Source of the DNA: Rhizobium albus
GTDB taxonomy: Bacteria; Pseudomonadota; Alphaproteobacteria; Rhizobiales; Rhizobiaceae
Length of the DNA: 64,000 nt
Reading direction: 5' to 3'
Assembly: GCA_030160035.1 (NCBI GenBank)
Contig: BSNO01000001.1
Span: 744,001 to 808,000 of the forward strand
The position numbers and the translations under genes are program-made. Below the pieces are notes generated by a model. It was not told the DNA's origin and did no database searches. It saw only the letters and a list, made by a program, of their open reading frames with translations. This document shows, piece after piece, positions 1 through 64,000 of this stretch (positions within the stretch are counted from its first letter, which is position 1; each line of letters starts with the position of its first letter).

Positions 1-45
1 CCCGACATCGACAGCGCAACCAAGTGCGCGTTGAAGCCTCCAATT

Positions 46-1038
46 TCAAAGCATGCGCACGGACTGGCGCTTTTCCTTGTCAGGCTTCATGACGATCTCC
101 AGCCGATTGGTCAGGGGCAAACCGAAGGAAGCAGCCTCGATTTCGAAGACGTCGCCATTCTGCGCCGCAAACCCTTCGGCAAAGGAAAGCGTCGCCGTCC
201 CGAACATGTGGACGTGCACGTCACCCGGCCGGCGGAAGATGCCGTATTTGAAATGATGATGCTCGAGGTTGGCGATCGAATGGGACATGTTCGCCTCACC
301 CGAGAGGAACGGCTTTTCGAAGACAACTTCTTGGCCACGCCGGATACGGCTCGTCCCTTCGATGCTGTCCGGCAAGGGGCCGACGAGCAACTCCGGTCCC
401 ACCGCCGCCTGGCGCAGCTTGGAGTGCGCGAGATAGAGGTAGTTCCGCTTTTCCATGATGTGGTCGGAAAACTCGTTGGCGAGGGCAAAGCCCACCCGAT
501 AAGGCTCCCCATCGTTTCCGATGACGTAGATCCCGGCAATTTCAGGCTCTTCGCCACCGTCCTCGGCATAGGCGGGACAAGCCAGCGCGCCGCAGGGCGA
601 AACGAGCGCATCGCCATTGCCCTTGTAGAACCATTCCGGCTGCACGCCCGGTGCGCCGTTCAATGGCTTTCCGCCTTCAAGACCCATGCGGAACATGCGC
701 ATGGAATCGGTCTCGTCGTCGCTTGCCTTCTCGTGCATCGCCGCACGTGTCGACGCCGATCCCAGATGCGTCAGGCCGGTTCCCGTCAGATGCAGGTGGC
801 TCGGATCCGGATGCAAGACGGGGGGCAGAAGTCGGCCCTCGGCGCACAGCGCAGCCAGATCGACGGCCTTGCGCAGTCCAAGGTTCAGGATCGAGGACTT
901 GAGATCGGCGCCATCGTTCGCGCAGGCCAGTGCCAGTTCGTAAAGCGATGCATCGGTCGCGACGTCATAGGCTTCCGTGCCCTCGCGAGCGACGATCTGG
1001 GCCTTTCCATCTTCGCGACGGTACTGTGACAGCAGCAA
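46..1038 (-). CDS. gguC: AraD1/GguC family protein (FAH-like fold)
   Basis: The 330-residue protein resembles the AraD1/GguC group, whose C-terminal half has a fumarylacetoacetate-hydrolase-like fold. In Agrobacterium gguC follows the sugar-transport genes chvE-gguA-gguB, and relatives act on 2-keto-3-deoxy sugar acids. The C-terminal part (residues ~180-320) holds the acidic and His-rich stretch (LEHHHFKYG, DVHVHMFG) typical of the family. The start is TTG, chosen because GGAGG lies six bases before it. It lies downstream of the aldose epimerase gene on the same strand, so a sugar-catabolic role is likely. The exact substrate cannot be read from the sequence. Confidence 0.75.
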   Translation of the reverse strand: MLLSQYRREDGKAQIVAREGTEAYDVATDASLYELALACANDGADLKSSILNLGLRKAVDLAALCAEGRLLPPVLHPDPSHLHLTGTGLTHLGSASTRAAMHEKASDDETDSMRMFRMGLEGGKPLNGAPGVQPEWFYKGNGDALVSPCGALACPAYAEDGGEEPEIAGIYVIGNDGEPYRVGFALANEFSDHIMEKRNYLYLAHSKLRQAAVGPELLVGPLPDSIEGTSRIRRGQEVVFEKPFLSGEANMSHSIANLEHHHFKYGIFRRPGDVHVHMFGTATLSFAEGFAAQNGDVFEIEAASFGLPLTNRLEIVMKPDKEKRQSVRML

Positions 1039-1154
1039 TTCGGACCTCCTCCAATGCTTCTCGGCGCCCGCCGCGGCGGGTGCGAAGAAGTTTGGCCCGC
1101 AGTCTCCCCCCGCAGACCTGTTCTTGTGAGCCCGTGGGTATCATCGGCTGATAT

Positions 1155-1180
1155 GCGGTACAAATTCCAATATTTGCCGC
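1155..1180. promoter_or_regulatory. candidate operator upstream of gguC
   Basis: An interrupted inverted repeat (GCGG-TA-CAAAT, six bases, ATTTG-CCGC) lies in the 163-bp gap before gguC. A related AAAT-CGC-ATTT element lies at 2246-2256 before the LysR gene. It could be a binding site for the GbpR-like regulator. The evidence is symmetry and position only. Confidence 0.25.
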
Positions 1181-1201
1181 AGCTATACCACTCCAGCCAT
1201 A

Positions 1202-2188
1202 TCAAGGGATCGAGCGGCGAATTTCAAAGAGCGTTTCGCTAGTGTAGACTTCTCCCGGCTGCAGAATGGCGTCTGGAAAATTCGGACGGTTCGGTGCATC
1301 GGGCCAGGCTTGAGCTTCCAGGGCGAGGCCTGCGAAGGCAGGGAGGCTGCGCCCAGCTTCATCGACAGCAAATTGCGTGTTTTCGCCATCGTAGAACTGA
1401 AGGCCGGGCTCGGTCGTCGAGACATGAAGCGCGATGCCCGCATCGGGCGCTTCCAGCATTGCGGCCGGCCGCAGTGGCCCCCGCCGATCTCGAAGACAGA
1501 AATTGTAGTCGTAGCGATGCCCGCCGATCCGGCGCGGTTGCTGGAAGTCAAAGGCGGTGCCGTCGACCGAGGCAATGTCGCCGGTCGGGATAAGCTCTTC
1601 GTCGACCGGCAGATAATGCGCGGCGTCGATCGTCAGCATCTGCTGCCGGATGTCTCCATCTCTCAGCCGGAAAAAGGCATGGTTGGCGATACTGCAGGGT
1701 GTGGCGTGGTCTGTCGTCGCCGTTGTCGTGATCCGGAGTGAGGAGGGCGTCTCGATCTCATACCGGGTCTGAACGTGCATGTGACCCGGAAACCCTTCGT
1801 CGCCGTCGGGCAGATCGATCGTCAAGGTGACATGCCGATCGCTCTGGTCAGCGATGTTCCAAATGTGGCCGTGAAGTCCGAGGCTTCCGCCATGGAGCGT
1901 GTGGCGGTCGAGGAAATTGGGGGTCGTCTGGTAGGTCGTCCCGTCGATGGAGAACTGGGCGTTGCCGATGCGGTTGGCGAAGCGACCGACCATCGCCCCG
2001 TAATAGGCCATGGGCCCGAGATAGGGCTCAAGCGTCGGGGCACCGATGACGAGCGAATGGTCGACGCCGACCAAATTCAGCGATTGCAGCCGTGCCCCGT
2101 GGGTCAAGATGCGAGCGCTCAAACCTCCCGCCTGAAGGCGAACCCCGACGACCTCCTGCCCATCGGGCATCGTTCCGAACACAGCCAA
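1202..2188 (-). CDS. galM: aldose 1-epimerase (mutarotase)
   Basis: This is a 328-residue GalM-type beta-sandwich enzyme that interconverts alpha and beta anomers of aldoses such as galactose or arabinose. Family landmarks are visible: the GAMVGRFANRI stretch near residue 70, the LHGG motif near 98, the catalytic-His region IANHAFFRL near 165 and the C-terminal FYDGEN segment. The length is normal and no signal peptide is seen, so it is cytoplasmic. It lies between gguC and a divergent LysR gene, which suggests one sugar regulon. Confidence 0.88.
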   Translation of the reverse strand: MAVFGTMPDGQEVVGVRLQAGGLSARILTHGARLQSLNLVGVDHSLVIGAPTLEPYLGPMAYYGAMVGRFANRIGNAQFSIDGTTYQTTPNFLDRHTLHGGSLGLHGHIWNIADQSDRHVTLTIDLPDGDEGFPGHMHVQTRYEIETPSSLRITTTATTDHATPCSIANHAFFRLRDGDIRQQMLTIDAAHYLPVDEELIPTGDIASVDGTAFDFQQPRRIGGHRYDYNFCLRDRRGPLRPAAMLEAPDAGIALHVSTTEPGLQFYDGENTQFAVDEAGRSLPAFAGLALEAQAWPDAPNRPNFPDAILQPGEVYTSETLFEIRRSIP

Positions 2189-2287
2189 ACCATTCCCTCC
2201 ATTGCATGGTTCGAGCCAGCGTTGCTAGAAGTCGACATGCGCGTCAAATCGCATTTCCGCTTGGAGAGATAACAGTATGGTCATGTC

Positions 2288-3277
2288 ATGAGCCAGGCCG
2301 AGGGTCTCACCAGCCAGAACCACCTCGTTCGCAAGGGGCTGAAATTCTCGCAATTGCGGCTGCTGGCCGTCTTGCGGGACACCGGGCAGATCGGCGCGGC
2401 GGCCGAGCAGGTGGGCATGACGCAGCCGGCCGCATCGCGCCTCATGGCACAATTGGAGGAGATGATCGGCACGCCGATCTTCACCCGCCATGCGCGCGGC
2501 GTTTCCTTGACGGAAGCCGGCCACATCATGGCCGATCAGGCGGTGCGGACCCTGCGCGAGCTCGATCTTTCGCAGGAACGTGTGGTCCAGGCGATCCAGG
2601 GAACGCGCGGCCTCGTGCGCATCGGATCGGTCACCGGGCCTTCGCTCGAGCTGATCCTGCCGCTTGTGCGCGAGATCCGGGTGCTCTCGCCGGCCGTGGA
2701 AATCGCGGTTCAGGTTGATACATCGAACAAGCTCGCCGAAGCGCTGCTTGCGCGTGAACTGGATTTCTATGTCGGCCGCATACCCGATGGTGCCCACGCG
2801 CAACCATTCGCGGTGTCCGATATCGGTGACGAACCGATCGGCCTCGTGGTGCGGGCCGATCATCCCTTGACCCGGATCGATCCGTTGTCGCTCGACCGGT
2901 GCCTGGATTACGATTGGGTGATGCAGCCGCCGGGCGGCCTGTTGCGGCGTACGGCGGAGGACTACATCCTCTCCAAGGGCTTGCGTCTGCCCCGCCGCGT
3001 GCTCGGCACCGCGTCTACGCTTTTCACCCTTGCGCTCGTGCAGAAGACGAACGCGATCGCGCCGTTGGCCAGGGCGGTGGCGGAATTCTTCATCGACAGC
3101 AGCGGCCTCGGCAGCCGGCTTGCCACCTTGCCCGTGGCGCCCGACCTGACGGTCAAGACCTATGGCGTCGTGACCCGCCAGGAACGCGATCTCTCTCCCG
3201 CTGCAGAAACGATCCTCGCGACGCTGCTGCGCCGCTGTTCACCCGGCAGCATTCAAGGCGGAGAGGCGGGTGGCTGA
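2288..3277 (+). CDS. gbpR: LysR-family regulator, GbpR-like
   Basis: This LysR-type regulator has 329 residues. An N-terminal winged helix (residues ~20-80, with the segment VGMTQPAASRLMAQLEE) is followed by a periplasmic-binding-like effector domain. GbpR of Agrobacterium senses galactose/arabinose-type sugars and controls chvE. Divergence from galM and nearness to gguC support the same role here, but the symbol is inferred from context and similarity. The start at 2288 was taken because the other nearby ATGs are out of frame; it sits about 20 bases after a GGAGAG stretch, so the start is not certain. Confidence 0.7.
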   Translation: MSQAEGLTSQNHLVRKGLKFSQLRLLAVLRDTGQIGAAAEQVGMTQPAASRLMAQLEEMIGTPIFTRHARGVSLTEAGHIMADQAVRTLRELDLSQERVVQAIQGTRGLVRIGSVTGPSLELILPLVREIRVLSPAVEIAVQVDTSNKLAEALLARELDFYVGRIPDGAHAQPFAVSDIGDEPIGLVVRADHPLTRIDPLSLDRCLDYDWVMQPPGGLLRRTAEDYILSKGLRLPRRVLGTASTLFTLALVQKTNAIAPLARAVAEFFIDSSGLGSRLATLPVAPDLTVKTYGVVTRQERDLSPAAETILATLLRRCSPGSIQGGEAGG

Positions 3278-3280
3278 CCG

Positions 3281-3640
3281 ATGAGCAATGGCAGTGCGCG
3301 CCATCCCGTCACGCCGGATGGTCGCTACTTCGTCGTGCGCGGTAGGCTCTGGCGGACAACCAATCCCGATCTCGATGCCGATGCGCGGACAAGGCTCGTG
3401 AAGGAGCTCATGGATGCGCCTCGCGCGGTCAAGTCGGCGAAGGCCGCGACCAATGCCGACGCACTCGCTGATGCCCGCGCCGCCGTGCACACCGCCAAGG
3501 TGGCTCTCGGCGAACGCGGCGCTGTCTGGTGGAACGACGGCGCCCCCGATTTCAACCGCCACCTCGCGCGAAACACGCCCTACCGCGACTGGTTCGAGGC
3601 TTTGCCGGCGGACGGTGGAAGCAGTACCATCGAGACATGA
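3281..3640 (+). CDS. conserved hypothetical protein, 119 aa
   Basis: A short protein starting four bases after the LysR stop codon, so probably co-transcribed. It begins with a polar segment (TPDGRYFVVRGRLWRTTNP), continues with an Ala/Lys/Asp-rich helix, and ends with WWNDGAPDFNRH. I recall this pattern as a small conserved protein in rhizobia but know no function. There is no signal peptide or membrane segment. Confidence 0.6.
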   Translation: MSNGSARHPVTPDGRYFVVRGRLWRTTNPDLDADARTRLVKELMDAPRAVKSAKAATNADALADARAAVHTAKVALGERGAVWWNDGAPDFNRHLARNTPYRDWFEALPADGGSSTIET

Positions 3641-3664
3641 GCCAGCGCCGGCAGTCACCATCCC

Positions 3665-4399
3665 TCAATGCTCGATCCGCAACTCGATGCGGTCGGCTGC
3701 GAAGCGGGTTCGGGTCAGGTGGAAGACCCGTCCGTCGAGCGTGGTATTGGTTCCAGTCGCCACGAGCACGATCGAGCCTTTGGGTAGGTCGAGATGCGTG
3801 AGCTCGGCCTCGCCGGCGCCTTCGGCCAGCACGCTGGTTTCGCGGCGGATATAGTCGTCAATGCCGAATTTGCGGAACGCTGCGGTCATGGATCCGGTCG
3901 CTTCGAAGGCGTCGGCAAGGCCCTTGAACCGCCCGGCGTCGAGCCAGTGCGTGGCGAGCGAGATGGGGCGGTCTGCGGCGATGCTCACTGTCTCCAGTTC
4001 CAGCACGCTGTCGCCGGGCCTAAGGCCGAGTTCTGCGGCGATGCTCGGGGTCGCCTCCCGTTCCTGCGTGCCCAGCAACCGACTTATGATCGAAGCGACC
4101 TGATCGGACAGTCCTGTGCTGAGCCGTGTGCGCAGGCGGATCGGGTAGGACAGGCGGCCTGAGCGGGTGACGATGGTGCCAAGCCCGTGCCGGGTCTGCA
4201 CCAAACCTTCCGAAGCAAGATGCGCGATTGCTGCGCGTGCCGTGTGGCGGTTGACGCCGAACTGTCGGCCGATCTCGAATTCGGACGGCAGCTTCGAGGC
4301 GGGCGGAAACTCGCCGCGGTCGATCGCGCCGCGCAGCTGATCCGCCACCTGCCGCCACAGCGCGACGCCGCTTCTGGAAATGCCCACCTTGTCCGCCAT
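3665..4399 (-). CDS. phnF: phosphonate-metabolism GntR/UTRA regulator PhnF
   Basis: GntR-family repressor of the HutC/UTRA type. An N-terminal winged helix (GVALWRQVADQLRGAI, then FGVNRHTARAAIAHLASEG) is followed by a UTRA effector domain of about 150 residues. It is transcribed divergently from phnG, the usual place for PhnF, which represses phn genes when phosphate is sufficient in several bacteria. The start at 4399 is preferred for an AAGG eight bases upstream; an in-frame ATG at 4423 is the alternative. A symmetrical site lies between it and phnG. Confidence 0.88.
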   Translation of the reverse strand: MADKVGISRSGVALWRQVADQLRGAIDRGEFPPASKLPSEFEIGRQFGVNRHTARAAIAHLASEGLVQTRHGLGTIVTRSGRLSYPIRLRTRLSTGLSDQVASIISRLLGTQEREATPSIAAELGLRPGDSVLELETVSIAADRPISLATHWLDAGRFKGLADAFEATGSMTAAFRKFGIDDYIRRETSVLAEGAGEAELTHLDLPKGSIVLVATGTNTTLDGRVFHLTRTRFAADRIELRIEH

Positions 4400-4441
4400 C
4401 GTCACAGCCTTGTCATCGATCATCCGTAGTGTAGGCTACAG

Positions 4442-4461
4442 TTGTCTAGATAAACAGACAA
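4442..4461. promoter_or_regulatory. candidate PhnF operator
   Basis: The phnF-phnG gap carries TTGTCT and its exact reverse complement AGACAA separated by eight bases. The left part, TTGTCTAGATAA, is itself nearly palindromic (one mismatched pair). UTRA-type GntR regulators bind short palindromes of this kind, and the position fits control of both promoters. Confidence 0.5.
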
Positions 4462-4477
4462 GTGACGGGATGCTTCG

Positions 4478-4918
4478 ATGAGTTGGGACGGCCGGAAAGA
4501 AGCGATGGGTCTGCTTGCCCGCGCTGACATGACATTACTGGATCACTTGTGCCAGGAGGCTGATCTGCCGCGCGAAACGCGCGTCGTCCGGCCGCCGGAA
4601 ACGGGCCTCGTCACGCTGCGCGGACGTATTGGCGGCGGTGGCTCGCCGTTCAATGTGGGAGAGGTGACCGTGACGCGGGCGAGCGTCGAACTCGACGGTC
4701 ACATTGGTCATGCCTATGCGCTGGGACGCGATCGCAAGAAGGCGCTGCAGTCGGCGATCTGCGATGCGCTCTGCCAGGATGAAACGCGGCGCGAAATGAT
4801 CGAGCAGCAGATCCTCAAGCCGCTGCGTAAGGCGGAGCAAGAGGCCGACGCGCGGCGTGCCGAAGAGACCGCGGCCACGAAGGTCGACTTTTTCACCATG
4901 GTTCGCGGCGAGGACTGA
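4478..4918 (+). CDS. phnG: C-P lyase core subunit PhnG
   Basis: PhnG, 146 residues, is part of the PhnGHIJ core that transfers methylphosphonate or other phosphonates to ribose and prepares the C-P bond for cleavage. The family region GRIGGGGSPFNVGEVTVTRA and the GHAYALGRD motif are present. It opens a run of tightly spaced or overlapping genes (phnG to phnL). Confidence 0.95.
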   Translation: MSWDGRKEAMGLLARADMTLLDHLCQEADLPRETRVVRPPETGLVTLRGRIGGGGSPFNVGEVTVTRASVELDGHIGHAYALGRDRKKALQSAICDALCQDETRREMIEQQILKPLRKAEQEADARRAEETAATKVDFFTMVRGED

Positions 4919-4920
4919 AG

Positions 4921-5520
4921 ATGACCGCTTTCGCAACACAGCACCTTGCCGATCCGGTCTTCCGCGCACAGGCGAATTTTCGAGCATTGATGGATGCGCT
5001 GTCGCGTCCCGGCACGATCCAGCGGCTGGTCGTCGACGAGGACGCCGGCGACATCGATGTGGATCTGGCCGCCATCGCGCTGACGCTCATCGATCACGAA
5101 ACGTCCCTGTGGCTGAGCCCGTCGCTCGCCGACGATCACAAGGTGCGGGAGTGGCTCGCTTTCGCAACAGGCGCGCCGCTCGTCGATGCGCCCGAGCGCG
5201 CCGCCTTCGCGCTCGTCGCCGAGGCCGATCCGCTGCCCGACCATCGCGCTTTCGGGCAGGGAACGCAGGAATATCCGGATCGCTCGACCACCATCGTCAA
5301 GGCCTGCGGAGGCCTGACGCATGGACCGCGCCTGGCTTGCTCGGGCCCGGGCATCAAGGCGTCAGCGACTGTGGCACCCGCCGGTCTCGGCCCGAACTTC
5401 GTCGAGCGCTGGGCGGAGAACCGTGCGCTGTTCCCCCGCGGTGTCGATCTCATTCTGTGTGCGGGAGGCGCCGTGATGGGCATGCCGCGCACGCTCACCA
5501 TCAAACGCCTGGAGGTCTGA
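4921..5520 (+). CDS. phnH: C-P lyase core subunit PhnH
   Basis: PhnH, 199 residues, is the normal length. It is a structural subunit of the C-P lyase core with a degenerate PLP-transferase-like fold. The N-terminal segment FRALMDALSRPG and the C-terminal ILCAGGAVMGMPRT are family hallmarks. It begins two bases after the phnG stop, which implies translational coupling. Confidence 0.95.
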   Translation: MTAFATQHLADPVFRAQANFRALMDALSRPGTIQRLVVDEDAGDIDVDLAAIALTLIDHETSLWLSPSLADDHKVREWLAFATGAPLVDAPERAAFALVAEADPLPDHRAFGQGTQEYPDRSTTIVKACGGLTHGPRLACSGPGIKASATVAPAGLGPNFVERWAENRALFPRGVDLILCAGGAVMGMPRTLTIKRLEV

Positions 5521-5521
5521 C

Positions 5522-6628
5522 ATGTATGTTGCCGTCAAGGGTGGCGAAAAGGCGATCGCCAACGCCCACCGGCTTCTGGCCGACCGTCGTCGCGGCAATC
5601 GCGACCTGCCTGCCATCGGGCTCGACCAGATCGTCGAGCAGCTGGCGCTCGGGGTCGATCGCGTCATGGCGGAAGGATCGCTTTACGATCGCGAACTGGC
5701 CGCACTCGCACTGCGTCAGGCGCGGGGCGACATGATCGAGGCGATTTTTCTGCTGCGGGCCTATCGCACCACGCTCAGTCGCTTCGGCTATTCGCGCCCG
5801 ATCGAGACGGGCGAAATGCGGATCGAGCGACGCATTTCAGCCACGTTCAAGGATCTGCCTGGCGGGCAACTGCTCGGGCCGACTTTTGATTACACGCACC
5901 GGCTGCTCGATCCGTCACTGGCCGGCGACGAAGCGATCCCCGAAGGCGAGCGGATCAGCGTCGACGATGCATCGCCGCCGCCGCGCGTGTCGGCGCTGCT
6001 TGCCGAAGAAGGTCTGGTGGAAGAAGACGGCAGCGTCGAGGGCGACCATATCGCCGACATCACCCGCGAGCCGCAGGACTATCCGATGGGTCGTGACGGC
6101 AGGCTTCAATCTCTCGCCCGCGGCGACGAAGGCTTTCTGCTCGCGCTCGCCTATTCGACGCAGCGCGGCTTTGGTCGCTCTCACCCTTTCGCCGGTGAAA
6201 TCCGCATCGGCGAGGTGGAGGTGGAGCTCGATGTTCCCGAGCTCGATTTTGCCGTGCCGCTTGGGCGCGTGCGTGTCACCGAATGCCAGATGATCAACCA
6301 ATTCAAGGGCTCGGCGAAGGCGCCGCCGCAGTTCACCCGTGGTTATGGCCTCGTCTTCGGCCAGTCGGAACGCAAGGCGATGGCCATGGCGCTCTGCGAC
6401 CGGTCACTGCGGGCCGGCGAACTGGGCGAAGAGACGGGCGCACCGGCGCAGGACGAAGAGTTCGTGCTGTCCCATTGCGACAACGTGCAGGCCACCGGGT
6501 TCGTGGAGCATCTGAAGCTGCCGCATTACGTTGATTTCCAGGCCGAGCTCGATCTGGTGCGCCGCATGCGCGCGGTGCACGAAGCGGAAAACGAGACTGC
6601 CGAAGACCAGCGCGAGGCCGCCGAATGA
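5522..6628 (+). CDS. phnI: C-P lyase core subunit PhnI
   Basis: PhnI, 368 residues. In E. coli it acts with PhnG, H and L to displace adenine from ATP and form the ribose-phosphonate triphosphate; alone it has purine nucleosidase activity. Visible family features are the MYVAVKGGEKAI start, LRAYRTTLSRFGYS, and QFTRGYGLVFGQSERKA in the C-terminal third. The start is one base after the phnH stop. Confidence 0.96.
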   Translation: MYVAVKGGEKAIANAHRLLADRRRGNRDLPAIGLDQIVEQLALGVDRVMAEGSLYDRELAALALRQARGDMIEAIFLLRAYRTTLSRFGYSRPIETGEMRIERRISATFKDLPGGQLLGPTFDYTHRLLDPSLAGDEAIPEGERISVDDASPPPRVSALLAEEGLVEEDGSVEGDHIADITREPQDYPMGRDGRLQSLARGDEGFLLALAYSTQRGFGRSHPFAGEIRIGEVEVELDVPELDFAVPLGRVRVTECQMINQFKGSAKAPPQFTRGYGLVFGQSERKAMAMALCDRSLRAGELGEETGAPAQDEEFVLSHCDNVQATGFVEHLKLPHYVDFQAELDLVRRMRAVHEAENETAEDQREAAE

Positions 6629-7503
6629 CCGGGGAACCCTTCTACAATTTCGCCTATCTGGACGAGCAGACAAAGCGCATGATCCGGCGCGCGATCCTAA
6701 AGGCGATCGCGATCCCCGGCTATCAGGTGCCGTTCGCCAGCCGGGAAATGCCGATGCCTTACGGCTGGGGAACCGGGGGCGTGCAGGTGACCGCCGCCAT
6801 CATCGGCCGGGACGATGTGCTCAAGGTCATCGACCAGGGCGCGGACGACACGACGAATGCCGTTTCCATCCGGGCATTCTTCCAGAAGGTGACCAATGTC
6901 GCGGTGACCACCGATACGGGCGCTGCGACAATCATCCAGACCCGCCACCGCATCCCCGAACATCCGCTGATCGACGGCCAGATCATCGTCTACCAGGTGC
7001 CGATCCCCGAGCCGCTGCGCTTCCTCGAGCCGCGGGAGACCGAGACGCGGACGATGCATGCGCTTGAGGAATACGGCCTGATGCACGTCAAGCTCTATGA
7101 GGACATCGCCCGCCACGGCGAAATCGCGACGACCTACGCCTATCCGGTCAAGGTGGAGGGTCGCTACGTGATGGACCCGTCGCCGACGCCGAAATTTGAC
7201 AATCCGAAAATGCACATGTCGCCCGCACTGCAGCTTTTCGGGGCAGGGCGTGAACGTCGCATCTATGCGATCCCGCCCTATAGCGACGTGGTGAGCCTCG
7301 ATTTTGACGACCATCCCTTCACGGTGCAGCGCTTCGACAAGCCGTGTGCGCTGTGTGGCGGGGACGATGTGTATCTCGACGAGGTGATCATGGACGACCG
7401 CGGTACGCGCATGTTCGTCTGCTCCGACACGGCGCACTGCGATGGGCGACGCTCGGAAGGTCATGTCGGAAAACAGGCCGCTGTCGAGGAGGCACGGCGA
7501 TGA
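6625..7503 (+). CDS. phnJ: carbon-phosphorus lyase PhnJ
   Basis: PhnJ, 292 residues, is the radical-SAM-type enzyme that breaks the C-P bond of 5-phosphoribosyl-1-phosphonate. The four C-terminal cysteines are intact as C-x2-C-x21-C-x5-C at residues 241, 244, 266 and 272, the same spacing and numbering recalled for E. coli. The conserved GWGTGGVQVTA segment is near residue 47. The gene overlaps phnI by four bases and phnK by four bases, so the complex is made from one transcript. The enzyme should be catalytically competent. Confidence 0.97.
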   Translation: MTGEPFYNFAYLDEQTKRMIRRAILKAIAIPGYQVPFASREMPMPYGWGTGGVQVTAAIIGRDDVLKVIDQGADDTTNAVSIRAFFQKVTNVAVTTDTGAATIIQTRHRIPEHPLIDGQIIVYQVPIPEPLRFLEPRETETRTMHALEEYGLMHVKLYEDIARHGEIATTYAYPVKVEGRYVMDPSPTPKFDNPKMHMSPALQLFGAGRERRIYAIPPYSDVVSLDFDDHPFTVQRFDKPCALCGGDDVYLDEVIMDDRGTRMFVCSDTAHCDGRRSEGHVGKQAAVEEARR

Positions 7504-8276
7504 GCGACCAGCCCCTGATGACCGCACGCGGCGTCACGAAGATCTATGGCGAGCGCATCGGCTGCGAAGCCGTCGACCTCGACATCTACCCGGGCGAAAT
7601 CGTCGCGATTGTCGGCGAATCCGGATCGGGCAAGACCACACTTTTGAACTGCCTCTCCGCGCGGCTCGCCCCGTCGGCCGGCAGCATTTACTACCGCATG
7701 CGCGACGGTCGGCTGCAGGATCTCTATGCGATGGGTGAGGCCGAGCGCCGGTTCCTCATGCGCACCGACTGGGGCTTCGTGCACCAGAATCCAGCGGACG
7801 GACTGCGCATGGGCGTCTCGGCCGGCGCCAATGTGGGCGAGCGGCTGATGGCTGTCGGCGAGCGCCACTATGGGCGGATTCGCGACACCGCGCTTGACTG
7901 GCTGGAGCGGGTCGAAATTTCGACAGATCGCATCGACGACAGGCCGAATGCCTTCTCCGGCGGCATGCGCCAGCGGCTCCAGATCGCGCGCAATCTCGTC
8001 ACCGGCCCGCGGCTTGTCTTCATGGACGAGCCGACCGGCGGTCTCGACGTCTCGGTCCAGGCCCGGCTTCTCGACCTGCTGCGCGGGCTTGTCGGCGAAC
8101 TGGGGCTTGCAGCCATCGTCGTCACCCATGACCTCGCCGTGGCGCGGCTCCTGTCGCAGCGGATCATGGTCATGAAGGACGGCCGCGTCATCGAGCATGG
8201 TCTGACCGACCGGGTGCTCGACGATCCGCGCGAGCCCTACACGCAGCTCCTCGTCTCTTCCATCCTGCAGGTGTGA
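7500..8276 (+). CDS. phnK: C-P lyase ATP-binding protein PhnK
   Basis: ABC-type ATPase of 258 residues that docks on the PhnJ side of the C-P lyase core; it is not part of the importer. It has Walker A (GESGSGKTT, residues ~40-48), the signature FSGGMRQRLQ, and Walker B (LVFMDEP). The start overlaps the phnJ stop in an ATGA. A longer reading begins upstream inside phnJ but would add an arginine-rich out-of-family segment, so it is rejected. Confidence 0.95.
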   Translation: MSDQPLMTARGVTKIYGERIGCEAVDLDIYPGEIVAIVGESGSGKTTLLNCLSARLAPSAGSIYYRMRDGRLQDLYAMGEAERRFLMRTDWGFVHQNPADGLRMGVSAGANVGERLMAVGERHYGRIRDTALDWLERVEISTDRIDDRPNAFSGGMRQRLQIARNLVTGPRLVFMDEPTGGLDVSVQARLLDLLRGLVGELGLAAIVVTHDLAVARLLSQRIMVMKDGRVIEHGLTDRVLDDPREPYTQLLVSSILQV

Positions 8277-8285
8277 GGAAAGACC

Positions 8286-8993
8286 ATGTCAGATCCACTC
8301 GTCGTTTCGGGCGTCGCCAAGAGTTTCACCATGCATCTGAGAGGCGGGCTGCGTCTGCCCGTCGTCGACAATGTCAGTGTCCGTGTGGCGCGCGGCGAAT
8401 GCGTCGTGCTCGGCGGCCCCTCGGGTGCCGGCAAGAGTTCGATCCTCAAGATGCTCTACGGCAATTACGCGGTGGACGGCGGCGAGATCCTCGTCACCCA
8501 CGATGGCGAGACCGTCGATCTTGCCCGGGCCTCCCCACGCCAGGTGCTGCAACTGCGCCGCAACGTTATCGGCTATGTCAGCCAGTTCCTGCGCACGGTG
8601 CCACGCGTCTCTGCGCTCGATGTCGTCGCGGAGCCACTGATCGCGCGGGGCCATGACGCAGAGGCTTCGCGGCAGCAGGCGAGCGCGCTGCTTGACCGAC
8701 TGAACCTTCCGCACGCGCTCTGGTCCCTGCCACCGGCGACGTTTTCCGGCGGCGAGCAGCAGCGGGTGAACATCGCGCGAGGCTTCATCACCGAACATCC
8801 GGTGCTGCTTCTCGATGAACCGACGGCATCGCTCGACGCGCAGAACCGGCGCGTGGTCATCGCGATGATCGACGAGAAGAAGCGGGCGGGCACCGCGCTG
8901 CTCGGCATCTTCCACGACGAGGAAGTGCGCGAGGCGGTGGCAGACCGGATCATCGACGTCACGGCCTTTCGGCCTGCGCGTGAGGCCGCCTGA
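8286..8993 (+). CDS. phnL: C-P lyase ATP-binding protein PhnL
   Basis: Second C-P lyase ABC ATPase, 235 residues, with Walker A GPSGAGKSS near residue 43, signature FSGGEQQRVN and Walker B PVLLLDEP. In E. coli PhnL assists PhnI in the first nucleotide-transfer step. GAGGAAAG lies just before the ATG. Confidence 0.95.
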   Translation: MSDPLVVSGVAKSFTMHLRGGLRLPVVDNVSVRVARGECVVLGGPSGAGKSSILKMLYGNYAVDGGEILVTHDGETVDLARASPRQVLQLRRNVIGYVSQFLRTVPRVSALDVVAEPLIARGHDAEASRQQASALLDRLNLPHALWSLPPATFSGGEQQRVNIARGFITEHPVLLLDEPTASLDAQNRRVVIAMIDEKKRAGTALLGIFHDEEVREAVADRIIDVTAFRPAREAA

Positions 8994-8995
8994 TC

Positions 8996-9607
8996 ATGGG
9001 ACGACTTGCGCCTGAACCGTCCATCCACGAAACGGCCGAGATCAAAGGATGCACGCTCGGGCGCTACACGGAAATCAGCGCGCGCAGCCGCGTGGCCGAG
9101 ACGGTTCTCGGCGATTATTCCTACATCATGCAGGATTGCGATGTGTGGTGCACGACGATCGGCAAGTTCGTGTCGATCGCCGCGGCCGTGCGCATCAATG
9201 CCACCAACCATCCCACCTGGCGCGCCAGCCAGCACCATTTCACGTACCGGGCCGGCGACTATTTCGACGGCGCCGAAAACGATGCCGCGTTCTTCTCCTG
9301 GCGTCGCGAAAATGCTGTCACAATCGGCCACGACGTGTGGATCGGCCATGGCGCGACACTTCTTCCCGGCGTATCGATCGGCAACGGCGCGGTGATCGGT
9401 GCAGGTGCCGTCGTGTCGAAGGATGTCGAGCCTTACACGATCTTCGGCGGTGTCCCCGCCAAACAGATCCGCAAGCGTTTCGAGGCCGATATCGCCGCCG
9501 AACTCGACGCGCTTGCCTGGTGGGATTGGGACCACGACAAGCTGCACGCGGCGCTTGACGACTTCCGCACGCTGGCCATCGGCGACTTCATCGCCAAGCA
9601 TCGCTGA
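8996..9607 (+). CDS. phosphonate-locus hexapeptide-repeat transferase
   Basis: A 203-residue left-handed beta-helix acyltransferase of the xenobiotic/chloramphenicol acetyltransferase type. Repeats such as VSIGNGAVIGAGAVVSKDV and the closing PYTIFGGVPAKQIRKRF are clear. A DUF-like family of these transferases is consistently encoded with phn genes, probably acetylating aminophosphonates or a pathway intermediate. It starts two bases after the phnL stop, so it belongs to the operon. The precise substrate is unknown. Confidence 0.85.
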   Translation: MGRLAPEPSIHETAEIKGCTLGRYTEISARSRVAETVLGDYSYIMQDCDVWCTTIGKFVSIAAAVRINATNHPTWRASQHHFTYRAGDYFDGAENDAAFFSWRRENAVTIGHDVWIGHGATLLPGVSIGNGAVIGAGAVVSKDVEPYTIFGGVPAKQIRKRFEADIAAELDALAWWDWDHDKLHAALDDFRTLAIGDFIAKHR

Positions 9608-9654
9608 CGCCCTGCCGAGGCTGCGGCCATCGCGTCCCGCGGGCCTTCATCAAT

Positions 9655-9672
9655 CTGTTGCAATACCGTCAA
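9655..9672 (+). promoter_or_regulatory. weak candidate Pho box upstream of phnD
   Basis: Two heptamers, CTGTTGC and CCGTCAA, are separated by four bases, about 90 bases before phnD. The spacing matches a PhoB direct repeat (CTGTCAT, four bases, CTGTCAT), but only about nine of fourteen positions agree. This gap of about 150 bp is the place where a second phosphate-responsive promoter would be expected. Confidence 0.25.
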
Positions 9673-9762
9673 CCCATTGTCGTGAACGCTCGGTAGGGAG
9701 TGGATGCCAGGCCGGATGGGGTGTCCGGACCGCACATATTCCAATTGATCGTGGAGATCATG

Positions 9763-10680
9763 ATGATCGCTCAAATCGCTCGCGGCGCCGTCAACGTAGC
9801 GCTCGCAACCAGCCTTCTCGCCGGCTCCGCCCTTGCTCAGGATATCGATGTCTTCCGCGTCGGCCTTCTCGGCGGTGAAAACGAAGCCGACCGTCTGCGC
9901 AAGAACGACTGCATGGTTCAGCAGCTCGGCGAAATCCTCGGCGTGCCCGTCGAGCTTTATCCGGCTTCGGACTATGCCGGCGTGATGCAGGGCCTCGTTG
10001 CAGGCCAGCTCGATGCCGCTCAGCTCGGCGCCTCCGGCTACGCCGGCATCTACCTGCAGGATCCGGAAGCCGTCGAGCCTGCCTTTGTTGCTCTCGAGGC
10101 CGACGGTTCGGATGGCTACTACGCCATGATGTACACCAAGGCCGACAGCGGCATCGAGTCGCTCGAAGACATGGAAGGCAAGTCTCTCGCCTTCGCTGAC
10201 CCGAACTCCACGTCCGGCTACCTCGTGCCGAAGGCGGAACTCGAAGCCCAGGAAATCGTCATCGACGACTATTTCTCGCAGACCGGTTTCGGTGGGGGCC
10301 ATGAGCAGGCCGTGATTGCCGTTCTCAACGACCAGTACGATGCTGGCGTCACCTGGACCTCGGGCGTCGGTGAAGAGTCCGAAGGCTTCTCGCGCGGCGC
10401 TCTGCGCTCGATGGTCGACAAGGACCTTCTCGACATGTCGGACCTGCGCATCATCTGGCAGTCGAACCTCATCCCGAACGGTCCCTGGGTAAACCGCAAG
10501 AGCCTGCCGCAGGACGTCAAGGACAAGGTCAATGGCTGGCTCGAGACGCTGAACGAGACCGACCCGGAGTGCTACATCAACGTGTCGCAGGGCGAAGGCC
10601 AGGGCTTCAAGGCCGTGGACCACTCGTTCTTTGAAGGCGTCGTTGCCATGCGCCAGCGCGAACTCGAAGGCTCCCGCTGA
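9763..10680 (+). CDS. phnD: phosphonate ABC transporter substrate-binding protein PhnD
   Basis: Periplasmic binding protein of 305 residues. An N-terminal signal peptide ends at SALAQ (about residue 24 from this start) and is followed by DIDVFRVGLLGGEN. The family features YAGVMQGLVAGQLDAAQLG and DPNSTSGYLVPKAE (phosphonate-binding Ser/Thr cluster) are present. Two adjacent ATGs occur; 9763 is preferred because GGAG is six bases upstream. A strong hairpin separates it from phnC. Confidence 0.93.
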   Translation: MIAQIARGAVNVALATSLLAGSALAQDIDVFRVGLLGGENEADRLRKNDCMVQQLGEILGVPVELYPASDYAGVMQGLVAGQLDAAQLGASGYAGIYLQDPEAVEPAFVALEADGSDGYYAMMYTKADSGIESLEDMEGKSLAFADPNSTSGYLVPKAELEAQEIVIDDYFSQTGFGGGHEQAVIAVLNDQYDAGVTWTSGVGEESEGFSRGALRSMVDKDLLDMSDLRIIWQSNLIPNGPWVNRKSLPQDVKDKVNGWLETLNETDPECYINVSQGEGQGFKAVDHSFFEGVVAMRQRELEGSR

Positions 10681-10705
10681 GCTGATCGCACACCAGCGAT
10701 AAGTC

Positions 10706-10738
10706 AGACAGGTCCGCAGCTTCTGCGGGCCTGTCTTT
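10706..10738 (+). terminator. intercistronic hairpin between phnD and phnC
   Basis: A 14-bp stem (one T-G wobble, loop CTT) is followed by only three T residues. The short T tract suggests a partial terminator or 3'-end stabilising hairpin, which would leave phnD mRNA in excess over the downstream permease genes. Confidence 0.75.
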
Positions 10739-10789
10739 CCGCGAATGGCAGCCACCCGTCCGGGTACCGGCAACCTCGAAGGACATCCC

Positions 10790-11650
10790 ATGCTTGCGAT
10801 CAAGAACCTGACCAAGAGCTTCAAGACGCGCAATGCCGTCGACAATATCTCGCTCGATATCCCAGACGGCCAGATGGTGGGGGTCATCGGGCGGTCCGGT
10901 GCCGGCAAGTCGACGCTTTTGCGGATGATCAACCGGTTGGCAGAGCCGACCGGCGGCTCGATCATCTTCGACGGCCGCGACGTAACGGCGCTCAAAGGCC
11001 GGGAACTGCTCGAATGGCGGGCAAATTGCGCCATGGTGTTCCAGCAGTTCAATCTCGTCGGTCGCCTCAACGTTCTGACCAACGTGCTGACCGGGCGTCT
11101 CTATCACCATGGCCTCATCGCCAGCATGTTCCAGGTGTTCACGCCTGCCGAACGTGCCTTTGCCATCCGCGCGCTCGATCGGCTGGGCATGGCGCATACG
11201 GCTTTGCAGCAGGCCGATACGCTGTCGGGTGGTCAGATGCAGCGCGTGGCCATCGCCCGTGCGCTTGCCCAGGAACCGAAGATCGTGCTTGCGGACGAGC
11301 CGATCGCGTCGCTCGATCCGATGAACGCGAAGGTCGTCATGGATGCGCTGCGCACGATCAACCGCGAAGACGGCATCGCCGTCATCTGCAATCTTCATAC
11401 GCTTGATACAGCCCGCAACTACTGCGACCGCGTCATCGGGCTTTTCGAAGGCCGTGTCGTGTTCGATGGGCCGCCATCCGCACTGACCGAACAGGCGGCA
11501 CGCGAGATCTACGGTGCCGAGGCGGACGAGGCCTTCAGCGAAAGCATGACGTCGACGACGCTGAAGCCTGCAGGCACCGAGGTGCCGGCCGAGCGTCTGA
11601 CGGAGGCGGACCTGCAGCAGCGCGCCCGCGCAGAACTCCTGGCAGGCTGA
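10790..11650 (+). CDS. phnC: phosphonate ABC transporter ATPase PhnC
   Basis: Importer ATPase of 286 residues with Walker [10 protein letters not shown] (residues ~36-44), signature [15 protein letters not shown] and Walker B IVLADEP. The ATG at 10790 was chosen because AAGGA lies six bases upstream. It energises PhnE1/PhnE2. A C-terminal tail of about 40 residues after the ABC fold is polar and of unknown role. Confidence 0.94.
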
Positions 11651-11654
11651 GCCC

Positions 11655-12581
11655 ATGGCCTCCATAGATGTGAACGCCGGACCGCAGCCCAACGACGCTG
11701 TTTCCGTATTCGAGCATCATCGCAGCGAATTGCGCCGCCAGCGCCTCGGTATGAACATCCTGTTTATCGGCGCATTTCTGCTGGCGCTTGGCCTCTCGAT
11801 CTGGGTGTCGCGCTTCTACCCGGATCGGCTGGCTGCCGGCCTGCCGCGCATCTTCGAGTATTTCGGCACGATCATGCCGAACCTGCAGTTCGACCTGCTG
11901 TTCGAAGGGCGGGGAGCCGACGGACGCGCCGTGCCCGGTTCGCTGACCTTCTGGTACTCGGATTTCAACGTCTACATTCGCCTCATCGTCGAAACGATCT
12001 TCATGGCGCTCACCGCGACCATTCTCGGCGCAACGGCCGCCTTCCTCCTCTGTTTCCCGGCTTCGCGAAACCTCGCGCCGAACAGCTTCATCTACATCGT
12101 GTCGCGCCGCTTCATGGAGATCTGTCGCGGCGTGCCGGAAATCCTCTATGCCCTGGTCTTCGTCTTCGCGATCGGCATCGGCCCGCTTGCCGGCGTGCTG
12201 GCAATCGCAATCCACTCCGCCGGCGCACTCGGCAAACTGTTCTCAGAGGTCAACGAGAACGCGTCGATGCGTCCGGTCGAGGGCATACGCGGCGTTGGCG
12301 GCAACTGGTTCGAGGAAATCCGCTACGGCGTCGTTCCGCAGGTCATGCCGAATTTCGTCTCCTACACATTATTGCGCTTCGAGATCAACGTGCGCGCGTC
12401 CTCCATCGTCGGCTTCGTCGGTGCCGGCGGCATCGGGGCGGAACTCAATCGGGTGATCAGCCTCTATTCCGACGATCGCGTCGTGGCCGTCCTGCTGCTG
12501 GTCGTCATCACCGTCACGCTGATCGACCTGCTTTCCGAACAGATGCGGACGCACTTCATCGGCCGGGAGAACCTGCAATGA
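11655..12581 (+). CDS. phnE: phosphonate ABC transporter permease PhnE (first copy)
   Basis: Membrane permease of 308 residues. After a cytoplasmic N terminus a first hydrophobic helix lies at residues ~34-52, a large periplasmic loop follows, then the core transmembrane region with the EAA-like loop (PVEGIRGVGGNWFEEIRYG) and GFVGAGGIG. Two phnE genes in tandem, forming a heterodimer, are usual in rhizobia. It overlaps the next gene by four bases. Confidence 0.93.
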   Translation: MASIDVNAGPQPNDAVSVFEHHRSELRRQRLGMNILFIGAFLLALGLSIWVSRFYPDRLAAGLPRIFEYFGTIMPNLQFDLLFEGRGADGRAVPGSLTFWYSDFNVYIRLIVETIFMALTATILGATAAFLLCFPASRNLAPNSFIYIVSRRFMEICRGVPEILYALVFVFAIGIGPLAGVLAIAIHSAGALGKLFSEVNENASMRPVEGIRGVGGNWFEEIRYGVVPQVMPNFVSYTLLRFEINVRASSIVGFVGAGGIGAELNRVISLYSDDRVVAVLLLVVITVTLIDLLSEQMRTHFIGRENLQ

Positions 12582-13435
12582 CCGCGATGACGCTGCAGTC
12601 GATTTCGTCGAGCGACATAGCCAGTGTTCGCCAAAGCCATCCGCAAGCGTTCGGCTCCACCTTCTCGACGATCACGCGGTGGGCGATCTGGCTCTCGGTC
12701 ATCTTCTATGTGATCGGCTCGCTCTATTATTTCGAGGTCTACCGGCTTCTCGATGCCTCCGGGCGCGCCCTCAACCTCATCGCGGCGTTCTTCATCTGGG
12801 AAGACATGGGCGAGTGGCAGTATCGGCAGATCTATATCGGGATCGCACAGACCCTCGGGATGGCATTTCTCGGCACGTTGCTCGGCACCCTCATGGCGCT
12901 CTTCATCGGGTTCTTCGCAGCGCGCACCACAATGCCGTTCGTCGTCGTGCGCCAGATCGTGCGGCGTATTCTCGATATTCTGCGCGGTGTGGATCAGCTT
13001 GTCTGGGGTCTGGTGTTCGTTCGGGCCGTCGGACTGGGTCCGCTCGCCGGCGTGCTCGCGATTGCAGTCTCGGATACGGGAACGTTGTCCAAGCTCTACT
13101 CGGAAGCGCTCGAAAACGTGGACCGCAAGCAGGTCGAAGGCATCCGCTCAACCGGCGCCGGTCCACTGAAGATCGCGCGCTACGGCTATCTGCCCCAAGT
13201 GCTGCCGATCTTCATTTCGCAGTCGCTCTACTTCTTCGAATCCTCGACGCGCAGTGCAACGATCCTCGGTCTTGTCGGAGCCGGCGGCATCGGCATGATC
13301 ATCATCGAGCGCTTCCGCGCGAACCTCTTCGATCAGGTCGCCTTCGTCGTCTTGAACGTGCTCGTCTGCATCTTCGTCATCGACTGGTTGTCGAAGAAGA
13401 TCCGTGCGCGGTTGATCGGCGAAACGTCTCACTAG
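12578..13435 (+). CDS. phnE: phosphonate ABC transporter permease PhnE (second copy)
   Basis: Second permease, 285 residues, paralogous to the preceding one. The EAA-like loop KQVEGIRSTGAGPLKIARYG and GLVGAGGIGMI are conserved. The first hydrophobic segment is at residues ~28-50. It ends the phn cluster: the next gene is convergent, and no phnM or phnN follows. Confidence 0.93.
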   Translation: MTAMTLQSISSSDIASVRQSHPQAFGSTFSTITRWAIWLSVIFYVIGSLYYFEVYRLLDASGRALNLIAAFFIWEDMGEWQYRQIYIGIAQTLGMAFLGTLLGTLMALFIGFFAARTTMPFVVVRQIVRRILDILRGVDQLVWGLVFVRAVGLGPLAGVLAIAVSDTGTLSKLYSEALENVDRKQVEGIRSTGAGPLKIARYGYLPQVLPIFISQSLYFFESSTRSATILGLVGAGGIGMIIIERFRANLFDQVAFVVLNVLVCIFVIDWLSKKIRARLIGETSH

Positions 13436-13442
13436 ATCGGGT

Positions 13443-14228
13443 CTATTCCACCACGCCCAGGATCGGGCCGTAGCCCCCGTGCCAGGAAAAATCGTTGCGT
13501 CTTTTTTCGGGGAGAAAGAGACCAGCGCCGCGGCCGCCGTCGAGAAAGAGCGCGTTGGGGCAGGCCAGTTGGTCGCGGAAGAACCGCGCGAATTCATGAA
13601 AGTTCACGCGCCAGTCACTGATCGCGAACCGGATGAGCCCGCCTTCGCAGATACCGACGCCGCTGCGTCGGGTCGTGTCGGTCGAGCCGGGGATCAGCGC
13701 AGGGTGGAGCACGTTCTCGATGACGAGCATTGGTCCCGACTGGGTGGCCAATTGCACATCGGGCTTTGCGGCAAGAAAGTCTTCCGTCGGTAGGATGCCC
13801 GCTCCATCCTCTCCGGAAAAGAACACGCCGTTGGGCTTCTTGTAGAAATTCGGCACCTGTCGCGGCGGGCCTTCGATTGTGGCGGTATCGGCCGGATGCA
13901 GTTCCGCCCCATTCTCGATGTAAAGGCCAAGAGGTGCAAAATCGGCCTGGTACATGCCAGCATTGATCGCGAAGATAAGGTTCTGCTCCTGCTCCCGGAG
14001 CGCGCTAGCAAGGCTGGAGAAGCGGCGGTAGGGCTGACCCTCTTCATTTTTCCAGAACAGGCGCAGGTCGGACACGGCCGGGTCGATCGTACAGACGACA
14101 TAGCCCGAGCCCTCGAAACGTTCGTCGCTGCACTGCAGAGCCTTGGCCTCCGGAAGCGCGAAGAGCACGGCGATCACCGCCAACACGGCTGTCAACGCGG
14201 CACCGGCCAAGTCTCGTATTGCAGTCAT
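13443..14228 (-). CDS. NAGPA-like phosphodiester glycosidase domain protein (DUF2233)
   Basis: Exported protein of 261 residues. The N-terminal hydrophobic stretch (residues ~5-28) is a signal peptide ending near ALPEAKA. The core carries the family pattern: INAGMY, PNGVFF, LATQSGPMLV, RRSGVGI and LFLDGGRGAGL. NAGPA-type domains hydrolyse phosphodiester-linked sugars in the characterised cases. The start at 14228 has GAGGA about six bases upstream. It is convergent with phnE, so its link to phosphonate use is only positional. Confidence 0.8.
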   Translation of the reverse strand: MTAIRDLAGAALTAVLAVIAVLFALPEAKALQCSDERFEGSGYVVCTIDPAVSDLRLFWKNEEGQPYRRFSSLASALREQEQNLIFAINAGMYQADFAPLGLYIENGAELHPADTATIEGPPRQVPNFYKKPNGVFFSGEDGAGILPTEDFLAAKPDVQLATQSGPMLVIENVLHPALIPGSTDTTRRSGVGICEGGLIRFAISDWRVNFHEFARFFRDQLACPNALFLDGGRGAGLFLPEKRRNDFSWHGGYGPILGVVE

Positions 14229-14340
14229 CCATTGTCCTCGCTCGCTGTGATCGGTCGGTCGATAGCAGGAGAGTGCCGTAATTCTAAGACCAGGCTTCGC
14301 CGTGCCGTGGAAATTTCGAGGTATCGGCGGCAATCGAGAT

Positions 14341-14979
14341 CTAGCGAAGAAGCCCGTCGAGGTCGAAGTCGTCCCAACCTTTTAGGCCGGACGCCTGTTT
14401 GCCCCCGCTGACAGTGCCTTCGGCGCGGCCGAACGAGCCGCCCAATTTGCCCGCCTTCTTCAAAGCAGCTTTCTGAGCTCCGCGTCGTCTGTTTTCGGCC
14501 GCGGTCGCCAAGTCTTCTTCACGCCAGACCTCGGGAAGATCGCGATCGAGCACATCCTCGATATGCCGCGGGTCGAACACGTGAAAGGTGATCTTGCGCG
14601 CCCGGCCACGGAGCTTGACGGTTCGGGTTCCGGCACTTTCCAGCCGGCCGTCCTTCAACCAGCGATGGCGTTCGGCGGGCTTGATGGCCAGGATGTCCTC
14701 GACCTCGCGGGGTATCACCGGAAGGCTTTCGATGCCGACAAGTTTGCTGGTGACGGCCTTTACCAGTTCAAGATGTTCGTCCTCATCGTCTTCCGGAACG
14801 CGCAACACGATCGCGCCGGATTCGATGTCGATCTTCTTGCGTTCCTTGAAAGGAAGATGCGCACGGATTTCGAGGAGGATGCCCCTGGTGCGCACAGCCG
14901 AACCCAATGTCGCGGCCGGTGAAAGGGGCCATTCCTGGATCAGTCGCGTCGGTGGTTTGGGTTTGGGCGCTCGGGGCAT
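14341..14979 (-). CDS. conserved hypothetical protein, 212 aa
   Basis: Soluble, charged protein. The N-terminal half is globular (ILLEIRAHLPFKERKKIDI), a central segment reads KLRGRARKITFHVFDPRHIED, and the C terminus is basic and low-complexity, ending GLKGWDDFDLDGLLR. There is no signal peptide. I do not recognise a characterised family, although proteins of this shape occur in rhizobia. Confidence 0.6.
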   Translation of the reverse strand: MPRAPKPKPPTRLIQEWPLSPAATLGSAVRTRGILLEIRAHLPFKERKKIDIESGAIVLRVPEDDEDEHLELVKAVTSKLVGIESLPVIPREVEDILAIKPAERHRWLKDGRLESAGTRTVKLRGRARKITFHVFDPRHIEDVLDRDLPEVWREEDLATAAENRRRGAQKAALKKAGKLGGSFGRAEGTVSGGKQASGLKGWDDFDLDGLLR

Positions 14980-15044
14980 GATGCTCAGATGGAGCGTGGC
15001 GCATCAGCCTTCAATCGGTTTCTTTGCATCAGTGCTGCCAAGCC

Positions 15045-15503
15045 CTATGCGATTTCGTGAATTTTGGGGATCATCCGCCCATTCGCGATCTGAACCGTCG
15101 CCAGGGTGATGGGCAATCTGAACCTTCGCGGCCCTGCACTGCCAGGGTTGAGAAAGAGCACCTCATCCTGCATTTCGATGCCGGCACGATGGGAGTGTCC
15201 CGAGATCACCAGATCGAACCCTTCATCGCTCGGAGCAAACACAAGGTCCTTCCGGTCATGGATCACGAAGATTTCCCGATCGAAAAGCCTTGTTCGCACC
15301 GTTTCGGGATGGATCGCCGCCCAAGGCTCGCGATCGATGTTTCCACGAATGGCCGTAACCGGAGCGACTGCTTCTAGCCTCTCGATGATGGTTGGCTCTC
15401 CGATGTCGCCGGCGTGGATGATGTGATCGACGCCTTGCAGCAGGGCAATTGCCTCAGCGCGCAGGAGACCATGGGTATCCGAGATGATGCCAAGCGTGGG
15501 CAT
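15045..15503 (-). CDS. YfcE-type metallophosphoesterase
   Basis: Small phosphoesterase of 152 residues with the metal-binding motifs of the MJ0936/YfcE group: ISDTHG (residues 6-11), HAGDI, AIRGNID and the final GHSH (ISGHSHRAGI). YfcE-like enzymes hydrolyse phosphodiesters in vitro; the physiological substrate is unknown. The start at 15503 (MPTLGIISDTHG) places the first metal ligand where the family has it. A longer upstream reading adds an arginine-rich extension and is rejected. Confidence 0.85.
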   Translation of the reverse strand: MPTLGIISDTHGLLRAEAIALLQGVDHIIHAGDIGEPTIIERLEAVAPVTAIRGNIDREPWAAIHPETVRTRLFDREIFVIHDRKDLVFAPSDEGFDLVISGHSHRAGIEMQDEVLFLNPGSAGPRRFRLPITLATVQIANGRMIPKIHEIA

Positions 15504-15687
15504 GGCAGAAGCGATCCTTTCTATCGGTTCGTCACAGCGGCTTCTTGTTTGCCGTCGGCGCAATGGCGCGGCCCGCCCGCATGAACCGTGTCAGGGCAAG
15601 GAACGTTCCTGACAGGCTAGGGGATAGGCAGACCAATAAGATTGTCAGTCCAGCGGTGGCCGGCCAGGACATCCGGGCGGGTAACGG

Positions 15688-16944
15688 TCATCCGAAGTCG
15701 ACTTCGATGCGTCGGTCGCCGCGGACCCGGACCCGGCAGGCGCGGGAGAAATCGTCGGCCATGATAAGCAGCTTGAAGCGATCGGGGACATCGGCGGTGC
15801 TGGTGAAATCGATCCCAGCGCCGCTATCGGACAGGGTGCGCACGGTGCAGTCCATCGTCGACCGGCCCCCATTGAACGCGATGCGTCCGCCCTTCAACAC
15901 GCGACGACGCACATCGGCTGATTGCGGCGGTTCAAAGGATTGCCAGCCGATGCACCGGTTTCGTCCGTCCGACTTCGCGACATAGAGCGCCGCGTCCGCC
16001 CGTTCGAGCAGAGTGTCTATGTCCAGCGTGGTCCGATCGAGACCGGCCACGCCGACACTGATCGTCGCGCCGACCGGTCCATCGACATGCTCTATTCGAA
16101 GACGGGCAACCGCAGAGCGGAGTTTTTCCGCGACGTCAAGCGCTGCCGCGGCGCTCGATTGATGGAGGATGATGGCGAATTCCTCGCCGCCAAGTCTTCC
16201 GATGATGTCTGAGTGACGGGCGTTCGCCTTAAGCGTCGATATGACCTCGACCAGAAGCCGATCGCCAAACCGATGCCCGTAGGTATCGTTGACGCGCTTG
16301 AAGTGATCGAGATCGATCATCATCACGCTGAGATCGGTGCCATGACGCCGGGCGAGGCCGATGGCGCGCGCTGCCTCTTCGCGGAATGCACGGCGGGAGA
16401 GGGCACCTGTCAACGCATCGGTCATGGCCAGCGTTCGCAGTTCCAGTTCGCTGACGACGAATTGGGCGAGATCGGCGAGAATGCCCTGGTCGCGCTTCGA
16501 AAAAGTACGGGGCACCGTGTCCGCCGCGCAGAGCGTGCCGATGACGTGACCATGCGGTGTGCGCAGCGGCATCCCGGCGTAGAAGCGCAGCTTCAATCCC
16601 TCGATTACCGCCGGATGATTGTGAACGGTGGGATGAACCAGTGCATCTTCGACGATGAGCGGCTCGCCATTGACGACGGCGATTTGGCAAAGCGATTGCG
16701 ACAGGTCGGTTTCCGCCACATCGACGCCCTGGCGGGATTTGAACCATTGTCGATGCCCGTCGATCAGCGTCACGGTCGAGATCGACACATCGAAGATCTG
16801 ACGCGTAAGCCGGGTGATCCGATCGAAGCCTTCCTCCGGTGGCGTGTCGAGCACGTCATAGCGCTCCAGGGCAGCGAGACGATCATTCTCGTCGTCCATC
16901 TCGCGCAGGGCATCGCGCTCGCTCACGCTCTCAATCTCCTTCAA
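15688..16944 (-). CDS. GAF-GGDEF-PilZ diguanylate cyclase
   Basis: 418 residues with three domains. A GAF sensor domain (~30-170, opening with the LAALERYDVLDTPPEEGFDRI type sequence) is followed by a GGDEF domain (~180-335) and a PilZ-like domain (~345-418, RRRVLKGGRIAFNGG then LSDSGAGIDF). The active site is GGEEF, and an RxxD inhibitory site (RHSD) lies five residues before it, so it should make cyclic di-GMP and be product-inhibited. No membrane segment is present. Confidence 0.88.
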   Translation of the reverse strand: MKEIESVSERDALREMDDENDRLAALERYDVLDTPPEEGFDRITRLTRQIFDVSISTVTLIDGHRQWFKSRQGVDVAETDLSQSLCQIAVVNGEPLIVEDALVHPTVHNHPAVIEGLKLRFYAGMPLRTPHGHVIGTLCAADTVPRTFSKRDQGILADLAQFVVSELELRTLAMTDALTGALSRRAFREEAARAIGLARRHGTDLSVMMIDLDHFKRVNDTYGHRFGDRLLVEVISTLKANARHSDIIGRLGGEEFAIILHQSSAAAALDVAEKLRSAVARLRIEHVDGPVGATISVGVAGLDRTTLDIDTLLERADAALYVAKSDGRNRCIGWQSFEPPQSADVRRRVLKGGRIAFNGGRSTMDCTVRTLSDSGAGIDFTSTADVPDRFKLLIMADDFSRACRVRVRGDRRIEVDFG

Positions 16945-17289
16945 CGATTAGCGGAAACGTGCTGCCTGAAAGTAAAGAATGCCTTAACGCACGGCAGGCG
17001 ATTTAACGGGTCGTTTCGACAGATGATGTGGTGCCGGGACCGTGCTTCGCATGAACCCCGCCGAAACGATAATGGCGTCGATCGTTATCTCCGGCGGGAT
17101 GTCGATTGCTGGCCTGCTTCACTTTGGTATCCACCACTTCGGCGCCTTGCAACAGGGGGTGGATATTGCCATATCCCGTGCAGCGGACCGGGCCCCTCTG
17201 GCGACCTTCTCGAAGCGTCGCGATGTCGGACCGTTTGGATACTGGCCCGCTTTGCGACTTCTCAGCGGGCAACTGGAGCAACGGTTGCC
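16945..17289. other. intergenic region between cyclase and Tim44-like gene
   Basis: 345 bases with no convincing gene. ORFs on both strands run through it but show no recognisable family. GGAG at 17275-17278 is the likely ribosome-binding site of the downstream gene. Promoters of both flanking genes, which diverge here, must lie in it; no consensus site was recognised. Confidence 0.5.
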
Positions 17290-18300
17290 ATGATGAATCT
17301 CGGACGTTTTCGCTTTTTCGCCCTGCTGTCGGCGGCATTCATCGCTATGACGCTTGTCTCTGTCGATTTTGCCGAGGCGCGTCGTGGCGGCAGTTTCGGC
17401 AGCCGCGGCTTCCGCACGCAACAGTCCGCCCCACCCACGCGAACCGCACCGAACCAGACCGGTCCGGTCGAGCGCAGCATGACGCCGGCGCCAAGCACCG
17501 CGCCGCGCCAGCAGCAGACGGCAGCTCAGCAGCAGCAGCGGCCGGGCATGTTCGGTGGCCTGGGCGGCGGGTTGATGCGCGGCATCTTGATCGGTGGTCT
17601 GTTCGGCATGTTGCTCGGTTATGGCTTCGGCGGCTTGGCCGGTGCGCTCGGCTTCCTGGTGCAGTTGCTCCTCATCGGCGGGCTCGTGTGGCTGGCGATG
17701 GCGTTCTTCCGCTCGCGCCGGCAGCCGGCCGTCGCCGGTGGCGCCCGCACGCAAGCCTCGGCCGGTGGACCGGGCTTTGGACATTCCTCGATGCGTGATG
17801 CGGCGCCCCAGTCGTCGCCGAAGGCATCAGCTGCGGGTTTCACGGTCCCGCGGATTGGCGGAGGCGCAGCTGCTGCTGCCCCTCAAATGACCGACATCGC
17901 CGTCGATCAGGAAGATCTCGACATGTTCGAACGCCGTCTCGGCGAGGTGCAGCGCGCGTTTGCAGACGAGGATCACGCTGCTCTGCGCCGGCTTTCCACG
18001 CCCGAGATGGTCTCTTATTTCTCGGAGGAACTGGCCGACAACGCAAAGCGCGGGGTGCGCAACGAGGTGACCGGCGTGAAGCTTCTGCAAGCAGATATTG
18101 CCGAAGCGTGGAACGAGGGCGAGGACGACTATGCCACCGCCGCGTTCCGCTACGAGGCGACGGATGTCCTGCGCGATCGCACCACCGGCGCTTTGGCGGG
18201 CGGTGTCGACGAACCGACCGAAACGATCGAGTTGTGGACCTTCGTGCGCAGGAACGGTGGCGAATGGAAGCTTTCGGCGATCCAGGAAGCTGCCGTCTAG
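17290..18300 (+). CDS. Tim44-like domain protein
   Basis: 336 residues. An N-terminal signal or anchor helix (FFALLSAAFIAMTLVSVDF) is followed by a Ser/Pro/Gln-rich linker, a Gly-rich double hydrophobic hairpin (residues ~95-145) and a C-terminal Tim44-like domain (~200-330, DLDMFERRLGEVQRAF). In mitochondria Tim44 tethers Hsp70 to the import channel; the bacterial relatives are membrane proteins of unclear role. The start at 17290 rests on GGAG 11 bases upstream; an upstream in-frame extension of 359 codons overlaps the cyclase gene and is rejected. Confidence 0.85.
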   Translation: MMNLGRFRFFALLSAAFIAMTLVSVDFAEARRGGSFGSRGFRTQQSAPPTRTAPNQTGPVERSMTPAPSTAPRQQQTAAQQQQRPGMFGGLGGGLMRGILIGGLFGMLLGYGFGGLAGALGFLVQLLLIGGLVWLAMAFFRSRRQPAVAGGARTQASAGGPGFGHSSMRDAAPQSSPKASAAGFTVPRIGGGAAAAAPQMTDIAVDQEDLDMFERRLGEVQRAFADEDHAALRRLSTPEMVSYFSEELADNAKRGVRNEVTGVKLLQADIAEAWNEGEDDYATAAFRYEATDVLRDRTTGALAGGVDEPTETIELWTFVRRNGGEWKLSAIQEAAV

Positions 18301-18430
18301 AGCTGCAACCCCCCCGCCGATCGCGTTGCGACGTCATGTAAAACCGAGCTTGTGGTGCGGCAGCTCTTGCGCCGCAGGCGGCAGGATGGTTTGAGGCGGC
18401 TCCCCTCTTAAACTGACCTGGACACCGCGC

Positions 18431-20053
18431 ATGATCCGCCTTGAAAGCATCGGCAAGCAGAACGGCAAGCAGATCGTCTTCATCGAGGCGTCGGCAGCAC
18501 TTCAGCGCGGCGACAAGATCGGCCTTGTCGGCCCGAATGGGGCTGGCAAGACAACGCTTTTTCGCATGATCACCGGCGAGGAACTGCCTGACGAGGGGCA
18601 GGTCTCGGTCGATAAGGGTGTGACGGTCGGCTATTTCAGCCAGGATGTCGGCGACATGGCCGGGCGCAGCGCAGTGGTCGAGGTGATCGACGGTGTCGGC
18701 CCGGTCAGCGCGCTGGCAGCCGAGATGGCAGAACTCGAAGCCGCGATGGCGGACCCGGACCGTGCCGATGAGATGGACGACATCATCACGCGTTATGGCG
18801 AGGTACAGGGCCGCTACGACGAGCTCGACGGCTACGCGCTCGATGGGCGCGCGCGCGAGGTCCTGGACGGGCTTGGCTTCAGCCAGGACATGATGGATGG
18901 CGATGTCGGCAAGCTTTCGGGCGGCTGGAAGATGCGGGTGGCGCTCGCCAAGATCCTGCTGATGCGGCCCGACCTGATGCTGCTCGACGAGCCATCGAAC
19001 CATCTCGACATCGAAAGTCTCATCTGGCTCGAAACCTTCCTGAAGGGGTATGACGGCGCCATCCTGATGACGTCGCACGATCGGGAATTCATGAACCGCA
19101 TCGTCGGCAAGATCATCGAGATCGATGCGGGCGCGCTCACCACCTATTCCGGCGACTACGAATTCTATCGCCAGCAGCGCGCAATTGCCGAAGTGCAGCA
19201 GCAGGCGCAATTCGAGCGCCAGCAGGCGATGCTGGCGAAGGAAGTCGCCTTCATCGAGCGCTTCAAGGCGCGTGCAAGCCATGCCGCGCAGGTCCAAAGC
19301 CGGGTGAAGAAGCTCGACAAGATCGAACGCGTGGAGCCCCCAAAGCGCCAGCAGACCGTGCGCTTTGAATTCCAGCCCGCACCGCGCTCCGGCGAGGATG
19401 TCGCGACCGTCAAAGGCGTCCACAAGAGCTATGGTGACCGCACGATCTATGATGCGCTCGACTTTCAGGTGCGCCGGCGCGAGCGCTGGTGCGTGATGGG
19501 CGTCAACGGCGCCGGCAAGTCGACGCTGCTCAAGCTGATCGCAGGCGCTTCGGAGCCAGATGCCGGCTCCGTCACGCGTGGACCGAGCGTGAAGATGGGC
19601 TATTTCGCGCAGCACTCCATGGAGTTGCTGGAGGGCGAGCGCACGGTGCTGCAGTCGCTGGAAGACAGTTTTCCGCTGGCGGGGCAGGCGCCTTTGCGGG
19701 CTCTTGCCGGCTGCTTTGGCTTTACCGGCGACGATGTGGAGAAGAAGTGTCGCGTGCTTTCCGGCGGCGAGAAGGCCCGGCTCGTCATGGCCAAGATGCT
19801 GTTCGATCCGCCGAATTTTCTCGTTCTCGATGAGCCGACGAACCATCTGGACATTGCCACCAAACAGATGCTCGTCGAGGCGCTGTCGCGGTTCGAAGGC
19901 GCGATGCTGTTCGTCAGCCACGACCGTCATTTCCTGGCCGCGCTCTCCAATCGTGTGCTGGAACTGACGCCGGAGGGCCCGCATCTCTATGGCGGCGGCT
20001 ACACCGAATATGTGGAGCGGACGGGCCAGGAGGCCCCTGGCCTGCGGAGCTGA
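18431..20053 (+). CDS. ABC-F family ATPase
   Basis: 540 residues with two ABC domains on one chain and no membrane segment. Walker A motifs are GPNGAGKT (~35-42) and GVNGAGKS (~357-364), signatures LSGGWK and LSGGEK, Walker B LMLLDEPSNHLD and FLVLDEPTNHLD. The charged linker (~240-310, FERQQAMLAKEVAFIERFK) is the P-site tRNA interaction motif region. ABC-F proteins act on the ribosome. It is not EttA by its N terminus; the subgroup was not determined. Confidence 0.9.
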   Translation: MIRLESIGKQNGKQIVFIEASAALQRGDKIGLVGPNGAGKTTLFRMITGEELPDEGQVSVDKGVTVGYFSQDVGDMAGRSAVVEVIDGVGPVSALAAEMAELEAAMADPDRADEMDDIITRYGEVQGRYDELDGYALDGRAREVLDGLGFSQDMMDGDVGKLSGGWKMRVALAKILLMRPDLMLLDEPSNHLDIESLIWLETFLKGYDGAILMTSHDREFMNRIVGKIIEIDAGALTTYSGDYEFYRQQRAIAEVQQQAQFERQQAMLAKEVAFIERFKARASHAAQVQSRVKKLDKIERVEPPKRQQTVRFEFQPAPRSGEDVATVKGVHKSYGDRTIYDALDFQVRRRERWCVMGVNGAGKSTLLKLIAGASEPDAGSVTRGPSVKMGYFAQHSMELLEGERTVLQSLEDSFPLAGQAPLRALAGCFGFTGDDVEKKCRVLSGGEKARLVMAKMLFDPPNFLVLDEPTNHLDIATKQMLVEALSRFEGAMLFVSHDRHFLAALSNRVLELTPEGPHLYGGGYTEYVERTGQEAPGLRS

Positions 20054-20189
20054 GCCAGTCGCTCTGGCACTTTCGGCATCAAGCCCTATCTGCTTCGTCC
20101 AGGTCACGGACGACCGGTAAATTGCTTTCCGGTCACAGGCAGAGGTCGACGGCCATGGAGCTTCGGGCAATTGGACTTACAGACGCTTC

Positions 20190-21485
20190 ATGACCGGTAA
20201 CCTTGCTGCGCCTGCCACAGTCTCTGCCGAAGCGGATGACGCACTGCTCGAGATCGTGCAGCGGCAGACCTTTCGCTACTTCTGGGAAGGGGCGCATCGT
20301 CCGAGCGGGCTTGCACGGGACCGGCAGAAGACGACCGGCGATCCGAGCAACGATCTCGTCGCGATCGGCGGTTCCGGTTTCGGCTTCATGGCGATCGTCG
20401 TGGCGGTCACGCGCGATTGGATTTCGCGGGATGCGGCACTGGACCGATTAGGCGCGATGCTGTCCTGTCTGGAGCAGGCGACGCGCTACCGGGGTATGTT
20501 CGCGCACTTCATCAACGGACGCACGGGGCAAACCATACCATTCGGCCGGAAGGACGACGGAGCAGACGTCGTTGAGAGCGCCTTGCTCTTCCAGGGGCTT
20601 CTCTGCGTCCGGCAATTCTTCGACCGTGCCACGTTCGTGGAGGGGTCGCTTCGCCAACGCATCGATCGGCTGTGGCAAGAAGCGGAGTGGGACTTTTACC
20701 GGCGCGACGGGGGCAACCACCTTTATTGGCACTGGAGCCCGAACCATGGCTTCGTCATGAACCAGAAGATTACGGGCTGGAACGAAGGGCTGATCGCCTA
20801 TGTGCTGGCCGCAGGCTCGCCGAGCCACCCGATCGATGCGGAGGTGTATCATCAGGGTTTTGCGTCAGGGCCGGGCTTTCGAAACGGGCGCAGCTACTAT
20901 GGCATCGAACTTCCGCTTGGCATGGAATTCGGTGGTCCGCTGTTTCTCGCGCATTATTCGTTCTGCGGCCTCGATCCGCGCGGGTTAAGCGATCGATATG
21001 CCGATTATTTCGAGCAGAATGTCCGCCATACCCAGATCAATCACCGGCACTGTGTTGCCAATCCTCATGGCCACAAAGGCTATGGACACGATTGCTGGGG
21101 GCTGACGTCGGGCCACAGCCCTTCAGGCTATGTCGCGCACGCACCCGATAACGACATCGGCGTGATCACACCGAGTGCTGCGCTTTCCAGTTTCAGCTAT
21201 ACGCCTGAGGAGGCGATGCGGGCACTTCGGTCGTTCTCGGCCAAGCCCACCAACCGCATCTGGGGCCGGTTCGGCTTCGTCGACGCGTTCAGCGAGAGCC
21301 GCAACTGGTTCGCCCGCACCTTTCTCGCGGTCAATCAGGGGCCGATCGTGATCATGCTGGAGAATTTTCGGAGCGGCCTGCTCTGGGATCTGTTCATGGC
21401 CGCTCCCGAAGTGCAAATCGGGCTTGCGAAGCTGGGCTTCACCAGCCCGCACATGACGAAGAACCGTGCTTCGATCGGTTCCTGA
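20190..21485 (+). CDS. glycoamylase-like domain protein, GH144-like
   Basis: 431 residues matching the glycoamylase-like (PF10091) pattern: QRQTFRYFWEGAHRPSGL at the N terminus, SGFGFMAIV, and GKTT-like start of the barrel. Later motifs are YWHWSPNHGF, HYSFCGLDPRG, YGHDCWGLTSG and IWGRFGFVDAFS. Characterised GH144 enzymes are endo-beta-1,2-glucanases, and the same domain is found in cyclic beta-1,2-glucan synthases, so a role in beta-1,2-glucan turnover is inferred. No signal peptide is visible, unlike secreted relatives. Confidence 0.75.
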   Translation: MTGNLAAPATVSAEADDALLEIVQRQTFRYFWEGAHRPSGLARDRQKTTGDPSNDLVAIGGSGFGFMAIVVAVTRDWISRDAALDRLGAMLSCLEQATRYRGMFAHFINGRTGQTIPFGRKDDGADVVESALLFQGLLCVRQFFDRATFVEGSLRQRIDRLWQEAEWDFYRRDGGNHLYWHWSPNHGFVMNQKITGWNEGLIAYVLAAGSPSHPIDAEVYHQGFASGPGFRNGRSYYGIELPLGMEFGGPLFLAHYSFCGLDPRGLSDRYADYFEQNVRHTQINHRHCVANPHGHKGYGHDCWGLTSGHSPSGYVAHAPDNDIGVITPSAALSSFSYTPEEAMRALRSFSAKPTNRIWGRFGFVDAFSESRNWFARTFLAVNQGPIVIMLENFRSGLLWDLFMAAPEVQIGLAKLGFTSPHMTKNRASIGS

Positions 21486-21492
21486 TGCAGCG

Positions 21493-21524
21493 TTCGGACC
21501 GACCGCCTGTGTGGTCGGCCCGAA
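21493..21524. terminator. bidirectional hairpin between convergent genes
   Basis: Twelve-base arms (TTCGGACCGACC and GGTCGGCCCGAA) pair except for one A-C mismatch, with an eight-base loop. It lies between the stop codons of the glycosidase and catalase genes. There is no long T tract, so termination strength is uncertain. Confidence 0.55.
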
Positions 21525-21552
21525 TGGTCAGTGTTAAAGTCGCACGAGATAA

Positions 21553-23160
21553 TTACCGTGCGCGGGCAACCTTCTGGTCGTGAGCCATGGCGTTCTTGTC
21601 TCCTTCGCCTTTGGCGAATGACGACGTGGCGGGAACGCCCTGATAGCCGGAGATCGATTCCGCGCTCGCCATGCCCGGAGCGTCCGACGTGCCGCCGACC
21701 AGATCGCGAGTGGCTTTTTCGATCCGGTCACCGATCTCCTTGTCGACGTTGCGCCAGTAGTCGAATGCCCGTTGCAGGATCGGCTCGCTGACGCCATTTG
21801 CGAGATGACCTGCAACGTTGTCGACGAAGCGCGCGCGTTGTGCATCGTCCATAACTTCGCGGACAAGCGCGCCGGGCTGGCTCCAATCGTCGTCTCCCTC
21901 GCGCAAGGTGTAGGCGGCGCGAACCATCTCGCCGTCTGCCATCCATGTCGCTTCTCCCCCCACTTCCGGCTGAGCAGCCGGTCCACCGTAGGAGTTGGGC
22001 GCGTAGACCGGATCGACGGCATTGACCGTCCGGCCACGACCGGCGCGGGAATAGGAATGCACCTCGGCCGCCTTTGCCTGATTGACCGGTATTTGCTTGT
22101 AGTTCACGCCGAGGCGGGCGCGGTGGGCGTCGGCGTAAGAAAAGCCGCGTGCCAAAAGCATCTTGTCGGGGCTGAGGCCGATGCCGGGCACCATGTTGTT
22201 CGGCTCGAACGCCAACTGCTCGATCTGCGTGTCCCAATCGACCGGGTTGGTATCCAGCGTCAGCTTGCCGACTTCGATTAGCGGATAGTCCTTGTGCGGC
22301 CACGTCTTGGTGAGGTCGAACGGATTGATGCGATAGGTCTTGGCGTCTTCGAACGGCATCACCTGGAATTTCAGCGTCCAGCTCGGGAATTCGCCTTTGG
22401 CGATATGATCGAAGAGGTCGCGGCGATGATAATCACCGTCCTGTCCGGCCATCTTGTCCGCTGCGTCCTGGGTGAGGTGCGCATTGCCGTCACCGAGATC
22501 GGTGTGGAAGTGCCATTTGACCCAGAACTTCTCGCCCGCCTCGTTGATCAGCATGTAGGTGTGGCTGCCATAGCCGTTCATTTCGCGCCAGTTCTTCGGC
22601 ACGCCGCGATCGCCCATGAGATAGGTGACCTGGTGGGCGCTTTCCGGGCTGAGCGTCCAGAAATCCCACTGCATATCATGATCGCGCAGGCCGTTATCGG
22701 CACGCCGCTTCTGGCTGCGAATGAAATGCTGGAACTTCATCGGGTCGCGGATGAAGAAGATTGGCGTGTTGTTGCCGACCATGTCAAAATTGCCGTCCTC
22801 GGTGTAAAATTTCACCGAGAAACCGCGCGGATCGCGCCATGTGTCGGGGCTGCCGCGCTCACCGGCGACGGTCGAGAAGCGGATGGCAGTCTCGACCTTT
22901 GCACCGGGCTGAAGGAACTTGGCCTTGGTGTACTGGCTGATGTCTGCCGTCACTTCGAAATGGCCGAACGCACCGCTGCCCTTGGCGTGGGGCTGGCGCT
23001 CGGGAATGCGCTCGCGGTTGAAGTTCGCCATCTGCTCGATCAGGTAGTGATCGTTGAGCACGATCGGGCCGTCTCGTCCTATGGAAAGCGAATGTTCGTC
23101 GCTTTGTACCGGGATCCCGGCATCGGTCGTCGTGCGGGGGGCGAATGTTTTCTCGGCCAA
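21553..23160 (-). CDS. katA: monofunctional heme catalase
   Basis: Catalase of about 535 residues that breaks down hydrogen peroxide. The catalytic His is in [10 protein letters not shown], the Asn region is [12 protein letters not shown], and the proximal heme-ligand signature is [14 protein letters not shown]. It ends with about 60 extra residues after the core. The TTG at 23160 is proposed as start: GAGGG is seven bases upstream and the product starts [19 protein letters not shown] longer reading from TTG 23202 would begin inside the -10 element of the promoter described next. Confidence 0.93.
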
Positions 23161-23200
23161 TATCGTGCCCTCGGAGCGTGTTGTGGGGATAATATCGCTC

Positions 23201-23225
23201 AACGGCAGAGCGAGCAGCCGGTTCC
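23201..23225 (-). promoter_or_regulatory. EcfG-type general-stress promoter of the catalase gene
   Basis: On the minus strand GGAAC is followed by 16 bases and CGTT, the exact consensus of EcfG/SigT-type promoters in alphaproteobacteria. Transcription would begin near 23195, leaving a leader of about 35 bases before the TTG start at 23160. Confidence 0.75.
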
Positions 23226-23399
23226 GTCAATAGTTGAAGAAGATGATCCCGCGGGATCGCAGTGCCATAGCCCCGGGACCGGCTGTTCCCAAAGACGTCG
23301 GATCCACTCAACACCATTTCGGCGGACGTTTCGTTGACCCATGTCAATGGCGTCGCCCGTCCCGGGGCATAGAATTCGCCTTTCACGGAGGACTTCACC

Positions 23400-23753
23400 A
23401 TGGAACGATATGGATGGCAGGATTGGGTGATCACGCTTCTCGGCGGATGGCTTGTTGTGTCGCCCTTCGCGTTGCGCACCCTCGGATATGAAAGCGGGCC
23501 GGCGCTTGCCGCGGATTGGAACGCCTACATCGTCGGCGTTCTTGCCTTGGGTCTCGGCATTGCCGCGTTGCTGGCACGACGGATCTGGGAAGAATGGGCC
23601 GATGTGGCGCTTGGTGCGTGGCTTATTGTGTCGCCCTGGGCTCTGGGATTTGCGTCCGATCGTCCGATGACCACGAATGTCATTGTCGTCGGCGGGCTCA
23701 TGATCCTGGTGGCTGCGTCGACCATTGCCACAGACCGAATATCCCATGCGTGA
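23400..23753 (+). CDS. SPW-repeat membrane protein
   Basis: 117 residues with four hydrophobic segments and two SPW motifs, WLVVSPFAL and WLIVSPWALGF, spaced about 60 residues apart. The SPW family has two such repeats, each of two helices. Function is unknown. GGAGG stands about ten bases before the ATG. It overlaps or abuts the DksA-like gene, so the two are likely one transcript. Confidence 0.85.
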   Translation: MERYGWQDWVITLLGGWLVVSPFALRTLGYESGPALAADWNAYIVGVLALGLGIAALLARRIWEEWADVALGAWLIVSPWALGFASDRPMTTNVIVVGGLMILVAASTIATDRISHA

Positions 23754-24096
23754 GAAAATGGGAAATGCCGACGGGCTCGATGTCGATGCCATGCGGCGGA
23801 TATTGACGGCGCGCAGGGATGAACTGGATCGGCGCCTGGGGAGGATTGGCGCCGATCTGGCCCAACCGGGCGACCGGGATCTGGAAGATCAGGCCATCCA
23901 GCGCGAAAACGACGAGGTGCTGGAGGAACTGGGCGAGGCCGGCCTTGATGAACTGCGCCAGATCGAAGCTGCCCTGAAACGGGTCGAGGAAGGTACCTAC
24001 GGGATTTGCACGCGCTGTGGGAAGCCAATCGACGCGCGGCGGCTGCAAACCCTTCCCTCGACGCCCTTCTGCGGAGCCTGCGCCAAAAAACGCTGA
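23746..24096 (+). CDS. TraR/DksA-type zinc-finger protein
   Basis: Short DksA-like protein of about 116 residues. An N-terminal coiled-coil region (residues ~14-80, rich in Asp/Arg/Glu) is followed by a zinc finger CTRCGKPIDARRLQ...FCGAC (C-x2-C-x17-C-x2-C). DksA relatives bind in the RNA polymerase secondary channel. ATG 23746 overlaps the SPW stop codon; ATG 23758 is an alternative start. Confidence 0.85.
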   Translation: MREKMGNADGLDVDAMRRILTARRDELDRRLGRIGADLAQPGDRDLEDQAIQRENDEVLEELGEAGLDELRQIEAALKRVEEGTYGICTRCGKPIDARRLQTLPSTPFCGACAKKR

Positions 24097-24110
24097 ACGG
24101 CGGGACCTTG

Positions 24111-24626
24111 ATGATCACTGAGATGACCAGCGAAGACTGCATGGCGCTTCTCTATCAAGTTGCGACGGGGCGTCTCGCCTGTGCGCGTGACGATCAGCCT
24201 TACGTGGTTCCGATCCTCTTCGTGGCCGAGCCGGGGCACCTTTATGGATTTACGACCCTGGGACGCAAGGTCGAGTGGATGCGTCAGAACCCGCGCGTCT
24301 GTGTTCTCGTCGACAGGATCGAGCATCGGGAATCGTGGCAAAGCGTCATCATCACCGGCCGATATGAAGAGATTTCTCCGAATAACGGCCACGAAGGGCA
24401 GCGCGATCATGCCTGGTCCCTGCTGCAGGCCAATGCCGCATGGTGGGAACCCGGTTACCAGCACACGCGCATCGGCGATATCGACCGCCCGCTGCTTCCC
24501 GTGTTCTTCCGCATCGCCATCGTCGAGATGACGGGGAGACGGTGTGCAGCCGAGAAACGGGCGCAGTTGCCGCCACAGTCAGGCTTCGTCGAGCGGATGA
24601 TCGCCCGATTTACGTCGCGAACTTGA
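24111..24626 (+). CDS. pyridoxamine 5'-phosphate oxidase family protein
   Basis: 172-residue split-barrel flavin-binding family member. The opening MTSEDCMALLYQVATGRLACARDDQPYVVPI is typical of the short PPOX-like group, followed by GFTTLGRKVEWMRQNPRVCV and VIITGRYEEI. It is not a true PdxH by length or motif, and the cofactor and substrate are unknown. It begins 14 bases after the zinc-finger gene, in the same run of stress genes. Confidence 0.8.
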   Translation: MITEMTSEDCMALLYQVATGRLACARDDQPYVVPILFVAEPGHLYGFTTLGRKVEWMRQNPRVCVLVDRIEHRESWQSVIITGRYEEISPNNGHEGQRDHAWSLLQANAAWWEPGYQHTRIGDIDRPLLPVFFRIAIVEMTGRRCAAEKRAQLPPQSGFVERMIARFTSRT

Positions 24627-24707
24627 CCCTGATCAACGCACAGCCCGGACATTGTTCTAGAAGTGGACCCGAGAGGCTGGAAGGTGGCTCATCCCAAGGA
24701 GGACCAC

Positions 24708-25355
24708 ATGCTCGACAAGACACTCAGGCAAACCATCATCGACGCGCTGGATTTCGATCCTGGACTGGATTCCGCCGATATCGGTGTTGCAGTGGAAAAC
24801 GGCGTCGTCACGTTGACCGGCCATGTGCCGACCTTCGACGAAAAACTGACGGCGGAAGATCTGGTCAAGCGCATCAAGGGCGTGCGCGGCATTGCGCAGG
24901 AGATCGAAGTCCGCCCAGCCGGCACGCATCGCACCGCCGATGACGAGATCGCAAAGCGTGCGCTGAACGTCATCCGTTGGAACACGACGATCCCCGACGA
25001 GCACATTCAGGTGAAGGTGCAGAAGGGCTGGGTCACGCTGACCGGGAAGGTGGAATGGCAGTATCAGAAGAATGCCGCAGCCGGTGCAGTCCGCGGTCTC
25101 TCAGGCGTGACCGGCGTCTCCAACATGATCGAGATTCGGCCGCGGGCGGAGGCGACCGACATCAAGAAGCGCATCGAAGATGCCTTCAAGCGCGATGCCG
25201 AACTGGAGGCCCAATCGATCAGGGTCGACGTTCACGACGGAAGAGTGACGCTGGAGGGCCATGTGAAAGTGTGGGCCGACCGGCAGGCCGCTGAACGCGC
25301 CGCATGGTCGGCGCCGGGCGTGACGGCCGTTGAGGACCGCATCACCCTGGCCTGA
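24708..25355 (+). CDS. BON-domain protein, three repeats
   Basis: 215 residues made of three successive BON domains (~2-65, ~78-143, ~148-215), each with the VENGVVTLTGHV, VQKGWVTLTGKVEW or VHDGRVTLEGHV core. BON domains bind phospholipids or are found in osmotic-stress proteins (OsmY). Unlike OsmY, no signal peptide is visible, so it is probably cytoplasmic. Start chosen because AAGGAGG is five bases upstream of ATG 24708. A good terminator follows. Confidence 0.88.
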   Translation: MLDKTLRQTIIDALDFDPGLDSADIGVAVENGVVTLTGHVPTFDEKLTAEDLVKRIKGVRGIAQEIEVRPAGTHRTADDEIAKRALNVIRWNTTIPDEHIQVKVQKGWVTLTGKVEWQYQKNAAAGAVRGLSGVTGVSNMIEIRPRAEATDIKKRIEDAFKRDAELEAQSIRVDVHDGRVTLEGHVKVWADRQAAERAAWSAPGVTAVEDRITLA

Positions 25356-25376
25356 CGCGGTTCGGGTAACGTCGTG

Positions 25377-25408
25377 GAAACGCGGTCGTCGCAAGGCGAC
25401 CGCGTTTT
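25377..25408 (+). terminator. intrinsic terminator after the BON gene
   Basis: An 11-bp stem (AAACGCGGTCG and its complement, eight-base loop) is followed by TTTT, 22 bases after the BON stop codon. Confidence 0.85.
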
Positions 25409-25565
25409 GCTGTGCAGCTGAGGAAAGAGGTGGCTCGAAACTCAGCTTTTGACCCTAATCGATGCCGACAGTCGTTCTCTCAAAGAGAATAAGGACAACA
25501 GTGCGTGCCCATGCGCTGCCGGTTTTCAAGCGATGTAATAGATGTGATTGCCTCTCTGGCCCGCA

Positions 25566-26318
25566 CTAGTGATGCGTCATCTTGGGGAGGGGTACGGCCA
25601 TACCGGGATGCTGCAGATAGTTCTCTTGAAAGCCGGCGAGATCCATCAGTCCATCAAGATCGATGATTGACAGCATCTGTCGGTCCCAGCGCACCAGCTT
25701 GGCAGCACGCAATGCCTGCAATGTCCGATTGGTATGGACGACCGATAGGCCGATCATGTCGGCAATATGGGCTTGCGTGGCTGGAAAGCGGAGTTGAGAG
25801 CCATTCGTGAGGCCGGCCGCTTGCGCCCGCAAAAACAGTTCGCAAATTATGTGAGCGAGGTGCTGTTCTGCGTTCCGTCTGCCGAGCGAGGCGATCCAGG
25901 CGCGCGCAATGGCGCCGTTTCTTTCCGACAATTGGCAGAGGCTGTTTGCAAGAACTGCACTTTTCAACGCCGCTCGGCTCATTGTGTCGTTACGGAACTT
26001 GGTGGTCGAGCAAGCGCCCATGGCAACCAATCCATCGCTCGACGGATTATGCGCGCAAAGGCGCAGATCAATGAAATCCCCGCACATATAAATCGCGGTA
26101 ATCTGCCGCGACCCGTCCAGGGTCAAATGGTAGCGGACGGCAAAGCCATGCTCGATCAGGTGGCTGTAAGCGGCCTCATCTCCTGTGTGCAGCAAATGTT
26201 CGTGGCTGCGGTAATGGGCCGATTGACCTGTTGTTTCATCGGACAGAACCGTGAGAGCGGGGTCCTCTTTATGACAATGTTGCCTCTCCGCAGGCCCGTG
26301 CAACGTTCCATAGGTCAA
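25566..26318 (-). CDS. Crp/Fnr-family transcriptional regulator
   Basis: 250 residues. The N-terminal cyclic-nucleotide-binding-like fold contains the FDSRLxxxTLDGSRQ-type stretch and MCGDFIDLRL, and the C-terminal winged helix reads ATQAHIADMIGLSVVHTNRTLQAL. No FNR-type cysteine cluster is evident at the N terminus, so the signal is unknown. The TTG start at 26318 has AAGGA about eight bases upstream, and no in-frame ATG occurs earlier than residue 79. A symmetrical site lies upstream. Confidence 0.85.
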   Translation of the reverse strand: MTYGTLHGPAERQHCHKEDPALTVLSDETTGQSAHYRSHEHLLHTGDEAAYSHLIEHGFAVRYHLTLDGSRQITAIYMCGDFIDLRLCAHNPSSDGLVAMGACSTTKFRNDTMSRAALKSAVLANSLCQLSERNGAIARAWIASLGRRNAEQHLAHIICELFLRAQAAGLTNGSQLRFPATQAHIADMIGLSVVHTNRTLQALRAAKLVRWDRQMLSIIDLDGLMDLAGFQENYLQHPGMAVPLPKMTHH

Positions 26319-26361
26319 AATGCTGTCCTTCCGGTCCGTTCAATGGTGCCAATATGCGCTT

Positions 26362-26384
26362 GTGACGAAAACGTTTCAAGTCAC
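26362..26384. promoter_or_regulatory. candidate Crp/Fnr-type site
   Basis: GTGAC and GTCAC are separated by 13 bases around a central GAAAACGTTTC. It lies between the Crp/Fnr gene and the divergent DUF1622 gene, so autoregulation or activation of DUF1622 is possible. Its spacing is wider than a standard Crp site (TGTGA-N6-TCACA). Confidence 0.35.
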
Positions 26385-26563
26385 GAACTATTATTGCCAA
26401 TCCTGACAGCTCGCTTCCGCAGTAGTACGCAGCAGCGGCACGCAGAAGATGGGGGTGCGCTTGATGCTCTGAATGCATGTTCGATCGACGTCCAGATGGT
26501 CGGACCGTGCAGAATGGAACCGCTTCGCGCGTTGGAGTGTTCGCTGCAAAAACAGGGGGCAGA

Positions 26564-26938
26564 ATGATGTTGGAAGACGCCAGGCATTTGCAGATCGCCA
26601 TAGCAGCGCTCGAATATGCAGGAATTGCAGCGATTATCGTGGGCGCTCTTTATGCTGTCGTCATGTTTGGCATTGCTCTGTTCTCTGGCGCGCATGATCA
26701 GCCATTCAGGGCCATGCGGGCGAGGCTGGGACGTTCCATCCTGCTTGGGCTGGAGTTTCTGGTTGCAGCCGATATCATCGCCACCGTCGCGATCGAGCCG
26801 ACACTGCAGAAAGTTGCGACTCTCGGAGCACTCATCCTCGTACGAACATTTCTGAGCCTCTCTCTCGAAGTGGAGATTGAGGGTCGCTGGCCATGGCAGC
26901 GCGCTCGCGCCGAGGCCGAGCATCCCTTGCAGCGGTAG
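26564..26938 (+). CDS. DUF1622 membrane protein
   Basis: 124 residues with three hydrophobic segments: residues ~12-40, ~58-75 and ~85-105. The pattern LEYAGIAAIIVGALYAVVMF and RLGRSILLGLEFLVAADII is that of DUF1622, whose function is unknown. ATG 26564 follows a GGGGGC stretch. It is divergent from the Crp/Fnr regulator. Confidence 0.8.
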   Translation: MMLEDARHLQIAIAALEYAGIAAIIVGALYAVVMFGIALFSGAHDQPFRAMRARLGRSILLGLEFLVAADIIATVAIEPTLQKVATLGALILVRTFLSLSLEVEIEGRWPWQRARAEAEHPLQR

Positions 26939-27014
26939 ACGCCCACTGATCATTGCAGGCTCTCGAGGCTCAGCTGGGCACGGTACGGCTCAGGCGAAGC
27001 GCGCGCTCGTCATT

Positions 27015-27039
27015 GGAACCGAGACGCGTCTGCGCTGTT
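27015..27039 (+). promoter_or_regulatory. EcfG-like promoter before the PRC-barrel gene
   Basis: GGAAC is followed by 16 bases and TGTT (consensus CGTT), 31 bases before the start codon. One mismatch in four at the -10 element. Confidence 0.5.
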
Positions 27040-27069
27040 GCCCTTGCGCAAACACGAGGAGACAGCACC

Positions 27070-27366
27070 ATGGATCACAGCAAACACGCCCGGCTCTCGG
27101 ATATCGAGATCACCGAGCGCAATCTCAAAGGCGCAACCGTTTATGGCGCCAACGACGAAAAGGTCGGCAGCGTCGCCCACATGCATGGCGTGGGCAAGAC
27201 CGCTCGCGTCGTGATCGACGTTGGCGGCTTTTTGGGCTTTGGCGCGAAATCGGTCGCGGTCGCTGCCAGCGAGCTCGATATCATGCGGGACGAGGGTGGC
27301 ACGGTCCACGCCGTTACGGCCTGGACGAAAGACCAGCTCAAGGACATGCCCGAGCACACTGACTGA
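27070..27366 (+). CDS. PRC-barrel domain protein
   Basis: 98 residues, essentially one PRC-barrel: LKGATVYGANDEKVGSVAHM, VVIDVGGFLGFGAKSVAVAA and DELxxx-type end. PRC-barrel proteins of this size are frequent among rhizobial general-stress genes, but their role is unknown. A GGAG lies about nine bases before ATG 27070. A terminator follows. Confidence 0.82.
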   Translation: MDHSKHARLSDIEITERNLKGATVYGANDEKVGSVAHMHGVGKTARVVIDVGGFLGFGAKSVAVAASELDIMRDEGGTVHAVTAWTKDQLKDMPEHTD

Positions 27367-27375
27367 CGGTGGAGG

Positions 27376-27399
27376 AGGCCCGGTTCGCGCCGGGCCTTT
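27376..27399 (+). terminator. intrinsic terminator after the PRC-barrel gene
   Basis: Stem AGGCCCGG and CCGGGCCT, six-base loop, followed by TT; ten bases after the stop codon. Confidence 0.75.
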
Positions 27400-27441
27400 G
27401 GCCATTAGGCCTGCGCGAGCCATCATGCATCGATTATAGTT

Positions 27442-27467
27442 GGAACAAACCGGGGTCGGCGCGTCTT
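27442..27467 (+). promoter_or_regulatory. possible EcfG/RpoE2-like promoter
   Basis: GGAAC followed by 19 bases and TT, within the RpoE2-type spacing (18-19 bases), 29 bases before the next start codon. The CGTT form is absent. Confidence 0.35.
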
Positions 27468-27495
27468 AGCCCTCCAATCAACAGGAGGCGATGAC

Positions 27496-27897
27496 ATGAA
27501 CTATCTGTGGTTTTTTGCCGTTGCGGGCGGCGCCGTCATACTTGGGCTGGTTCTTGCTTACGCCGCGATGAAAACACGTGATCGCACGCCTGCCGAAGCC
27601 GCTAGAGGCAAGGCTAAGACGCGCGAGATGTATCAAGAACGCGATGATGAGACCAATCCTCTCGATACGGTTATCGACAGCCGGCCTACCAAGCAATCGG
27701 ATCATTACGCTGCAATGCCATCGCCATCAGGGACGTCAACGGCAAGCCACCGCAACCTGGGACCTCAGATGAGCGCCCTCGGTGGGAAGGGCCAGTGGAA
27801 AGCCGGCCGCGCGGTTACAAACCTGCAATCGACGATCCGAGCCAAGCATAGCGCAACTTCTGAAGGTGGCGTCACTCCGCAAGACTGCAAATGCTGA
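27496..27897 (+). CDS. small membrane-anchored hypothetical protein, extended C terminus
   Basis: 133 residues. One N-terminal transmembrane helix (LWFFAVAGGAVILGLVLAYAAM) is followed by a polar tail with KTREMYQERDDETNP. AGGAGG precedes the ATG. The part up to about residue 75 resembles small rhizobial proteins I recall; the rest, including MSALGGK, looks like low-quality or read-through sequence. Confidence 0.6.
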   Translation: MNYLWFFAVAGGAVILGLVLAYAAMKTRDRTPAEAARGKAKTREMYQERDDETNPLDTVIDSRPTKQSDHYAAMPSPSGTSTASHRNLGPQMSALGGKGQWKAGRAVTNLQSTIRAKHSATSEGGVTPQDCKC

Positions 27898-27998
27898 TTG
27901 CGGTGATACCGCGTCTGAATGATGAAGACGGTGGCTGTATAGCTGCTGCAGGCATGGTATTTGCTTGGAGAGCCGAGTAGCTCGTTCGGAGAAGCAGC

Positions 27999-28190
27999 AT
28001 GATCGACCTCGTTTTGCTTGCATGCCTCATTTCGCAGCCGAATCAATGCCGTGAACACATCATTTCCTCGGAAGGGTCCAAGGCTGCCTGTGTGCAGACG
28101 TCTGTCATGACGCTTGCGCGCTGGGCCGGCGATCATCCCGGCTGGCATATCGAGAAGTTCCGCTGCGAAGAGTTTAGCCGAGACGCCTAA
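27999..28190 (+). CDS. small conserved hypothetical protein, 63 aa
   Basis: A 63-residue protein beginning MIDLVLLACLISQPNQC and ending with a Trp/Cys segment (WAGDHPGWHIEKFRCEEF). The repeated cysteines and hydrophobic N terminus resemble a small conserved alphaproteobacterial family of unknown function. GGAG lies about nine bases before the ATG. Confidence 0.6.
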   Translation: MIDLVLLACLISQPNQCREHIISSEGSKAACVQTSVMTLARWAGDHPGWHIEKFRCEEFSRDA

Positions 28191-28248
28191 TCGGCGTGCA
28201 TCAGGGTCTGCCTCGCGCTTCGATGCCGGCTGACCGGCTCATCGCACA

Positions 28249-29262
28249 TCAAGCGGCCGCGCTGTCCTGTCCTGCGCTGGATGGACCTTTGACATTGGAC
28301 GGGCCTTTGAAGATGCGGAAAGTGCCGCGGCCAGCAGACTTTGCCGCGTAAAGCGCCGTGTCGGCATTGGCAAAGAGATCGGCTGGGTCGGTCTCTCTTG
28401 CTAAGGCAATGCCAACCGAAGCGCCGAGCGTTAGGCTGTGTCCTGCAAGCTCAAAAGGGTTGGCCATGGCAACAGTGATCGCGCGGGCGCATTCAGCGAT
28501 GTCCTCCAGATTGGCACCCGCACCCATCAGCACTGCAAATTCGTCGCCGCCGATCCGCGCGACGAGATCGGCCGACGCACACGTCGCCAGAAGCCGTGCA
28601 GCCGCTTCGCGCAGGCAGGCGTCTCCCACCATATGGCCGTGCCCGTCATTGACCTGCTTGAAGCCATCGAGATCGATGAGGAGCAGTGCGGAAATCGCGT
28701 CGGTGGCTCCCTGGTTGACCAGCCTCTCCTGAAATTGCGATCGGTTCGGCAGGCCGGTCATCTCATCGAACGCTGCGAGGTGACGCAGGCGGTCGACAGC
28801 GCGTTTTTCGGCTGTGATGTCCTGCTTCATGCCAAAAATGCGAACCGCGACTCCGTTTTCGCATTCGACCTGCGCAGTGATGCGCATGAACTTCTGAACG
28901 CCTTTCGCAGTGACGATCTCGGCGTCGAACGAAAAGCCGGTGCGGTCTGCGATCGCCTGGCAGCGTCGTCGCTCCAGCTCTGCCCGCGACTGCGGTGTAT
29001 AAAGTGCGAGCGTGGCTTCTCGCGTCGGCATCGAGCCTCGCGGCAGATCGAAAATGTCATAGACGACATCCGTCCAGCGCAGCGAATTGTCTGCGAGTTC
29101 GCACTCCCAGACGCCGATCTGTGCTGCCTCGGACGAGCGCGCAAAGATTTTGCGAGAGTGGGCGAGTTCTCGCTCTTGTCCGGCGACTACTGCAAGCAGT
29201 TCGTCGACGCGCCGGCGCAACACAGCCACATCGTCAAATTGATCTGCCAGAAACTCGTGCAC
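28249..29262 (-). CDS. PAS-GGDEF diguanylate cyclase
   Basis: 337 residues. A short coiled coil (~12-40) is followed by a PAS domain (~45-155) and a GGDEF domain (~165-320) with intact IGGDEF. The residue five positions upstream that would form the RxxD inhibitory site is Ala (ASAD), so product inhibition should be absent, in contrast to the cyclase at 15.7 kb. The start is GTG at 29262. No membrane segment. Confidence 0.85.
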   Translation of the reverse strand: MHEFLADQFDDVAVLRRRVDELLAVVAGQERELAHSRKIFARSSEAAQIGVWECELADNSLRWTDVVYDIFDLPRGSMPTREATLALYTPQSRAELERRRCQAIADRTGFSFDAEIVTAKGVQKFMRITAQVECENGVAVRIFGMKQDITAEKRAVDRLRHLAAFDEMTGLPNRSQFQERLVNQGATDAISALLLIDLDGFKQVNDGHGHMVGDACLREAAARLLATCASADLVARIGGDEFAVLMGAGANLEDIAECARAITVAMANPFELAGHSLTLGASVGIALARETDPADLFANADTALYAAKSAGRGTFRIFKGPSNVKGPSSAGQDSAAA

Positions 29263-29386
29263 CAGTGCGCATCCTCGATGTTGCGCCGGAAGTCTAGTGC
29301 GGGAGAATTAAGGATTGCTCACTTGCCGTCGCAGCGCGAGCAGGCCGACAGGGCGTCGCTCGGTCGCGCGGATCATATCCTCCGGC

Positions 29387-30976
29387 TCAGAGACCCAGCG
29401 CGACACCGTCGCTGCGGGGATCATGTGCGCCTTCAATTCTGTCGGCTTCGATGCGGATGAGACCGGCCTGACCCGAAATCGGACTGTGCGGTTCCAGGAG
29501 GCTGATCTCGTGGCCGCGCGTCGCAAGTCCGTTGAGTACATCGGCACCGACGGTCTCTTCGATTTTCAGGCTGTCGCGGCTGTCCGAAAAGGTGCGGCCA
29601 AGTAGGAAGCGTGGCGCCGCCAGTGCGGCAGCAGGATCGAAGCCATGGTCGATCACCCGCGACAGAAGCGTGGCAAGCGTTTGCGGCTGACCGTCGGCGC
29701 CCTGCGTCCCATAGAGGAGGTGCGGCCTGCCGTCCTTCAAGGCCATGCCTGGGTTGAGCGTATAGAAGGGACGGGCGCCCGGACGAAGGCGGTTGGGCGA
29801 AGCCGGATCGCGCGAGAATGCCGCTCCCCGGTTTTGCCACAGAATGCCCGTGTCGCCGGCCACGACACCGCTGCCCCAATCAAAATAGATGCTCTGCAAG
29901 ACACTGGCGCTGCGGCCTTTCGCGTCGACGGCGGCAAAAAACACCGTATCCCCGGTCTTGAAGGTGTGAGGCCAAGGCAAGGCGACTTTGCGATCGATTT
30001 GGGCGACTTTGTCGGCCAGGCGTTCAGGTGCGAGCCATGCATCGACGTCCAGAGGGCTGAAGTCCGGATCGGCGATGTCGGTCCGTGACAGGAACGCCTG
30101 TTTAATGGCCTCGACAACGAGATGATAATAGTCGGCGCTGTCGGCCGCAGCCTCGGCGATGCGAACGCGGTCCAGCAATGCCATGATTTCAAGCGTCGTC
30201 ACGCCCTGCGTCGGAGGCGGCGGAGCCAGCAACTCCAGTCCGCTATAGGCAAGACGCAGCGGCGGTTCGATGCGCGTGCGCGTGGCAGCGAGATCGGAGG
30301 CGCTCAGCGGCGAGCCGGCCGCCTCCAAACCTCTGGCGATCTTGGCGGCAAGTTCACCTTCGTAGAAGCTGCGGTATCCGTCGCGCGCGATCATGCGGAG
30401 GCTCGCTGCCAGCTGCGGCAGGCTGACCCGGTCGGTTTCGGGCGTCAGGTGCGATATGTCGTAGAGTGCTGAGAAGCCGGCCCAGTTGCCCATCTCGCTG
30501 CGGCGGAAATTGAGCCAGAAGGCCTGCGATGCGCTGAGGGGAAACCCCTCCTCGGCCAAGGCTATCGCCGGCTCCAGAAGTGATGCGAAGCTCGGTCCGC
30601 CGCCCCAGCGTGTCCGAGCGTAGTCATGGGCAGTGCCCCAGCTGTCGACGACACAGGCGCTCGTGATCGCCGACATGGGACCGCGCAGCGGTATCGGAGC
30701 AGGGATGTCGTTGACGTTCGCGGCGGCCTGGCCGATGCCGGACAGAGTGTCAGCCTTGCCGGTCTCATCACTGACGATCCAGATGGCATCGCCGCCAAGT
30801 CCGCAGAAATGCGGGTAGACGACGGCGAGCGTGGCGCCGATCGCGATTGCCGCATCGATCGCACTGCCGCCTGCGGCCAGCACATCTCGTCCGGCCTCGC
30901 TCGCCAGGTGGTGGGGGCTTGTGACCATTGCCGTCCTGGATGTCGCGAGCCGGCCTTTGGTGTCGTGCATGGTCAA
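29387..30976 (-). CDS. gamma-glutamyltransferase-like Ntn hydrolase
   Basis: 529 residues of the GGT/YwrD family, which self-cleaves at a Thr to form two subunits and hydrolyses or transfers gamma-glutamyl amides. N-terminal landmarks are LAAGGSAIDAAIAIGATLAVV and PHFCGLGGDAIW; the likely catalytic Thr is in KTGDTVFFAAVD, followed by GSGV. No signal peptide is visible, so it is probably cytoplasmic, unlike the periplasmic E. coli Ggt. It is the last gene of the minus-strand operon led by the ABC importer. Confidence 0.85.
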   Translation of the reverse strand: MTMHDTKGRLATSRTAMVTSPHHLASEAGRDVLAAGGSAIDAAIAIGATLAVVYPHFCGLGGDAIWIVSDETGKADTLSGIGQAAANVNDIPAPIPLRGPMSAITSACVVDSWGTAHDYARTRWGGGPSFASLLEPAIALAEEGFPLSASQAFWLNFRRSEMGNWAGFSALYDISHLTPETDRVSLPQLAASLRMIARDGYRSFYEGELAAKIARGLEAAGSPLSASDLAATRTRIEPPLRLAYSGLELLAPPPPTQGVTTLEIMALLDRVRIAEAAADSADYYHLVVEAIKQAFLSRTDIADPDFSPLDVDAWLAPERLADKVAQIDRKVALPWPHTFKTGDTVFFAAVDAKGRSASVLQSIYFDWGSGVVAGDTGILWQNRGAAFSRDPASPNRLRPGARPFYTLNPGMALKDGRPHLLYGTQGADGQPQTLATLLSRVIDHGFDPAAALAAPRFLLGRTFSDSRDSLKIEETVGADVLNGLATRGHEISLLEPHSPISGQAGLIRIEADRIEGAHDPRSDGVALGL

Positions 30977-30982
30977 TGTCCT

Positions 30983-32425
30983 TCAGCAGCAGCCGGCATG
31001 ATCGCGGAACCAGCCTTCGAGCGCCGTCTCGATCTGCGGCCAGGCGGCATCGAGTTCGGCGAAGCGGTCGGCCTGCTGGCGATACCGTGCGCGCAGTTCG
31101 TCTTCGGCTGCGGGAAGATCGACGCCCAGGACTCTACCGTTCTTGACGATGCTGCGGCCGGCCACGACGACCTCCTCGATATGGATCGCGGTTGCCCGAG
31201 CGAAGAGGAGGTCGATCGGATCGACTTCCATGATGCGATCGCGGTCGAGGGCCTCGTGGTCGATGACGATGAAGTCGGCGGCCTCGCCGGCCGCGAGCGC
31301 CCCTGTTCCCGGCGCACCGGTGGAACGGCGCCCATGCGCAACGCTCTCGAGGAGAAACTCCGCCCGGTTCCAGCTTTCGTCGAAACCGAGGCCGCCATGC
31401 AGGGCGTTGGCGATGCGGGTTTCGCGCATCATGTCGTCGTCTTCGTCAAAGGCCAGGCCGTCCATGCCGATCGCGATCCGGCAGCCTCGTTGCCGCGCTT
31501 CGGCAATGGGCCCGATGCCCGAGCGCAGATGCATGTTCGACGAGGAGTTCGTGACGATGGATGCGCCTGCTTCGGCGATCATGTCCAATTCGTCCGGCCT
31601 TGCATGAATGCAGTGGGCGAGCGTGAGGCGCGGCGACAGGAGCCCGATGTCCTTCAGATAGGTCACGATGCCCTGGGGAAAGGTCCGGTCTGCCCAGTGC
31701 CGCTGATAGGGCGTCTCAAGCAGGTGCATGTGGACGCGCCGGCCGGTTTGCGCCGAACGCTCCGCGACACGGACGAGAAGTTCATGCGAGCACCATTGAA
31801 CGGCGGCCGGGCCATACTGCACATCGACCATGGGTTCGGCGATCGCATCCGCGATCTCGTCCGTCATGTCGATCAGAGTGTCGGCGGTGAGCGGAGGCCG
31901 GCAGTAGGTCTCTTTCACGATTTTCGCCGCCTCGGGCGATAGACCTTCAAGCAGGCTCGTTTCATCGCCATAGACGATCGGATTCTGATCGCGGATCGCA
32001 GGCGCATAGGCGATCCGCACGCCGATATCGCGAGCGGCGCGGGCAACCTCCCGCGCCTCGTCGACCGGCGACAGCTTGCCGCTCGGACGGGTGTAGTGAA
32101 CCATGACGGATCCGCAGCCCGAGCGTGCCGCGCGTGCGAGCGGTGCCAGAGCCGCAAGATAGGCGTCTGGCGGTGTCGCGAGCATCGAGCGAGGCAGCCA
32201 TGTTTCGAGCGGCATGAAGGCGGCGCCGAAAGACGACAGCGTAAGCGGCCGCGCGTGATCATGCGCATTGACAAAAGCGGGGATGATCAGTTTTCGCGGC
32301 GCATCCGGTTGGAGAGGCGCTGTTGAAGCCTGCGTGATGAGCTCGTCTTCCCACGACAGGGCGAGCGGGACCGAGAGGTTGGCTCCGGGACCCGTCAGCG
32401 CGTGGCGTGCTTGGATTGTGGGCAT
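30983..32425 (-). CDS. AtzA/TrzN-like metal-dependent amidohydrolase
   Basis: 480-residue amidohydrolase-superfamily enzyme with the metal and catalytic residues in place: HDH (NAHDHARP), HMHLLET, HCIHA and MDG (IGMDGLAFDED). Enzymes of this type deaminate or hydrolyse N-substituted triazine, purine or related rings. Between GGT and an importer, it may process an imported N-heterocycle or amide. The substrate is not evident from the sequence. Confidence 0.82.
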   Translation of the reverse strand: MPTIQARHALTGPGANLSVPLALSWEDELITQASTAPLQPDAPRKLIIPAFVNAHDHARPLTLSSFGAAFMPLETWLPRSMLATPPDAYLAALAPLARAARSGCGSVMVHYTRPSGKLSPVDEAREVARAARDIGVRIAYAPAIRDQNPIVYGDETSLLEGLSPEAAKIVKETYCRPPLTADTLIDMTDEIADAIAEPMVDVQYGPAAVQWCSHELLVRVAERSAQTGRRVHMHLLETPYQRHWADRTFPQGIVTYLKDIGLLSPRLTLAHCIHARPDELDMIAEAGASIVTNSSSNMHLRSGIGPIAEARQRGCRIAIGMDGLAFDEDDDMMRETRIANALHGGLGFDESWNRAEFLLESVAHGRRSTGAPGTGALAAGEAADFIVIDHEALDRDRIMEVDPIDLLFARATAIHIEEVVVAGRSIVKNGRVLGVDLPAAEDELRARYRQQADRFAELDAAWPQIETALEGWFRDHAGCC

Positions 32426-32456
32426 CGGACTGCGCCCGCCTCTGCTTGAATTGACT

Positions 32457-32481
32457 GCGGCGCCGGCAAAGCCAGCGCCGC
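32457..32481 (-). terminator. intercistronic hairpin after the binding-protein gene
   Basis: An 11-bp GC-rich stem with one G-U pair and a UUU loop in the transcript. There is no U tract, so it is more likely an RNA-stabilising hairpin protecting the binding-protein mRNA than a terminator. Confidence 0.5.
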
Positions 32482-32510
32482 CTGATCGTGGAGATCGACG
32501 TTAGCCGGCC

Positions 32511-33536
32511 TCAGTTGGCTTCGTAGACCAGTTCACGCTCTCCGCGCGGCGGCAGGAACTCGCGCGAGAAGACCTGGTCGACGGCCGGGGTCGCGGTAAG
32601 CCCATAGCCTTCGACCACGATGTCGATGGCCCGTGCGAGACGCTCGTCGTCGACATCGCCAAGGCCGATTTCGGCCGCCTCTTCCGAGGCCATCAGCCGC
32701 TCATAGGCGAAGTTCAGGCGCTGGCGCTCGATCTCGGCGTTGACGAGGTTGTCGTAATTGACGACGGCTTCCATCGCCGTGTCCTGATCGACGCCGATCT
32801 CGATCGACGCCTTGTTCACCGCACGGACGAGGCCTGCCACTGCATCTGGGTTTTCGTCGAGCAGCCGCTGCGACACCATCAGGCCGTTGGAATAGAGATC
32901 CATGCCGTAGTCGCCGAACTGCCACCAATCATAGTCGGCTTCCGGATCCTGGCGGTTTGCGAGCAGATTGAAGTAGCTGGTGATGTTGAAGACCAGCGCA
33001 CCGTCGATCTCGTCGCGGATGAGCATCGGTTCCTGGAGGTTCGGCGCCATGTTCGAAATCTCGATGGCTTCCATGTCGAGTTCGTTGGTGCGGGCGAAGA
33101 CGGGCAGGAGGCGCGTGGTCGGCGTGCCTTGCGCGCCGCCGAGCGTGCGTCCCTGGAAATCCTCGATCGAGGTGATGCCGCTTTCCTTCTTCGTCACGAT
33201 GGCGAAGGGCGGCTGGTTCCACATCATGTAGACCATGACCGGCGCTTCGTCCGGCCGTTCGGAAGCGTTCTGGATGATGGCGTTGATGTCGCCGAAGCCC
33301 GCATCATAGGCGCCGCCCATGATACGCGTGACGGTCGCGCCTGAGCCTTCGCCCTGATCGATGATGACGTTGAGGCCTTCCTCTTCGAAATAGCCCTTAT
33401 CCTTCGCAACGAAAAACGCAGCGTCGGAGCCCTGGGTCTTCCAGCCGAGCGTGAAGCGGATATTGGTCAAGTCTTGTGCCAGCGCGGACGAGGCAAGCAG
33501 CGTCATGGCCAGCGTGGCGGTCAGGAAAGTCTTCAT
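32511..33536 (-). CDS. NMT1/THI5-like ABC substrate-binding protein
   Basis: 341 residues with a signal peptide ending ASSALAQ (~residue 20) and the NMT1/THI5/SsuA-type core: FTLGWKTQGSDAAFFVAKDKGYFEEEGL, then GEGSGATVTRIMGGAYDAGFGDINA. This family binds pyrimidines (thiamine precursors), taurine, sulfonates and similar small molecules. The permease and ATPase genes flank it. The ligand is unknown; the neighbouring amidohydrolases suggest a nitrogen heterocycle. Confidence 0.85.
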   Translation of the reverse strand: MKTFLTATLAMTLLASSALAQDLTNIRFTLGWKTQGSDAAFFVAKDKGYFEEEGLNVIIDQGEGSGATVTRIMGGAYDAGFGDINAIIQNASERPDEAPVMVYMMWNQPPFAIVTKKESGITSIEDFQGRTLGGAQGTPTTRLLPVFARTNELDMEAIEISNMAPNLQEPMLIRDEIDGALVFNITSYFNLLANRQDPEADYDWWQFGDYGMDLYSNGLMVSQRLLDENPDAVAGLVRAVNKASIEIGVDQDTAMEAVVNYDNLVNAEIERQRLNFAYERLMASEEAAEIGLGDVDDERLARAIDIVVEGYGLTATPAVDQVFSREFLPPRGERELVYEAN

Positions 33537-33585
33537 GGCAGTTCCCCTTTGTTTTTGATGTTCGGCTGATGGTTGGTCGTTGGGT

Positions 33586-34356
33586 TCAGGTGGCGATTTC
33601 GTTCTTGCGGGTCGCCCAGCCGATGACCCGGCCCTCGATCGCAGAGAAGATCGCGTAAAGCGTCACGCCCATGCCTGCGAGAATGAACAGGCCGGCAAAG
33701 ACGAGCGGGACATCGAAGTTGGAGGAGGCCGACATCATCACGTTGCCGATGCCGCGGTTGGACGCGACGGTTTCAGACAACACGGTGCCGACAAAGGCGT
33801 AGGTGATGGCCACCTTCAGCGCAGCAAAGAAGAAGGGCATGGTGCGCGGCAGGCCGACATTCCAGAGAATGTCGAACTTGCTGGCGCCGAGCGCCTTCAG
33901 CGTGTCCTCCTGTTCGGGCTCGGTCGTGGCGAGGCCGGTCGCGATGTTCACGACGATCGGGAAGAAGCAGATGACGATGGCGGTGAGAATGGCAGGGACC
34001 GTGCCCGAGCCGAACCAGAGCACGAAGATCGGCACGACGGCGACCTTCGGGATCGACGAAAAGCCGATCAGCAGCGGATAGGCCGTGTCGTAGGCCGTAC
34101 GCGATACCCCGATCACCGATCCGATGATGACGCCGACGGAAACGCCGCAGGCAAAGCCCACCATCGTCGTCATCAACGTCTGGACGATATGCGGCCACAG
34201 CACGTTGATGCGGGTGAAGAGCGTGGTGAAGACCTGCGACGGACGCGGCAGCACGAGATCCGACACGCCGAGCAGGATGCACAAAGCTTCCCAGGTGACG
34301 AAGAACGCGACGATGAGCGCGCCAGCCGCAATGCGGCGTTTGAACTGCTCGTTCAT
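33586..34356 (-). CDS. ABC transporter permease (SsuC/NMT1 type)
   Basis: 256 residues with about six hydrophobic segments and the EAA-type loop (TLKALGASKFDILWNVGLPRTMPFFF). The first helix follows the short cytoplasmic N terminus. It overlaps the upstream ATPase gene by four bases and precedes the binding-protein gene. Confidence 0.87.
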   Translation of the reverse strand: MNEQFKRRIAAGALIVAFFVTWEALCILLGVSDLVLPRPSQVFTTLFTRINVLWPHIVQTLMTTMVGFACGVSVGVIIGSVIGVSRTAYDTAYPLLIGFSSIPKVAVVPIFVLWFGSGTVPAILTAIVICFFPIVVNIATGLATTEPEQEDTLKALGASKFDILWNVGLPRTMPFFFAALKVAITYAFVGTVLSETVASNRGIGNVMMSASSNFDVPLVFAGLFILAGMGVTLYAIFSAIEGRVIGWATRKNEIAT

Positions 34357-35231
34357 GGGCGCACCTCGCTGGTGGCGGTGTTTCCGCTTCGCGCTTCGAC
34401 GATCAGTCCGCGCAGTCGCTGGTTGAGCTCGACGAAGCCCGGTTCGAACGTCATCTCGACCGTGCGCGGACGAGGGAAGTTGACGGCGCTGTCGTCAAGG
34501 ATGCGACCCGGTCGGGCGCTCATGACGCAGATGCGCTCTGCGAGATAGCCGGCTTCCTTGAGGTCATGGGTGACGAGCAGCACCGTGGGTTTCAGCTTCA
34601 GCCACAGGTCCTGCAGCGTGCTCCACAGCTCCTCGCGGGTGAACTGGTCGAGCGCGCCGAAGGGTTCGTCGAGCAGCAGAAGGCGGGGTTCATGGACAAG
34701 CGCGCGGCAAAGATTGGCGCGTTGGAGCATGCCGCCCGACAATTGCCAGGGATAATGGTTGGCGAACCCCTTGAGCCCGACTTCTTCAAGCAGGGCATGG
34801 ACGCGATCCCTGAACTCCGTTTTCTTCTTGGCGCGGAATTCGTGCCGGAATGGCCGCACGATCTTGAGCGGCATCATCACGTTCTTCTCGATCGTGAGCC
34901 AGGGCAGCAATGTGGGGTTCTGGAAGGCCATTCCGATCCGCAGTGCCTTGGCTTCGACTTCCCTGCCGCCGACAAAGACCGCTCCGGTCGTCGGCTTGAT
35001 CAGTCCGGCGGCAAGCTTGAGGATCGTGGATTTGCCGCAGCCGGAAGGGCCGACGAGGGCGAGAAACTCGCCATCGCCGATCTTAAGCGACGTCTCGGAA
35101 AGCGCCGGAACCTGATTGTCGCCCCGTCCGAACGTCACGGTTGCCTGGGAAAGCTCCACGGCCGGCGTTCGGATATGCCGCTGCGCTGCTGCGATCTGCG
35201 AGCCAACCGGAGAAGGGGTCAATTTGTGCAT
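34353..35231 (-). CDS. ABC transporter ATPase (SsuB/TauB/NMT1 type)
   Basis: About 292 residues with Walker A GPSGCGKST (~60-68), signature LSGGMLQRANL and Walker B RLLLLDEPFGALD. It is the first gene of a five-gene operon (ATPase, permease, binding protein, amidohydrolase, GGT). The start is uncertain: TTG 35258, ATG 35240 and ATG 35231 are all in frame and none has a clear ribosome-binding site. 35231 is used because the earlier starts overlap the repeats described next. Confidence 0.85.
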   Translation of the reverse strand: MHKLTPSPVGSQIAAAQRHIRTPAVELSQATVTFGRGDNQVPALSETSLKIGDGEFLALVGPSGCGKSTILKLAAGLIKPTTGAVFVGGREVEAKALRIGMAFQNPTLLPWLTIEKNVMMPLKIVRPFRHEFRAKKKTEFRDRVHALLEEVGLKGFANHYPWQLSGGMLQRANLCRALVHEPRLLLLDEPFGALDQFTREELWSTLQDLWLKLKPTVLLVTHDLKEAGYLAERICVMSARPGRILDDSAVNFPRPRTVEMTFEPGFVELNQRLRGLIVEARSGNTATSEVRP

Positions 35232-35257
35232 ACTGTTCATAACTAAGAGTGTATGCA
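35227..35257. promoter_or_regulatory. paired TGCATAC/GTATGCA sites, candidate GntR operator
   Basis: TGCATAC at 35227-35233 and its complement GTATGCA at 35251-35257 face each other across 17 bases. GntR proteins of the FCD class bind short palindromes of this kind. A related ATGCAT palindrome lies before the CodA-like gene at 36755-36769. Confidence 0.45.
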
Positions 35258-35270
35258 ATCACGATGCCAG

Positions 35271-35318
35271 TTTCTCGTGGACCGGAGAAGGGCAGTGTTT
35301 TCAATGGTCCACGAGAAA
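35271..35318. repeat. perfect 13-bp inverted repeat in the divergent control region
   Basis: TTTCTCGTGGACC at 35271-35283 and its exact complement at 35306-35318 enclose 22 bases. It lies in the 230-bp region between the ABC operon and gntR. It could form an RNA hairpin or bind a protein. No run of T follows on either strand. Confidence 0.7.
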
Positions 35319-35489
35319 TCGGCGGAGCAACGACGCGGCGAGCAATCGATCGATGGCCGTTGCTGCACACGAATTGAGCAAAGCGTTGGCTGTAAATTGA
35401 GCGGCGAACTGCATGCGCACAGTGCTCTCCTTGATTGATAAAGACATGCGCTGCCGTTAATCACTCTGTCGCTGGGATGGAGAACTTCT

Positions 35490-36248
35490 GTGGTTCGAGA
35501 AGATAAGGCGCCGGGTTCCCTCGGCTCGCGCGATGGTCTGGGTGACAAGGCGGGCATGATCTGTCGTGCAATCCGCCGCGCCATTGTGGAGCAGGCGCTT
35601 CGGCCGGGCGATCGGTTGCCGGAAGATGCGCTCGGCGAGCGCTTCGGGGTGAGCCGTACGATTGCACGCCACGCCCTCGGGCAGCTCGGCGCAGAAGGTC
35701 TGGTCGACCTGCGGCGCAACCGCATCGCGGTGGTCGCCACGCCCTCGATGGAAGAGGCGCGCGACACGTTCGACATCCGCATCGAACTGGAAGGCTTGGT
35801 GGTGAAGGCGCTTGCAGGCCGGCTCGAGAAGAAGCAGATCGCTCGGCTGCGAGAGCATGTGGAGGCGGAGCAGGCGGCGCGCCAGGGCAGTGAGGCAACC
35901 TCGATCAGGCTTGCGACCGAGTTTCATGTGCTGCTTGCCGAAATGACCGGAAAGCCGATCCTCACGCGCTACGTCAACGAGGTCTCATACAGATGCGGCC
36001 TTACGCTCTCCACTTTCGGCCGGCCGCACTCGTCGGAATGTGCCGTCAACGAGCACAGCGTGTTGATCGATGCGCTTGCTGAGGGTGATGTTCAGGAAGC
36101 CATGCGGCTGATGCGTGAGCATCTCGAGCAGGTGGCCGATCGCGCGCTGCTGGTCGCGCCGGACGCGCGCAATCGCGAGCTCATGGATATTCTTGCACCT
36201 TATGCGGAAGAGGTCGCTTCGCGATCGAAGCGTCCGCGCAAGGCTTGA
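35490..36248 (+). CDS. GntR-family regulator, FCD type
   Basis: 252 residues. A winged helix at ~20-85 (ALRPGDRLPEDALGERFGVSRTIARHAL) precedes a C-terminal all-helical FCD domain with the metal-site pattern HVLL...NEHSVLIDAL...MREHL. The start is GTG 35490 with GGAG eight bases upstream. It is divergent from the importer-GGT operon and beside the NTF2 and CodA-like genes, so it probably controls all three. Confidence 0.88.
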   Translation: MVREDKAPGSLGSRDGLGDKAGMICRAIRRAIVEQALRPGDRLPEDALGERFGVSRTIARHALGQLGAEGLVDLRRNRIAVVATPSMEEARDTFDIRIELEGLVVKALAGRLEKKQIARLREHVEAEQAARQGSEATSIRLATEFHVLLAEMTGKPILTRYVNEVSYRCGLTLSTFGRPHSSECAVNEHSVLIDALAEGDVQEAMRLMREHLEQVADRALLVAPDARNRELMDILAPYAEEVASRSKRPRKA

Positions 36249-36263
36249 GTCCTGCCTGCAGCC

Positions 36264-36692
36264 TCAGCTGCGGGAAACCGAAGGATCGAGGATCCATTCG
36301 GCGCTGTCGTTCCAGACATCCATCTTCACGATCTTGCCGTTGCGAACGACGAACCGGTCGACGTAGCGGTTGTCCTTGAAGGGCGTCCCGTCTGGCCATT
36401 CGCCGTACAATGTTCCGATGCTGTAGACGACGGTCTCACCATTGCCCGGCGCGACGTCGAACCGATCCATTCTCTTCTTCACCCATTTGTAGCGGGCGGC
36501 GTTGAACGCCGTGGGGCCGCGCGGATGGTCGAAATCGCGCCCACCGGTGAAGGTCACGACGAATTCCGGCGCGACGAAAGCGGCGGCGCCTTCCGGATCC
36601 GGGATCATCGATGTCTCCAGATAGCGGCGCACGATCTCGGCATCGTCATGAATGCGATAGTCAGGGGCATTGGCCAGGGATTGGACGGACAT
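36264..36692 (-). CDS. NTF2-like/SnoaL-type protein
   Basis: 142 residues of the NTF2-like fold, with VRRYLETSMIPDPEGAAAFVAPEFVVTFTGG near the N terminus and DNRYVDRFVVRNGKIVKMDVW near the C terminus, typical of the SnoaL-like group. Members are hydrolases, isomerases or dehydratases, or binding proteins; function here is unknown. GGAG lies before the ATG. It is divergent from the CodA-like gene. Confidence 0.75.
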   Translation of the reverse strand: MSVQSLANAPDYRIHDDAEIVRRYLETSMIPDPEGAAAFVAPEFVVTFTGGRDFDHPRGPTAFNAARYKWVKKRMDRFDVAPGNGETVVYSIGTLYGEWPDGTPFKDNRYVDRFVVRNGKIVKMDVWNDSAEWILDPSVSRS

Positions 36693-36754
36693 GATCGCTC
36701 CTTCGTTCGCTCGTGCGGTGTGTCAAGTAATCGGCTTGATTGAATACACTTTGA

Positions 36755-36769
36755 CATGCATATTGCATG
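36755..36769. promoter_or_regulatory. ATGCAT palindrome in the divergent promoter region
   Basis: CATGCA-TAT-TGCATG is a perfect palindrome 31 bases before the CodA-like start and in the promoter region of the divergent NTF2-like gene. TTGACA at 36751-36756 overlaps it, so a bound repressor could block a -35 element. Confidence 0.45.
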
Positions 36770-36799
36770 CTGTTCTTTCGCGCAAGTGAGCGGTCTTCA

Positions 36800-38068
36800 A
36801 TGCTTGATCTGGTTCTCCGCAACGGGCGGATACGCGGCCGCGCCGAGCCCGTGGACATTGGCATCCGTGGAGCGCTGATCGCGGCAATCGAGCCAGGGAT
36901 TTCGTCATCCGCACCGCATGAAGATCTAGGCGGCAGGCTGATCCTGCCGGGCTTCTGCGACACACACGTGCATCTGGACAAGGCGTGCCTCCTGAACCGC
37001 TGCGGCGATGACCATGGCGGCCTGGCCGATGCCATCGCTGCCGTTTCCCGCCTCAAAACCGATTTCACCTGCGAGGATGTCTACGCCCGCGGCGCACAAT
37101 GCCTCGACCGCGCAATCACTCAAGGAACAACCCACATGCGCACGCATGTGGAACTGGACCCGGCGGTCGGGCTGCGCAGTTTCGAGGCGATCTTAAGCCT
37201 GAAGCAGGATTATGCTTGGGCCATTGATCTCAGCATCTGCGTGTTTCCGCAGGAGGGGCTGTTCAATCGCCCGGGCACGGAAGCGCTTCTCGTCTCAGCG
37301 CTCGAGCAGGGCGCCGACGTCCTCGGTGGCTGCCCCTATACCGACACGCGTCCCGATGATCATGTCGTACGCATCTTCGATCTGGCCCAACGCTTCGATG
37401 TCGATCTCGATTTCCACCTCGATTTCGATCTCGACCCCAGTTGGATGCATCTCGACGCCGTCATGCGCGAAACGGAGCGGCGCGGCTGGGGAGGGCGGGT
37501 TGCCGTGGGGCACGCGACGAAGCTTTCCGCGCTCTCCACGGACGCCCTGGCGCAGATCGCAGTACGCCTGGAGCAGTCTGGCGTTGCCGTCACCACCTTG
37601 CCGGCGACGGACCTCTATCTCATGGGCCGCGCACATGACGGAAATGTGCCGCGCGGCGTGACGCCGGTCCACCGCCTGCAGGCGCAGGGCGTCACCTGTT
37701 CGATCGCCACCAACAATGTGCTCAACCCGTTCACGCCATTCGGCGATCTCTCGCTGCTGCGCATGGCGAACCTCTACGCCAATGTCTGCCACGCCGGTCC
37801 TTCGGACTTTGGCTCTGTGCTCGACCTCGTGACGGAAAGTCCTGCACGCTTGATGCGGCTTCCGAATTACGGGATCGCCAAGGGGGCCGCTGCGGACCTG
37901 ATCGTTCTCGATGCTCAAGACGAGGTCGAGGCCATCGCGGCACTTCCAGATCCGCTCAAAGGCTACAAGCGCGGCCAGCCGACATTCGTGCGCGAAACGG
38001 CGCGACTGCTCGCTCCGTCGCACCTCAAGCAGGCAGCGCTGCGGAGAGGCAGTTCCAGCTTCGGATAA
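36800..38068 (+). CDS. CodA-like amidohydrolase with altered active-site residues
   Basis: 422 residues aligned by eye with E. coli cytosine deaminase: HVHLDK, CVFPQEGLFNRPG, and GHATKLSAL (equivalent of His246) are kept. Two residues used by CodA differ: the HCDEIDD segment reads HLDFDLD (Glu217 becomes Phe) and GHDDVFDPW reads ATNNVLNPF (Asp313 becomes Asn). It is therefore unlikely to be a standard cytosine deaminase. ATG 36800 is chosen over an upstream ATG at 36767. The pathway is probably that of the adjacent GntR locus. Confidence 0.78.
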   Translation: MLDLVLRNGRIRGRAEPVDIGIRGALIAAIEPGISSSAPHEDLGGRLILPGFCDTHVHLDKACLLNRCGDDHGGLADAIAAVSRLKTDFTCEDVYARGAQCLDRAITQGTTHMRTHVELDPAVGLRSFEAILSLKQDYAWAIDLSICVFPQEGLFNRPGTEALLVSALEQGADVLGGCPYTDTRPDDHVVRIFDLAQRFDVDLDFHLDFDLDPSWMHLDAVMRETERRGWGGRVAVGHATKLSALSTDALAQIAVRLEQSGVAVTTLPATDLYLMGRAHDGNVPRGVTPVHRLQAQGVTCSIATNNVLNPFTPFGDLSLLRMANLYANVCHAGPSDFGSVLDLVTESPARLMRLPNYGIAKGAAADLIVLDAQDEVEAIAALPDPLKGYKRGQPTFVRETARLLAPSHLKQAALRRGSSSFG

Positions 38069-38154
38069 GGCCGTCCAGAGGCTCGGCAGATTCTCACTCG
38101 CACTTCCGTTCGCGTCACCAGCCGTTCAAATTGGCCTGCGAGCAGCTAGAAGTC

Positions 38155-38787
38155 TCAGGGATCTGTCTGCGGCCAGCTGGCCATCACGCGATCCACGATT
38201 CCCAGCAGCTTGGTCCTGGAGGCTCCGTCCTTCGCCAGTGTCGACATGCCCTGTATGACAGCGAAGACGTGGCCCGCCAGTATCTCCGCATCGGATCCTG
38301 ATGGCAGGATGCCCTCACGGATATCCCGCTCGATCCGGGCGCGCAGGGCCGCCTCGATGCTTCGGCGGATAGCGGCGAGCGACTCGCGCACGGCATCGGC
38401 TTCCGTCGAACTGCTGACGAGGGAACTGGCGAGAAGACAGCCGGGCGGCGCATCGTCCCGCGTGTCACCGAGTGCTGCGGCGACGAGCAGGTCCCGGGCT
38501 GCATCATGGGCTGTGGGCGCCTCGGCAATTTTTTGCTCGATGGCATCGAGGCCGCCCAGATAGCGCTGAACCGCCTCCAGGAAGAGGCGTCGCTTGTCCC
38601 CGAAAGCAGCATAGAGGCTTGGCGGCGTGATGCCCATGACACGTGTCAGGTCGGCGATCGAAGTGGCCTCATATCCATGGCGCCAGAAGAGGTGCATGGC
38701 GCTGTCAAGCGCCGCGTCCCTGTCGAAGGACAGCGGGCGACCAGCGCGTTTTGTCGTGGATGCGGCCGTTGATTTCATAAGGTTCAC
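38155..38787 (-). CDS. TetR-family transcriptional regulator
   Basis: 210 residues. The N-terminal helix-turn-helix (~16-65: FDRDAALDSAMHLFWRHGYEATSIADLTRVMGI) is typical of TetR/AcrR repressors, with an all-helical ligand domain after it. It is transcribed divergently from the aldo/keto reductase gene, so this is its likely target. Confidence 0.88.
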   Translation of the reverse strand: MNLMKSTAASTTKRAGRPLSFDRDAALDSAMHLFWRHGYEATSIADLTRVMGITPPSLYAAFGDKRRLFLEAVQRYLGGLDAIEQKIAEAPTAHDAARDLLVAAALGDTRDDAPPGCLLASSLVSSSTEADAVRESLAAIRRSIEAALRARIERDIREGILPSGSDAEILAGHVFAVIQGMSTLAKDGASRTKLLGIVDRVMASWPQTDP

Positions 38788-38826
38788 TATAGAATGCTTG
38801 ACCGACTATCTCAAGGCGGCTAGAGA

Positions 38827-38852
38827 GGTTTTGTAGCGATCACTAGGAAACC
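38827..38852. promoter_or_regulatory. imperfect inverted repeat, candidate TetR operator
   Basis: GGTTTTGTAG and CTAGGAAACC pair at eight of ten positions across six bases. The site sits directly before the aldo/keto reductase start in the tetR-AKR intergenic gap. Confidence 0.4.
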
Positions 38853-38857
38853 ATCGT

Positions 38858-39964
38858 ATGTCTCTGGATTCATATCGTCCGCTGGGTCGGTCAGGCCTTC
38901 TCGTAAGCCCGCTTTCACTGGGGACCATGACCTTTGGCATCGATCGGTGGGGCATGGAGCGTGCCGACGCGGAAGCTGTTTTCGATGCCTATGTCGAGGC
39001 GGGTGGAAACCTCATCGACACCGCCGACGTCTATGCCGGAGGCCGCAGCGAGGAAATGGTCGGCGAAATCATCGCGGATCGCGGGCTGCGCGACAGCCTC
39101 GTCGTTGCGACGAAATCCGGCTTTGCTACCGGTCGTGGGCCACATGTCGGCGGCAATGGCTCCAAACACGTTCATGCCGCGCTTGAGGGATCGCTGCGCC
39201 GGCTTGAGACCGACTATGTCGACCTCTATTGGGTCCATATCTGGGATACGCTGACGCCGGCGGAGGAACTTCTGGAGACGATGACGAACCTCGTGCGGGC
39301 AGGCAAGATCCGTTACTGGGGACTGTCCAACGCGCCTGCTTGGTATGCCGCGAGAGTGGCGACGCTTGCGTCCGTCCACGCCATGCCTGGCCCCATCGCG
39401 CTGCAGTATTTCTATTCTCTCGTCAGCCGTGAGGTGGAGGCCGAGCATCTGCCGCTTGCTCGGGCGATGGGCCTCGGCATGGTTCCCTGGAGCCCGCTTG
39501 CCTACGGCCTGCTCACGGGCAAGTATGATCGCGCTGCGGTCGAAGCGGGCGCGCCCCGTGCCGGAGGGCTGCCGAGCGATGCCGGGACCGGTGCTTCGCG
39601 TCCGGAAGGCGACAAGCGGCTGGATGGGAGCAATCCCTTCGGCGATACGCTGTTCACCGATCGCAACTGGGCCATCGTCGAAGCGCTTCGCGGTGTTGCC
39701 GATACGATCGGCGAGACGCCTGCGCGCGTGGCGCTGGCCTGGGTTCTGTCGAGACGCGGGGTCGATACGGCCCTGATGGGGGTGAGCCGCGTGTCTCAGG
39801 TTCACGACAACGTTGCTGCCACCGAGCTTCGGCTGCCGGCAGACCAGATCGCCATCCTCGACGAGGTCAGCAGCCCACAAACCGCGATGCTCTATGGGCT
39901 CTTCTCACCGCAGGCGCGCCAAAACTTCGTCTTCGGCGGAGCCTCCGTCGTTGATCGGGAATAA
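38858..39964 (+). CDS. aldo/keto reductase
   Basis: 368 residues of the AKR fold. The substrate-and-catalytic region includes DTADVYAGGRSEEMVG (Asp, Tyr), VVATKSGF (Lys) and DLYWVHIWD (His). The C-terminal part has the NADPH-binding VALAWVLSRRGVDTALMGVSRVSQV. The enzyme reduces aldehydes or ketones; the substrate is unknown. It is regulated by the adjacent TetR protein by inference. Confidence 0.88.
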   Translation: MSLDSYRPLGRSGLLVSPLSLGTMTFGIDRWGMERADAEAVFDAYVEAGGNLIDTADVYAGGRSEEMVGEIIADRGLRDSLVVATKSGFATGRGPHVGGNGSKHVHAALEGSLRRLETDYVDLYWVHIWDTLTPAEELLETMTNLVRAGKIRYWGLSNAPAWYAARVATLASVHAMPGPIALQYFYSLVSREVEAEHLPLARAMGLGMVPWSPLAYGLLTGKYDRAAVEAGAPRAGGLPSDAGTGASRPEGDKRLDGSNPFGDTLFTDRNWAIVEALRGVADTIGETPARVALAWVLSRRGVDTALMGVSRVSQVHDNVAATELRLPADQIAILDEVSSPQTAMLYGLFSPQARQNFVFGGASVVDRE

Positions 39965-40042
39965 CACGACAGGTTCCCAGCACGTTTGATGGAGGCGCAG
40001 CTCAAGGCTTGCCCGCTGCCTGCTTCAGTCAGTCTGGCCATC

Positions 40043-41026
40043 TCACGGCCAGATGAGGAAGACGTAGCCAGCATAGAGTGCGAGCAGCACGCCCCCCTCC
40101 CATCTGCTGACGCGTCTGCTGGTGAGGGCGAAGGCGAGGAGCAGGAAAGACACGGCGATCATCACCAGATTATCGAAGGTGGCGATTTCACGCGGTACCG
40201 CACCCGGGGCGATGAGAGCGGTAAAACCGCCGATGCCGAGAATATTGTAGATGTTGGAGCCGACGATGTTGCCGAACGCGACATCGCCCTGTTTTTTCAG
40301 GCCGGCGACCACCGAGGTCACCAGTTCGGGCATCGAAGTTCCCACTGCCACGATCGTCAATCCGATGACGGTTTCGGAAATGCCAAAGCCCCGTGCAAGC
40401 GCAACGGCGCCCGATACGAGAAACGTGCCTCCGATGATCACGAGCGCCAACCCTGCGATGGCGGTGGCGAGGGAAAAGCCGAGAGACCGGGCCGGGCGCA
40501 CTTCAGTCGGAGTCAGGGCAGAACCTGCCTCCTGCCGCGCAGCACCTTTATCGAATGCCGCTCCATGATCGGATGGGCCCGTGCTTTCCTGGCGAAACGC
40601 GATGTAGATATAGGCGCAAAGCGCAAGGATGAAGACCAGGCCCGCCAGTCTGCTCATCGGCATGAAGGCGGCAATACCCGCGAATACAAGCGTGGCTGCG
40701 ACCATCGTCACGCCATCGCGCCGCAATGCGCGCGATTGCACCGCAATTGGCATCACGAGTGCTGCAACGCCCATGATCAGCAAGGTGTTGGCGATGTTCG
40801 ATCCGACGATATTGCCGTACGCAATGCCGCTGGAGCCGGCAAGCCCGGCCTGAACCGAGGTGACGAGTTCGGGCATCGAAGTTCCGAAGCCTACGAGCGT
40901 CAGCCCGATGACGAGAGGCGAGACACCAAGGCGCGTGGCCACGTTCACGGCACCGCGAACGAGGAGTTCGCCGCCAACCAACAGCAGAACAAGGCCTCCG
41001 AGCAGTGGGAGCCAGACCTCGAACAT
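40043..41026 (-). CDS. calcium/sodium antiporter (CaCA family)
   Basis: 327 residues with about ten hydrophobic segments and two inverted alpha-repeats, both reading GTSMPELVTS followed by NIVGSNI. This is the YrbG/MaX1 pattern of Na+/Ca2+ exchangers. A large cytoplasmic loop (~130-170) separates the halves. It is a monocistronic minus-strand gene; transported ion is inferred from the family. Confidence 0.9.
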   Translation of the reverse strand: MFEVWLPLLGGLVLLLVGGELLVRGAVNVATRLGVSPLVIGLTLVGFGTSMPELVTSVQAGLAGSSGIAYGNIVGSNIANTLLIMGVAALVMPIAVQSRALRRDGVTMVAATLVFAGIAAFMPMSRLAGLVFILALCAYIYIAFRQESTGPSDHGAAFDKGAARQEAGSALTPTEVRPARSLGFSLATAIAGLALVIIGGTFLVSGAVALARGFGISETVIGLTIVAVGTSMPELVTSVVAGLKKQGDVAFGNIVGSNIYNILGIGGFTALIAPGAVPREIATFDNLVMIAVSFLLLAFALTSRRVSRWEGGVLLALYAGYVFLIWP

Positions 41027-41312
41027 GAATAGAACTCCTGATTAGAGCGCGGCCCGCGAGCGCGGTGCGACTGATTTGATGCCTGCGGTTCAGCATGAGC
41101 CGACATCGACCACGCTTCCGGTTCGATGTAGCCGTGTTGTCGAAGTAAGCAAGAGCCAAGCACCGGCGCGGTCGACGCTGACAGTACGTTTCCCCGCGCC
41201 ATCAGCCAAAACCGTGCTCAGTCTGCGTTCGATAGCAGCGTGTTGAAGGTCTTGTTTGTGCGCGCGGAAATGACGTCGTGCCGAGAAGGAAAGGCCTGGC
41301 ATATGGCGGTGC

Positions 41313-41996
41313 CTAATCCAGAAATCGATATCCCACGCCCGGCTCATTGAGGATGAACCTCGGTGCTGCAGGGTCGTCGCCGAGCTTGGCGCGGAGGCGG
41401 CCGATGAAGACGCGCAGATATTGGAGATCGTGCTCGTGGGCGGGGCCCCAGATGTCAGCAAGCAATTGGCGATGGGTGATGATGCGGCCGGCGTTGCGGG
41501 CAAGCAGCGCCAGAAGGTCGAACTCCTTTCGCGTTAGCTTGACCGGCTCGCCAGCGAGAGCAACTTCATGTCGGGCGAGGTCGATGCGCAGGTCGCGTCG
41601 CAGAATTTCTGTCTCGGGTGTCGCGCCGCCCGGCGCCGATCGCAGCAGTGCCCTCACGCGGGCCAGCATCTCCGCAATGCCGAAAGGCTTGACGACGTAG
41701 TCGTTGGCGCCGGCGTCGAGGGCTGCGACCTTCTCATCCTCGGACTGGCGCACCGACAGGATCAGGATCGGCACGTTCGACCACTCACGGATGCGCGCGA
41801 TCACAGCCTTGCCGTCCATGTCCGGCAGACCGAGATCGAGCACGACGAGATCAGGCTGCGCCGTCGCTGCCTTGGCGATCCCGCTTTTGCCCGAAGCCTC
41901 TTCGTCCAGCGTGAAGCCCTGCGCCTCCAGAGCCACGCGCAGGAACTTCCGAATGCCCGGATCGTCCTCGATCAGAAGGATGCGGCCAGTGTTCAT
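41313..41996 (-). CDS. kdpE: two-component response regulator KdpE
   Basis: 227 residues: receiver domain with the phosphoacceptor Asp54 in VVLDLGLPDMDG and the acidic EDD at 10-12, and an OmpR/PhoB winged-helix C terminus (TRKEFDLLALLARNAGRIITHRQLL). It is encoded after and overlaps kdpD by four bases. Its likely target sites are described at 49306-49325. Confidence 0.95.
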   Translation of the reverse strand: MNTGRILLIEDDPGIRKFLRVALEAQGFTLDEEASGKSGIAKAATAQPDLVVLDLGLPDMDGKAVIARIREWSNVPILILSVRQSEDEKVAALDAGANDYVVKPFGIAEMLARVRALLRSAPGGATPETEILRRDLRIDLARHEVALAGEPVKLTRKEFDLLALLARNAGRIITHRQLLADIWGPAHEHDLQYLRVFIGRLRAKLGDDPAAPRFILNEPGVGYRFLD

Positions 41997-44680
41997 TCCG
42001 GCTCCGCCGACTGTCTGATGGCGGGAAGGGTCATCACGATGCGCGTTCCGCGGCCATCTTTCTGCGCGGCCTCGGCACGGATAGAGCCGCCATGCGCATC
42101 GATAATCCCCTTGGCGATCGCAAGGCCAAGACCTGTGCCACCGGGTTGGCCATCACCCGCGCGGACGCGAAAGAACATGTCGAAGACCTGATTGCGATCG
42201 CTCTCGGCAAGGCCAGGGCCCTCGTCCGCGATCGAGAGAGTTACGCCGTTGCCATTCGCTTCGGCAGATAGCGTCACCTGCGAACCGGGCGGCGCATACT
42301 TTGCAGCATTATCCAGGATGTTCGCCACCACTTGCTCCAGAAGAACGGCATCGCCCGAAATCTCCGGCAATGTCTTGGGCAGGTTGCGCACGATTCGATG
42401 TCCGGCGAGATCGCGTTCCAGCCGCCGCAAGGCAAGGCCCACCACCTCGCGCAGATCGATCGGCTGCTGGGCCACCTTCAGCGCACCATAGCCGAGCCGG
42501 GTCATGTCGAGAAGGTTTTGAACATAGCGGTTCAATCGTTCGCCCTCGTCGCGGATAGTTTCGGCCATCATCCGTCGTCCCGACGTGCCGAGCACTTCGT
42601 CCGCATCGACGAGAGAGGTCGCGGCGCCGATGATCGATACCAATGGGGTCCTCAGATCATGGCTGACGGAGGATAGCAGGGCAGCGCGCAGGCTTTCGGT
42701 TTCGGAGAGCAGACGCGTCTGCTCCATGTCGGAGGCAAGTTTGGTGCGTTCAACGGCAAGACCGACCTGGTCCACGAGTGAATCCAGCAGCCGCCGCTCA
42801 TCGGCGGTGATGTACTGGCGCGCACCAAACTGGACACCGAGCAGGCCATGAGTCCGGCCCGCGCTTTTCATCGGCAAGAAGAGCCAGCTGGCGGATGGCA
42901 GGGTTTCCGACGACCAGCCAGCAGGCTCGCGCTTTTCCCACGCCCAGTCGGCGGCGGCGCGGTCGCGGGTCTCGAGTTGGTCTTCCGGCGGCATGCCGCC
43001 GATGATCGAAAGCCTGCCTGTGTCGTCCGGCATGAGGATCATTGATGAGCATTGCATCGTGGAGGCAACGTGGGTCACGGCTGCCCAGACCACGTCATCC
43101 AGAGAGGCGACGCTTGCGACCTTGCGCGAAAAGTCGAACAGGTTCGCTGTCCTTTTTGCGATAGCGCGCTGGGTCTGTGCCTGGTCGCGAAGCCGTGCCG
43201 CGAGATTTCCGGTGACGATCGCGACTGCCAGAAAGAGGAACAGCGTCAGCACCAGATCCTGATTGGCAATCTCGAAGGTGAAGAATGGTTCGGTCAGGAA
43301 GAAATTATAGCTGAGGAAGGCAAGTCCGCTGGCAAAGATCGATGGCCACAGGCCGAAGCGGGCGGCAACACCCAGGACCGCAACCAGAAAGAAGAGCGAT
43401 AGGCTCTCGACCGGGAAAATGCGATTGACGATAATCGCCGTGGCGGTCGCGACCATGACGGCGGCTGCCGACCACAGATAGGCTTTGGGGTTGCGCTCGG
43501 GAACGAGGACTGCCCCGCGGATCGCTGCTTTTCTCGCTTCGCCGGGATCGGCCGATACGATGGTCACCTCGAAATCGTCAGCCTTGCGGATGATCTCCTC
43601 GGCCACCGTTTCGCGCGTGAAGCGGGCGGTGAAAAAGCGCGGCCGGGGGCGTCCAAGCACGATGCGCGAGACGTTGCGGCTGCGGGCGAAGGCGAGGATC
43701 TCGTCGGCGACATGGCTTTCGGCATAAATCGTGGCGATTTCGGCGCCGAGCGTTTCGGCCAGCCGCAGGGTTTCGGCGATCGCATCCTTGGCGGCATCCG
43801 GCAGATGCTCGGATGCGGGCGTCGTCACGCTTGCCGCAATCCAGTCCGTCCGCGACCGTTCCGCCATGCGCTTGGCGGCCCTGACCAGCGCCTTGGAGAC
43901 CGGAGCTTCATTCACGCAAACGAGCACCCGATCCTGCGCCGGCCAAGGACCGGAAATCGCATGGCTCTTCATGTGGGCGGTCATCTGCGCGTCCACCCGG
44001 TCGGCAGCAACACGCATCGCCAACTCGCGCAACGCGGTCAGATTGCCCTTGGAGAAGAAATTCTGGATCGCGCGAGCAATCTGGTCCTGCACATAGACCT
44101 TGCCTTCCCGAAGGCGCTCGATGAGCTCGTCCGGCGGCAGGTCGATGAGTTCAATGTCGTCGGCGAGTTCCAGCACCTTGTCGGGCACGGTCTCGCGCAC
44201 CTTCACCCGAGCGATACGGGCAACAACATCGTTCAGGCTTTCCAGGTGCTGGATGTTCAGCGTTGAATAGACATCGATCCCCTTCGCGAGAAGTTCTTCC
44301 ACGTCTTGCCAGCGCTTGGCGTGGCGGCTGCCCGGCACGTTGGTGTGGGCCAGTTCGTCGACAAGGACCAGCTTCGGTTGCCGAGCGATGATGCCGTCAA
44401 GATCCATTTCGGCGAGCAGACGCCCGCCATAGTGGATGCGCGCGCGCGGCACGATTTCGAGACCGGCGACGAGGCGCTCGGTCTCCGCCCGGCCATGCGT
44501 CTCGACGACGCCGACGACCAGATCAAGGCCGTCCGCCCTGCGACGCTGGGCCGCCTCCAGCATGGCATAGGTCTTGCCGACACCGGGCGCCGCGCCGAGA
44601 AAGATTTTCAGCCGCCCGCGCCCTTCCTTTGCGGCTTCCGCAAGGAGGGCGTCGGGTTCCGGGCGGCGTACCTGTTCCAT
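41993..44680 (-). CDS. kdpD: osmosensitive K+ channel histidine kinase KdpD
   Basis: 895 residues with an N-terminal KdpD domain (GRLKIFLGAAPGVGKTYAML; Walker-like motif near 30), a Usp-like domain, four transmembrane helices (~395-495), GAF domain and a C-terminal kinase core: SVSHDLRTPL (phosphorylated His), NILDNAAKYAPP and GTGLGLAIAKG. It senses K+ limitation and controls kdpFABC through KdpE. Confidence 0.95.
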   Translation of the reverse strand: MEQVRRPEPDALLAEAAKEGRGRLKIFLGAAPGVGKTYAMLEAAQRRRADGLDLVVGVVETHGRAETERLVAGLEIVPRARIHYGGRLLAEMDLDGIIARQPKLVLVDELAHTNVPGSRHAKRWQDVEELLAKGIDVYSTLNIQHLESLNDVVARIARVKVRETVPDKVLELADDIELIDLPPDELIERLREGKVYVQDQIARAIQNFFSKGNLTALRELAMRVAADRVDAQMTAHMKSHAISGPWPAQDRVLVCVNEAPVSKALVRAAKRMAERSRTDWIAASVTTPASEHLPDAAKDAIAETLRLAETLGAEIATIYAESHVADEILAFARSRNVSRIVLGRPRPRFFTARFTRETVAEEIIRKADDFEVTIVSADPGEARKAAIRGAVLVPERNPKAYLWSAAAVMVATATAIIVNRIFPVESLSLFFLVAVLGVAARFGLWPSIFASGLAFLSYNFFLTEPFFTFEIANQDLVLTLFLFLAVAIVTGNLAARLRDQAQTQRAIAKRTANLFDFSRKVASVASLDDVVWAAVTHVASTMQCSSMILMPDDTGRLSIIGGMPPEDQLETRDRAAADWAWEKREPAGWSSETLPSASWLFLPMKSAGRTHGLLGVQFGARQYITADERRLLDSLVDQVGLAVERTKLASDMEQTRLLSETESLRAALLSSVSHDLRTPLVSIIGAATSLVDADEVLGTSGRRMMAETIRDEGERLNRYVQNLLDMTRLGYGALKVAQQPIDLREVVGLALRRLERDLAGHRIVRNLPKTLPEISGDAVLLEQVVANILDNAAKYAPPGSQVTLSAEANGNGVTLSIADEGPGLAESDRNQVFDMFFRVRAGDGQPGGTGLGLAIAKGIIDAHGGSIRAEAAQKDGRGTRIVMTLPAIRQSAEPE

Positions 44681-44682
44681 GA

Positions 44683-45261
44683 TCAGTCTGTGACCGGAAA
44701 GCGCTCATCGAGAGCGAGATTGAGCAGGAGGACATTAACGCGGGGTTCGCCCAGCAGGCCGAGCGTCCGGCCCTCGAGATACTCATTGACCAAAGCGCGC
44801 AGGGTCGCTGGGTCTGCCCCTCTTGCGGCGGCAACGCGCTCGATCTGCACGTATGCGCCCGCCGGCGAGATGTGCGGGTCGAGACCGCTGCCTGACGCGG
44901 TCACGAGGTCGATCGGGACCGCAGCGCCACCATTTTCAGCGCTCAACCTCTGTGCATCGGCCGTCACGCGGTCGATCAACGCTGCTGATGTCGGACCGAG
45001 ATTGCTGCCCCCGGTGGAGGCAGCGTCGTAGCCGTCGGCGCCGGCGGTTGAGGGGCGGCCATGAAAATAGGTCTCGCCGGTGAAAGCCTGGCCAATAAGA
45101 GACGAGCCGATGATCTGGTCGTCACGCTCAACCAGGCTACCACTGGCCTGCGCCGGGAAGAGCCCCTGCGCTGCTCCCGTCATGGCCAATGGATAGGCCA
45201 TTCCGGTGATGAGCGTGAACAGTGCGAGCAGTGTCAAAGCGGGTCTCAGTTCGGAAATCAT
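44683..45261 (-). CDS. kdpC: K+-transporting ATPase subunit KdpC
   Basis: 192 residues. A single N-terminal transmembrane helix (~7-30) is followed by a soluble domain with the family motifs [26 protein letters not shown] and [18 protein letters not shown]. KdpC stabilises the KdpA-KdpB complex. Two bases separate it from kdpD. Confidence 0.96.
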
Positions 45262-45270
45262 GGGTTCACC

Positions 45271-47307
45271 TCACACGATGCCGGCAGCGTTGACAATCAG
45301 GTCAATCACCTTGATGCCGAGGAACGGAACGATCAGGCCGCCAAGGCCATAGATCAGCAGGTTGCGGCGCAGCAGTACGGCTGCCGTCGCCGGCTGGTAT
45401 TTTACGCCGCGCAATGCGAGCGGAATGAGCGCGATGATGATCAGTGCGTTGAAGATGACGGCCGACAGGATCGCGCTGGCAGGACTGCCGAGCCCCATCA
45501 CGTTCAGCGCATCGAGCGCCGGATAGGCCGTCACGAAAAGCGCCGGGAGGATGGCGAAGTATTTCGCCACATCGTTGGCGATGGAGAAGGTGGTCAGCGA
45601 GCCGCGGCTGATCAGCAACTGCTTGCCGACGAGCACGATCTCAATGAGCTTCGTCGGGTCAGAATCGAGGTCGATCAAATTGCCCGCCTCTTTTGCGGCG
45701 GGTGTGCCGGTGTTCATCGCCACGCCGACATCGGCCTGGGCCAGCGCGGGTGCGTCGTTCGAGCCGTCGCCACACATGGCGACGAGTTTGCCCTCGGCCT
45801 GCTCCTTGCGGATGAGTTCCAGTTTGCGCTCGGGCGTCGCCTCGGCGAGGAAATCGTCGACGCCTGCCTCCGCGGCAATGGCAGCGGCCGTCAGCGGATT
45901 GTCACCCGTCACCATCACCGTGCGCACGCCCATCCGACGGAGTTCGGCAAACCGTTCGCGAATGCCCGGTTTGACGATATCCTTCAGGTGGATGACGCCG
46001 AGTACTTGCTTGTCGCGTGCAACGAGAAGGGGAGTGCCGCCTGACTTGGCGATGCTTTCAACAAGTGCACGGAGCTGTGGCGAGGGATCGATGCCGCACC
46101 ATCTCAAAACGGCATCGGAAGCGCCCTTCCGCAACTGAGAGCCGTCCTTGAGATCCGCGCCCGAAATGCGGGTGTTGGCCGAGAAGGGAATGGCTTCGGC
46201 GACCTGTTCGGTGCCGTCCAGCGCCCGCCCTAGCTGCTTTCTGGCAAAATCAACGATCGAGCGGCCTTCTGGCGTTTCATCGGACAGGGACGCGAGCAGC
46301 GCGGCTTCCGTCATGTCCTTTGCGGCGACGCCAGGCAAGGGCTCGAAACCATCCGCCTGCCGAGCGCCGAACGTGATGGTTCCCGTCTTGTCCAGAAGCA
46401 GCACATCCACGTCGCCGGCTGCCTCCACCGCACGGCCGGATTTGGCGATGACGTTTGCCTTCACCAACCGATCCATGCCGGCAATGCCGATGGCGGACAG
46501 GAGGCCGCCAATCGTCGTCGGGATGAGTGTGACGAGAAGCGCGATCAGAAAGACCACCGGCACGAACGCGCCCGAATAGATCACAAAGGGTTGCAGTGTC
46601 ACCACGACGATCAGGAAGATGATCGTCATGCCCGCCAGCAGGATGTTGAGTGCGATCTCGTTTGGGGTCTTCTGACGTTCCGCGCCTTCGACCATGGCGA
46701 TCATGCGATCGAGAAAGCTCTCGCCGGGCTTGGAAGTGATCCGGACCTTGATCCAGTCCGACACCACGCGCGTGCCGCCGGTCACTGCGGAGCGATCGCC
46801 GCCGGCTTCACGAATGACCGGTGCGGACTCGCCCGTGATCGCGCTCTCGTCGACCGAGGCGATGCCTTCGACGATCTCGCCATCGGCGGGAACGATATCA
46901 TTGACCGATACCAGCACCAGATCACCTGGCTTGAGCGAACGGCTGGACACCATTTCCGGTTCGGGCGCATCTATGGAGGCGAGCTTCCGCGCCGGTGTCT
47001 CGGACTGGGTTGCACGCAGCGAATCGGCCCGGGCCTTGCCTCGGCCTTCCGCCATGGCCTCGGCGACATTGGCGAAATAGACCGTGAACCAGAGCCAGGC
47101 GGCGATCTGCCCGCTGACGGCAACGTTTTCGCCGCCGACAATCAGATCGCGCAGGAACAGCAGGGTGGAGAGTGCCGCCACCACCAGGGTGACGAACATG
47201 ACGGGATTTCGCGCCATGGCACGAGGGTTCAGCTTCCAGAACGCCACTTTCAGGGCGGGACCGGTCACACGCCAGTCGAGTAGGGAAATTTCGGGTTTCT
47301 TGCGCAT
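45271..47307 (-). CDS. kdpB: K+-transporting P-type ATPase subunit KdpB
   Basis: 678 residues. P-type ATPase with phosphorylation motif DKTGTITFG, the TGES motif (AITGESAPV) of the actuator domain, nucleotide-binding region and the hinge [20 protein letters not shown]. It provides energy for KdpA. Located between kdpA and kdpC. Confidence 0.97.
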
Positions 47308-47316
47308 GGGAGTGCC

Positions 47317-49023
47317 TCAGAAGGTTTCGCCGGAAAGCATCGAGACGTGCTCGGCGATCGGCCCCAGCGCGAGCGCCGGGAAGAAGGTCAGCCCGCCGAG
47401 GATCAGGATCACGGCGACGAGTAGTGTGATGAAGAGCGGGCCATGTGTCGGAAACGTGCCGCTCGATGCGGGCGCCGACTTCTTGGCAGCCAACGACCCT
47501 GCAACCGCCAGCATCGGCACGATGTAGACGAACCGTCCGAGCAGCATGGCGATGCCCTGCATCGTGTTGTGGTAAGGCACGTTGGCGCCGAAGCCTGCGA
47601 AGGCCGAGCCATTGTTGCCCGTCGCCGACGAGTAGGCATAGATGATCTCAGACAGACCGTGCGGTCCCGCCTCTTGCAGCGAAGACAGCGAGATCGGAAG
47701 TACGGCCGCGAGCGCGCCGAGCCCGAGCACGCCAAGCGGCATCACCAGGAAGGCGATGACCGAAAGCTTCACCTCGCGCGCCTCGATCTTCTTGCCGAGA
47801 TATTCCGGCGTGCGGCCGACCATCAGCCCTGCGAGAAAGACGGTCAGCACGACGAAAGACAGCATGCCGTAGAAACCAGAGCCGACCCCGCCGAAGACAA
47901 CCTCGCCGACCTGCATCAGAAGCATCGGAGCGAGTGCGCCGAGCGGCATGAACGAGTCGTGCATGGAATTTACCGATCCGTTGGATGCAGCTGTCGTCGC
48001 TGTTGCCCAAAGCGCGGAGTTGCCGACGCCGAAACGGACCTCCTTGCCTTCCATGTTGCCGGCCGATTGTTCGACCGGAAGCTCTGCGAATGCCGGGTTG
48101 CCGCCAATTTCCGAGGAGTAGGTCAGCACAAGTGCGCCGAGGAACAGGATGCCCATGGTGGCGAATATCGCTGCGCCCTGGCGCATGTCGCGCACCATCT
48201 TCCCGAACATGAAGCAGAAAGCGGCCGGGATGAGCAGGATGGCGACCATCTCGATGAAGTTCGAGAGCGGCGTCGGGTTTTCGTACGGCACGGACGAATT
48301 TGCGTTCCAGAAACCGCCGCCATTCGTGCCGAGCTGCTTGATCGCGATCTGCGATGCGGCGGGACCCTGGCTGATCGTCTGCTGCGCGCCTTCGACGGTC
48401 GTCGCGGACACATAGGCCATCAGGTTCTGCGGCACGCCTTGCCAGACGAGGAACAAGGTCAGCACGATCGATAGCGGAAGCAGCACGTAAAGAACCGAGC
48501 GGGTCAGATCGACCCAGAAATTGCCAAGCGTCTTCTGTTCGCGGGCAAAGAAGCCGCGGATGATCGCGGCACAAACGGCCATGCCGACACCGGCCGAGAC
48601 GAAGTTCTGCACCGTCAGCCCGGCCATCTGGCTGAAATACGACATGGTCGTCTCGCCGCCATAGGCTTGCCAGTTGGTGTTGGTCGTGAACGAGACCGCC
48701 GTGTTGAAGGCGAGGTCGGGCGAAAGGGGCCCTAGCGCCTGCGGATTGAACGGCAGCAGATGCTGCAGCCGCAGGATCGCGTAGAGCAGAGCCCAGGAAC
48801 CGAGGCTGAAGGCGAGCACGCTGAGCGCATAGCGCGTCCAGTGCTGGCCTTGGTCGGGTCGCACACCAGCGAGCGTGAACAGCGTCCGTTCGACAGGGGC
48901 GAGGACAGGCGACAGCCATGTCGTCCCGCCTTCATAGACGCGGGCGAGATAAAAGCCGAGCGGCCAGGCAAGCGCGGTGACGATCACCGCGTAGAGGATG
49001 AACTGCAGAATATCGGGTGCCAT
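47317..49023 (-). CDS. kdpA: K+-transporting ATPase subunit KdpA
   Basis: 568 residues with about ten hydrophobic segments and the four selectivity-filter-like motifs of the KUP/Trk/KdpA type: [38 protein letters not shown] and [12 protein letters not shown]. The start at 49023 ([11 protein letters not shown]) has AAGGA upstream; an earlier in-frame start would overlap kdpF and add a non-hydrophobic extension. It is the pore subunit. Confidence 0.96.
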
Positions 49024-49045
49024 GAGAGAATGTCCTTGCGCGCGG

Positions 49046-49135
49046 TCAGAACCGTTCCGGACGGGCGAGCGCATAGCCGAGATAGACAAGGAGAAGCGCA
49101 GCGACCGCGCCGCCAATGATGAGGTCGAGTGCCAT
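49046..49135 (-). CDS. kdpF: K+-transporting ATPase small subunit KdpF
   Basis: A 29-residue single-pass peptide, [20 protein letters not shown] followed by YALARPERF. The Tyr-Leu-Gly-Tyr-Ala-Leu and final Arg-Pro-Glu-Arg-Phe are hallmarks of KdpF, a lipid-like stabiliser of KdpABC. GAGG lies seven bases upstream, and kdpA follows after 22 bases. Short enough to be missed by most gene finders. Confidence 0.9.
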
Positions 49136-49144
49136 GGCAGGACC

Positions 49145-49228
49145 TCAGAGCCGTTCGAGCAGGCGCACAGCGGTAGCAGCCGCGACAAAAAAGCCGGCAG
49201 CCAAAGCGATATAAAGAACGTCGAGCAT
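49145..49228 (-). CDS. 27-aa membrane peptide at the head of the kdp operon
   Basis: Begins [20 protein letters not shown] and ends VRLLERL. One transmembrane helix; GGAG about seven bases before the ATG. It ends nine bases before kdpF, whose ribosome-binding site overlaps this stop. Small peptides of this shape occur upstream of kdpF in other alphaproteobacteria as far as I recall. No function is known. Confidence 0.7.
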
Positions 49229-49305
49229 GGGAGGCTCCATGGTTTCAGGAGCGTCCTATTTATGGCTCGGCGGCATCAACGCGCGATGTGTGATCGCCGG
49301 CACCG

Positions 49306-49325
49306 GCATAAACGATGCATAAACG
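49306..49325 (-). promoter_or_regulatory. tandem 9-bp direct repeat, candidate KdpE site
   Basis: Two copies of CGTTTATGC on the minus strand, separated by two bases, give an 11-bp period, one helical turn. OmpR-family regulators bind tandem half-sites like this. The repeat is about 80-100 bases before the first kdp start codon, and an A/T-rich CATAAAT lies downstream as a possible -10 element. Confidence 0.6.
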
Positions 49326-49366
49326 CGGGATACCTTGCGAGCCCACCTAAATGGTTTGAAGAACTA

Positions 49367-49831
49367 CTAAAGCCCGAGGTCGCTCAATTCCGCATGGTCA
49401 GTGGGCCGTTTACCCATGGGCCAGTGAAATTTTCGATCTTCCCAAGTGATTGCGAGATCGTTGATCGACGCGATGCGGCGCTGCATCAAGCCTTCGGGCG
49501 AGAACTCCCAGTTCTCGTTGCCGTAGGAGCGGAACCAGTTTCCGCTGTCGTCATGCCATTCATAGGCGAAGCGCACGGAGATGCGATTGTCATGATGCGC
49601 CCAGACCTCCTTGATGAGGCGATAGTCGAGCTCGCGCGCCCATTTGCGCTCAAGAAAAGCTTGGACGGCATCACGGCCTTGCAGAAACTCGGCGCGGTTT
49701 CGCCAGATCGTGTCGGGCGTATAGGCCAAAACGACCTTGCCTGGGTCGCGGGTATTCCAGGCATCTTCCGCCATGCGCGCTTTCTGGGCGGCAGTCTCTG
49801 CTGTAAAAGGAGGCAAGGGCGGTCGCGACAT
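49367..49831 (-). CDS. DUF1348 (NTF2-like) protein
   Basis: 154 residues of the DUF1348 family, NTF2-like fold. Typical stretches are [44 protein letters not shown] and [20 protein letters not shown]. The family has no assigned role. It is the last gene of the cyanate operon, 76 bases after cynS. Confidence 0.85.
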
Positions 49832-49907
49832 CGTTCAGATCTCCAAGCGGCATCGATGCTGTGCGGGCAGGGGCTTTTGACGCTTCCCGCCCGCGCCGTG
49901 GTTCAGA

Positions 49908-50351
49908 TCACCAAGCGTTGTAGGCCAGGTATTTGCCCCGCATCTTGAGCTCGACCCGATCACCCTTCGGGCTTGGAATCCGGTCGATCTCCATGTCGAA
50001 ATCGATGGCACTCATGATGCCGTTCCCGAACTTCTCGTTGATCAATTCCTTGATCGTGTCGCCATAGACGGCAACAATCTCGTAAAGGCGGTAGACGCAA
50101 GGATCGGTCGGGACGGCTTGCGAAAAGATCTTCGTCGGGAATTCGGCAAGGACCAGCGCCGCTTCCTGCGGAAGGCCGAGGTTGCGTACCAGCAGATCGG
50201 CCTTGTCGCGCGGGAAAGCATTCATGCCGAGGCAGGCGGAGGTGGTGAACACTTCCGACATGCCGATATCCGCCGCGATCTTCTCCCAGGTGAGACCTGC
50301 GGTGCGCTTCTTTTCGATGATCATTTCCGTAACGTCGATTTTCTTCATCAT
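49908..50351 (-). CDS. cynS: cyanase (cyanate hydratase)
   Basis: 147 residues. Cyanase converts cyanate and bicarbonate to ammonia and carbon dioxide. The catalytic triad region PCVYRLYEIV (Arg and Glu) and the Ser in MSAIDFDM are intact, and the N-terminal helical domain reads TWEKIAADIGMSEVFTTSACLG. ATG 50351 is chosen; an upstream in-frame ATG (50390) would overlap the ATPase gene region. It follows the importer genes by 44 bases. Confidence 0.96.
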   Translation of the reverse strand: MMKKIDVTEMIIEKKRTAGLTWEKIAADIGMSEVFTTSACLGMNAFPRDKADLLVRNLGLPQEAALVLAEFPTKIFSQAVPTDPCVYRLYEIVAVYGDTIKELINEKFGNGIMSAIDFDMEIDRIPSPKGDRVELKMRGKYLAYNAW

Positions 50352-50395
50352 GGTCAGCGTTTCCTCGTGTTGGTTATGGCGTTGAAACATCCAGC

Positions 50396-51313
50396 TCAGC
50401 CGGCGAGCGAGACGAGATGGGGACGGACCCGTTCGGCGTCCGGGGTCGGTTTTTCGTCGTCCGCGCCGGGGCGCACGGTCAGCGGCTGGCGCCGTCCACC
50501 GCTCTGCTCACGCGGGCTTGCCGCGATTTCGCCGGAGCGCCGGGACAGGAAATCGACGAGGTGGTTGCGGATCTTGTAGTAGGCCGGGTGGTGGATCATC
50601 TCGGCACGCTTGCGCGGCCGTGGAATATCGATGACGACGCTTTCGGCAACTTCGGCAAAGGGCCCGTTGCTCATCAGCAAAATGCGGTCGGCGAGAAGGA
50701 TTGCCTCGTCCACGTCATGGGTGATCATGAAGACGGTCTGGCCGCTGTCCTGCCAGATCTTCAGAAGCTCGTCCTGAATGGTGCCGCGCGTCAGCGCATC
50801 GAGCGCCCCAAACGGCTCATCGAGCAGCAAGAGCTTCGGCTGTGTCGCAAAGGCGCGGGCGATGGAAACACGCTGGCGCATACCGCCCGAAAGCTGCGAC
50901 GGCTTGCGATGCTCGGCACCGTTGGTCAGGCCGACCATGCGCAGATATGCGTAGCTGTGCTCCTCGACCTTCTCCTTGGACCAGGTGGGAAAGCGCGCCT
51001 TGACGCCGAACATCACGTTCTTCAGCGCCGTCAGCCAGGGCAGCAGCGAATAATTCTGGAAGACGACGCCGCGATCGAGGCTCGGGCCCGATACCTCCTT
51101 TCCATCCATTGTCACCACGCCTTCGGTGGGCTCGTCGAGCCCGGCGAGAACGTTCATGATGGTGGACTTGCCGCAACCGGAATGGCCGATGATGCAGACG
51201 AACTCGCCCTTTTGAATATCGAAGTTGACGTTTTCGAACACCGTGAGCTGCTCGCCCTTGCTGCCCGGAAACCGCTTGGCCAGCCCGTCGATCTCGAGGA
51301 ATGGTTGTGTCAT
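50396..51313 (-). CDS. nitrate/cyanate-type ABC transporter ATPase
   Basis: 305 residues, NrtD/SsuB/CynD type. Walker A GHSGCGKST (~42-50), signature LSGGMRQRVSIARAFA, Walker B LLLLDEPFGALD. The position between the permease gene and cynS makes cyanate the probable substrate. A short C-terminal extension after ~255 is polar. Confidence 0.87.
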   Translation of the reverse strand: MTQPFLEIDGLAKRFPGSKGEQLTVFENVNFDIQKGEFVCIIGHSGCGKSTIMNVLAGLDEPTEGVVTMDGKEVSGPSLDRGVVFQNYSLLPWLTALKNVMFGVKARFPTWSKEKVEEHSYAYLRMVGLTNGAEHRKPSQLSGGMRQRVSIARAFATQPKLLLLDEPFGALDALTRGTIQDELLKIWQDSGQTVFMITHDVDEAILLADRILLMSNGPFAEVAESVVIDIPRPRKRAEMIHHPAYYKIRNHLVDFLSRRSGEIAASPREQSGGRRQPLTVRPGADDEKPTPDAERVRPHLVSLAG

Positions 51314-51322
51314 GACGCTCTC

Positions 51323-52159
51323 CTATTCGGTGTAGGTGACGGCGCGCTGCAGGCGGCCGAATGCGGCATCGAGCGCCATGCCGACGACGCCGATCATCAG
51401 GATCGAAAAAATCACGCTGGTGAGATCGAGATTGTTCCACTCGTTCCAGACGTAGTAGCCAATGCCCGTGCCACCGACGAGCATTTCGGCGGCTACGATC
51501 ACAAGCCAGGCGATGCCGATCGAGATGCGCATGCCGGTCACGATGGTCGGTGCGGCAGCCGGCAAGATCACCTGAAAAGCCGTCTTCACCGGCCCGAGTT
51601 CGTGAGTACGGGCGACATTCACCCAGTCCTTGCGGACCGAAGCGACGCCAAAGGCCGTGTTGAGCAGCATCGGCCAGATCGAACAGATGAAGATCACGAA
51701 GATCGACGATGCCTCGCTGTCCTGGATGATGAAGAGCGCAAGCGGCATCCAGGCGAGCGGCGAGATCGGCCGCAGCACCTGAATGAAGGGATCGAGAGCC
51801 CGGAACATCAGTGGCGACATGCCGATGAGGAAGCCAACCGGCAACGCGATCAGCGCCGCAAGCGCATAACCGGAAAGCACCCGCATCAGTGAATAGGCGA
51901 TCTGGATGCCGATGCCCTTGTCGTTGGCACCGGTGTTGTGGAACGGATCGGAAAGCTCCTCCCACGCCTTCTGCATCACGGCAGAAGGCGCAGGCACGCC
52001 GGCATTCTGGCTGCCGCCGCCCATCAGCCGCTCATATTCGGTCATCTCGCCGGCGCCGGGCAGGATTTGCGTGTTCGTCGACAATTCCCAGGCGCCGAGC
52101 GCGACTACCAGGATGACGATCGTGAGTGCGAGTGCCCTGAAGTCGTAGGAGCGCGTCAT
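51323..52159 (-). CDS. nitrate/cyanate-type ABC transporter permease
   Basis: 278 residues with six hydrophobic segments, first at ~8-28, and the EAA-type loop ELGPVKTAFQVILPAAAPTIVTG. The start at 52159 (MTRSYDFRALAL) avoids an arginine-rich N-terminal extension and lies one base from the stop of the upstream binding-protein gene. Confidence 0.87.
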   Translation of the reverse strand: MTRSYDFRALALTIVILVVALGAWELSTNTQILPGAGEMTEYERLMGGGSQNAGVPAPSAVMQKAWEELSDPFHNTGANDKGIGIQIAYSLMRVLSGYALAALIALPVGFLIGMSPLMFRALDPFIQVLRPISPLAWMPLALFIIQDSEASSIFVIFICSIWPMLLNTAFGVASVRKDWVNVARTHELGPVKTAFQVILPAAAPTIVTGMRISIGIAWLVIVAAEMLVGGTGIGYYVWNEWNNLDLTSVIFSILMIGVVGMALDAAFGRLQRAVTYTE

Positions 52160-52160
52160 C

Positions 52161-53564
52161 TCACGTCCTCCGGATCGCGAAGCTCTCGACATAGGCTTCG
52201 GGCTCGGCCGGATCGAAGGTCTTGCCCATGATCATATGCGACTTGTAGGTTTCGTTCGGCACTTCGAGCCCCAGATCGGCCATGACCTTCCCGCAATCGG
52301 CAGCGAGATAGACTTGCTCGGCCACCGCGGCGTAGTCGATATCGCCCTCGATGTAGCCCCAGCGCTTCATCTGGGTCAGGATCCAGACGCCCATGGAGTG
52401 CCAGGGGAACGGGTCGAAGTCGATCCGGTTCGGTTCGTCGCGCACATTGCCGAGACCGTCGGCGAAGCGGCCGGTCAGCACCTGCTCGATGACCGGCACC
52501 GGCTGATTGAGATAGTTGGTCGGCGCGATGGCCGCGGCGATCTCGGATCGGTTGGCGCTGTCGCTGGCATATTGGGTGGCGTCGACGATCGCCTTCAGGA
52601 GGTTGCCGTAGGTGTTCGGGTAGGTTTCGGCAAATGCCTGCGAGCAGGCGAAGGCGCAGCAGGGATGGCCTTCCCAGATGTCCTTGGTGAGAATGTGGAT
52701 GAAGCCGATCTCTTCCCAGACTGCGCGCTGGTTGAACGGATCTGGCGACAGGAAGCCGTCGATGTTGCCGGCGCGCAGGTTCGCGACCATTTCCGGCGGC
52801 GGCACGACGCGGATATGAATGTCGCGATCCGGATCGAGACCTGCCTCGGCCACGTAGTAGCGCAGCAGGAAGTTGTGCATCGAATATTCGAACGGCACCC
52901 CGAAAGTGAGGCCGCGCCAGGTCGACACGTCCTCGTGCTTGTCGCGGTGGTCGTTGTGCAGGACGATCGCCTGGCCGTTGATGTTCTCCACGGCAGGCAT
53001 CAGGAACGGCGTTGCCGTGGAGCCGGCGCCAAGCGTGATCGCGAGCGGCATCGGCGTCAGCATGTGCGAGGCGTCGTATTCTCCGTTCAGCGACTTGTCG
53101 CGGGCGACGGCCCAGCCGGCGGTCTTCACGACTTCGACGTTCAGGCCGTAGCGCTGATAGAAGCCGAGCGGCTCCGCCATGATGATCGGCGTGGCGCAGG
53201 TGATCGGAACGAAGCCGACGGAGAGGTCGGTTTTTTCCGGCGTGCCGATTTCGTCGAGGATCGCAGCCTTCACCTTGTCGATGGGCAGGACCGACGCGAG
53301 TGCTGCAGCGAGCGTCGTACCGCCAAGCATCTTCGCGAATGAGCGGCGCGACAGCTCGTTGTGCCCGAACACGGAGCGCACGACCGCACTCTCCACAGCC
53401 CGCTCCAGAATGTCTTCAGACGACATCGGCGCACGCTGGTCTCTTGCCGAGATCGCCTGCATGCGATGGCCCGCATCGTCCACGCAATCGCTGCAGGTAC
53501 AGGCCAGGCCATGGCGAAGATCGGTATCGCCGTCATATGGATTGCCCAAGGACTTGATCGTCAT
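52161..53564 (-). CDS. Tat-exported NrtA/CynA-type ABC substrate-binding protein
   Basis: 467 residues. An 80-residue N-terminal region contains C22-T-C24-S-D-C27 and then a twin-arginine motif SRRSFAK (Arg73-Arg74) with a hydrophobic stretch to about residue 100, so export is Tat-type. The core follows NrtA/CmpA: VGFVPITCATPIIMAEPLGFY and NIDGFLSPDPFNQRAVWEE. Start ATG 53564 has AAGGGG eight bases upstream. It is the first gene of the operon. Cyanate is the likely ligand by context; nitrate or nitrite is possible. Confidence 0.85.
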   Translation of the reverse strand: MTIKSLGNPYDGDTDLRHGLACTCSDCVDDAGHRMQAISARDQRAPMSSEDILERAVESAVVRSVFGHNELSRRSFAKMLGGTTLAAALASVLPIDKVKAAILDEIGTPEKTDLSVGFVPITCATPIIMAEPLGFYQRYGLNVEVVKTAGWAVARDKSLNGEYDASHMLTPMPLAITLGAGSTATPFLMPAVENINGQAIVLHNDHRDKHEDVSTWRGLTFGVPFEYSMHNFLLRYYVAEAGLDPDRDIHIRVVPPPEMVANLRAGNIDGFLSPDPFNQRAVWEEIGFIHILTKDIWEGHPCCAFACSQAFAETYPNTYGNLLKAIVDATQYASDSANRSEIAAAIAPTNYLNQPVPVIEQVLTGRFADGLGNVRDEPNRIDFDPFPWHSMGVWILTQMKRWGYIEGDIDYAAVAEQVYLAADCGKVMADLGLEVPNETYKSHMIMGKTFDPAEPEAYVESFAIRRT

Positions 53565-53633
53565 TTGCTGAACCCCTTTTTTTGACGGCGCAACCGGTTG
53601 CCACAGCTGCGCCAGCCTCCACGTCCAGGGTGA

Positions 53634-53649
53634 AGCAATGGCCGTGCCA
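53634..53649 (-). promoter_or_regulatory. sigma-54 promoter (-24/-12) of the cyanate operon
   Basis: On the minus strand TGGCAC, five bases, TTGCT: consensus at every position. The -24 element is at 53649-53644 and the -12 at 53638-53634. Transcription would begin near 53622, about 58 bases before the binding-protein start. Confidence 0.85.
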
Positions 53650-53713
53650 TGTGCTCGCCGCTGACCAAAAGCCCGCGCCATCAGACGGAATCGGTGTGTG
53701 CTGGAAGTCGGAG

Positions 53714-53770
53714 AAATTACGAACATTCGTAATTTACAGTTTTTCGTAACGGCGTTATGAGATTTCGTAA
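53714..53770. promoter_or_regulatory. TTCGTAA repeat array, candidate activator binding region
   Basis: A perfect 10-bp inverted repeat (AAATTACGAA, two-base centre, and its complement) at 53714-53735 is followed by further TTCGTAA copies at 53743-53749 and 53764-53770. The array is 65-120 bases upstream of the -24 element, right for a bacterial enhancer-binding protein. Its last copy is beside the activator gene start, so autoregulation is likely. Confidence 0.75.
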
Positions 53771-53782
53771 AAGGGGCGCGTA

Positions 53783-55717
53783 GTGGCGAAGGATTTTCGG
53801 CTGGGAGAATTTGCCTCAACAAACGAAGCTCACAGCACGGTGCTGTTCGCCGAGGCGTTTCATGCCGATGTCGAGGCGTTGCTGCTGGTTCGCCCCGCGG
53901 CCAATAGCATCGTGCAAGCGAATGCAGCAGCAGCCAGTCTCTTCGAACATTCCATCGACGTTTTGCGTGAGACGCCGGTCACGGCACTGTACGACCATGC
54001 GATCGGGGCACTGCATGTCCTGACGGAAGAGGCACTCGAACGCGGGCATGCCTACAGCCGCGACATTTCCATTCCGCGAGCGAAGGCCGAGCCTCTGGAG
54101 GTGGAGCACAGTGCTCTGGCGCTCCAGACCGCCGGCGAATTTCATATTCTCATCCGCATCAGCGATCTGGACGCGAGACGGCGTCGCTCCATTGACGAGG
54201 AGGCCAACAACTACCATCGCCAGGGGCTGGAGGAATGGCGCCGCGCCGAACGCTTCTTCCGCGAGATCGAGCGGGAAAATCAGCTCATTCTGGCGGCGGC
54301 GGGAGAAGGCATCTACGGCGTCAATGCCGATGGCGTGACGACGTTCGTCAATCCGGCCGCCGAAGCGATGCTCGGCTACAGCGCGGCTGAACTCGTCGGT
54401 CACGACATGCACAGCATGGTGCACTACAAGCATCCGGACGGCAGCCATTACCATTCGTCCGACTGCCCGATCTACAAGGCGTTTCGCCAGGGCACGATCA
54501 ATACGGTGGACGACGAGGTCTTCTGGCACAAGGATGGTCATCCCGTACGCGTGGAATACACCTCGACGCCGATCAGCGACAACGGCGCGCATGTGGGCGC
54601 GGTGATCGTCTTTCGCGATATATCCGAGCGCAAGCGCAACGAAGAGAAGCTGCGGTCGGCTCTGGAAGAAAATGCCCGCCTGCGCGAGCGGCTCGAAATG
54701 GAAAATGCCTATCTGCAGGAGGAGATCCTGACGCAGGCGAACCATTACGACATCATCGGCAACACCGGTCCCATCCACAAGATCCTGCAGCAGATCGATC
54801 TGGTCGCGCCGACCGACGCCAACGTCCTCATCACCGGCGAAAGCGGAACGGGAAAAGAGCTCGTGGCGCGTGCGATTCATCAGGCTTCGAAGCGCCGGGA
54901 CCGGCCGTTGATCCGCGTCAATTGCGCAGCCATCCCGCGCGAACTTTTCGAAAGCGAATTCTTCGGACACGTGAAAGGCGCCTTCACCGGCGCGGTCCGT
55001 GACCGCATCGGCCGATTCGAGTTGGCAGACGGTGGAACAATCTTTCTTGATGAGGTGGGAGAAATCCCACTCGATCTTCAATCGAAGCTCCTGCGGGTGC
55101 TGCAGGATCGTCGTTTCGAGCGGATCGGCGAAGAAAAGACACGCGAGGTGGACATCCGGCTGATCGCCGCGACCAACCGCGATCTCAAGTCGGAAGCTGC
55201 CAAAGGCCGATTCCGCGAAGATCTCTATTTCCGCCTGAACGTCTTCCCCATCGAATGCCTGCCTCTGCGCGCGCGGCGGGAGGACATTCCGCTGCTTGCC
55301 CAGCATTTCCTCAAGATCGCATGCGCGCGCCTGAACATCGACGAGCCGCTGATGACACGCGCGAACATTGCCGAACTCAAGAGCTATTCCTGGCCGGGGA
55401 ATGCCCGCGAATTGCAGAACATCATCGAGCGCGCCGCCATTCTCGCGCGCAACGGACGGATGGAATTCCACCTTCAGGGGCAGGCCGAAAGGCCCGTCGA
55501 GGAGCGCCGCCCGCCCGAGGTGATCAATGATGCCCTAGCGCCAATCCTCACCGCCCGCGACATGCAAGATTTCGAGGTGGCGAATGTTCGAAGGGCACTC
55601 GCAAGCGCGAATGGTCGTGTGTCCGGCAAGGATGGCGCTGCAGCTCTACTCGGAATGAAACCGACCACGCTTTACTCCAGGCTGAAAGCGCTCGGGATCG
55701 ACAGGAATGGTCAGTAG
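53783..55717 (+). CDS. sigma-54-dependent activator, PAS-PAS-AAA+-Fis
   Basis: 644 residues. N-terminal PAS-like domain (~25-140), second PAS (~165-290, with [16 protein letters not shown]), coiled-coil linker, AAA+ domain (~320-555: GESGTGKE at ~351, GAFTGA at ~399, FLDEVGEIP) and a Fis-type helix-turn-helix at the end ([30 protein letters not shown]). The intact GAFTGA shows it contacts sigma-54. It is divergent from the cyanate operon. GTG start with AAGGGG upstream. Confidence 0.92.
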
Positions 55718-55792
55718 CCGCCAAAACCCGGGCAGACATTTTTTTAGCGGGCTGCCCAGACACCCGTGCCAGTAACTTGTGCGCGACGCCGG

Positions 55793-56479
55793 CTATATGA
55801 CCGTGAACCCGGAAACCGTCGCCTCGACGCGAGCCGGTGTGTTTTCGCTGTTTGATGAGACCGCAACGGCTACAAGACGTTCGAGCGGTTGGCCGAAAAC
55901 CTTCGGAAAGTCCGCTGCAAGGTCGACGGTTTCGGTGAAACGACCCGTTCCTGCCGGACGCGTGATGAGGTTGCGAAGACGCTCTGGCGCGTGCGGGCTC
56001 GGCACCACGCTTCCAAGGGGTGTGTTTCCGCCCCACGTGTACATGAGGATCCGGGCCGACCGGTTGGTCATCAGACTGCGGATATTGGTTCCCGGACGCA
56101 CGCGTTCGGCTCCGGCCGCATCGAGACTTACAAAGAACAGTCCGAGATTGCGATCGTCTGCGCCGATCGTGGACAGATCCGACGGCGGCACCGAACTGTC
56201 GACCTGCCATGTCCAGCTTGCTCTCTGGGCTCCGTGAAAAGATGGCTCCAGCATACGGTAGAAGATCGAAGAGCTGCCATCGGCGACGACGCGCAACTGT
56301 CCGTCGCCCAACGTGAACTGGTTGGGTTCAAGACGGCGGAAGGTCAGATGCTCCCAGCTCTCGTCAAACGGCACCGCGGCCGCACGCGTCACACCTATGC
56401 CGGAAAACAGCGCTCCGGCGGCTGCGGCAGCGCCCAGGCCAAAAGCGCGACGTGTCAAGGGAAGTCGGTTCAAAGCCAT
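55793..56479 (-). CDS. DUF3047 family exported protein
   Basis: 228 residues. The N-terminal segment LTRRAFGLGAAAAAGALFSG has twin arginines and a hydrophobic stretch, suggesting Tat export. The core shows WEHLTFRRLEPNQFTL, ASWTWQVDSSVPPSDLS and ILMYTWGGN, typical of DUF3047. Function unknown. It follows two SDR genes without gap. Confidence 0.8.
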   Translation of the reverse strand: MALNRLPLTRRAFGLGAAAAAGALFSGIGVTRAAAVPFDESWEHLTFRRLEPNQFTLGDGQLRVVADGSSSIFYRMLEPSFHGAQRASWTWQVDSSVPPSDLSTIGADDRNLGLFFVSLDAAGAERVRPGTNIRSLMTNRSARILMYTWGGNTPLGSVVPSPHAPERLRNLITRPAGTGRFTETVDLAADFPKVFGQPLERLVAVAVSSNSENTPARVEATVSGFTVI

Positions 56480-57310
56480 CTACGGTTCCTCCGTCAAGAA
56501 TTGGTCTGGGTGCAGTGCGTGAAGCGATGATTGCTCTCGGGCAGAATGGGTGTCTTGCACGGGTGTGCGGACCTGAAGTTTTTCGAAGATCATCCGCCGC
56601 ATGATCCTGCCGGCGACCCCCGGCAGGAGCCGGCCGAGGATAGAGACGCCGTTGGCCGCCATCCCCGGTACGATCAGAAAGCCCGATCGGTTCCGCCAGA
56701 TGGCGTCGGCGACGAAGGCAGGCGCGACCCGTGCACGGCGATCGTCAGGCGAGGGCGAATGCTCTGTCGCATGATCGGTGTCCATGGGTCCGGGAGCCAC
56801 CACCTGAACGCGGATGCCGAGAGACCGACGCAGAGGCCGTCGGAGGCTGCGCGCGAAGATAGTCAGTCCGTCCTTGGTGCCGGCGTAGGTGCTGGCACCC
56901 GGATAAGAGACGAAATGGGACAGGGAGCTGACGAAAACGAGCCGCCCATCACGCGCGATCTTGTCGGCCTGGATCAAGGCGGTGGTGAGCGCCATAGGTG
57001 CGGTCAGGTTGACGGCGATGAGCTTTGCCTGCCGTTCCACCGGAAGCGTTTCGAACGGCCCGGTCGCATTGATGCCGGCATTCATGATGACGATGTCGAA
57101 TGGCTCTGAAGCGCTCAGTCGATTGATGGCCGATCTTAGTTCGGCTGCATCAGCGAGATCAGCATAAATGGCCGAGACACCGGCGGGCAGCTGCGTAAGA
57201 CCGTTGGCGTCGGCATCCAGCACAGTCACATGGCAGCCGTCTGTGAGTGCGGTGCGCACGCAAGCTTGCCCTAACCCCTTCGCCCCGCCCGTGATGAGCA
57301 CGCGCGTCAT
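56480..57310 (-). CDS. short-chain dehydrogenase/reductase
   Basis: 276 residues. Rossmann-fold NAD(P)-binding glycine motif TGGAKGLGQ (~8-16), NAGINATG (~83-90) and the catalytic Ser-Tyr-Lys set (SSLSHFVSYPGASTYAGTKDGL). A C-terminal extension of about 40 residues follows the usual core. It overlaps the preceding SDR gene by four bases. Substrate unknown. Confidence 0.87.
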   Translation of the reverse strand: MTRVLITGGAKGLGQACVRTALTDGCHVTVLDADANGLTQLPAGVSAIYADLADAAELRSAINRLSASEPFDIVIMNAGINATGPFETLPVERQAKLIAVNLTAPMALTTALIQADKIARDGRLVFVSSLSHFVSYPGASTYAGTKDGLTIFARSLRRPLRRSLGIRVQVVAPGPMDTDHATEHSPSPDDRRARVAPAFVADAIWRNRSGFLIVPGMAANGVSILGRLLPGVAGRIMRRMIFEKLQVRTPVQDTHSAREQSSLHALHPDQFLTEEP

Positions 57311-58026
57311 CGCACGGCTCGCAACGGCAGTCGGGCCAGATATCGGCCGTAAGAGATCGTCCGGCGATAGCCCCTGTCAGCTTCGAGCCCGTCGATGACC
57401 ATGTCCGCAACGGCATGTGGCGGCAGCATCAGCTTCGTGAGCCAGTCTGCCGGCCGCCCAGCCCGCTCGGCCATCCCTGTCCTAGTCGGACCGGGATGCA
57501 ACACACGGACGGCAACACGGTCTTGCCATTCCAGAGCAAGCGCACGCCCAAACCCATCGAGCGCGGCCTTCGTCGCCGCATAGACCGGCATGGCGGCCGC
57601 CCTCTTATGGGCGACGGAGCCCACCAGGCCCAGACGTCCATGGCGCGCAGCGAGCTTTCCGTAAAGTCCGTGTGCAAGTCGGATCTGGGCGGTGAAATTG
57701 ATCGAAACGATGTGCTCGACGTCGCTCACGCATTCCTCTTCAATGCCTCGATAAAAGCCTGCGCCGGCGCAGAGGATTGCCCGATCCAGGCCGACTATCT
57801 GATCGTCGATGAAGCGCTCGATTGCAGCCGCCTCGGTCAGATCAACGGCGCGATAGTCGATATCGGGATAGTCGACCGGCAATGATGTGCCTGATCTCCG
57901 GCCTGTCCCGATGACGCGATGGCCCTGCGCGCAGAGCTGCTTCACGACCGCAAGCCCGATACCGGAACTTGCGCCGGTTACCAGATAGGTCCTCAAGAGG
58001 CGGTTGGCTGTCTGCCGCTTCAACAC
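57307..58026 (-). CDS. short-chain dehydrogenase/reductase
   Basis: 239 residues with TGASSGIGLAVVKQLCAQG, the VGSVAHKRAAAMPVYAATKAAL catalytic region (Ser, Tyr, Lys) and no membrane segment. First gene of a three-gene unit with a second SDR and DUF3047. Two adjacent SDRs and an exported protein suggest a lipid or polyketide-type modification pathway, but this is inference. Confidence 0.86.
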   Translation of the reverse strand: MLKRQTANRLLRTYLVTGASSGIGLAVVKQLCAQGHRVIGTGRRSGTSLPVDYPDIDYRAVDLTEAAAIERFIDDQIVGLDRAILCAGAGFYRGIEEECVSDVEHIVSINFTAQIRLAHGLYGKLAARHGRLGLVGSVAHKRAAAMPVYAATKAALDGFGRALALEWQDRVAVRVLHPGPTRTGMAERAGRPADWLTKLMLPPHAVADMVIDGLEADRGYRRTISYGRYLARLPLRAVR

Positions 58027-58368
58027 TCGACATCCCTTCGCTCAGTGCAATGTGCGAAGGAACATGAGCGCGCGACCGCGTAAACTGCAGTCGGCTCATC
58101 TCACGCCGATTTGAAAGCTGGTGAGGCCTCGTCTCCCGGAAGGTCACCAACATGCGCTATCCCATGCGCTCGCCGATACTTGCACCTGAGTGGCTGTTGC
58201 TCATCACCGGACCAGTCTCGTCGAAAATAGGATTCTCAACGCCCAGCGCTGGATGATCAATGATGTTCCAGTTTCCGCCAAACGGAGGACTGTCGTTTGG
58301 AAAGCCAGGCAACGTCGCGCACCGTCTGTTCCAGAGGCTTGGGTTGGGATTGAACTATTTCCCGTAAA
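58027..58368. other. intergenic region between SDR gene and sigma-factor gene
   Basis: 342 bases with no clear gene. On the minus strand an unbroken frame from about 58352 to a stop at 58157-58159 reads NDSPPFGGNWNIIDHPALG... and has no good start codon. It may be a gene remnant or chance. Confidence 0.4.
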
Positions 58369-59622
58369 CTACCCCCGTTCGTCAAAGACGTTGTTGGCAT
58401 CATCCAGCACGGCTAGAAGGTAGTGTCGTACGGCTTCGTCCTCTGTCAGCGAGACGGCGGTCCTAAGCGCGGTTGAGGCCTCTTCCCGCCGCCCCGCCAA
58501 AGCAGCGATCCTGCCGCGCGCGACCCACCATGGCTGATGGTCCTGCATGCGATCAGCAGGCAGGGCGTCCAGTTCCGCCAGTGCTTCCAACGGCGCACCA
58601 GCCTCGGCGATCACGACGGCCCGGCCGATCCGCGCCCCGAGGCTGTCGGAGCGGCTGACCAAAAGGTCGTACAATGTTCGCAGCGCCGTCAGGTTGAGCC
58701 GGCCCGTGACCGGCCGCTGGACATGGACGGACTGGATCGCGGCCTCGCACTGGTAGCGGCCGAAGCGGCCCGACTGTGAGGCAGCCGTCAAAAGGTTTTC
58801 CGCCTCGATGATATGGTCGCGGTTCCAGAGCCGCGCATCCTGCCGGTCGAGCGGCACGAAGCGACCCTCAGCGTCGCGCCGAGCCAGCCGCCGCGCATCG
58901 CAATAAAGCATCAGCGCGAGCAGGCCCTTCGGCTCAGGCTCGTCCGGCATCGTCGCAACGAGCAGACGCGCCAGCCAGATCGCTTCGCCGGTAAGCCCAT
59001 CGGGGTTCTCGGGTGCGTCCAAGCTATCCCAGCCCTGGCCGAACGCCGCATAGATCGCATCGAGCACCGCCTCCAGTCTTTCGGACCTGTCCTCAGGTTC
59101 GGGCACACCGAAGCGCAACCCTGCATCGCGGATACGAGATTTGGCGCGAACAAGACGCTGCGACATCGCCTGCGCGTCGACCAGGAAGGCCCGCGCGATG
59201 CGCGCGGCACTAATGCCCAGCACCGTCTGGAGAATCAGAGGAGCCCGCGTCGCAGGGTCGATGGCCGGGTGGGCTGCCACGAACATCAGGGCCAGGCGGC
59301 TATCGACCAATGCCTCGTCGGGTTCGGGCAACTCGAGGCGCCGGGCCACCTCCGGCTCCGCGAAGCGCCGCACCTGAACCGCGCGATGGTCGTTCCTCTG
59401 ACGGTTCCGCGCCGCCGTCAGCAGCCATGCATCGGGATTGCCGGGCACGCCGGTCTTGGGCCAGACCCGCAGCGCAGCCAGAAGCGCGTCCGACAGGGCA
59501 TCTTCGGCGGCCGCGATGTCGCGGTTGCGCGCCGCGAGGATGGCGACCAGCTTGCCATAGCTGGCGCGGGCCGCCTGCTCGGCGGCCCGGTAAGATGAGG
59601 CTGTTTCGACTGGCGCCGTCAC
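58369..59622 (-). CDS. ECF sigma factor with C-terminal TPR-like extension (ECF42-type)
   Basis: 417 residues. N-terminal sigma-2 and sigma-4 regions (EDALSDALLAALRVWP, WLLTAARNRQRND, VLGISAARIARAFLVDAQAMSQRLVRAKSRI), then a C-terminal helical extension (~190-415). The DUF6596/TPR-type tail and the adjacent DGPF gene are marks of the ECF42 group, in which the extension is needed for activity. The start is GTG 59622, forming a four-base GTGA overlap with the YCII stop. Confidence 0.88.
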   Translation of the reverse strand: MTAPVETASSYRAAEQAARASYGKLVAILAARNRDIAAAEDALSDALLAALRVWPKTGVPGNPDAWLLTAARNRQRNDHRAVQVRRFAEPEVARRLELPEPDEALVDSRLALMFVAAHPAIDPATRAPLILQTVLGISAARIARAFLVDAQAMSQRLVRAKSRIRDAGLRFGVPEPEDRSERLEAVLDAIYAAFGQGWDSLDAPENPDGLTGEAIWLARLLVATMPDEPEPKGLLALMLYCDARRLARRDAEGRFVPLDRQDARLWNRDHIIEAENLLTAASQSGRFGRYQCEAAIQSVHVQRPVTGRLNLTALRTLYDLLVSRSDSLGARIGRAVVIAEAGAPLEALAELDALPADRMQDHQPWWVARGRIAALAGRREEASTALRTAVSLTEDEAVRHYLLAVLDDANNVFDERG

Positions 59623-59987
59623 CGGCCGGGTGTGGGCATCGGCGGAAGGACGGGTCGTACCTCGACCGAGCCGGTGAGCACACACGGCGCCTTCGAAGCC
59701 CAATCCAGCGCCTCGTCGAGAGATGGCACTTCGACGACGAAATAGCCACCGAGCTGTTCCTTCGTCTCGGCGAACGGACCATCCTCGACCGTCCGCTTGC
59801 CATCGCGAATGCGTAGGGTGGTGGCAAGTTGCGGTCCTTGGAGGCCATCGCCCTTCACGATGATGCCGGCCTGTCCCATGGCCGCGATAAAGGCGTTCCA
59901 GCCGCCCCAATAGGCTTCGGCGCGTGCGGGGTCGTTGCGTTGTTCGAAATCGTCCGTTGTTTCGTTAAGGATGAGCATGAACTGCAC
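59619..59987 (-). CDS. DGPF/YCII-related protein
   Basis: 122 residues of the YCII superfamily containing the DGPF motif itself (TVEDGPFAETKEQ) and the FVVEVPSLDEALDWASK stretch. DGPF proteins are the consistent neighbours of ECF42 sigma factors. GTG start at 59987 has AAGGAG seven bases upstream. Confidence 0.88.
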   Translation of the reverse strand: MQFMLILNETTDDFEQRNDPARAEAYWGGWNAFIAAMGQAGIIVKGDGLQGPQLATTLRIRDGKRTVEDGPFAETKEQLGGYFVVEVPSLDEALDWASKAPCVLTGSVEVRPVLPPMPTPGR

Positions 59988-60041
59988 GGGTTTCTCCTTG
60001 GCGTTAGCAATAGCAGGTGTTCGGGCGTCGCCCAGAGCGGT

Positions 60042-60485
60042 TCAGCCTTTTGCAACGGTGAGGCGGCTCAGCGCAAAAAGCGCTGCCGCGATGCCCACGA
60101 CGATGGTCAAAATCACGACCTGCCCGATACCGAGGGCGGCAAAAACGCCGTAGACCAAATCGCCCATCCAGAGTGCAATGTAAGCGGCCAGCGAGACGCC
60201 AAGGATGGGCATGGCGCCGGTATGGCGCATGAAGAGCAGCACGCTGCCAATTAGCCCGCCGGCGACGCCGATCGCGAAGGCAGCCGTCATCCAGACAGGA
60301 TAGCCTGTCATCACCGCGGCTTGCGCCGGCGTCATTCCTTGAGCGATGAGGCTCGCCTCAGTTGCTGTAATCGAGCCGGCGAATTGCGCGGCGCCGAACA
60401 GGTTCCAGGCGATCCCGGCCAGCGAAGCGGCAGCCAGCCAGCGTGGAGCGCGGATGGGCGCTGCAGTCATTGAAAGTTCCGACAT
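60042..60485 (-). CDS. four-helix membrane protein, hypothetical
   Basis: 147 residues with four hydrophobic segments (~14-34, ~58-80, ~87-108, ~118-140) and a GYPVWMTAAFAIGVAGGLIGS core. ATG 60485 is preferred over 60488 because AGGAG is seven bases upstream. It lies upstream of the DGPF and sigma genes on the same strand; it might be in the sigma regulon. Confidence 0.7.
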   Translation of the reverse strand: MSELSMTAAPIRAPRWLAAASLAGIAWNLFGAAQFAGSITATEASLIAQGMTPAQAAVMTGYPVWMTAAFAIGVAGGLIGSVLLFMRHTGAMPILGVSLAAYIALWMGDLVYGVFAALGIGQVVILTIVVGIAAALFALSRLTVAKG

Positions 60486-60611
60486 CATATCTCTCCTGTG
60501 TCGGAAGCGTCCGGAATTGGTGCTTCCAAGCATATGACACCCTGCGCCGAATCATTTCGACTCGGAGGCTGAAAATTTTTCGGGATGACAGGGCCGCTAC
60601 TCGGCAGCGGC

Positions 60612-60830
60612 CTATGAGGACGTTTTTGTGACGCCAAGGCTCCGCGCCAGATCAAAAAACGCACGCACTTTTGCCGAAACCAAACGGCCAGAGGACCATA
60701 TCGCGTGGACGGCGACAGGCATTCTGGACCATCCGGAAAGCACGGGTGCAAGTTGCCCTGCAGCAACGACGAGCGCGGCCTGGAAATCAGAGAGAAACGC
60801 CACTCCCAGTCCCTTCGGGCGAGACGGGCT
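60612..60830 (-). pseudogene. LysR regulator remnant (C-terminal end only)
   Basis: The last ~66 codons encode GLGVAFLSDFQAALVVAAGQL, then VHAIWSSGRLVSAKVRAFFD, the typical end of a LysR effector domain. Upstream of about 60812 the same frame no longer resembles a LysR protein and no DNA-binding domain follows, so about 230 codons are missing. Overlapping it in another frame, a 57-codon ORF (60787-60960) starts MRPVNSLYGRYTGDHVVILM; I do not recognise it. Confidence 0.7.
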
Positions 60831-61010
60831 TGTCTTTGTCAGCTCGGCTGAAATGATCCACGGCGGCCATCGCATCTTCGTAGCTGCGGTCGGTTCCGGT
60901 CATCAAGATGACGACATGGTCGCCGGTATAGCGCCCATAAAGTGAGTTGACTGGTCGCATCCAACCCGGCCCTGCTGGAAGATCGGCGCGTCGGCTATGG
61001 GCAGGGCTGT

Positions 61011-62063
61011 TTAGCCGGGAAGCTGTCTTTTATAGAAGGCTACGAGCCTCTCGACAGCTTGGCTGACATATTCTGGCTTGTAGTACAGGTCGTAATGCGC
61101 CGCTCCGTCGATGACGAAGAAGTCCTTGTCCGGGGACGGTGACAGGTTGAATAGGCGTTGGCCACCCTCATACTGCTTGCTTGGGCCGCGCTTGCTGCCC
61201 ACGATCACCTGTAGCGGCTGGGTCAGCAGTTCCGGCACCAGATGATAGGCATCGAAAGCGAGCATGCTGCCGTAGCTCGTGAAGAGCAGGCGGTTAGTGG
61301 ATCGGGGATGCTTGTACTCGGTCTCACGATAGAAGGTCACAGCCTCCAACAAATCCGGCTCGGTAATTCCCTGTTCCTTGGCCTGATGCAGGCTATCGGG
61401 GATCCAGGGATCGCGACGCGGTCTACCGCCACGCGCCTCTGCGGTGCGGGCTCTGCCGATTTCGGCGACGGTGTTGAGCAGGTCTTCTCGTGTTGGCTGG
61501 AACGCGCGGAAGGCGGTGCCGATATCATTGGCGACGACGGTACCGATGGCCTTGAAGCGGTGCTCGGTCAATGCAGCATGGATACCGTAACCGCCTCCGG
61601 CGCAAATGCCGAGCAGCCCGATCCTATTTTCGTCCACGAACGGCTGAGTCATCAGGAAGTCGACGCCGCAGCGTATGTCCTCGGCGCGCGTTGCTGGGTC
61701 TTCCAGATCGCGGGGCAGGCCGCCGCTCTCACCCTGGTAGGACGGGTCGAAGGTCAATGCAACAAAGCCGTGTTCGGCCATGCGCGAGGCGTAGATGTAG
61801 CCAATCTGCTCCTTGACACTACTGCCTGGCGTCGCAAGCACGAGGGCCGCATAACATTTGGTCTCGTCGAAATCGGGCGGCAGATGCAGATTGCCGGCAA
61901 TGCGGATAGTACGGTTCTTGAACCAAACCTGTTTCACAGGGCTCTTCCTTGCATTAGTTTTTGTTCGCGCTGCACCACCGCTAGCGGCGGCAGCAGAAAC
62001 CGAAATTGCCACTGTCGAGACGATGAGGCATCGTCTGGATATCGGCAGTTTGGAGCGCGCCAT
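61011..62063 (-). CDS. alpha/beta hydrolase, dienelactone-hydrolase-like
   Basis: 350 residues with a twin-arginine-like N terminus (SRRCLIVSTVAISVSAAAASGG), so possibly exported. The nucleophile elbow is GICAG (Cys instead of Ser), as in dienelactone hydrolase, and the His is in DGAAHYDLYYK. The fold includes YAALVLATPGSSVKEQIGYIYASRMAE. Divergent from a MarR gene, which probably regulates it. Confidence 0.8.
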   Translation of the reverse strand: MARSKLPISRRCLIVSTVAISVSAAAASGGAARTKTNARKSPVKQVWFKNRTIRIAGNLHLPPDFDETKCYAALVLATPGSSVKEQIGYIYASRMAEHGFVALTFDPSYQGESGGLPRDLEDPATRAEDIRCGVDFLMTQPFVDENRIGLLGICAGGGYGIHAALTEHRFKAIGTVVANDIGTAFRAFQPTREDLLNTVAEIGRARTAEARGGRPRRDPWIPDSLHQAKEQGITEPDLLEAVTFYRETEYKHPRSTNRLLFTSYGSMLAFDAYHLVPELLTQPLQVIVGSKRGPSKQYEGGQRLFNLSPSPDKDFFVIDGAAHYDLYYKPEYVSQAVERLVAFYKRQLPG

Positions 62064-62127
62064 CTCCGGACCCCGCTCTGCCGTTGGTCAACAACGAACA
62101 CGGATCAATGTAGTTTATAATCGGAAC

Positions 62128-62144
62128 AGTTCAAGAATGGAACT
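62128..62144. promoter_or_regulatory. candidate MarR operator
   Basis: AGTTC, seven bases, GAACT: a perfect 5-bp inverted repeat ending two bases before the marR-type start codon. A related AGTTT...GGAAC stretch starts 16 bases upstream. Confidence 0.45.
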
Positions 62145-62146
62145 AA

Positions 62147-62557
62147 ATGCGTGAGGCAGAAGCAGAGCGGATCTTTCGGCTCAATCTGGAGCTGTCGACG
62201 GGGACGTTGGCCGCTGCAGCTCCTGAAATTGAATCGCTGGGTCTGGAACCCAAGGCATTCTTCGTTCTGGACGGAATAGATGAGCAGCCTTTTCCCGCCA
62301 GTCTGGCGCGACACCTCTCAATGCCGAAGCCGACCATGACGTCCTATCTTAAGGCACTGGAGGCGGCGGGGCTGGTGACACGCGCCATCGACGCCCAGGA
62401 TCTGCGTCGTCATCGCATCGCATTGACGACGCATGGACGCGAGGTGCTGACCAAGGCGCGGGCGAGCCTCGCCAAACACTACGGCGACAAGCTGGCTCGC
62501 TTGAGCCGAGAGGACGTGACGGAATTTACAAGGTTGCTGGAGGCTCTGACCCGCTAA
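62147..62557 (+). CDS. MarR-family transcriptional regulator
   Basis: 136 residues with the winged helix PFPASLARHLSMPKPTMTSYLKALEAAGLVTRAIDAQDLRRHRIALTTHGREVL, typical of MarR. It is divergent from the alpha/beta hydrolase gene. Ligand unknown. Confidence 0.87.
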   Translation: MREAEAERIFRLNLELSTGTLAAAAPEIESLGLEPKAFFVLDGIDEQPFPASLARHLSMPKPTMTSYLKALEAAGLVTRAIDAQDLRRHRIALTTHGREVLTKARASLAKHYGDKLARLSREDVTEFTRLLEALTR

Positions 62558-62745
62558 AAACGTTGCAGAGAGAATTTGGCGAGACTTGACGCGACAAAGC
62601 CACCAAGCGCTCAGCTGTGCCTCGTTCCATTCTGAAACTGGCATCAAAATAAACTGAATCTTGGACAGGGATCGGGCGTATCCGATCCGATCTCAGTCCC
62701 AGGAGGTTGACGGCGGATTGACGCGGATGAAGTTTTAGTCATAAG

Positions 62746-62763
62746 ATTAGTTACCAAACTAAT
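62746..62763. promoter_or_regulatory. AT-rich palindrome before the TRAP operon
   Basis: ATTAGTT-ACCA-AACTAAT is a perfect 7-bp inverted repeat about 60 bases before the TAXI gene. It stands out from its GC-rich setting and may be the operator of an unidentified repressor. Confidence 0.45.
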
Positions 62764-62823
62764 TAATCCGAGAACCTTGAAGGAGCGAGGTATCGGATTG
62801 AGCAATTTGAATGGGAGGACATC

Positions 62824-63819
62824 ATGAATTTTTCACGGAAGATCGTATCTGCCGTCGCAATGGCATGCCTGCTGGGAACGCAGGTGCCCGCCTCTGCGCA
62901 ATCGCTCAATCTTACGCTTGCCGGTGCAAGCCCAGGCGGCCTCTGGACATTGATGGGCGCTGGTCTCGATGCAGCGTTGAAAAAGGGAGCACCAGGTTCT
63001 TCCGTCACATATCAAACCACAGGTGGAGGCTTCGCCAATGCCGCCATGGTCAGCCAAGGGCGCGCCGAAATCGGTCTTATTCACGACGCTGAGCTGGCGA
63101 TAGCCGTCGCGGGCGGCGAGCCATTCCAGCAGCCGATCGAGAACTTGCGGACCATTGGCTATCTTTACGACTGGGCACCGATGCAGTTTGTCGTGAACAA
63201 GAACTTCAGCGACGAGTACGGCATTACGTCACTCGCTGATCTGGTCGAGAAGGAGGCGCCGGTCCGGATCACGATCAACCGCGCCGGCAACATTACGGGG
63301 CAGGTTGCATCTGCCATGATGGCGGCGGCTGGTGCCGACGACGAAGCGATCGCGTCCTGGGGTGGAAGCGTCGTGCAGGCCGGCTCTTCAGAGCAAAGCG
63401 GCCTTCTCCTGAACGGGCGCGTCGACGTCTACACCAACGGTGTTTTCGTCGGTCACAGTTCGATTCGCGAGATTGAAAACAGCCTGGACATCAAGATCCT
63501 CGATATTCCGGAAGATGTGCGCAAAAGCGTGGCGGAAGAGTTTTCGATCGGCGAATTTACGATTCCTGCGGAGACTTACGAGAACCAGCCCGAAGATATC
63601 GAAACCGTGGCACTCGGAGCCGTGCTGGTTGCTAGCGAAGACATGTCAGAAGAAGATGCCTATACGCTTACCAAGGCCATTCTCGAAAATGTCACGGAAA
63701 TTCAAACCGTGCATCCTGCCATGGCTGATCTAACCACAGAACTCCTCGTTCGGGAGACGGCGGTTCCATTTCACGATGGTGCACTGCGCGCCTACCGTGA
63801 AGCGGGCCTGATGCAATGA
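62824..63819 (+). CDS. TAXI-family TRAP transporter solute receptor
   Basis: 331 residues with a signal peptide ending VPASAQ (~residue 26) and the TAXI core: LNLTLAGASPGGLWTLMGAGLDAALKK, SSVTYQTTGGGFANAAMVSQGRAEIGL and NRAGNITGQVASAMM. TAXI receptors deliver organic acids to a fused TRAP permease. GGAGG is eight bases upstream. Overlaps the permease start by four bases. Confidence 0.9.
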   Translation: MNFSRKIVSAVAMACLLGTQVPASAQSLNLTLAGASPGGLWTLMGAGLDAALKKGAPGSSVTYQTTGGGFANAAMVSQGRAEIGLIHDAELAIAVAGGEPFQQPIENLRTIGYLYDWAPMQFVVNKNFSDEYGITSLADLVEKEAPVRITINRAGNITGQVASAMMAAAGADDEAIASWGGSVVQAGSSEQSGLLLNGRVDVYTNGVFVGHSSIREIENSLDIKILDIPEDVRKSVAEEFSIGEFTIPAETYENQPEDIETVALGAVLVASEDMSEEDAYTLTKAILENVTEIQTVHPAMADLTTELLVRETAVPFHDGALRAYREAGLMQ

Positions 63820-64000
63820 TCGGTCGTCTGCTCGACACGGGGCGGCGTCGTCACTTTGACGGCGCCTTCCGGTTCTGGCTGTTTGCGGCTTCGGCGGTGT
63901 TCGCTGCCGGGGTCGTCTACGCCAATATCTTCGCGCTCCCCGACGCGCTCCTGATCGGGATCCTATTTGTCTGCGGCATCTATACGCTACTCTTCCTGGC
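63816..64000 (+). CDS. TRAP transporter fused permease (partial, cut by window end)
   Basis: Begins MIGRLLDTGRRRHFDGAFRF, then hydrophobic WLFAASAVFAAGVVYANIFA. ATG overlaps the TAXI stop codon (ATGA). TAXI receptors are usually followed by a fused 4TM-12TM permease, matching this start. Only 61 codons are in the window. Confidence 0.75.
   Translation, partial: MIGRLLDTGRRRHFDGAFRFWLFAASAVFAAGVVYANIFALPDALLIGILFVCGIYTLLFL

Follow-up and report, generated by a model that had tools for sequence, protein, structure and literature searches.

How the cyanase operon of Rhizobium albus is controlled, and whether this control ties cyanate use to nitrogen status, are the questions raised by the 64,000-nucleotide stretch of DNA studied here (the window). 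The E. coli operon under the LysR-type regulator CynR and the cyanate genes under NtcA likewise place cyanase and import under regulation; in both cases, the regulator belongs to another family and sigma-54 is not involved. In the window, a putative operon for import and cyanase lies divergent from a gene for an enhancer-binding protein, here called CynF, and a sigma-54 consensus sequence lies between them.

The definition of a sigma-54 promoter required GG at -24 and GC at -12 at a constant distance, as in TGGCAC-N5-TTGCW. The element TGGCACGGCCATTGCT at 53649-53634 on the minus strand conforms to this consensus with no mismatches (GGCCA separates TGGCAC from TTGCT), and no other exact match occurs in the window. 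Three sites with one mismatch were found, against 2.0 expected from shuffled sequences. As about two such sites per 64 kb arise by chance, the motif count is not decisive; the exact sequence, the position, and the conservation decide. The ATG of cynA (53564) is 70 bp from the end of the element and 85 bp from its start. With GC at -13/-12 and its C at 53635, the predicted +1 falls at about 53623, and the predicted cynA leader has 59 nt to the ATG at 53564. The preliminary description had reported a sigma-54 consensus without mismatch on the minus strand 70-85 bp before the operon, a start at 53622, and a facing gene for an enhancer-binding protein with an intact GAFTGA. The direct sequence match bears out the first claim, the start is within 1 bp of the recomputed position, and Pfam and a motif check confirmed the nature of the facing gene.

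The Pfam and NCBIfam matches gave five genes, all on the minus strand, in the order cynA-cynB-cynD-cynS-DUF1348. The first three encode an NrtA-type substrate-binding protein (cynA, 52161-53564; NMT1_2/NrtA-type, PF13379, E = 5.8e-89), a permease (cynB, 51323-52159; PF00528 and TIGR01183, both above the cut-off), and an ATPase (cynD, 50396-51313; PF00005 and TIGR01184, both above the cut-off). The cyanase gene cynS (49908-50351; TIGR00673 equivalog, 144.7 bits against a cut-off of 113.3) is the only one in the genome. The last gene of the putative operon encodes a DUF1348 protein (49367-49831; NTF2/SnoaL-like, PF07080, E = 1.7e-65). With a divergent cynF beside cynABDS, the locus is of the CynF type. 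A DUF1348 gene adjoins the cyn genes in 11 of the 80 relatives described below. As a separate observation, this NTF2-like gene recurs in the cyn operons of unrelated genera (in the window and at L019, L030, and L091), either 3' of cynS or between cynA and cynB, and its product may act in cyanate metabolism.

The facing gene, cynF (53783-55717, plus strand), encodes a protein in which PAS, coiled coil, PAS, coiled coil, AAA+, and Fis-type HTH follow one another, as assigned from Pfam, the motif check, an AlphaFold2 model, and a fold search of the PDB. Walker A (GESGTGK) is at residues 352-358 and the intact GAFTGA at residues 399-404; together with the AAA+ and the Fis-type HTH, all the features that define a sigma-54 enhancer-binding protein were found. 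The HTH_8 match (20.8) is just below the Pfam cut-off of 22, and the HTH helices are present in the AlphaFold2 model. In this model (pLDDT 83), an N-terminal fold is followed by a long helix, the PAS domain known to Pfam, another helix, the AAA+, and the HTH. From the order of helices and strands, we read a further PAS-like fold, missed by Pfam, at about residues 30-128. The AAA+ part matched the structures of FleQ, NtrX, and DmpR. CynF is neither a NorR equivalog (360.9 bits against the NCBIfam cut-off of 476, with PAS instead of GAF) nor an NtrC (TIGR01818, 311 bits against a cut-off of 558.6, the match beginning at model position 128), and it has PAS domains and no receiver domain. All 81 CynF sequences share cysteine 228 of the second PAS domain, within the motif DCPIY. 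Since cyanate carbamoylates thiols, this cysteine is a possible sensing residue; the motif may also be general to this type of PAS domain.

A search of 84,980 genomes yielded 80 related loci (53-78% identity), and a dereplicated set of 24 representatives had regulators with less than 70% identity. In 78 of the 80 relatives, cynF is divergent and adjoins cynA or cynS; in some Methylobacterium and others, it is divergent directly from cynS. The best sigma-54 score facing the operon averaged 9.8/11 over 79 gaps. Among the 24 representatives, the mean of the best -24/-12 score was 9.88/11 towards the operon, compared with 7.49 (sd 0.13) in shuffled sequences and 8.1 towards cynF, and 23 of them scored at least 9. 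L010 is a deviant relative without a good promoter. Comparison within the genus shows the promoter, the dyads described below, and the region of the start codon still in alignment, whereas the intervening spacer has diverged. Judged by these alignments and scores, the -24/-12 site is conserved, facing the operon, far beyond chance. The genome of the window has one copy of rpoN, and each of the 25 further cynF genomes examined also carries the gene.

Between cynF and the promoter, we found three tandem dyads of the form ACGA-N4-TCGT (consensus TTACGAAATTTCGTAA), read here on the minus strand as candidate CynF sites. The distal dyad O1, TTACGAAATCTCATAA, is at 53755-53770 (20.1 bits with the position weight matrix), the middle dyad O2, TTACGAAAAACTGTAA, a weaker and imperfect copy in conserved register, is at 53734-53749 (12.2 bits), and the proximal dyad O3, TTACGAATGTTCGTAA, is at 53717-53732 (19.3 bits). 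Their centers, at about -139, -118, and -101 from the predicted +1, are in the usual location of enhancers. Exactly three dyads were present in 70 of the 79 gaps, usually with 21-23 bp between O1 and O2 and a conserved 17 bp between O2 and O3, whereas shuffled gaps had a mean of 0.07; L008, L110, and L112 have no recognizable dyads. The dyad profile was trained on the same intergenic set; a shuffle test with a fixed pattern answers this circularity in part, and in it the triplet was found in 18 of the 24 representatives and in none of the shuffled sets. The three dyads are the probable enhancer of CynF. No published description of a CynF operator was found in the literature searched, and the three-dyad enhancer appears to be undescribed there. 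Lone dyads being too short for a genome search, a wider CynF regulon was sought with the double-dyad pattern; with up to two mismatches, this pattern matched only the cyn locus in the whole genome. The distances from the dyads to the promoter cluster near 60-62, 70-75, and 81-87, with a weak period fit, and we claim no helical phasing.

We consider it very likely that, in this cynF-type cyanate assimilation locus, the sigma-54 polymerase and CynF on the three dyads express cynABDS and the DUF1348 gene. RNA polymerase with sigma-54 would wait in the closed state at 53649-53634, and the divergently encoded CynF (PAS-PAS-AAA+-Fis) would bind the three tandem dyads at 53717-53770. With cyanate as the presumed signal in this organism, CynF would assemble a hexameric ring; the DNA would loop, and ATP hydrolysis by CynF would open the promoter through the GAFTGA loop, leading to expression of the five genes. 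A related system is NorR-norVW, as NorR is the best NCBIfam match of CynF, though below the cut-off. NorR depends on three enhancer sites that serve as the scaffold for an oligomer in the form of a ring (PMC2941729); by analogy, three CynF dimers forming a hexamer would be the natural reading of the three dyads. NorR differs in its GAF domain, through which it senses nitric oxide, in place of the two PAS domains of CynF, and the operators of the two regulators differ in sequence. The start of cynF (53783) follows 13 bp after the end of the distal dyad, so that CynF bound there may repress its own gene; autoregulation of cynF is possible.

The preliminary description knew of no sigma-54 cyanate operon. 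This view is overturned by the published cynFABDS genes of Pseudomonas pseudoalcaligenes (oleovorans) CECT5344 (PMC6627978) and by a survey of cyanate lyase genes (PMC12316311), and we rejected an unknown kind of control on the same grounds. Like the window, the CECT5344 locus has a divergent Fis-family sigma-54 regulator CynF, an NrtA-type importer, cyanase, and a putative sigma-54 promoter before cynA; a mutant showed that CynF is essential, and cynABDS under CynF are induced by cyanate and repressed by ammonium (PMC6627978). The authors remarked that clusters of this kind are found in alpha-, beta-, and gammaproteobacteria, and they only inferred an Ntr link for the ammonium repression (PMC6627978). 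The window differs in its alphaproteobacterial host and in the DUF1348 gene at the end of the operon, and the Pseudomonas relatives L073, L074, L076, and L080 share its dyad triplet. In the survey, from 2025, the cyanate lyase genes of alpha- and gammaproteobacteria showed an enrichment of sigma-54 sites (PMC12316311). The rpoN mutants of Bradyrhizobium DOA9 have reduced cynS levels (PMC13207237), and an NrtA-type gene of this strain bears TGGCATGCTCCTTGC at -36. An identical 15-mer is present before cynA in many Bradyrhizobium loci of our set; we infer that the DOA9 gene is cynA. On the evidence of the sequence, the element in the window is a real promoter and well conserved, and its cyanate locus belongs to a known class.

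It is possible, though rather unlikely, that the promoter and the dyads are real and that the inducer is not cyanate but another cyano compound or nitrogen limitation. The PAS domains of CynF may bind a ligand other than cyanate, and the same dyad layout is found with the sister regulator NitA at the nit1C clusters (cyanide/nitrile assimilation), which are linked in Pseudomonas to cyanide/nitrile use. On Acinetobacter plasmids (L092 5775-6040, L093 5709-5960), NitA-nit1C resembles the window in that a homologue of CynF is encoded divergently and a sigma-54-like site is accompanied by three dyads, with spacings of 22 and 18 bp; it differs in its structural genes and in its dyads, which drift to TATGAAATTTCATA. 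However, the orthologous P. pseudoalcaligenes operon is induced by cyanate (PMC6627978), and one nit1C protein query, run without a positive control, gave no match in the genome of the window.

A less probable alternative, to which we give little weight, is that the global regulator NtrC also or mainly activates the operon from the same sigma-54 promoter, with CynF secondary. The genome encodes a true NtrC, and ammonium represses the Pseudomonas operon; however, CynF alone is essential in Pseudomonas (PMC6627978), and the conserved upstream elements track CynF and NitA across the classes of Pseudomonadota. We prefer activation by CynF. The tie between cyanate use and nitrogen status, as proposed in the preliminary description, finds no support in the window: CynF has PAS domains without a receiver, no good sigma-54 site faces cynF in the window (the best scored 7/11), and sigma-54 alone, which serves many activators, does not report nitrogen status. 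Nitrogen control of cynF via its own sigma-54 promoter was rejected for want of such a site in the window. The window differs in this respect from several gammaproteobacterial cyn loci (L055, L063, L073-L081), which have a near-consensus sigma-54-like site towards cynF, scoring up to 11/11 in L081. This observation suggests that sigma-54 controls cynF itself in those loci, where the site might supply nitrogen control.

The relation between the activator and the promoter can be followed in 108 gaps. Of the 102 CynFs whose loop is intact (GAFTGA or its mild variants GAFSGA and GSFTGA), 100 have the -24/-12 site. In five loci with broken loops (L090, L094, L111, L115, and L136; GAFGGA, GAFPGA, GAFQGA, GAYPGA, or loop lost), the -24/-12 site is absent, the distal dyad is gone, and the dyad pair spaced 17 bp is kept. 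L058 is an exception, having the loop GAFTSA and yet a perfect promoter. Phylogeny does not enter the Fisher test that relates loop to promoter. In the tree, L090, L094, L115, and L136 form one supported clade (Rhodobacterales, Rhizobiaceae), and L111 stands apart with a weakly supported placement; the loss of GAFTGA and promoter probably occurred twice independently. The genomes G024 and G287, which carry two of the broken-loop CynFs, still encode rpoN; thus, the promoter change is not simply due to loss of the sigma factor. The joint loss of loop and promoter couples the promoter to its activator in evolution and thereby supports the site in the window as functional. That the -24/-12 match is a chance one and the operon uses a sigma-70 promoter is highly improbable: a single match close to the consensus is not unusual for 64 kb, but the site is conserved in 23 of 24 representatives, leaves a footprint in the genus, and is lost together with GAFTGA. 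This conservation and co-loss, along with the mutant data in relatives, give good support to a functional sigma-54 promoter that the facing activator drives.

We lean towards the view that CynF changed its sigma factor at least twice, that the broken-loop forms activate (or repress) a sigma-70-type promoter, and that the locus in the window represents the ancestral state of sigma-54 control and has, in common with NitA, an enhancer of three dyads that is so far undescribed. Such a switch in the relatives appears to be undescribed in the literature searched. A precedent is NtrC of Rhodobacter capsulatus and Caulobacter, which lost GAFTGA and moved to sigma-70 (PMC10274813); in comparison with this precedent, the matching promoter change is visible here in the same gap. 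With loop, promoter, and distal dyad lost together, these loci amount to a natural experiment on the departure of an enhancer-binding protein from sigma-54. Our findings assign a cyanate operon that is widespread in alphaproteobacteria to a control class already established, and the three ACGA-N4-TCGT dyads offer a concrete candidate operator for predicting the regulons of CynF and NitA.
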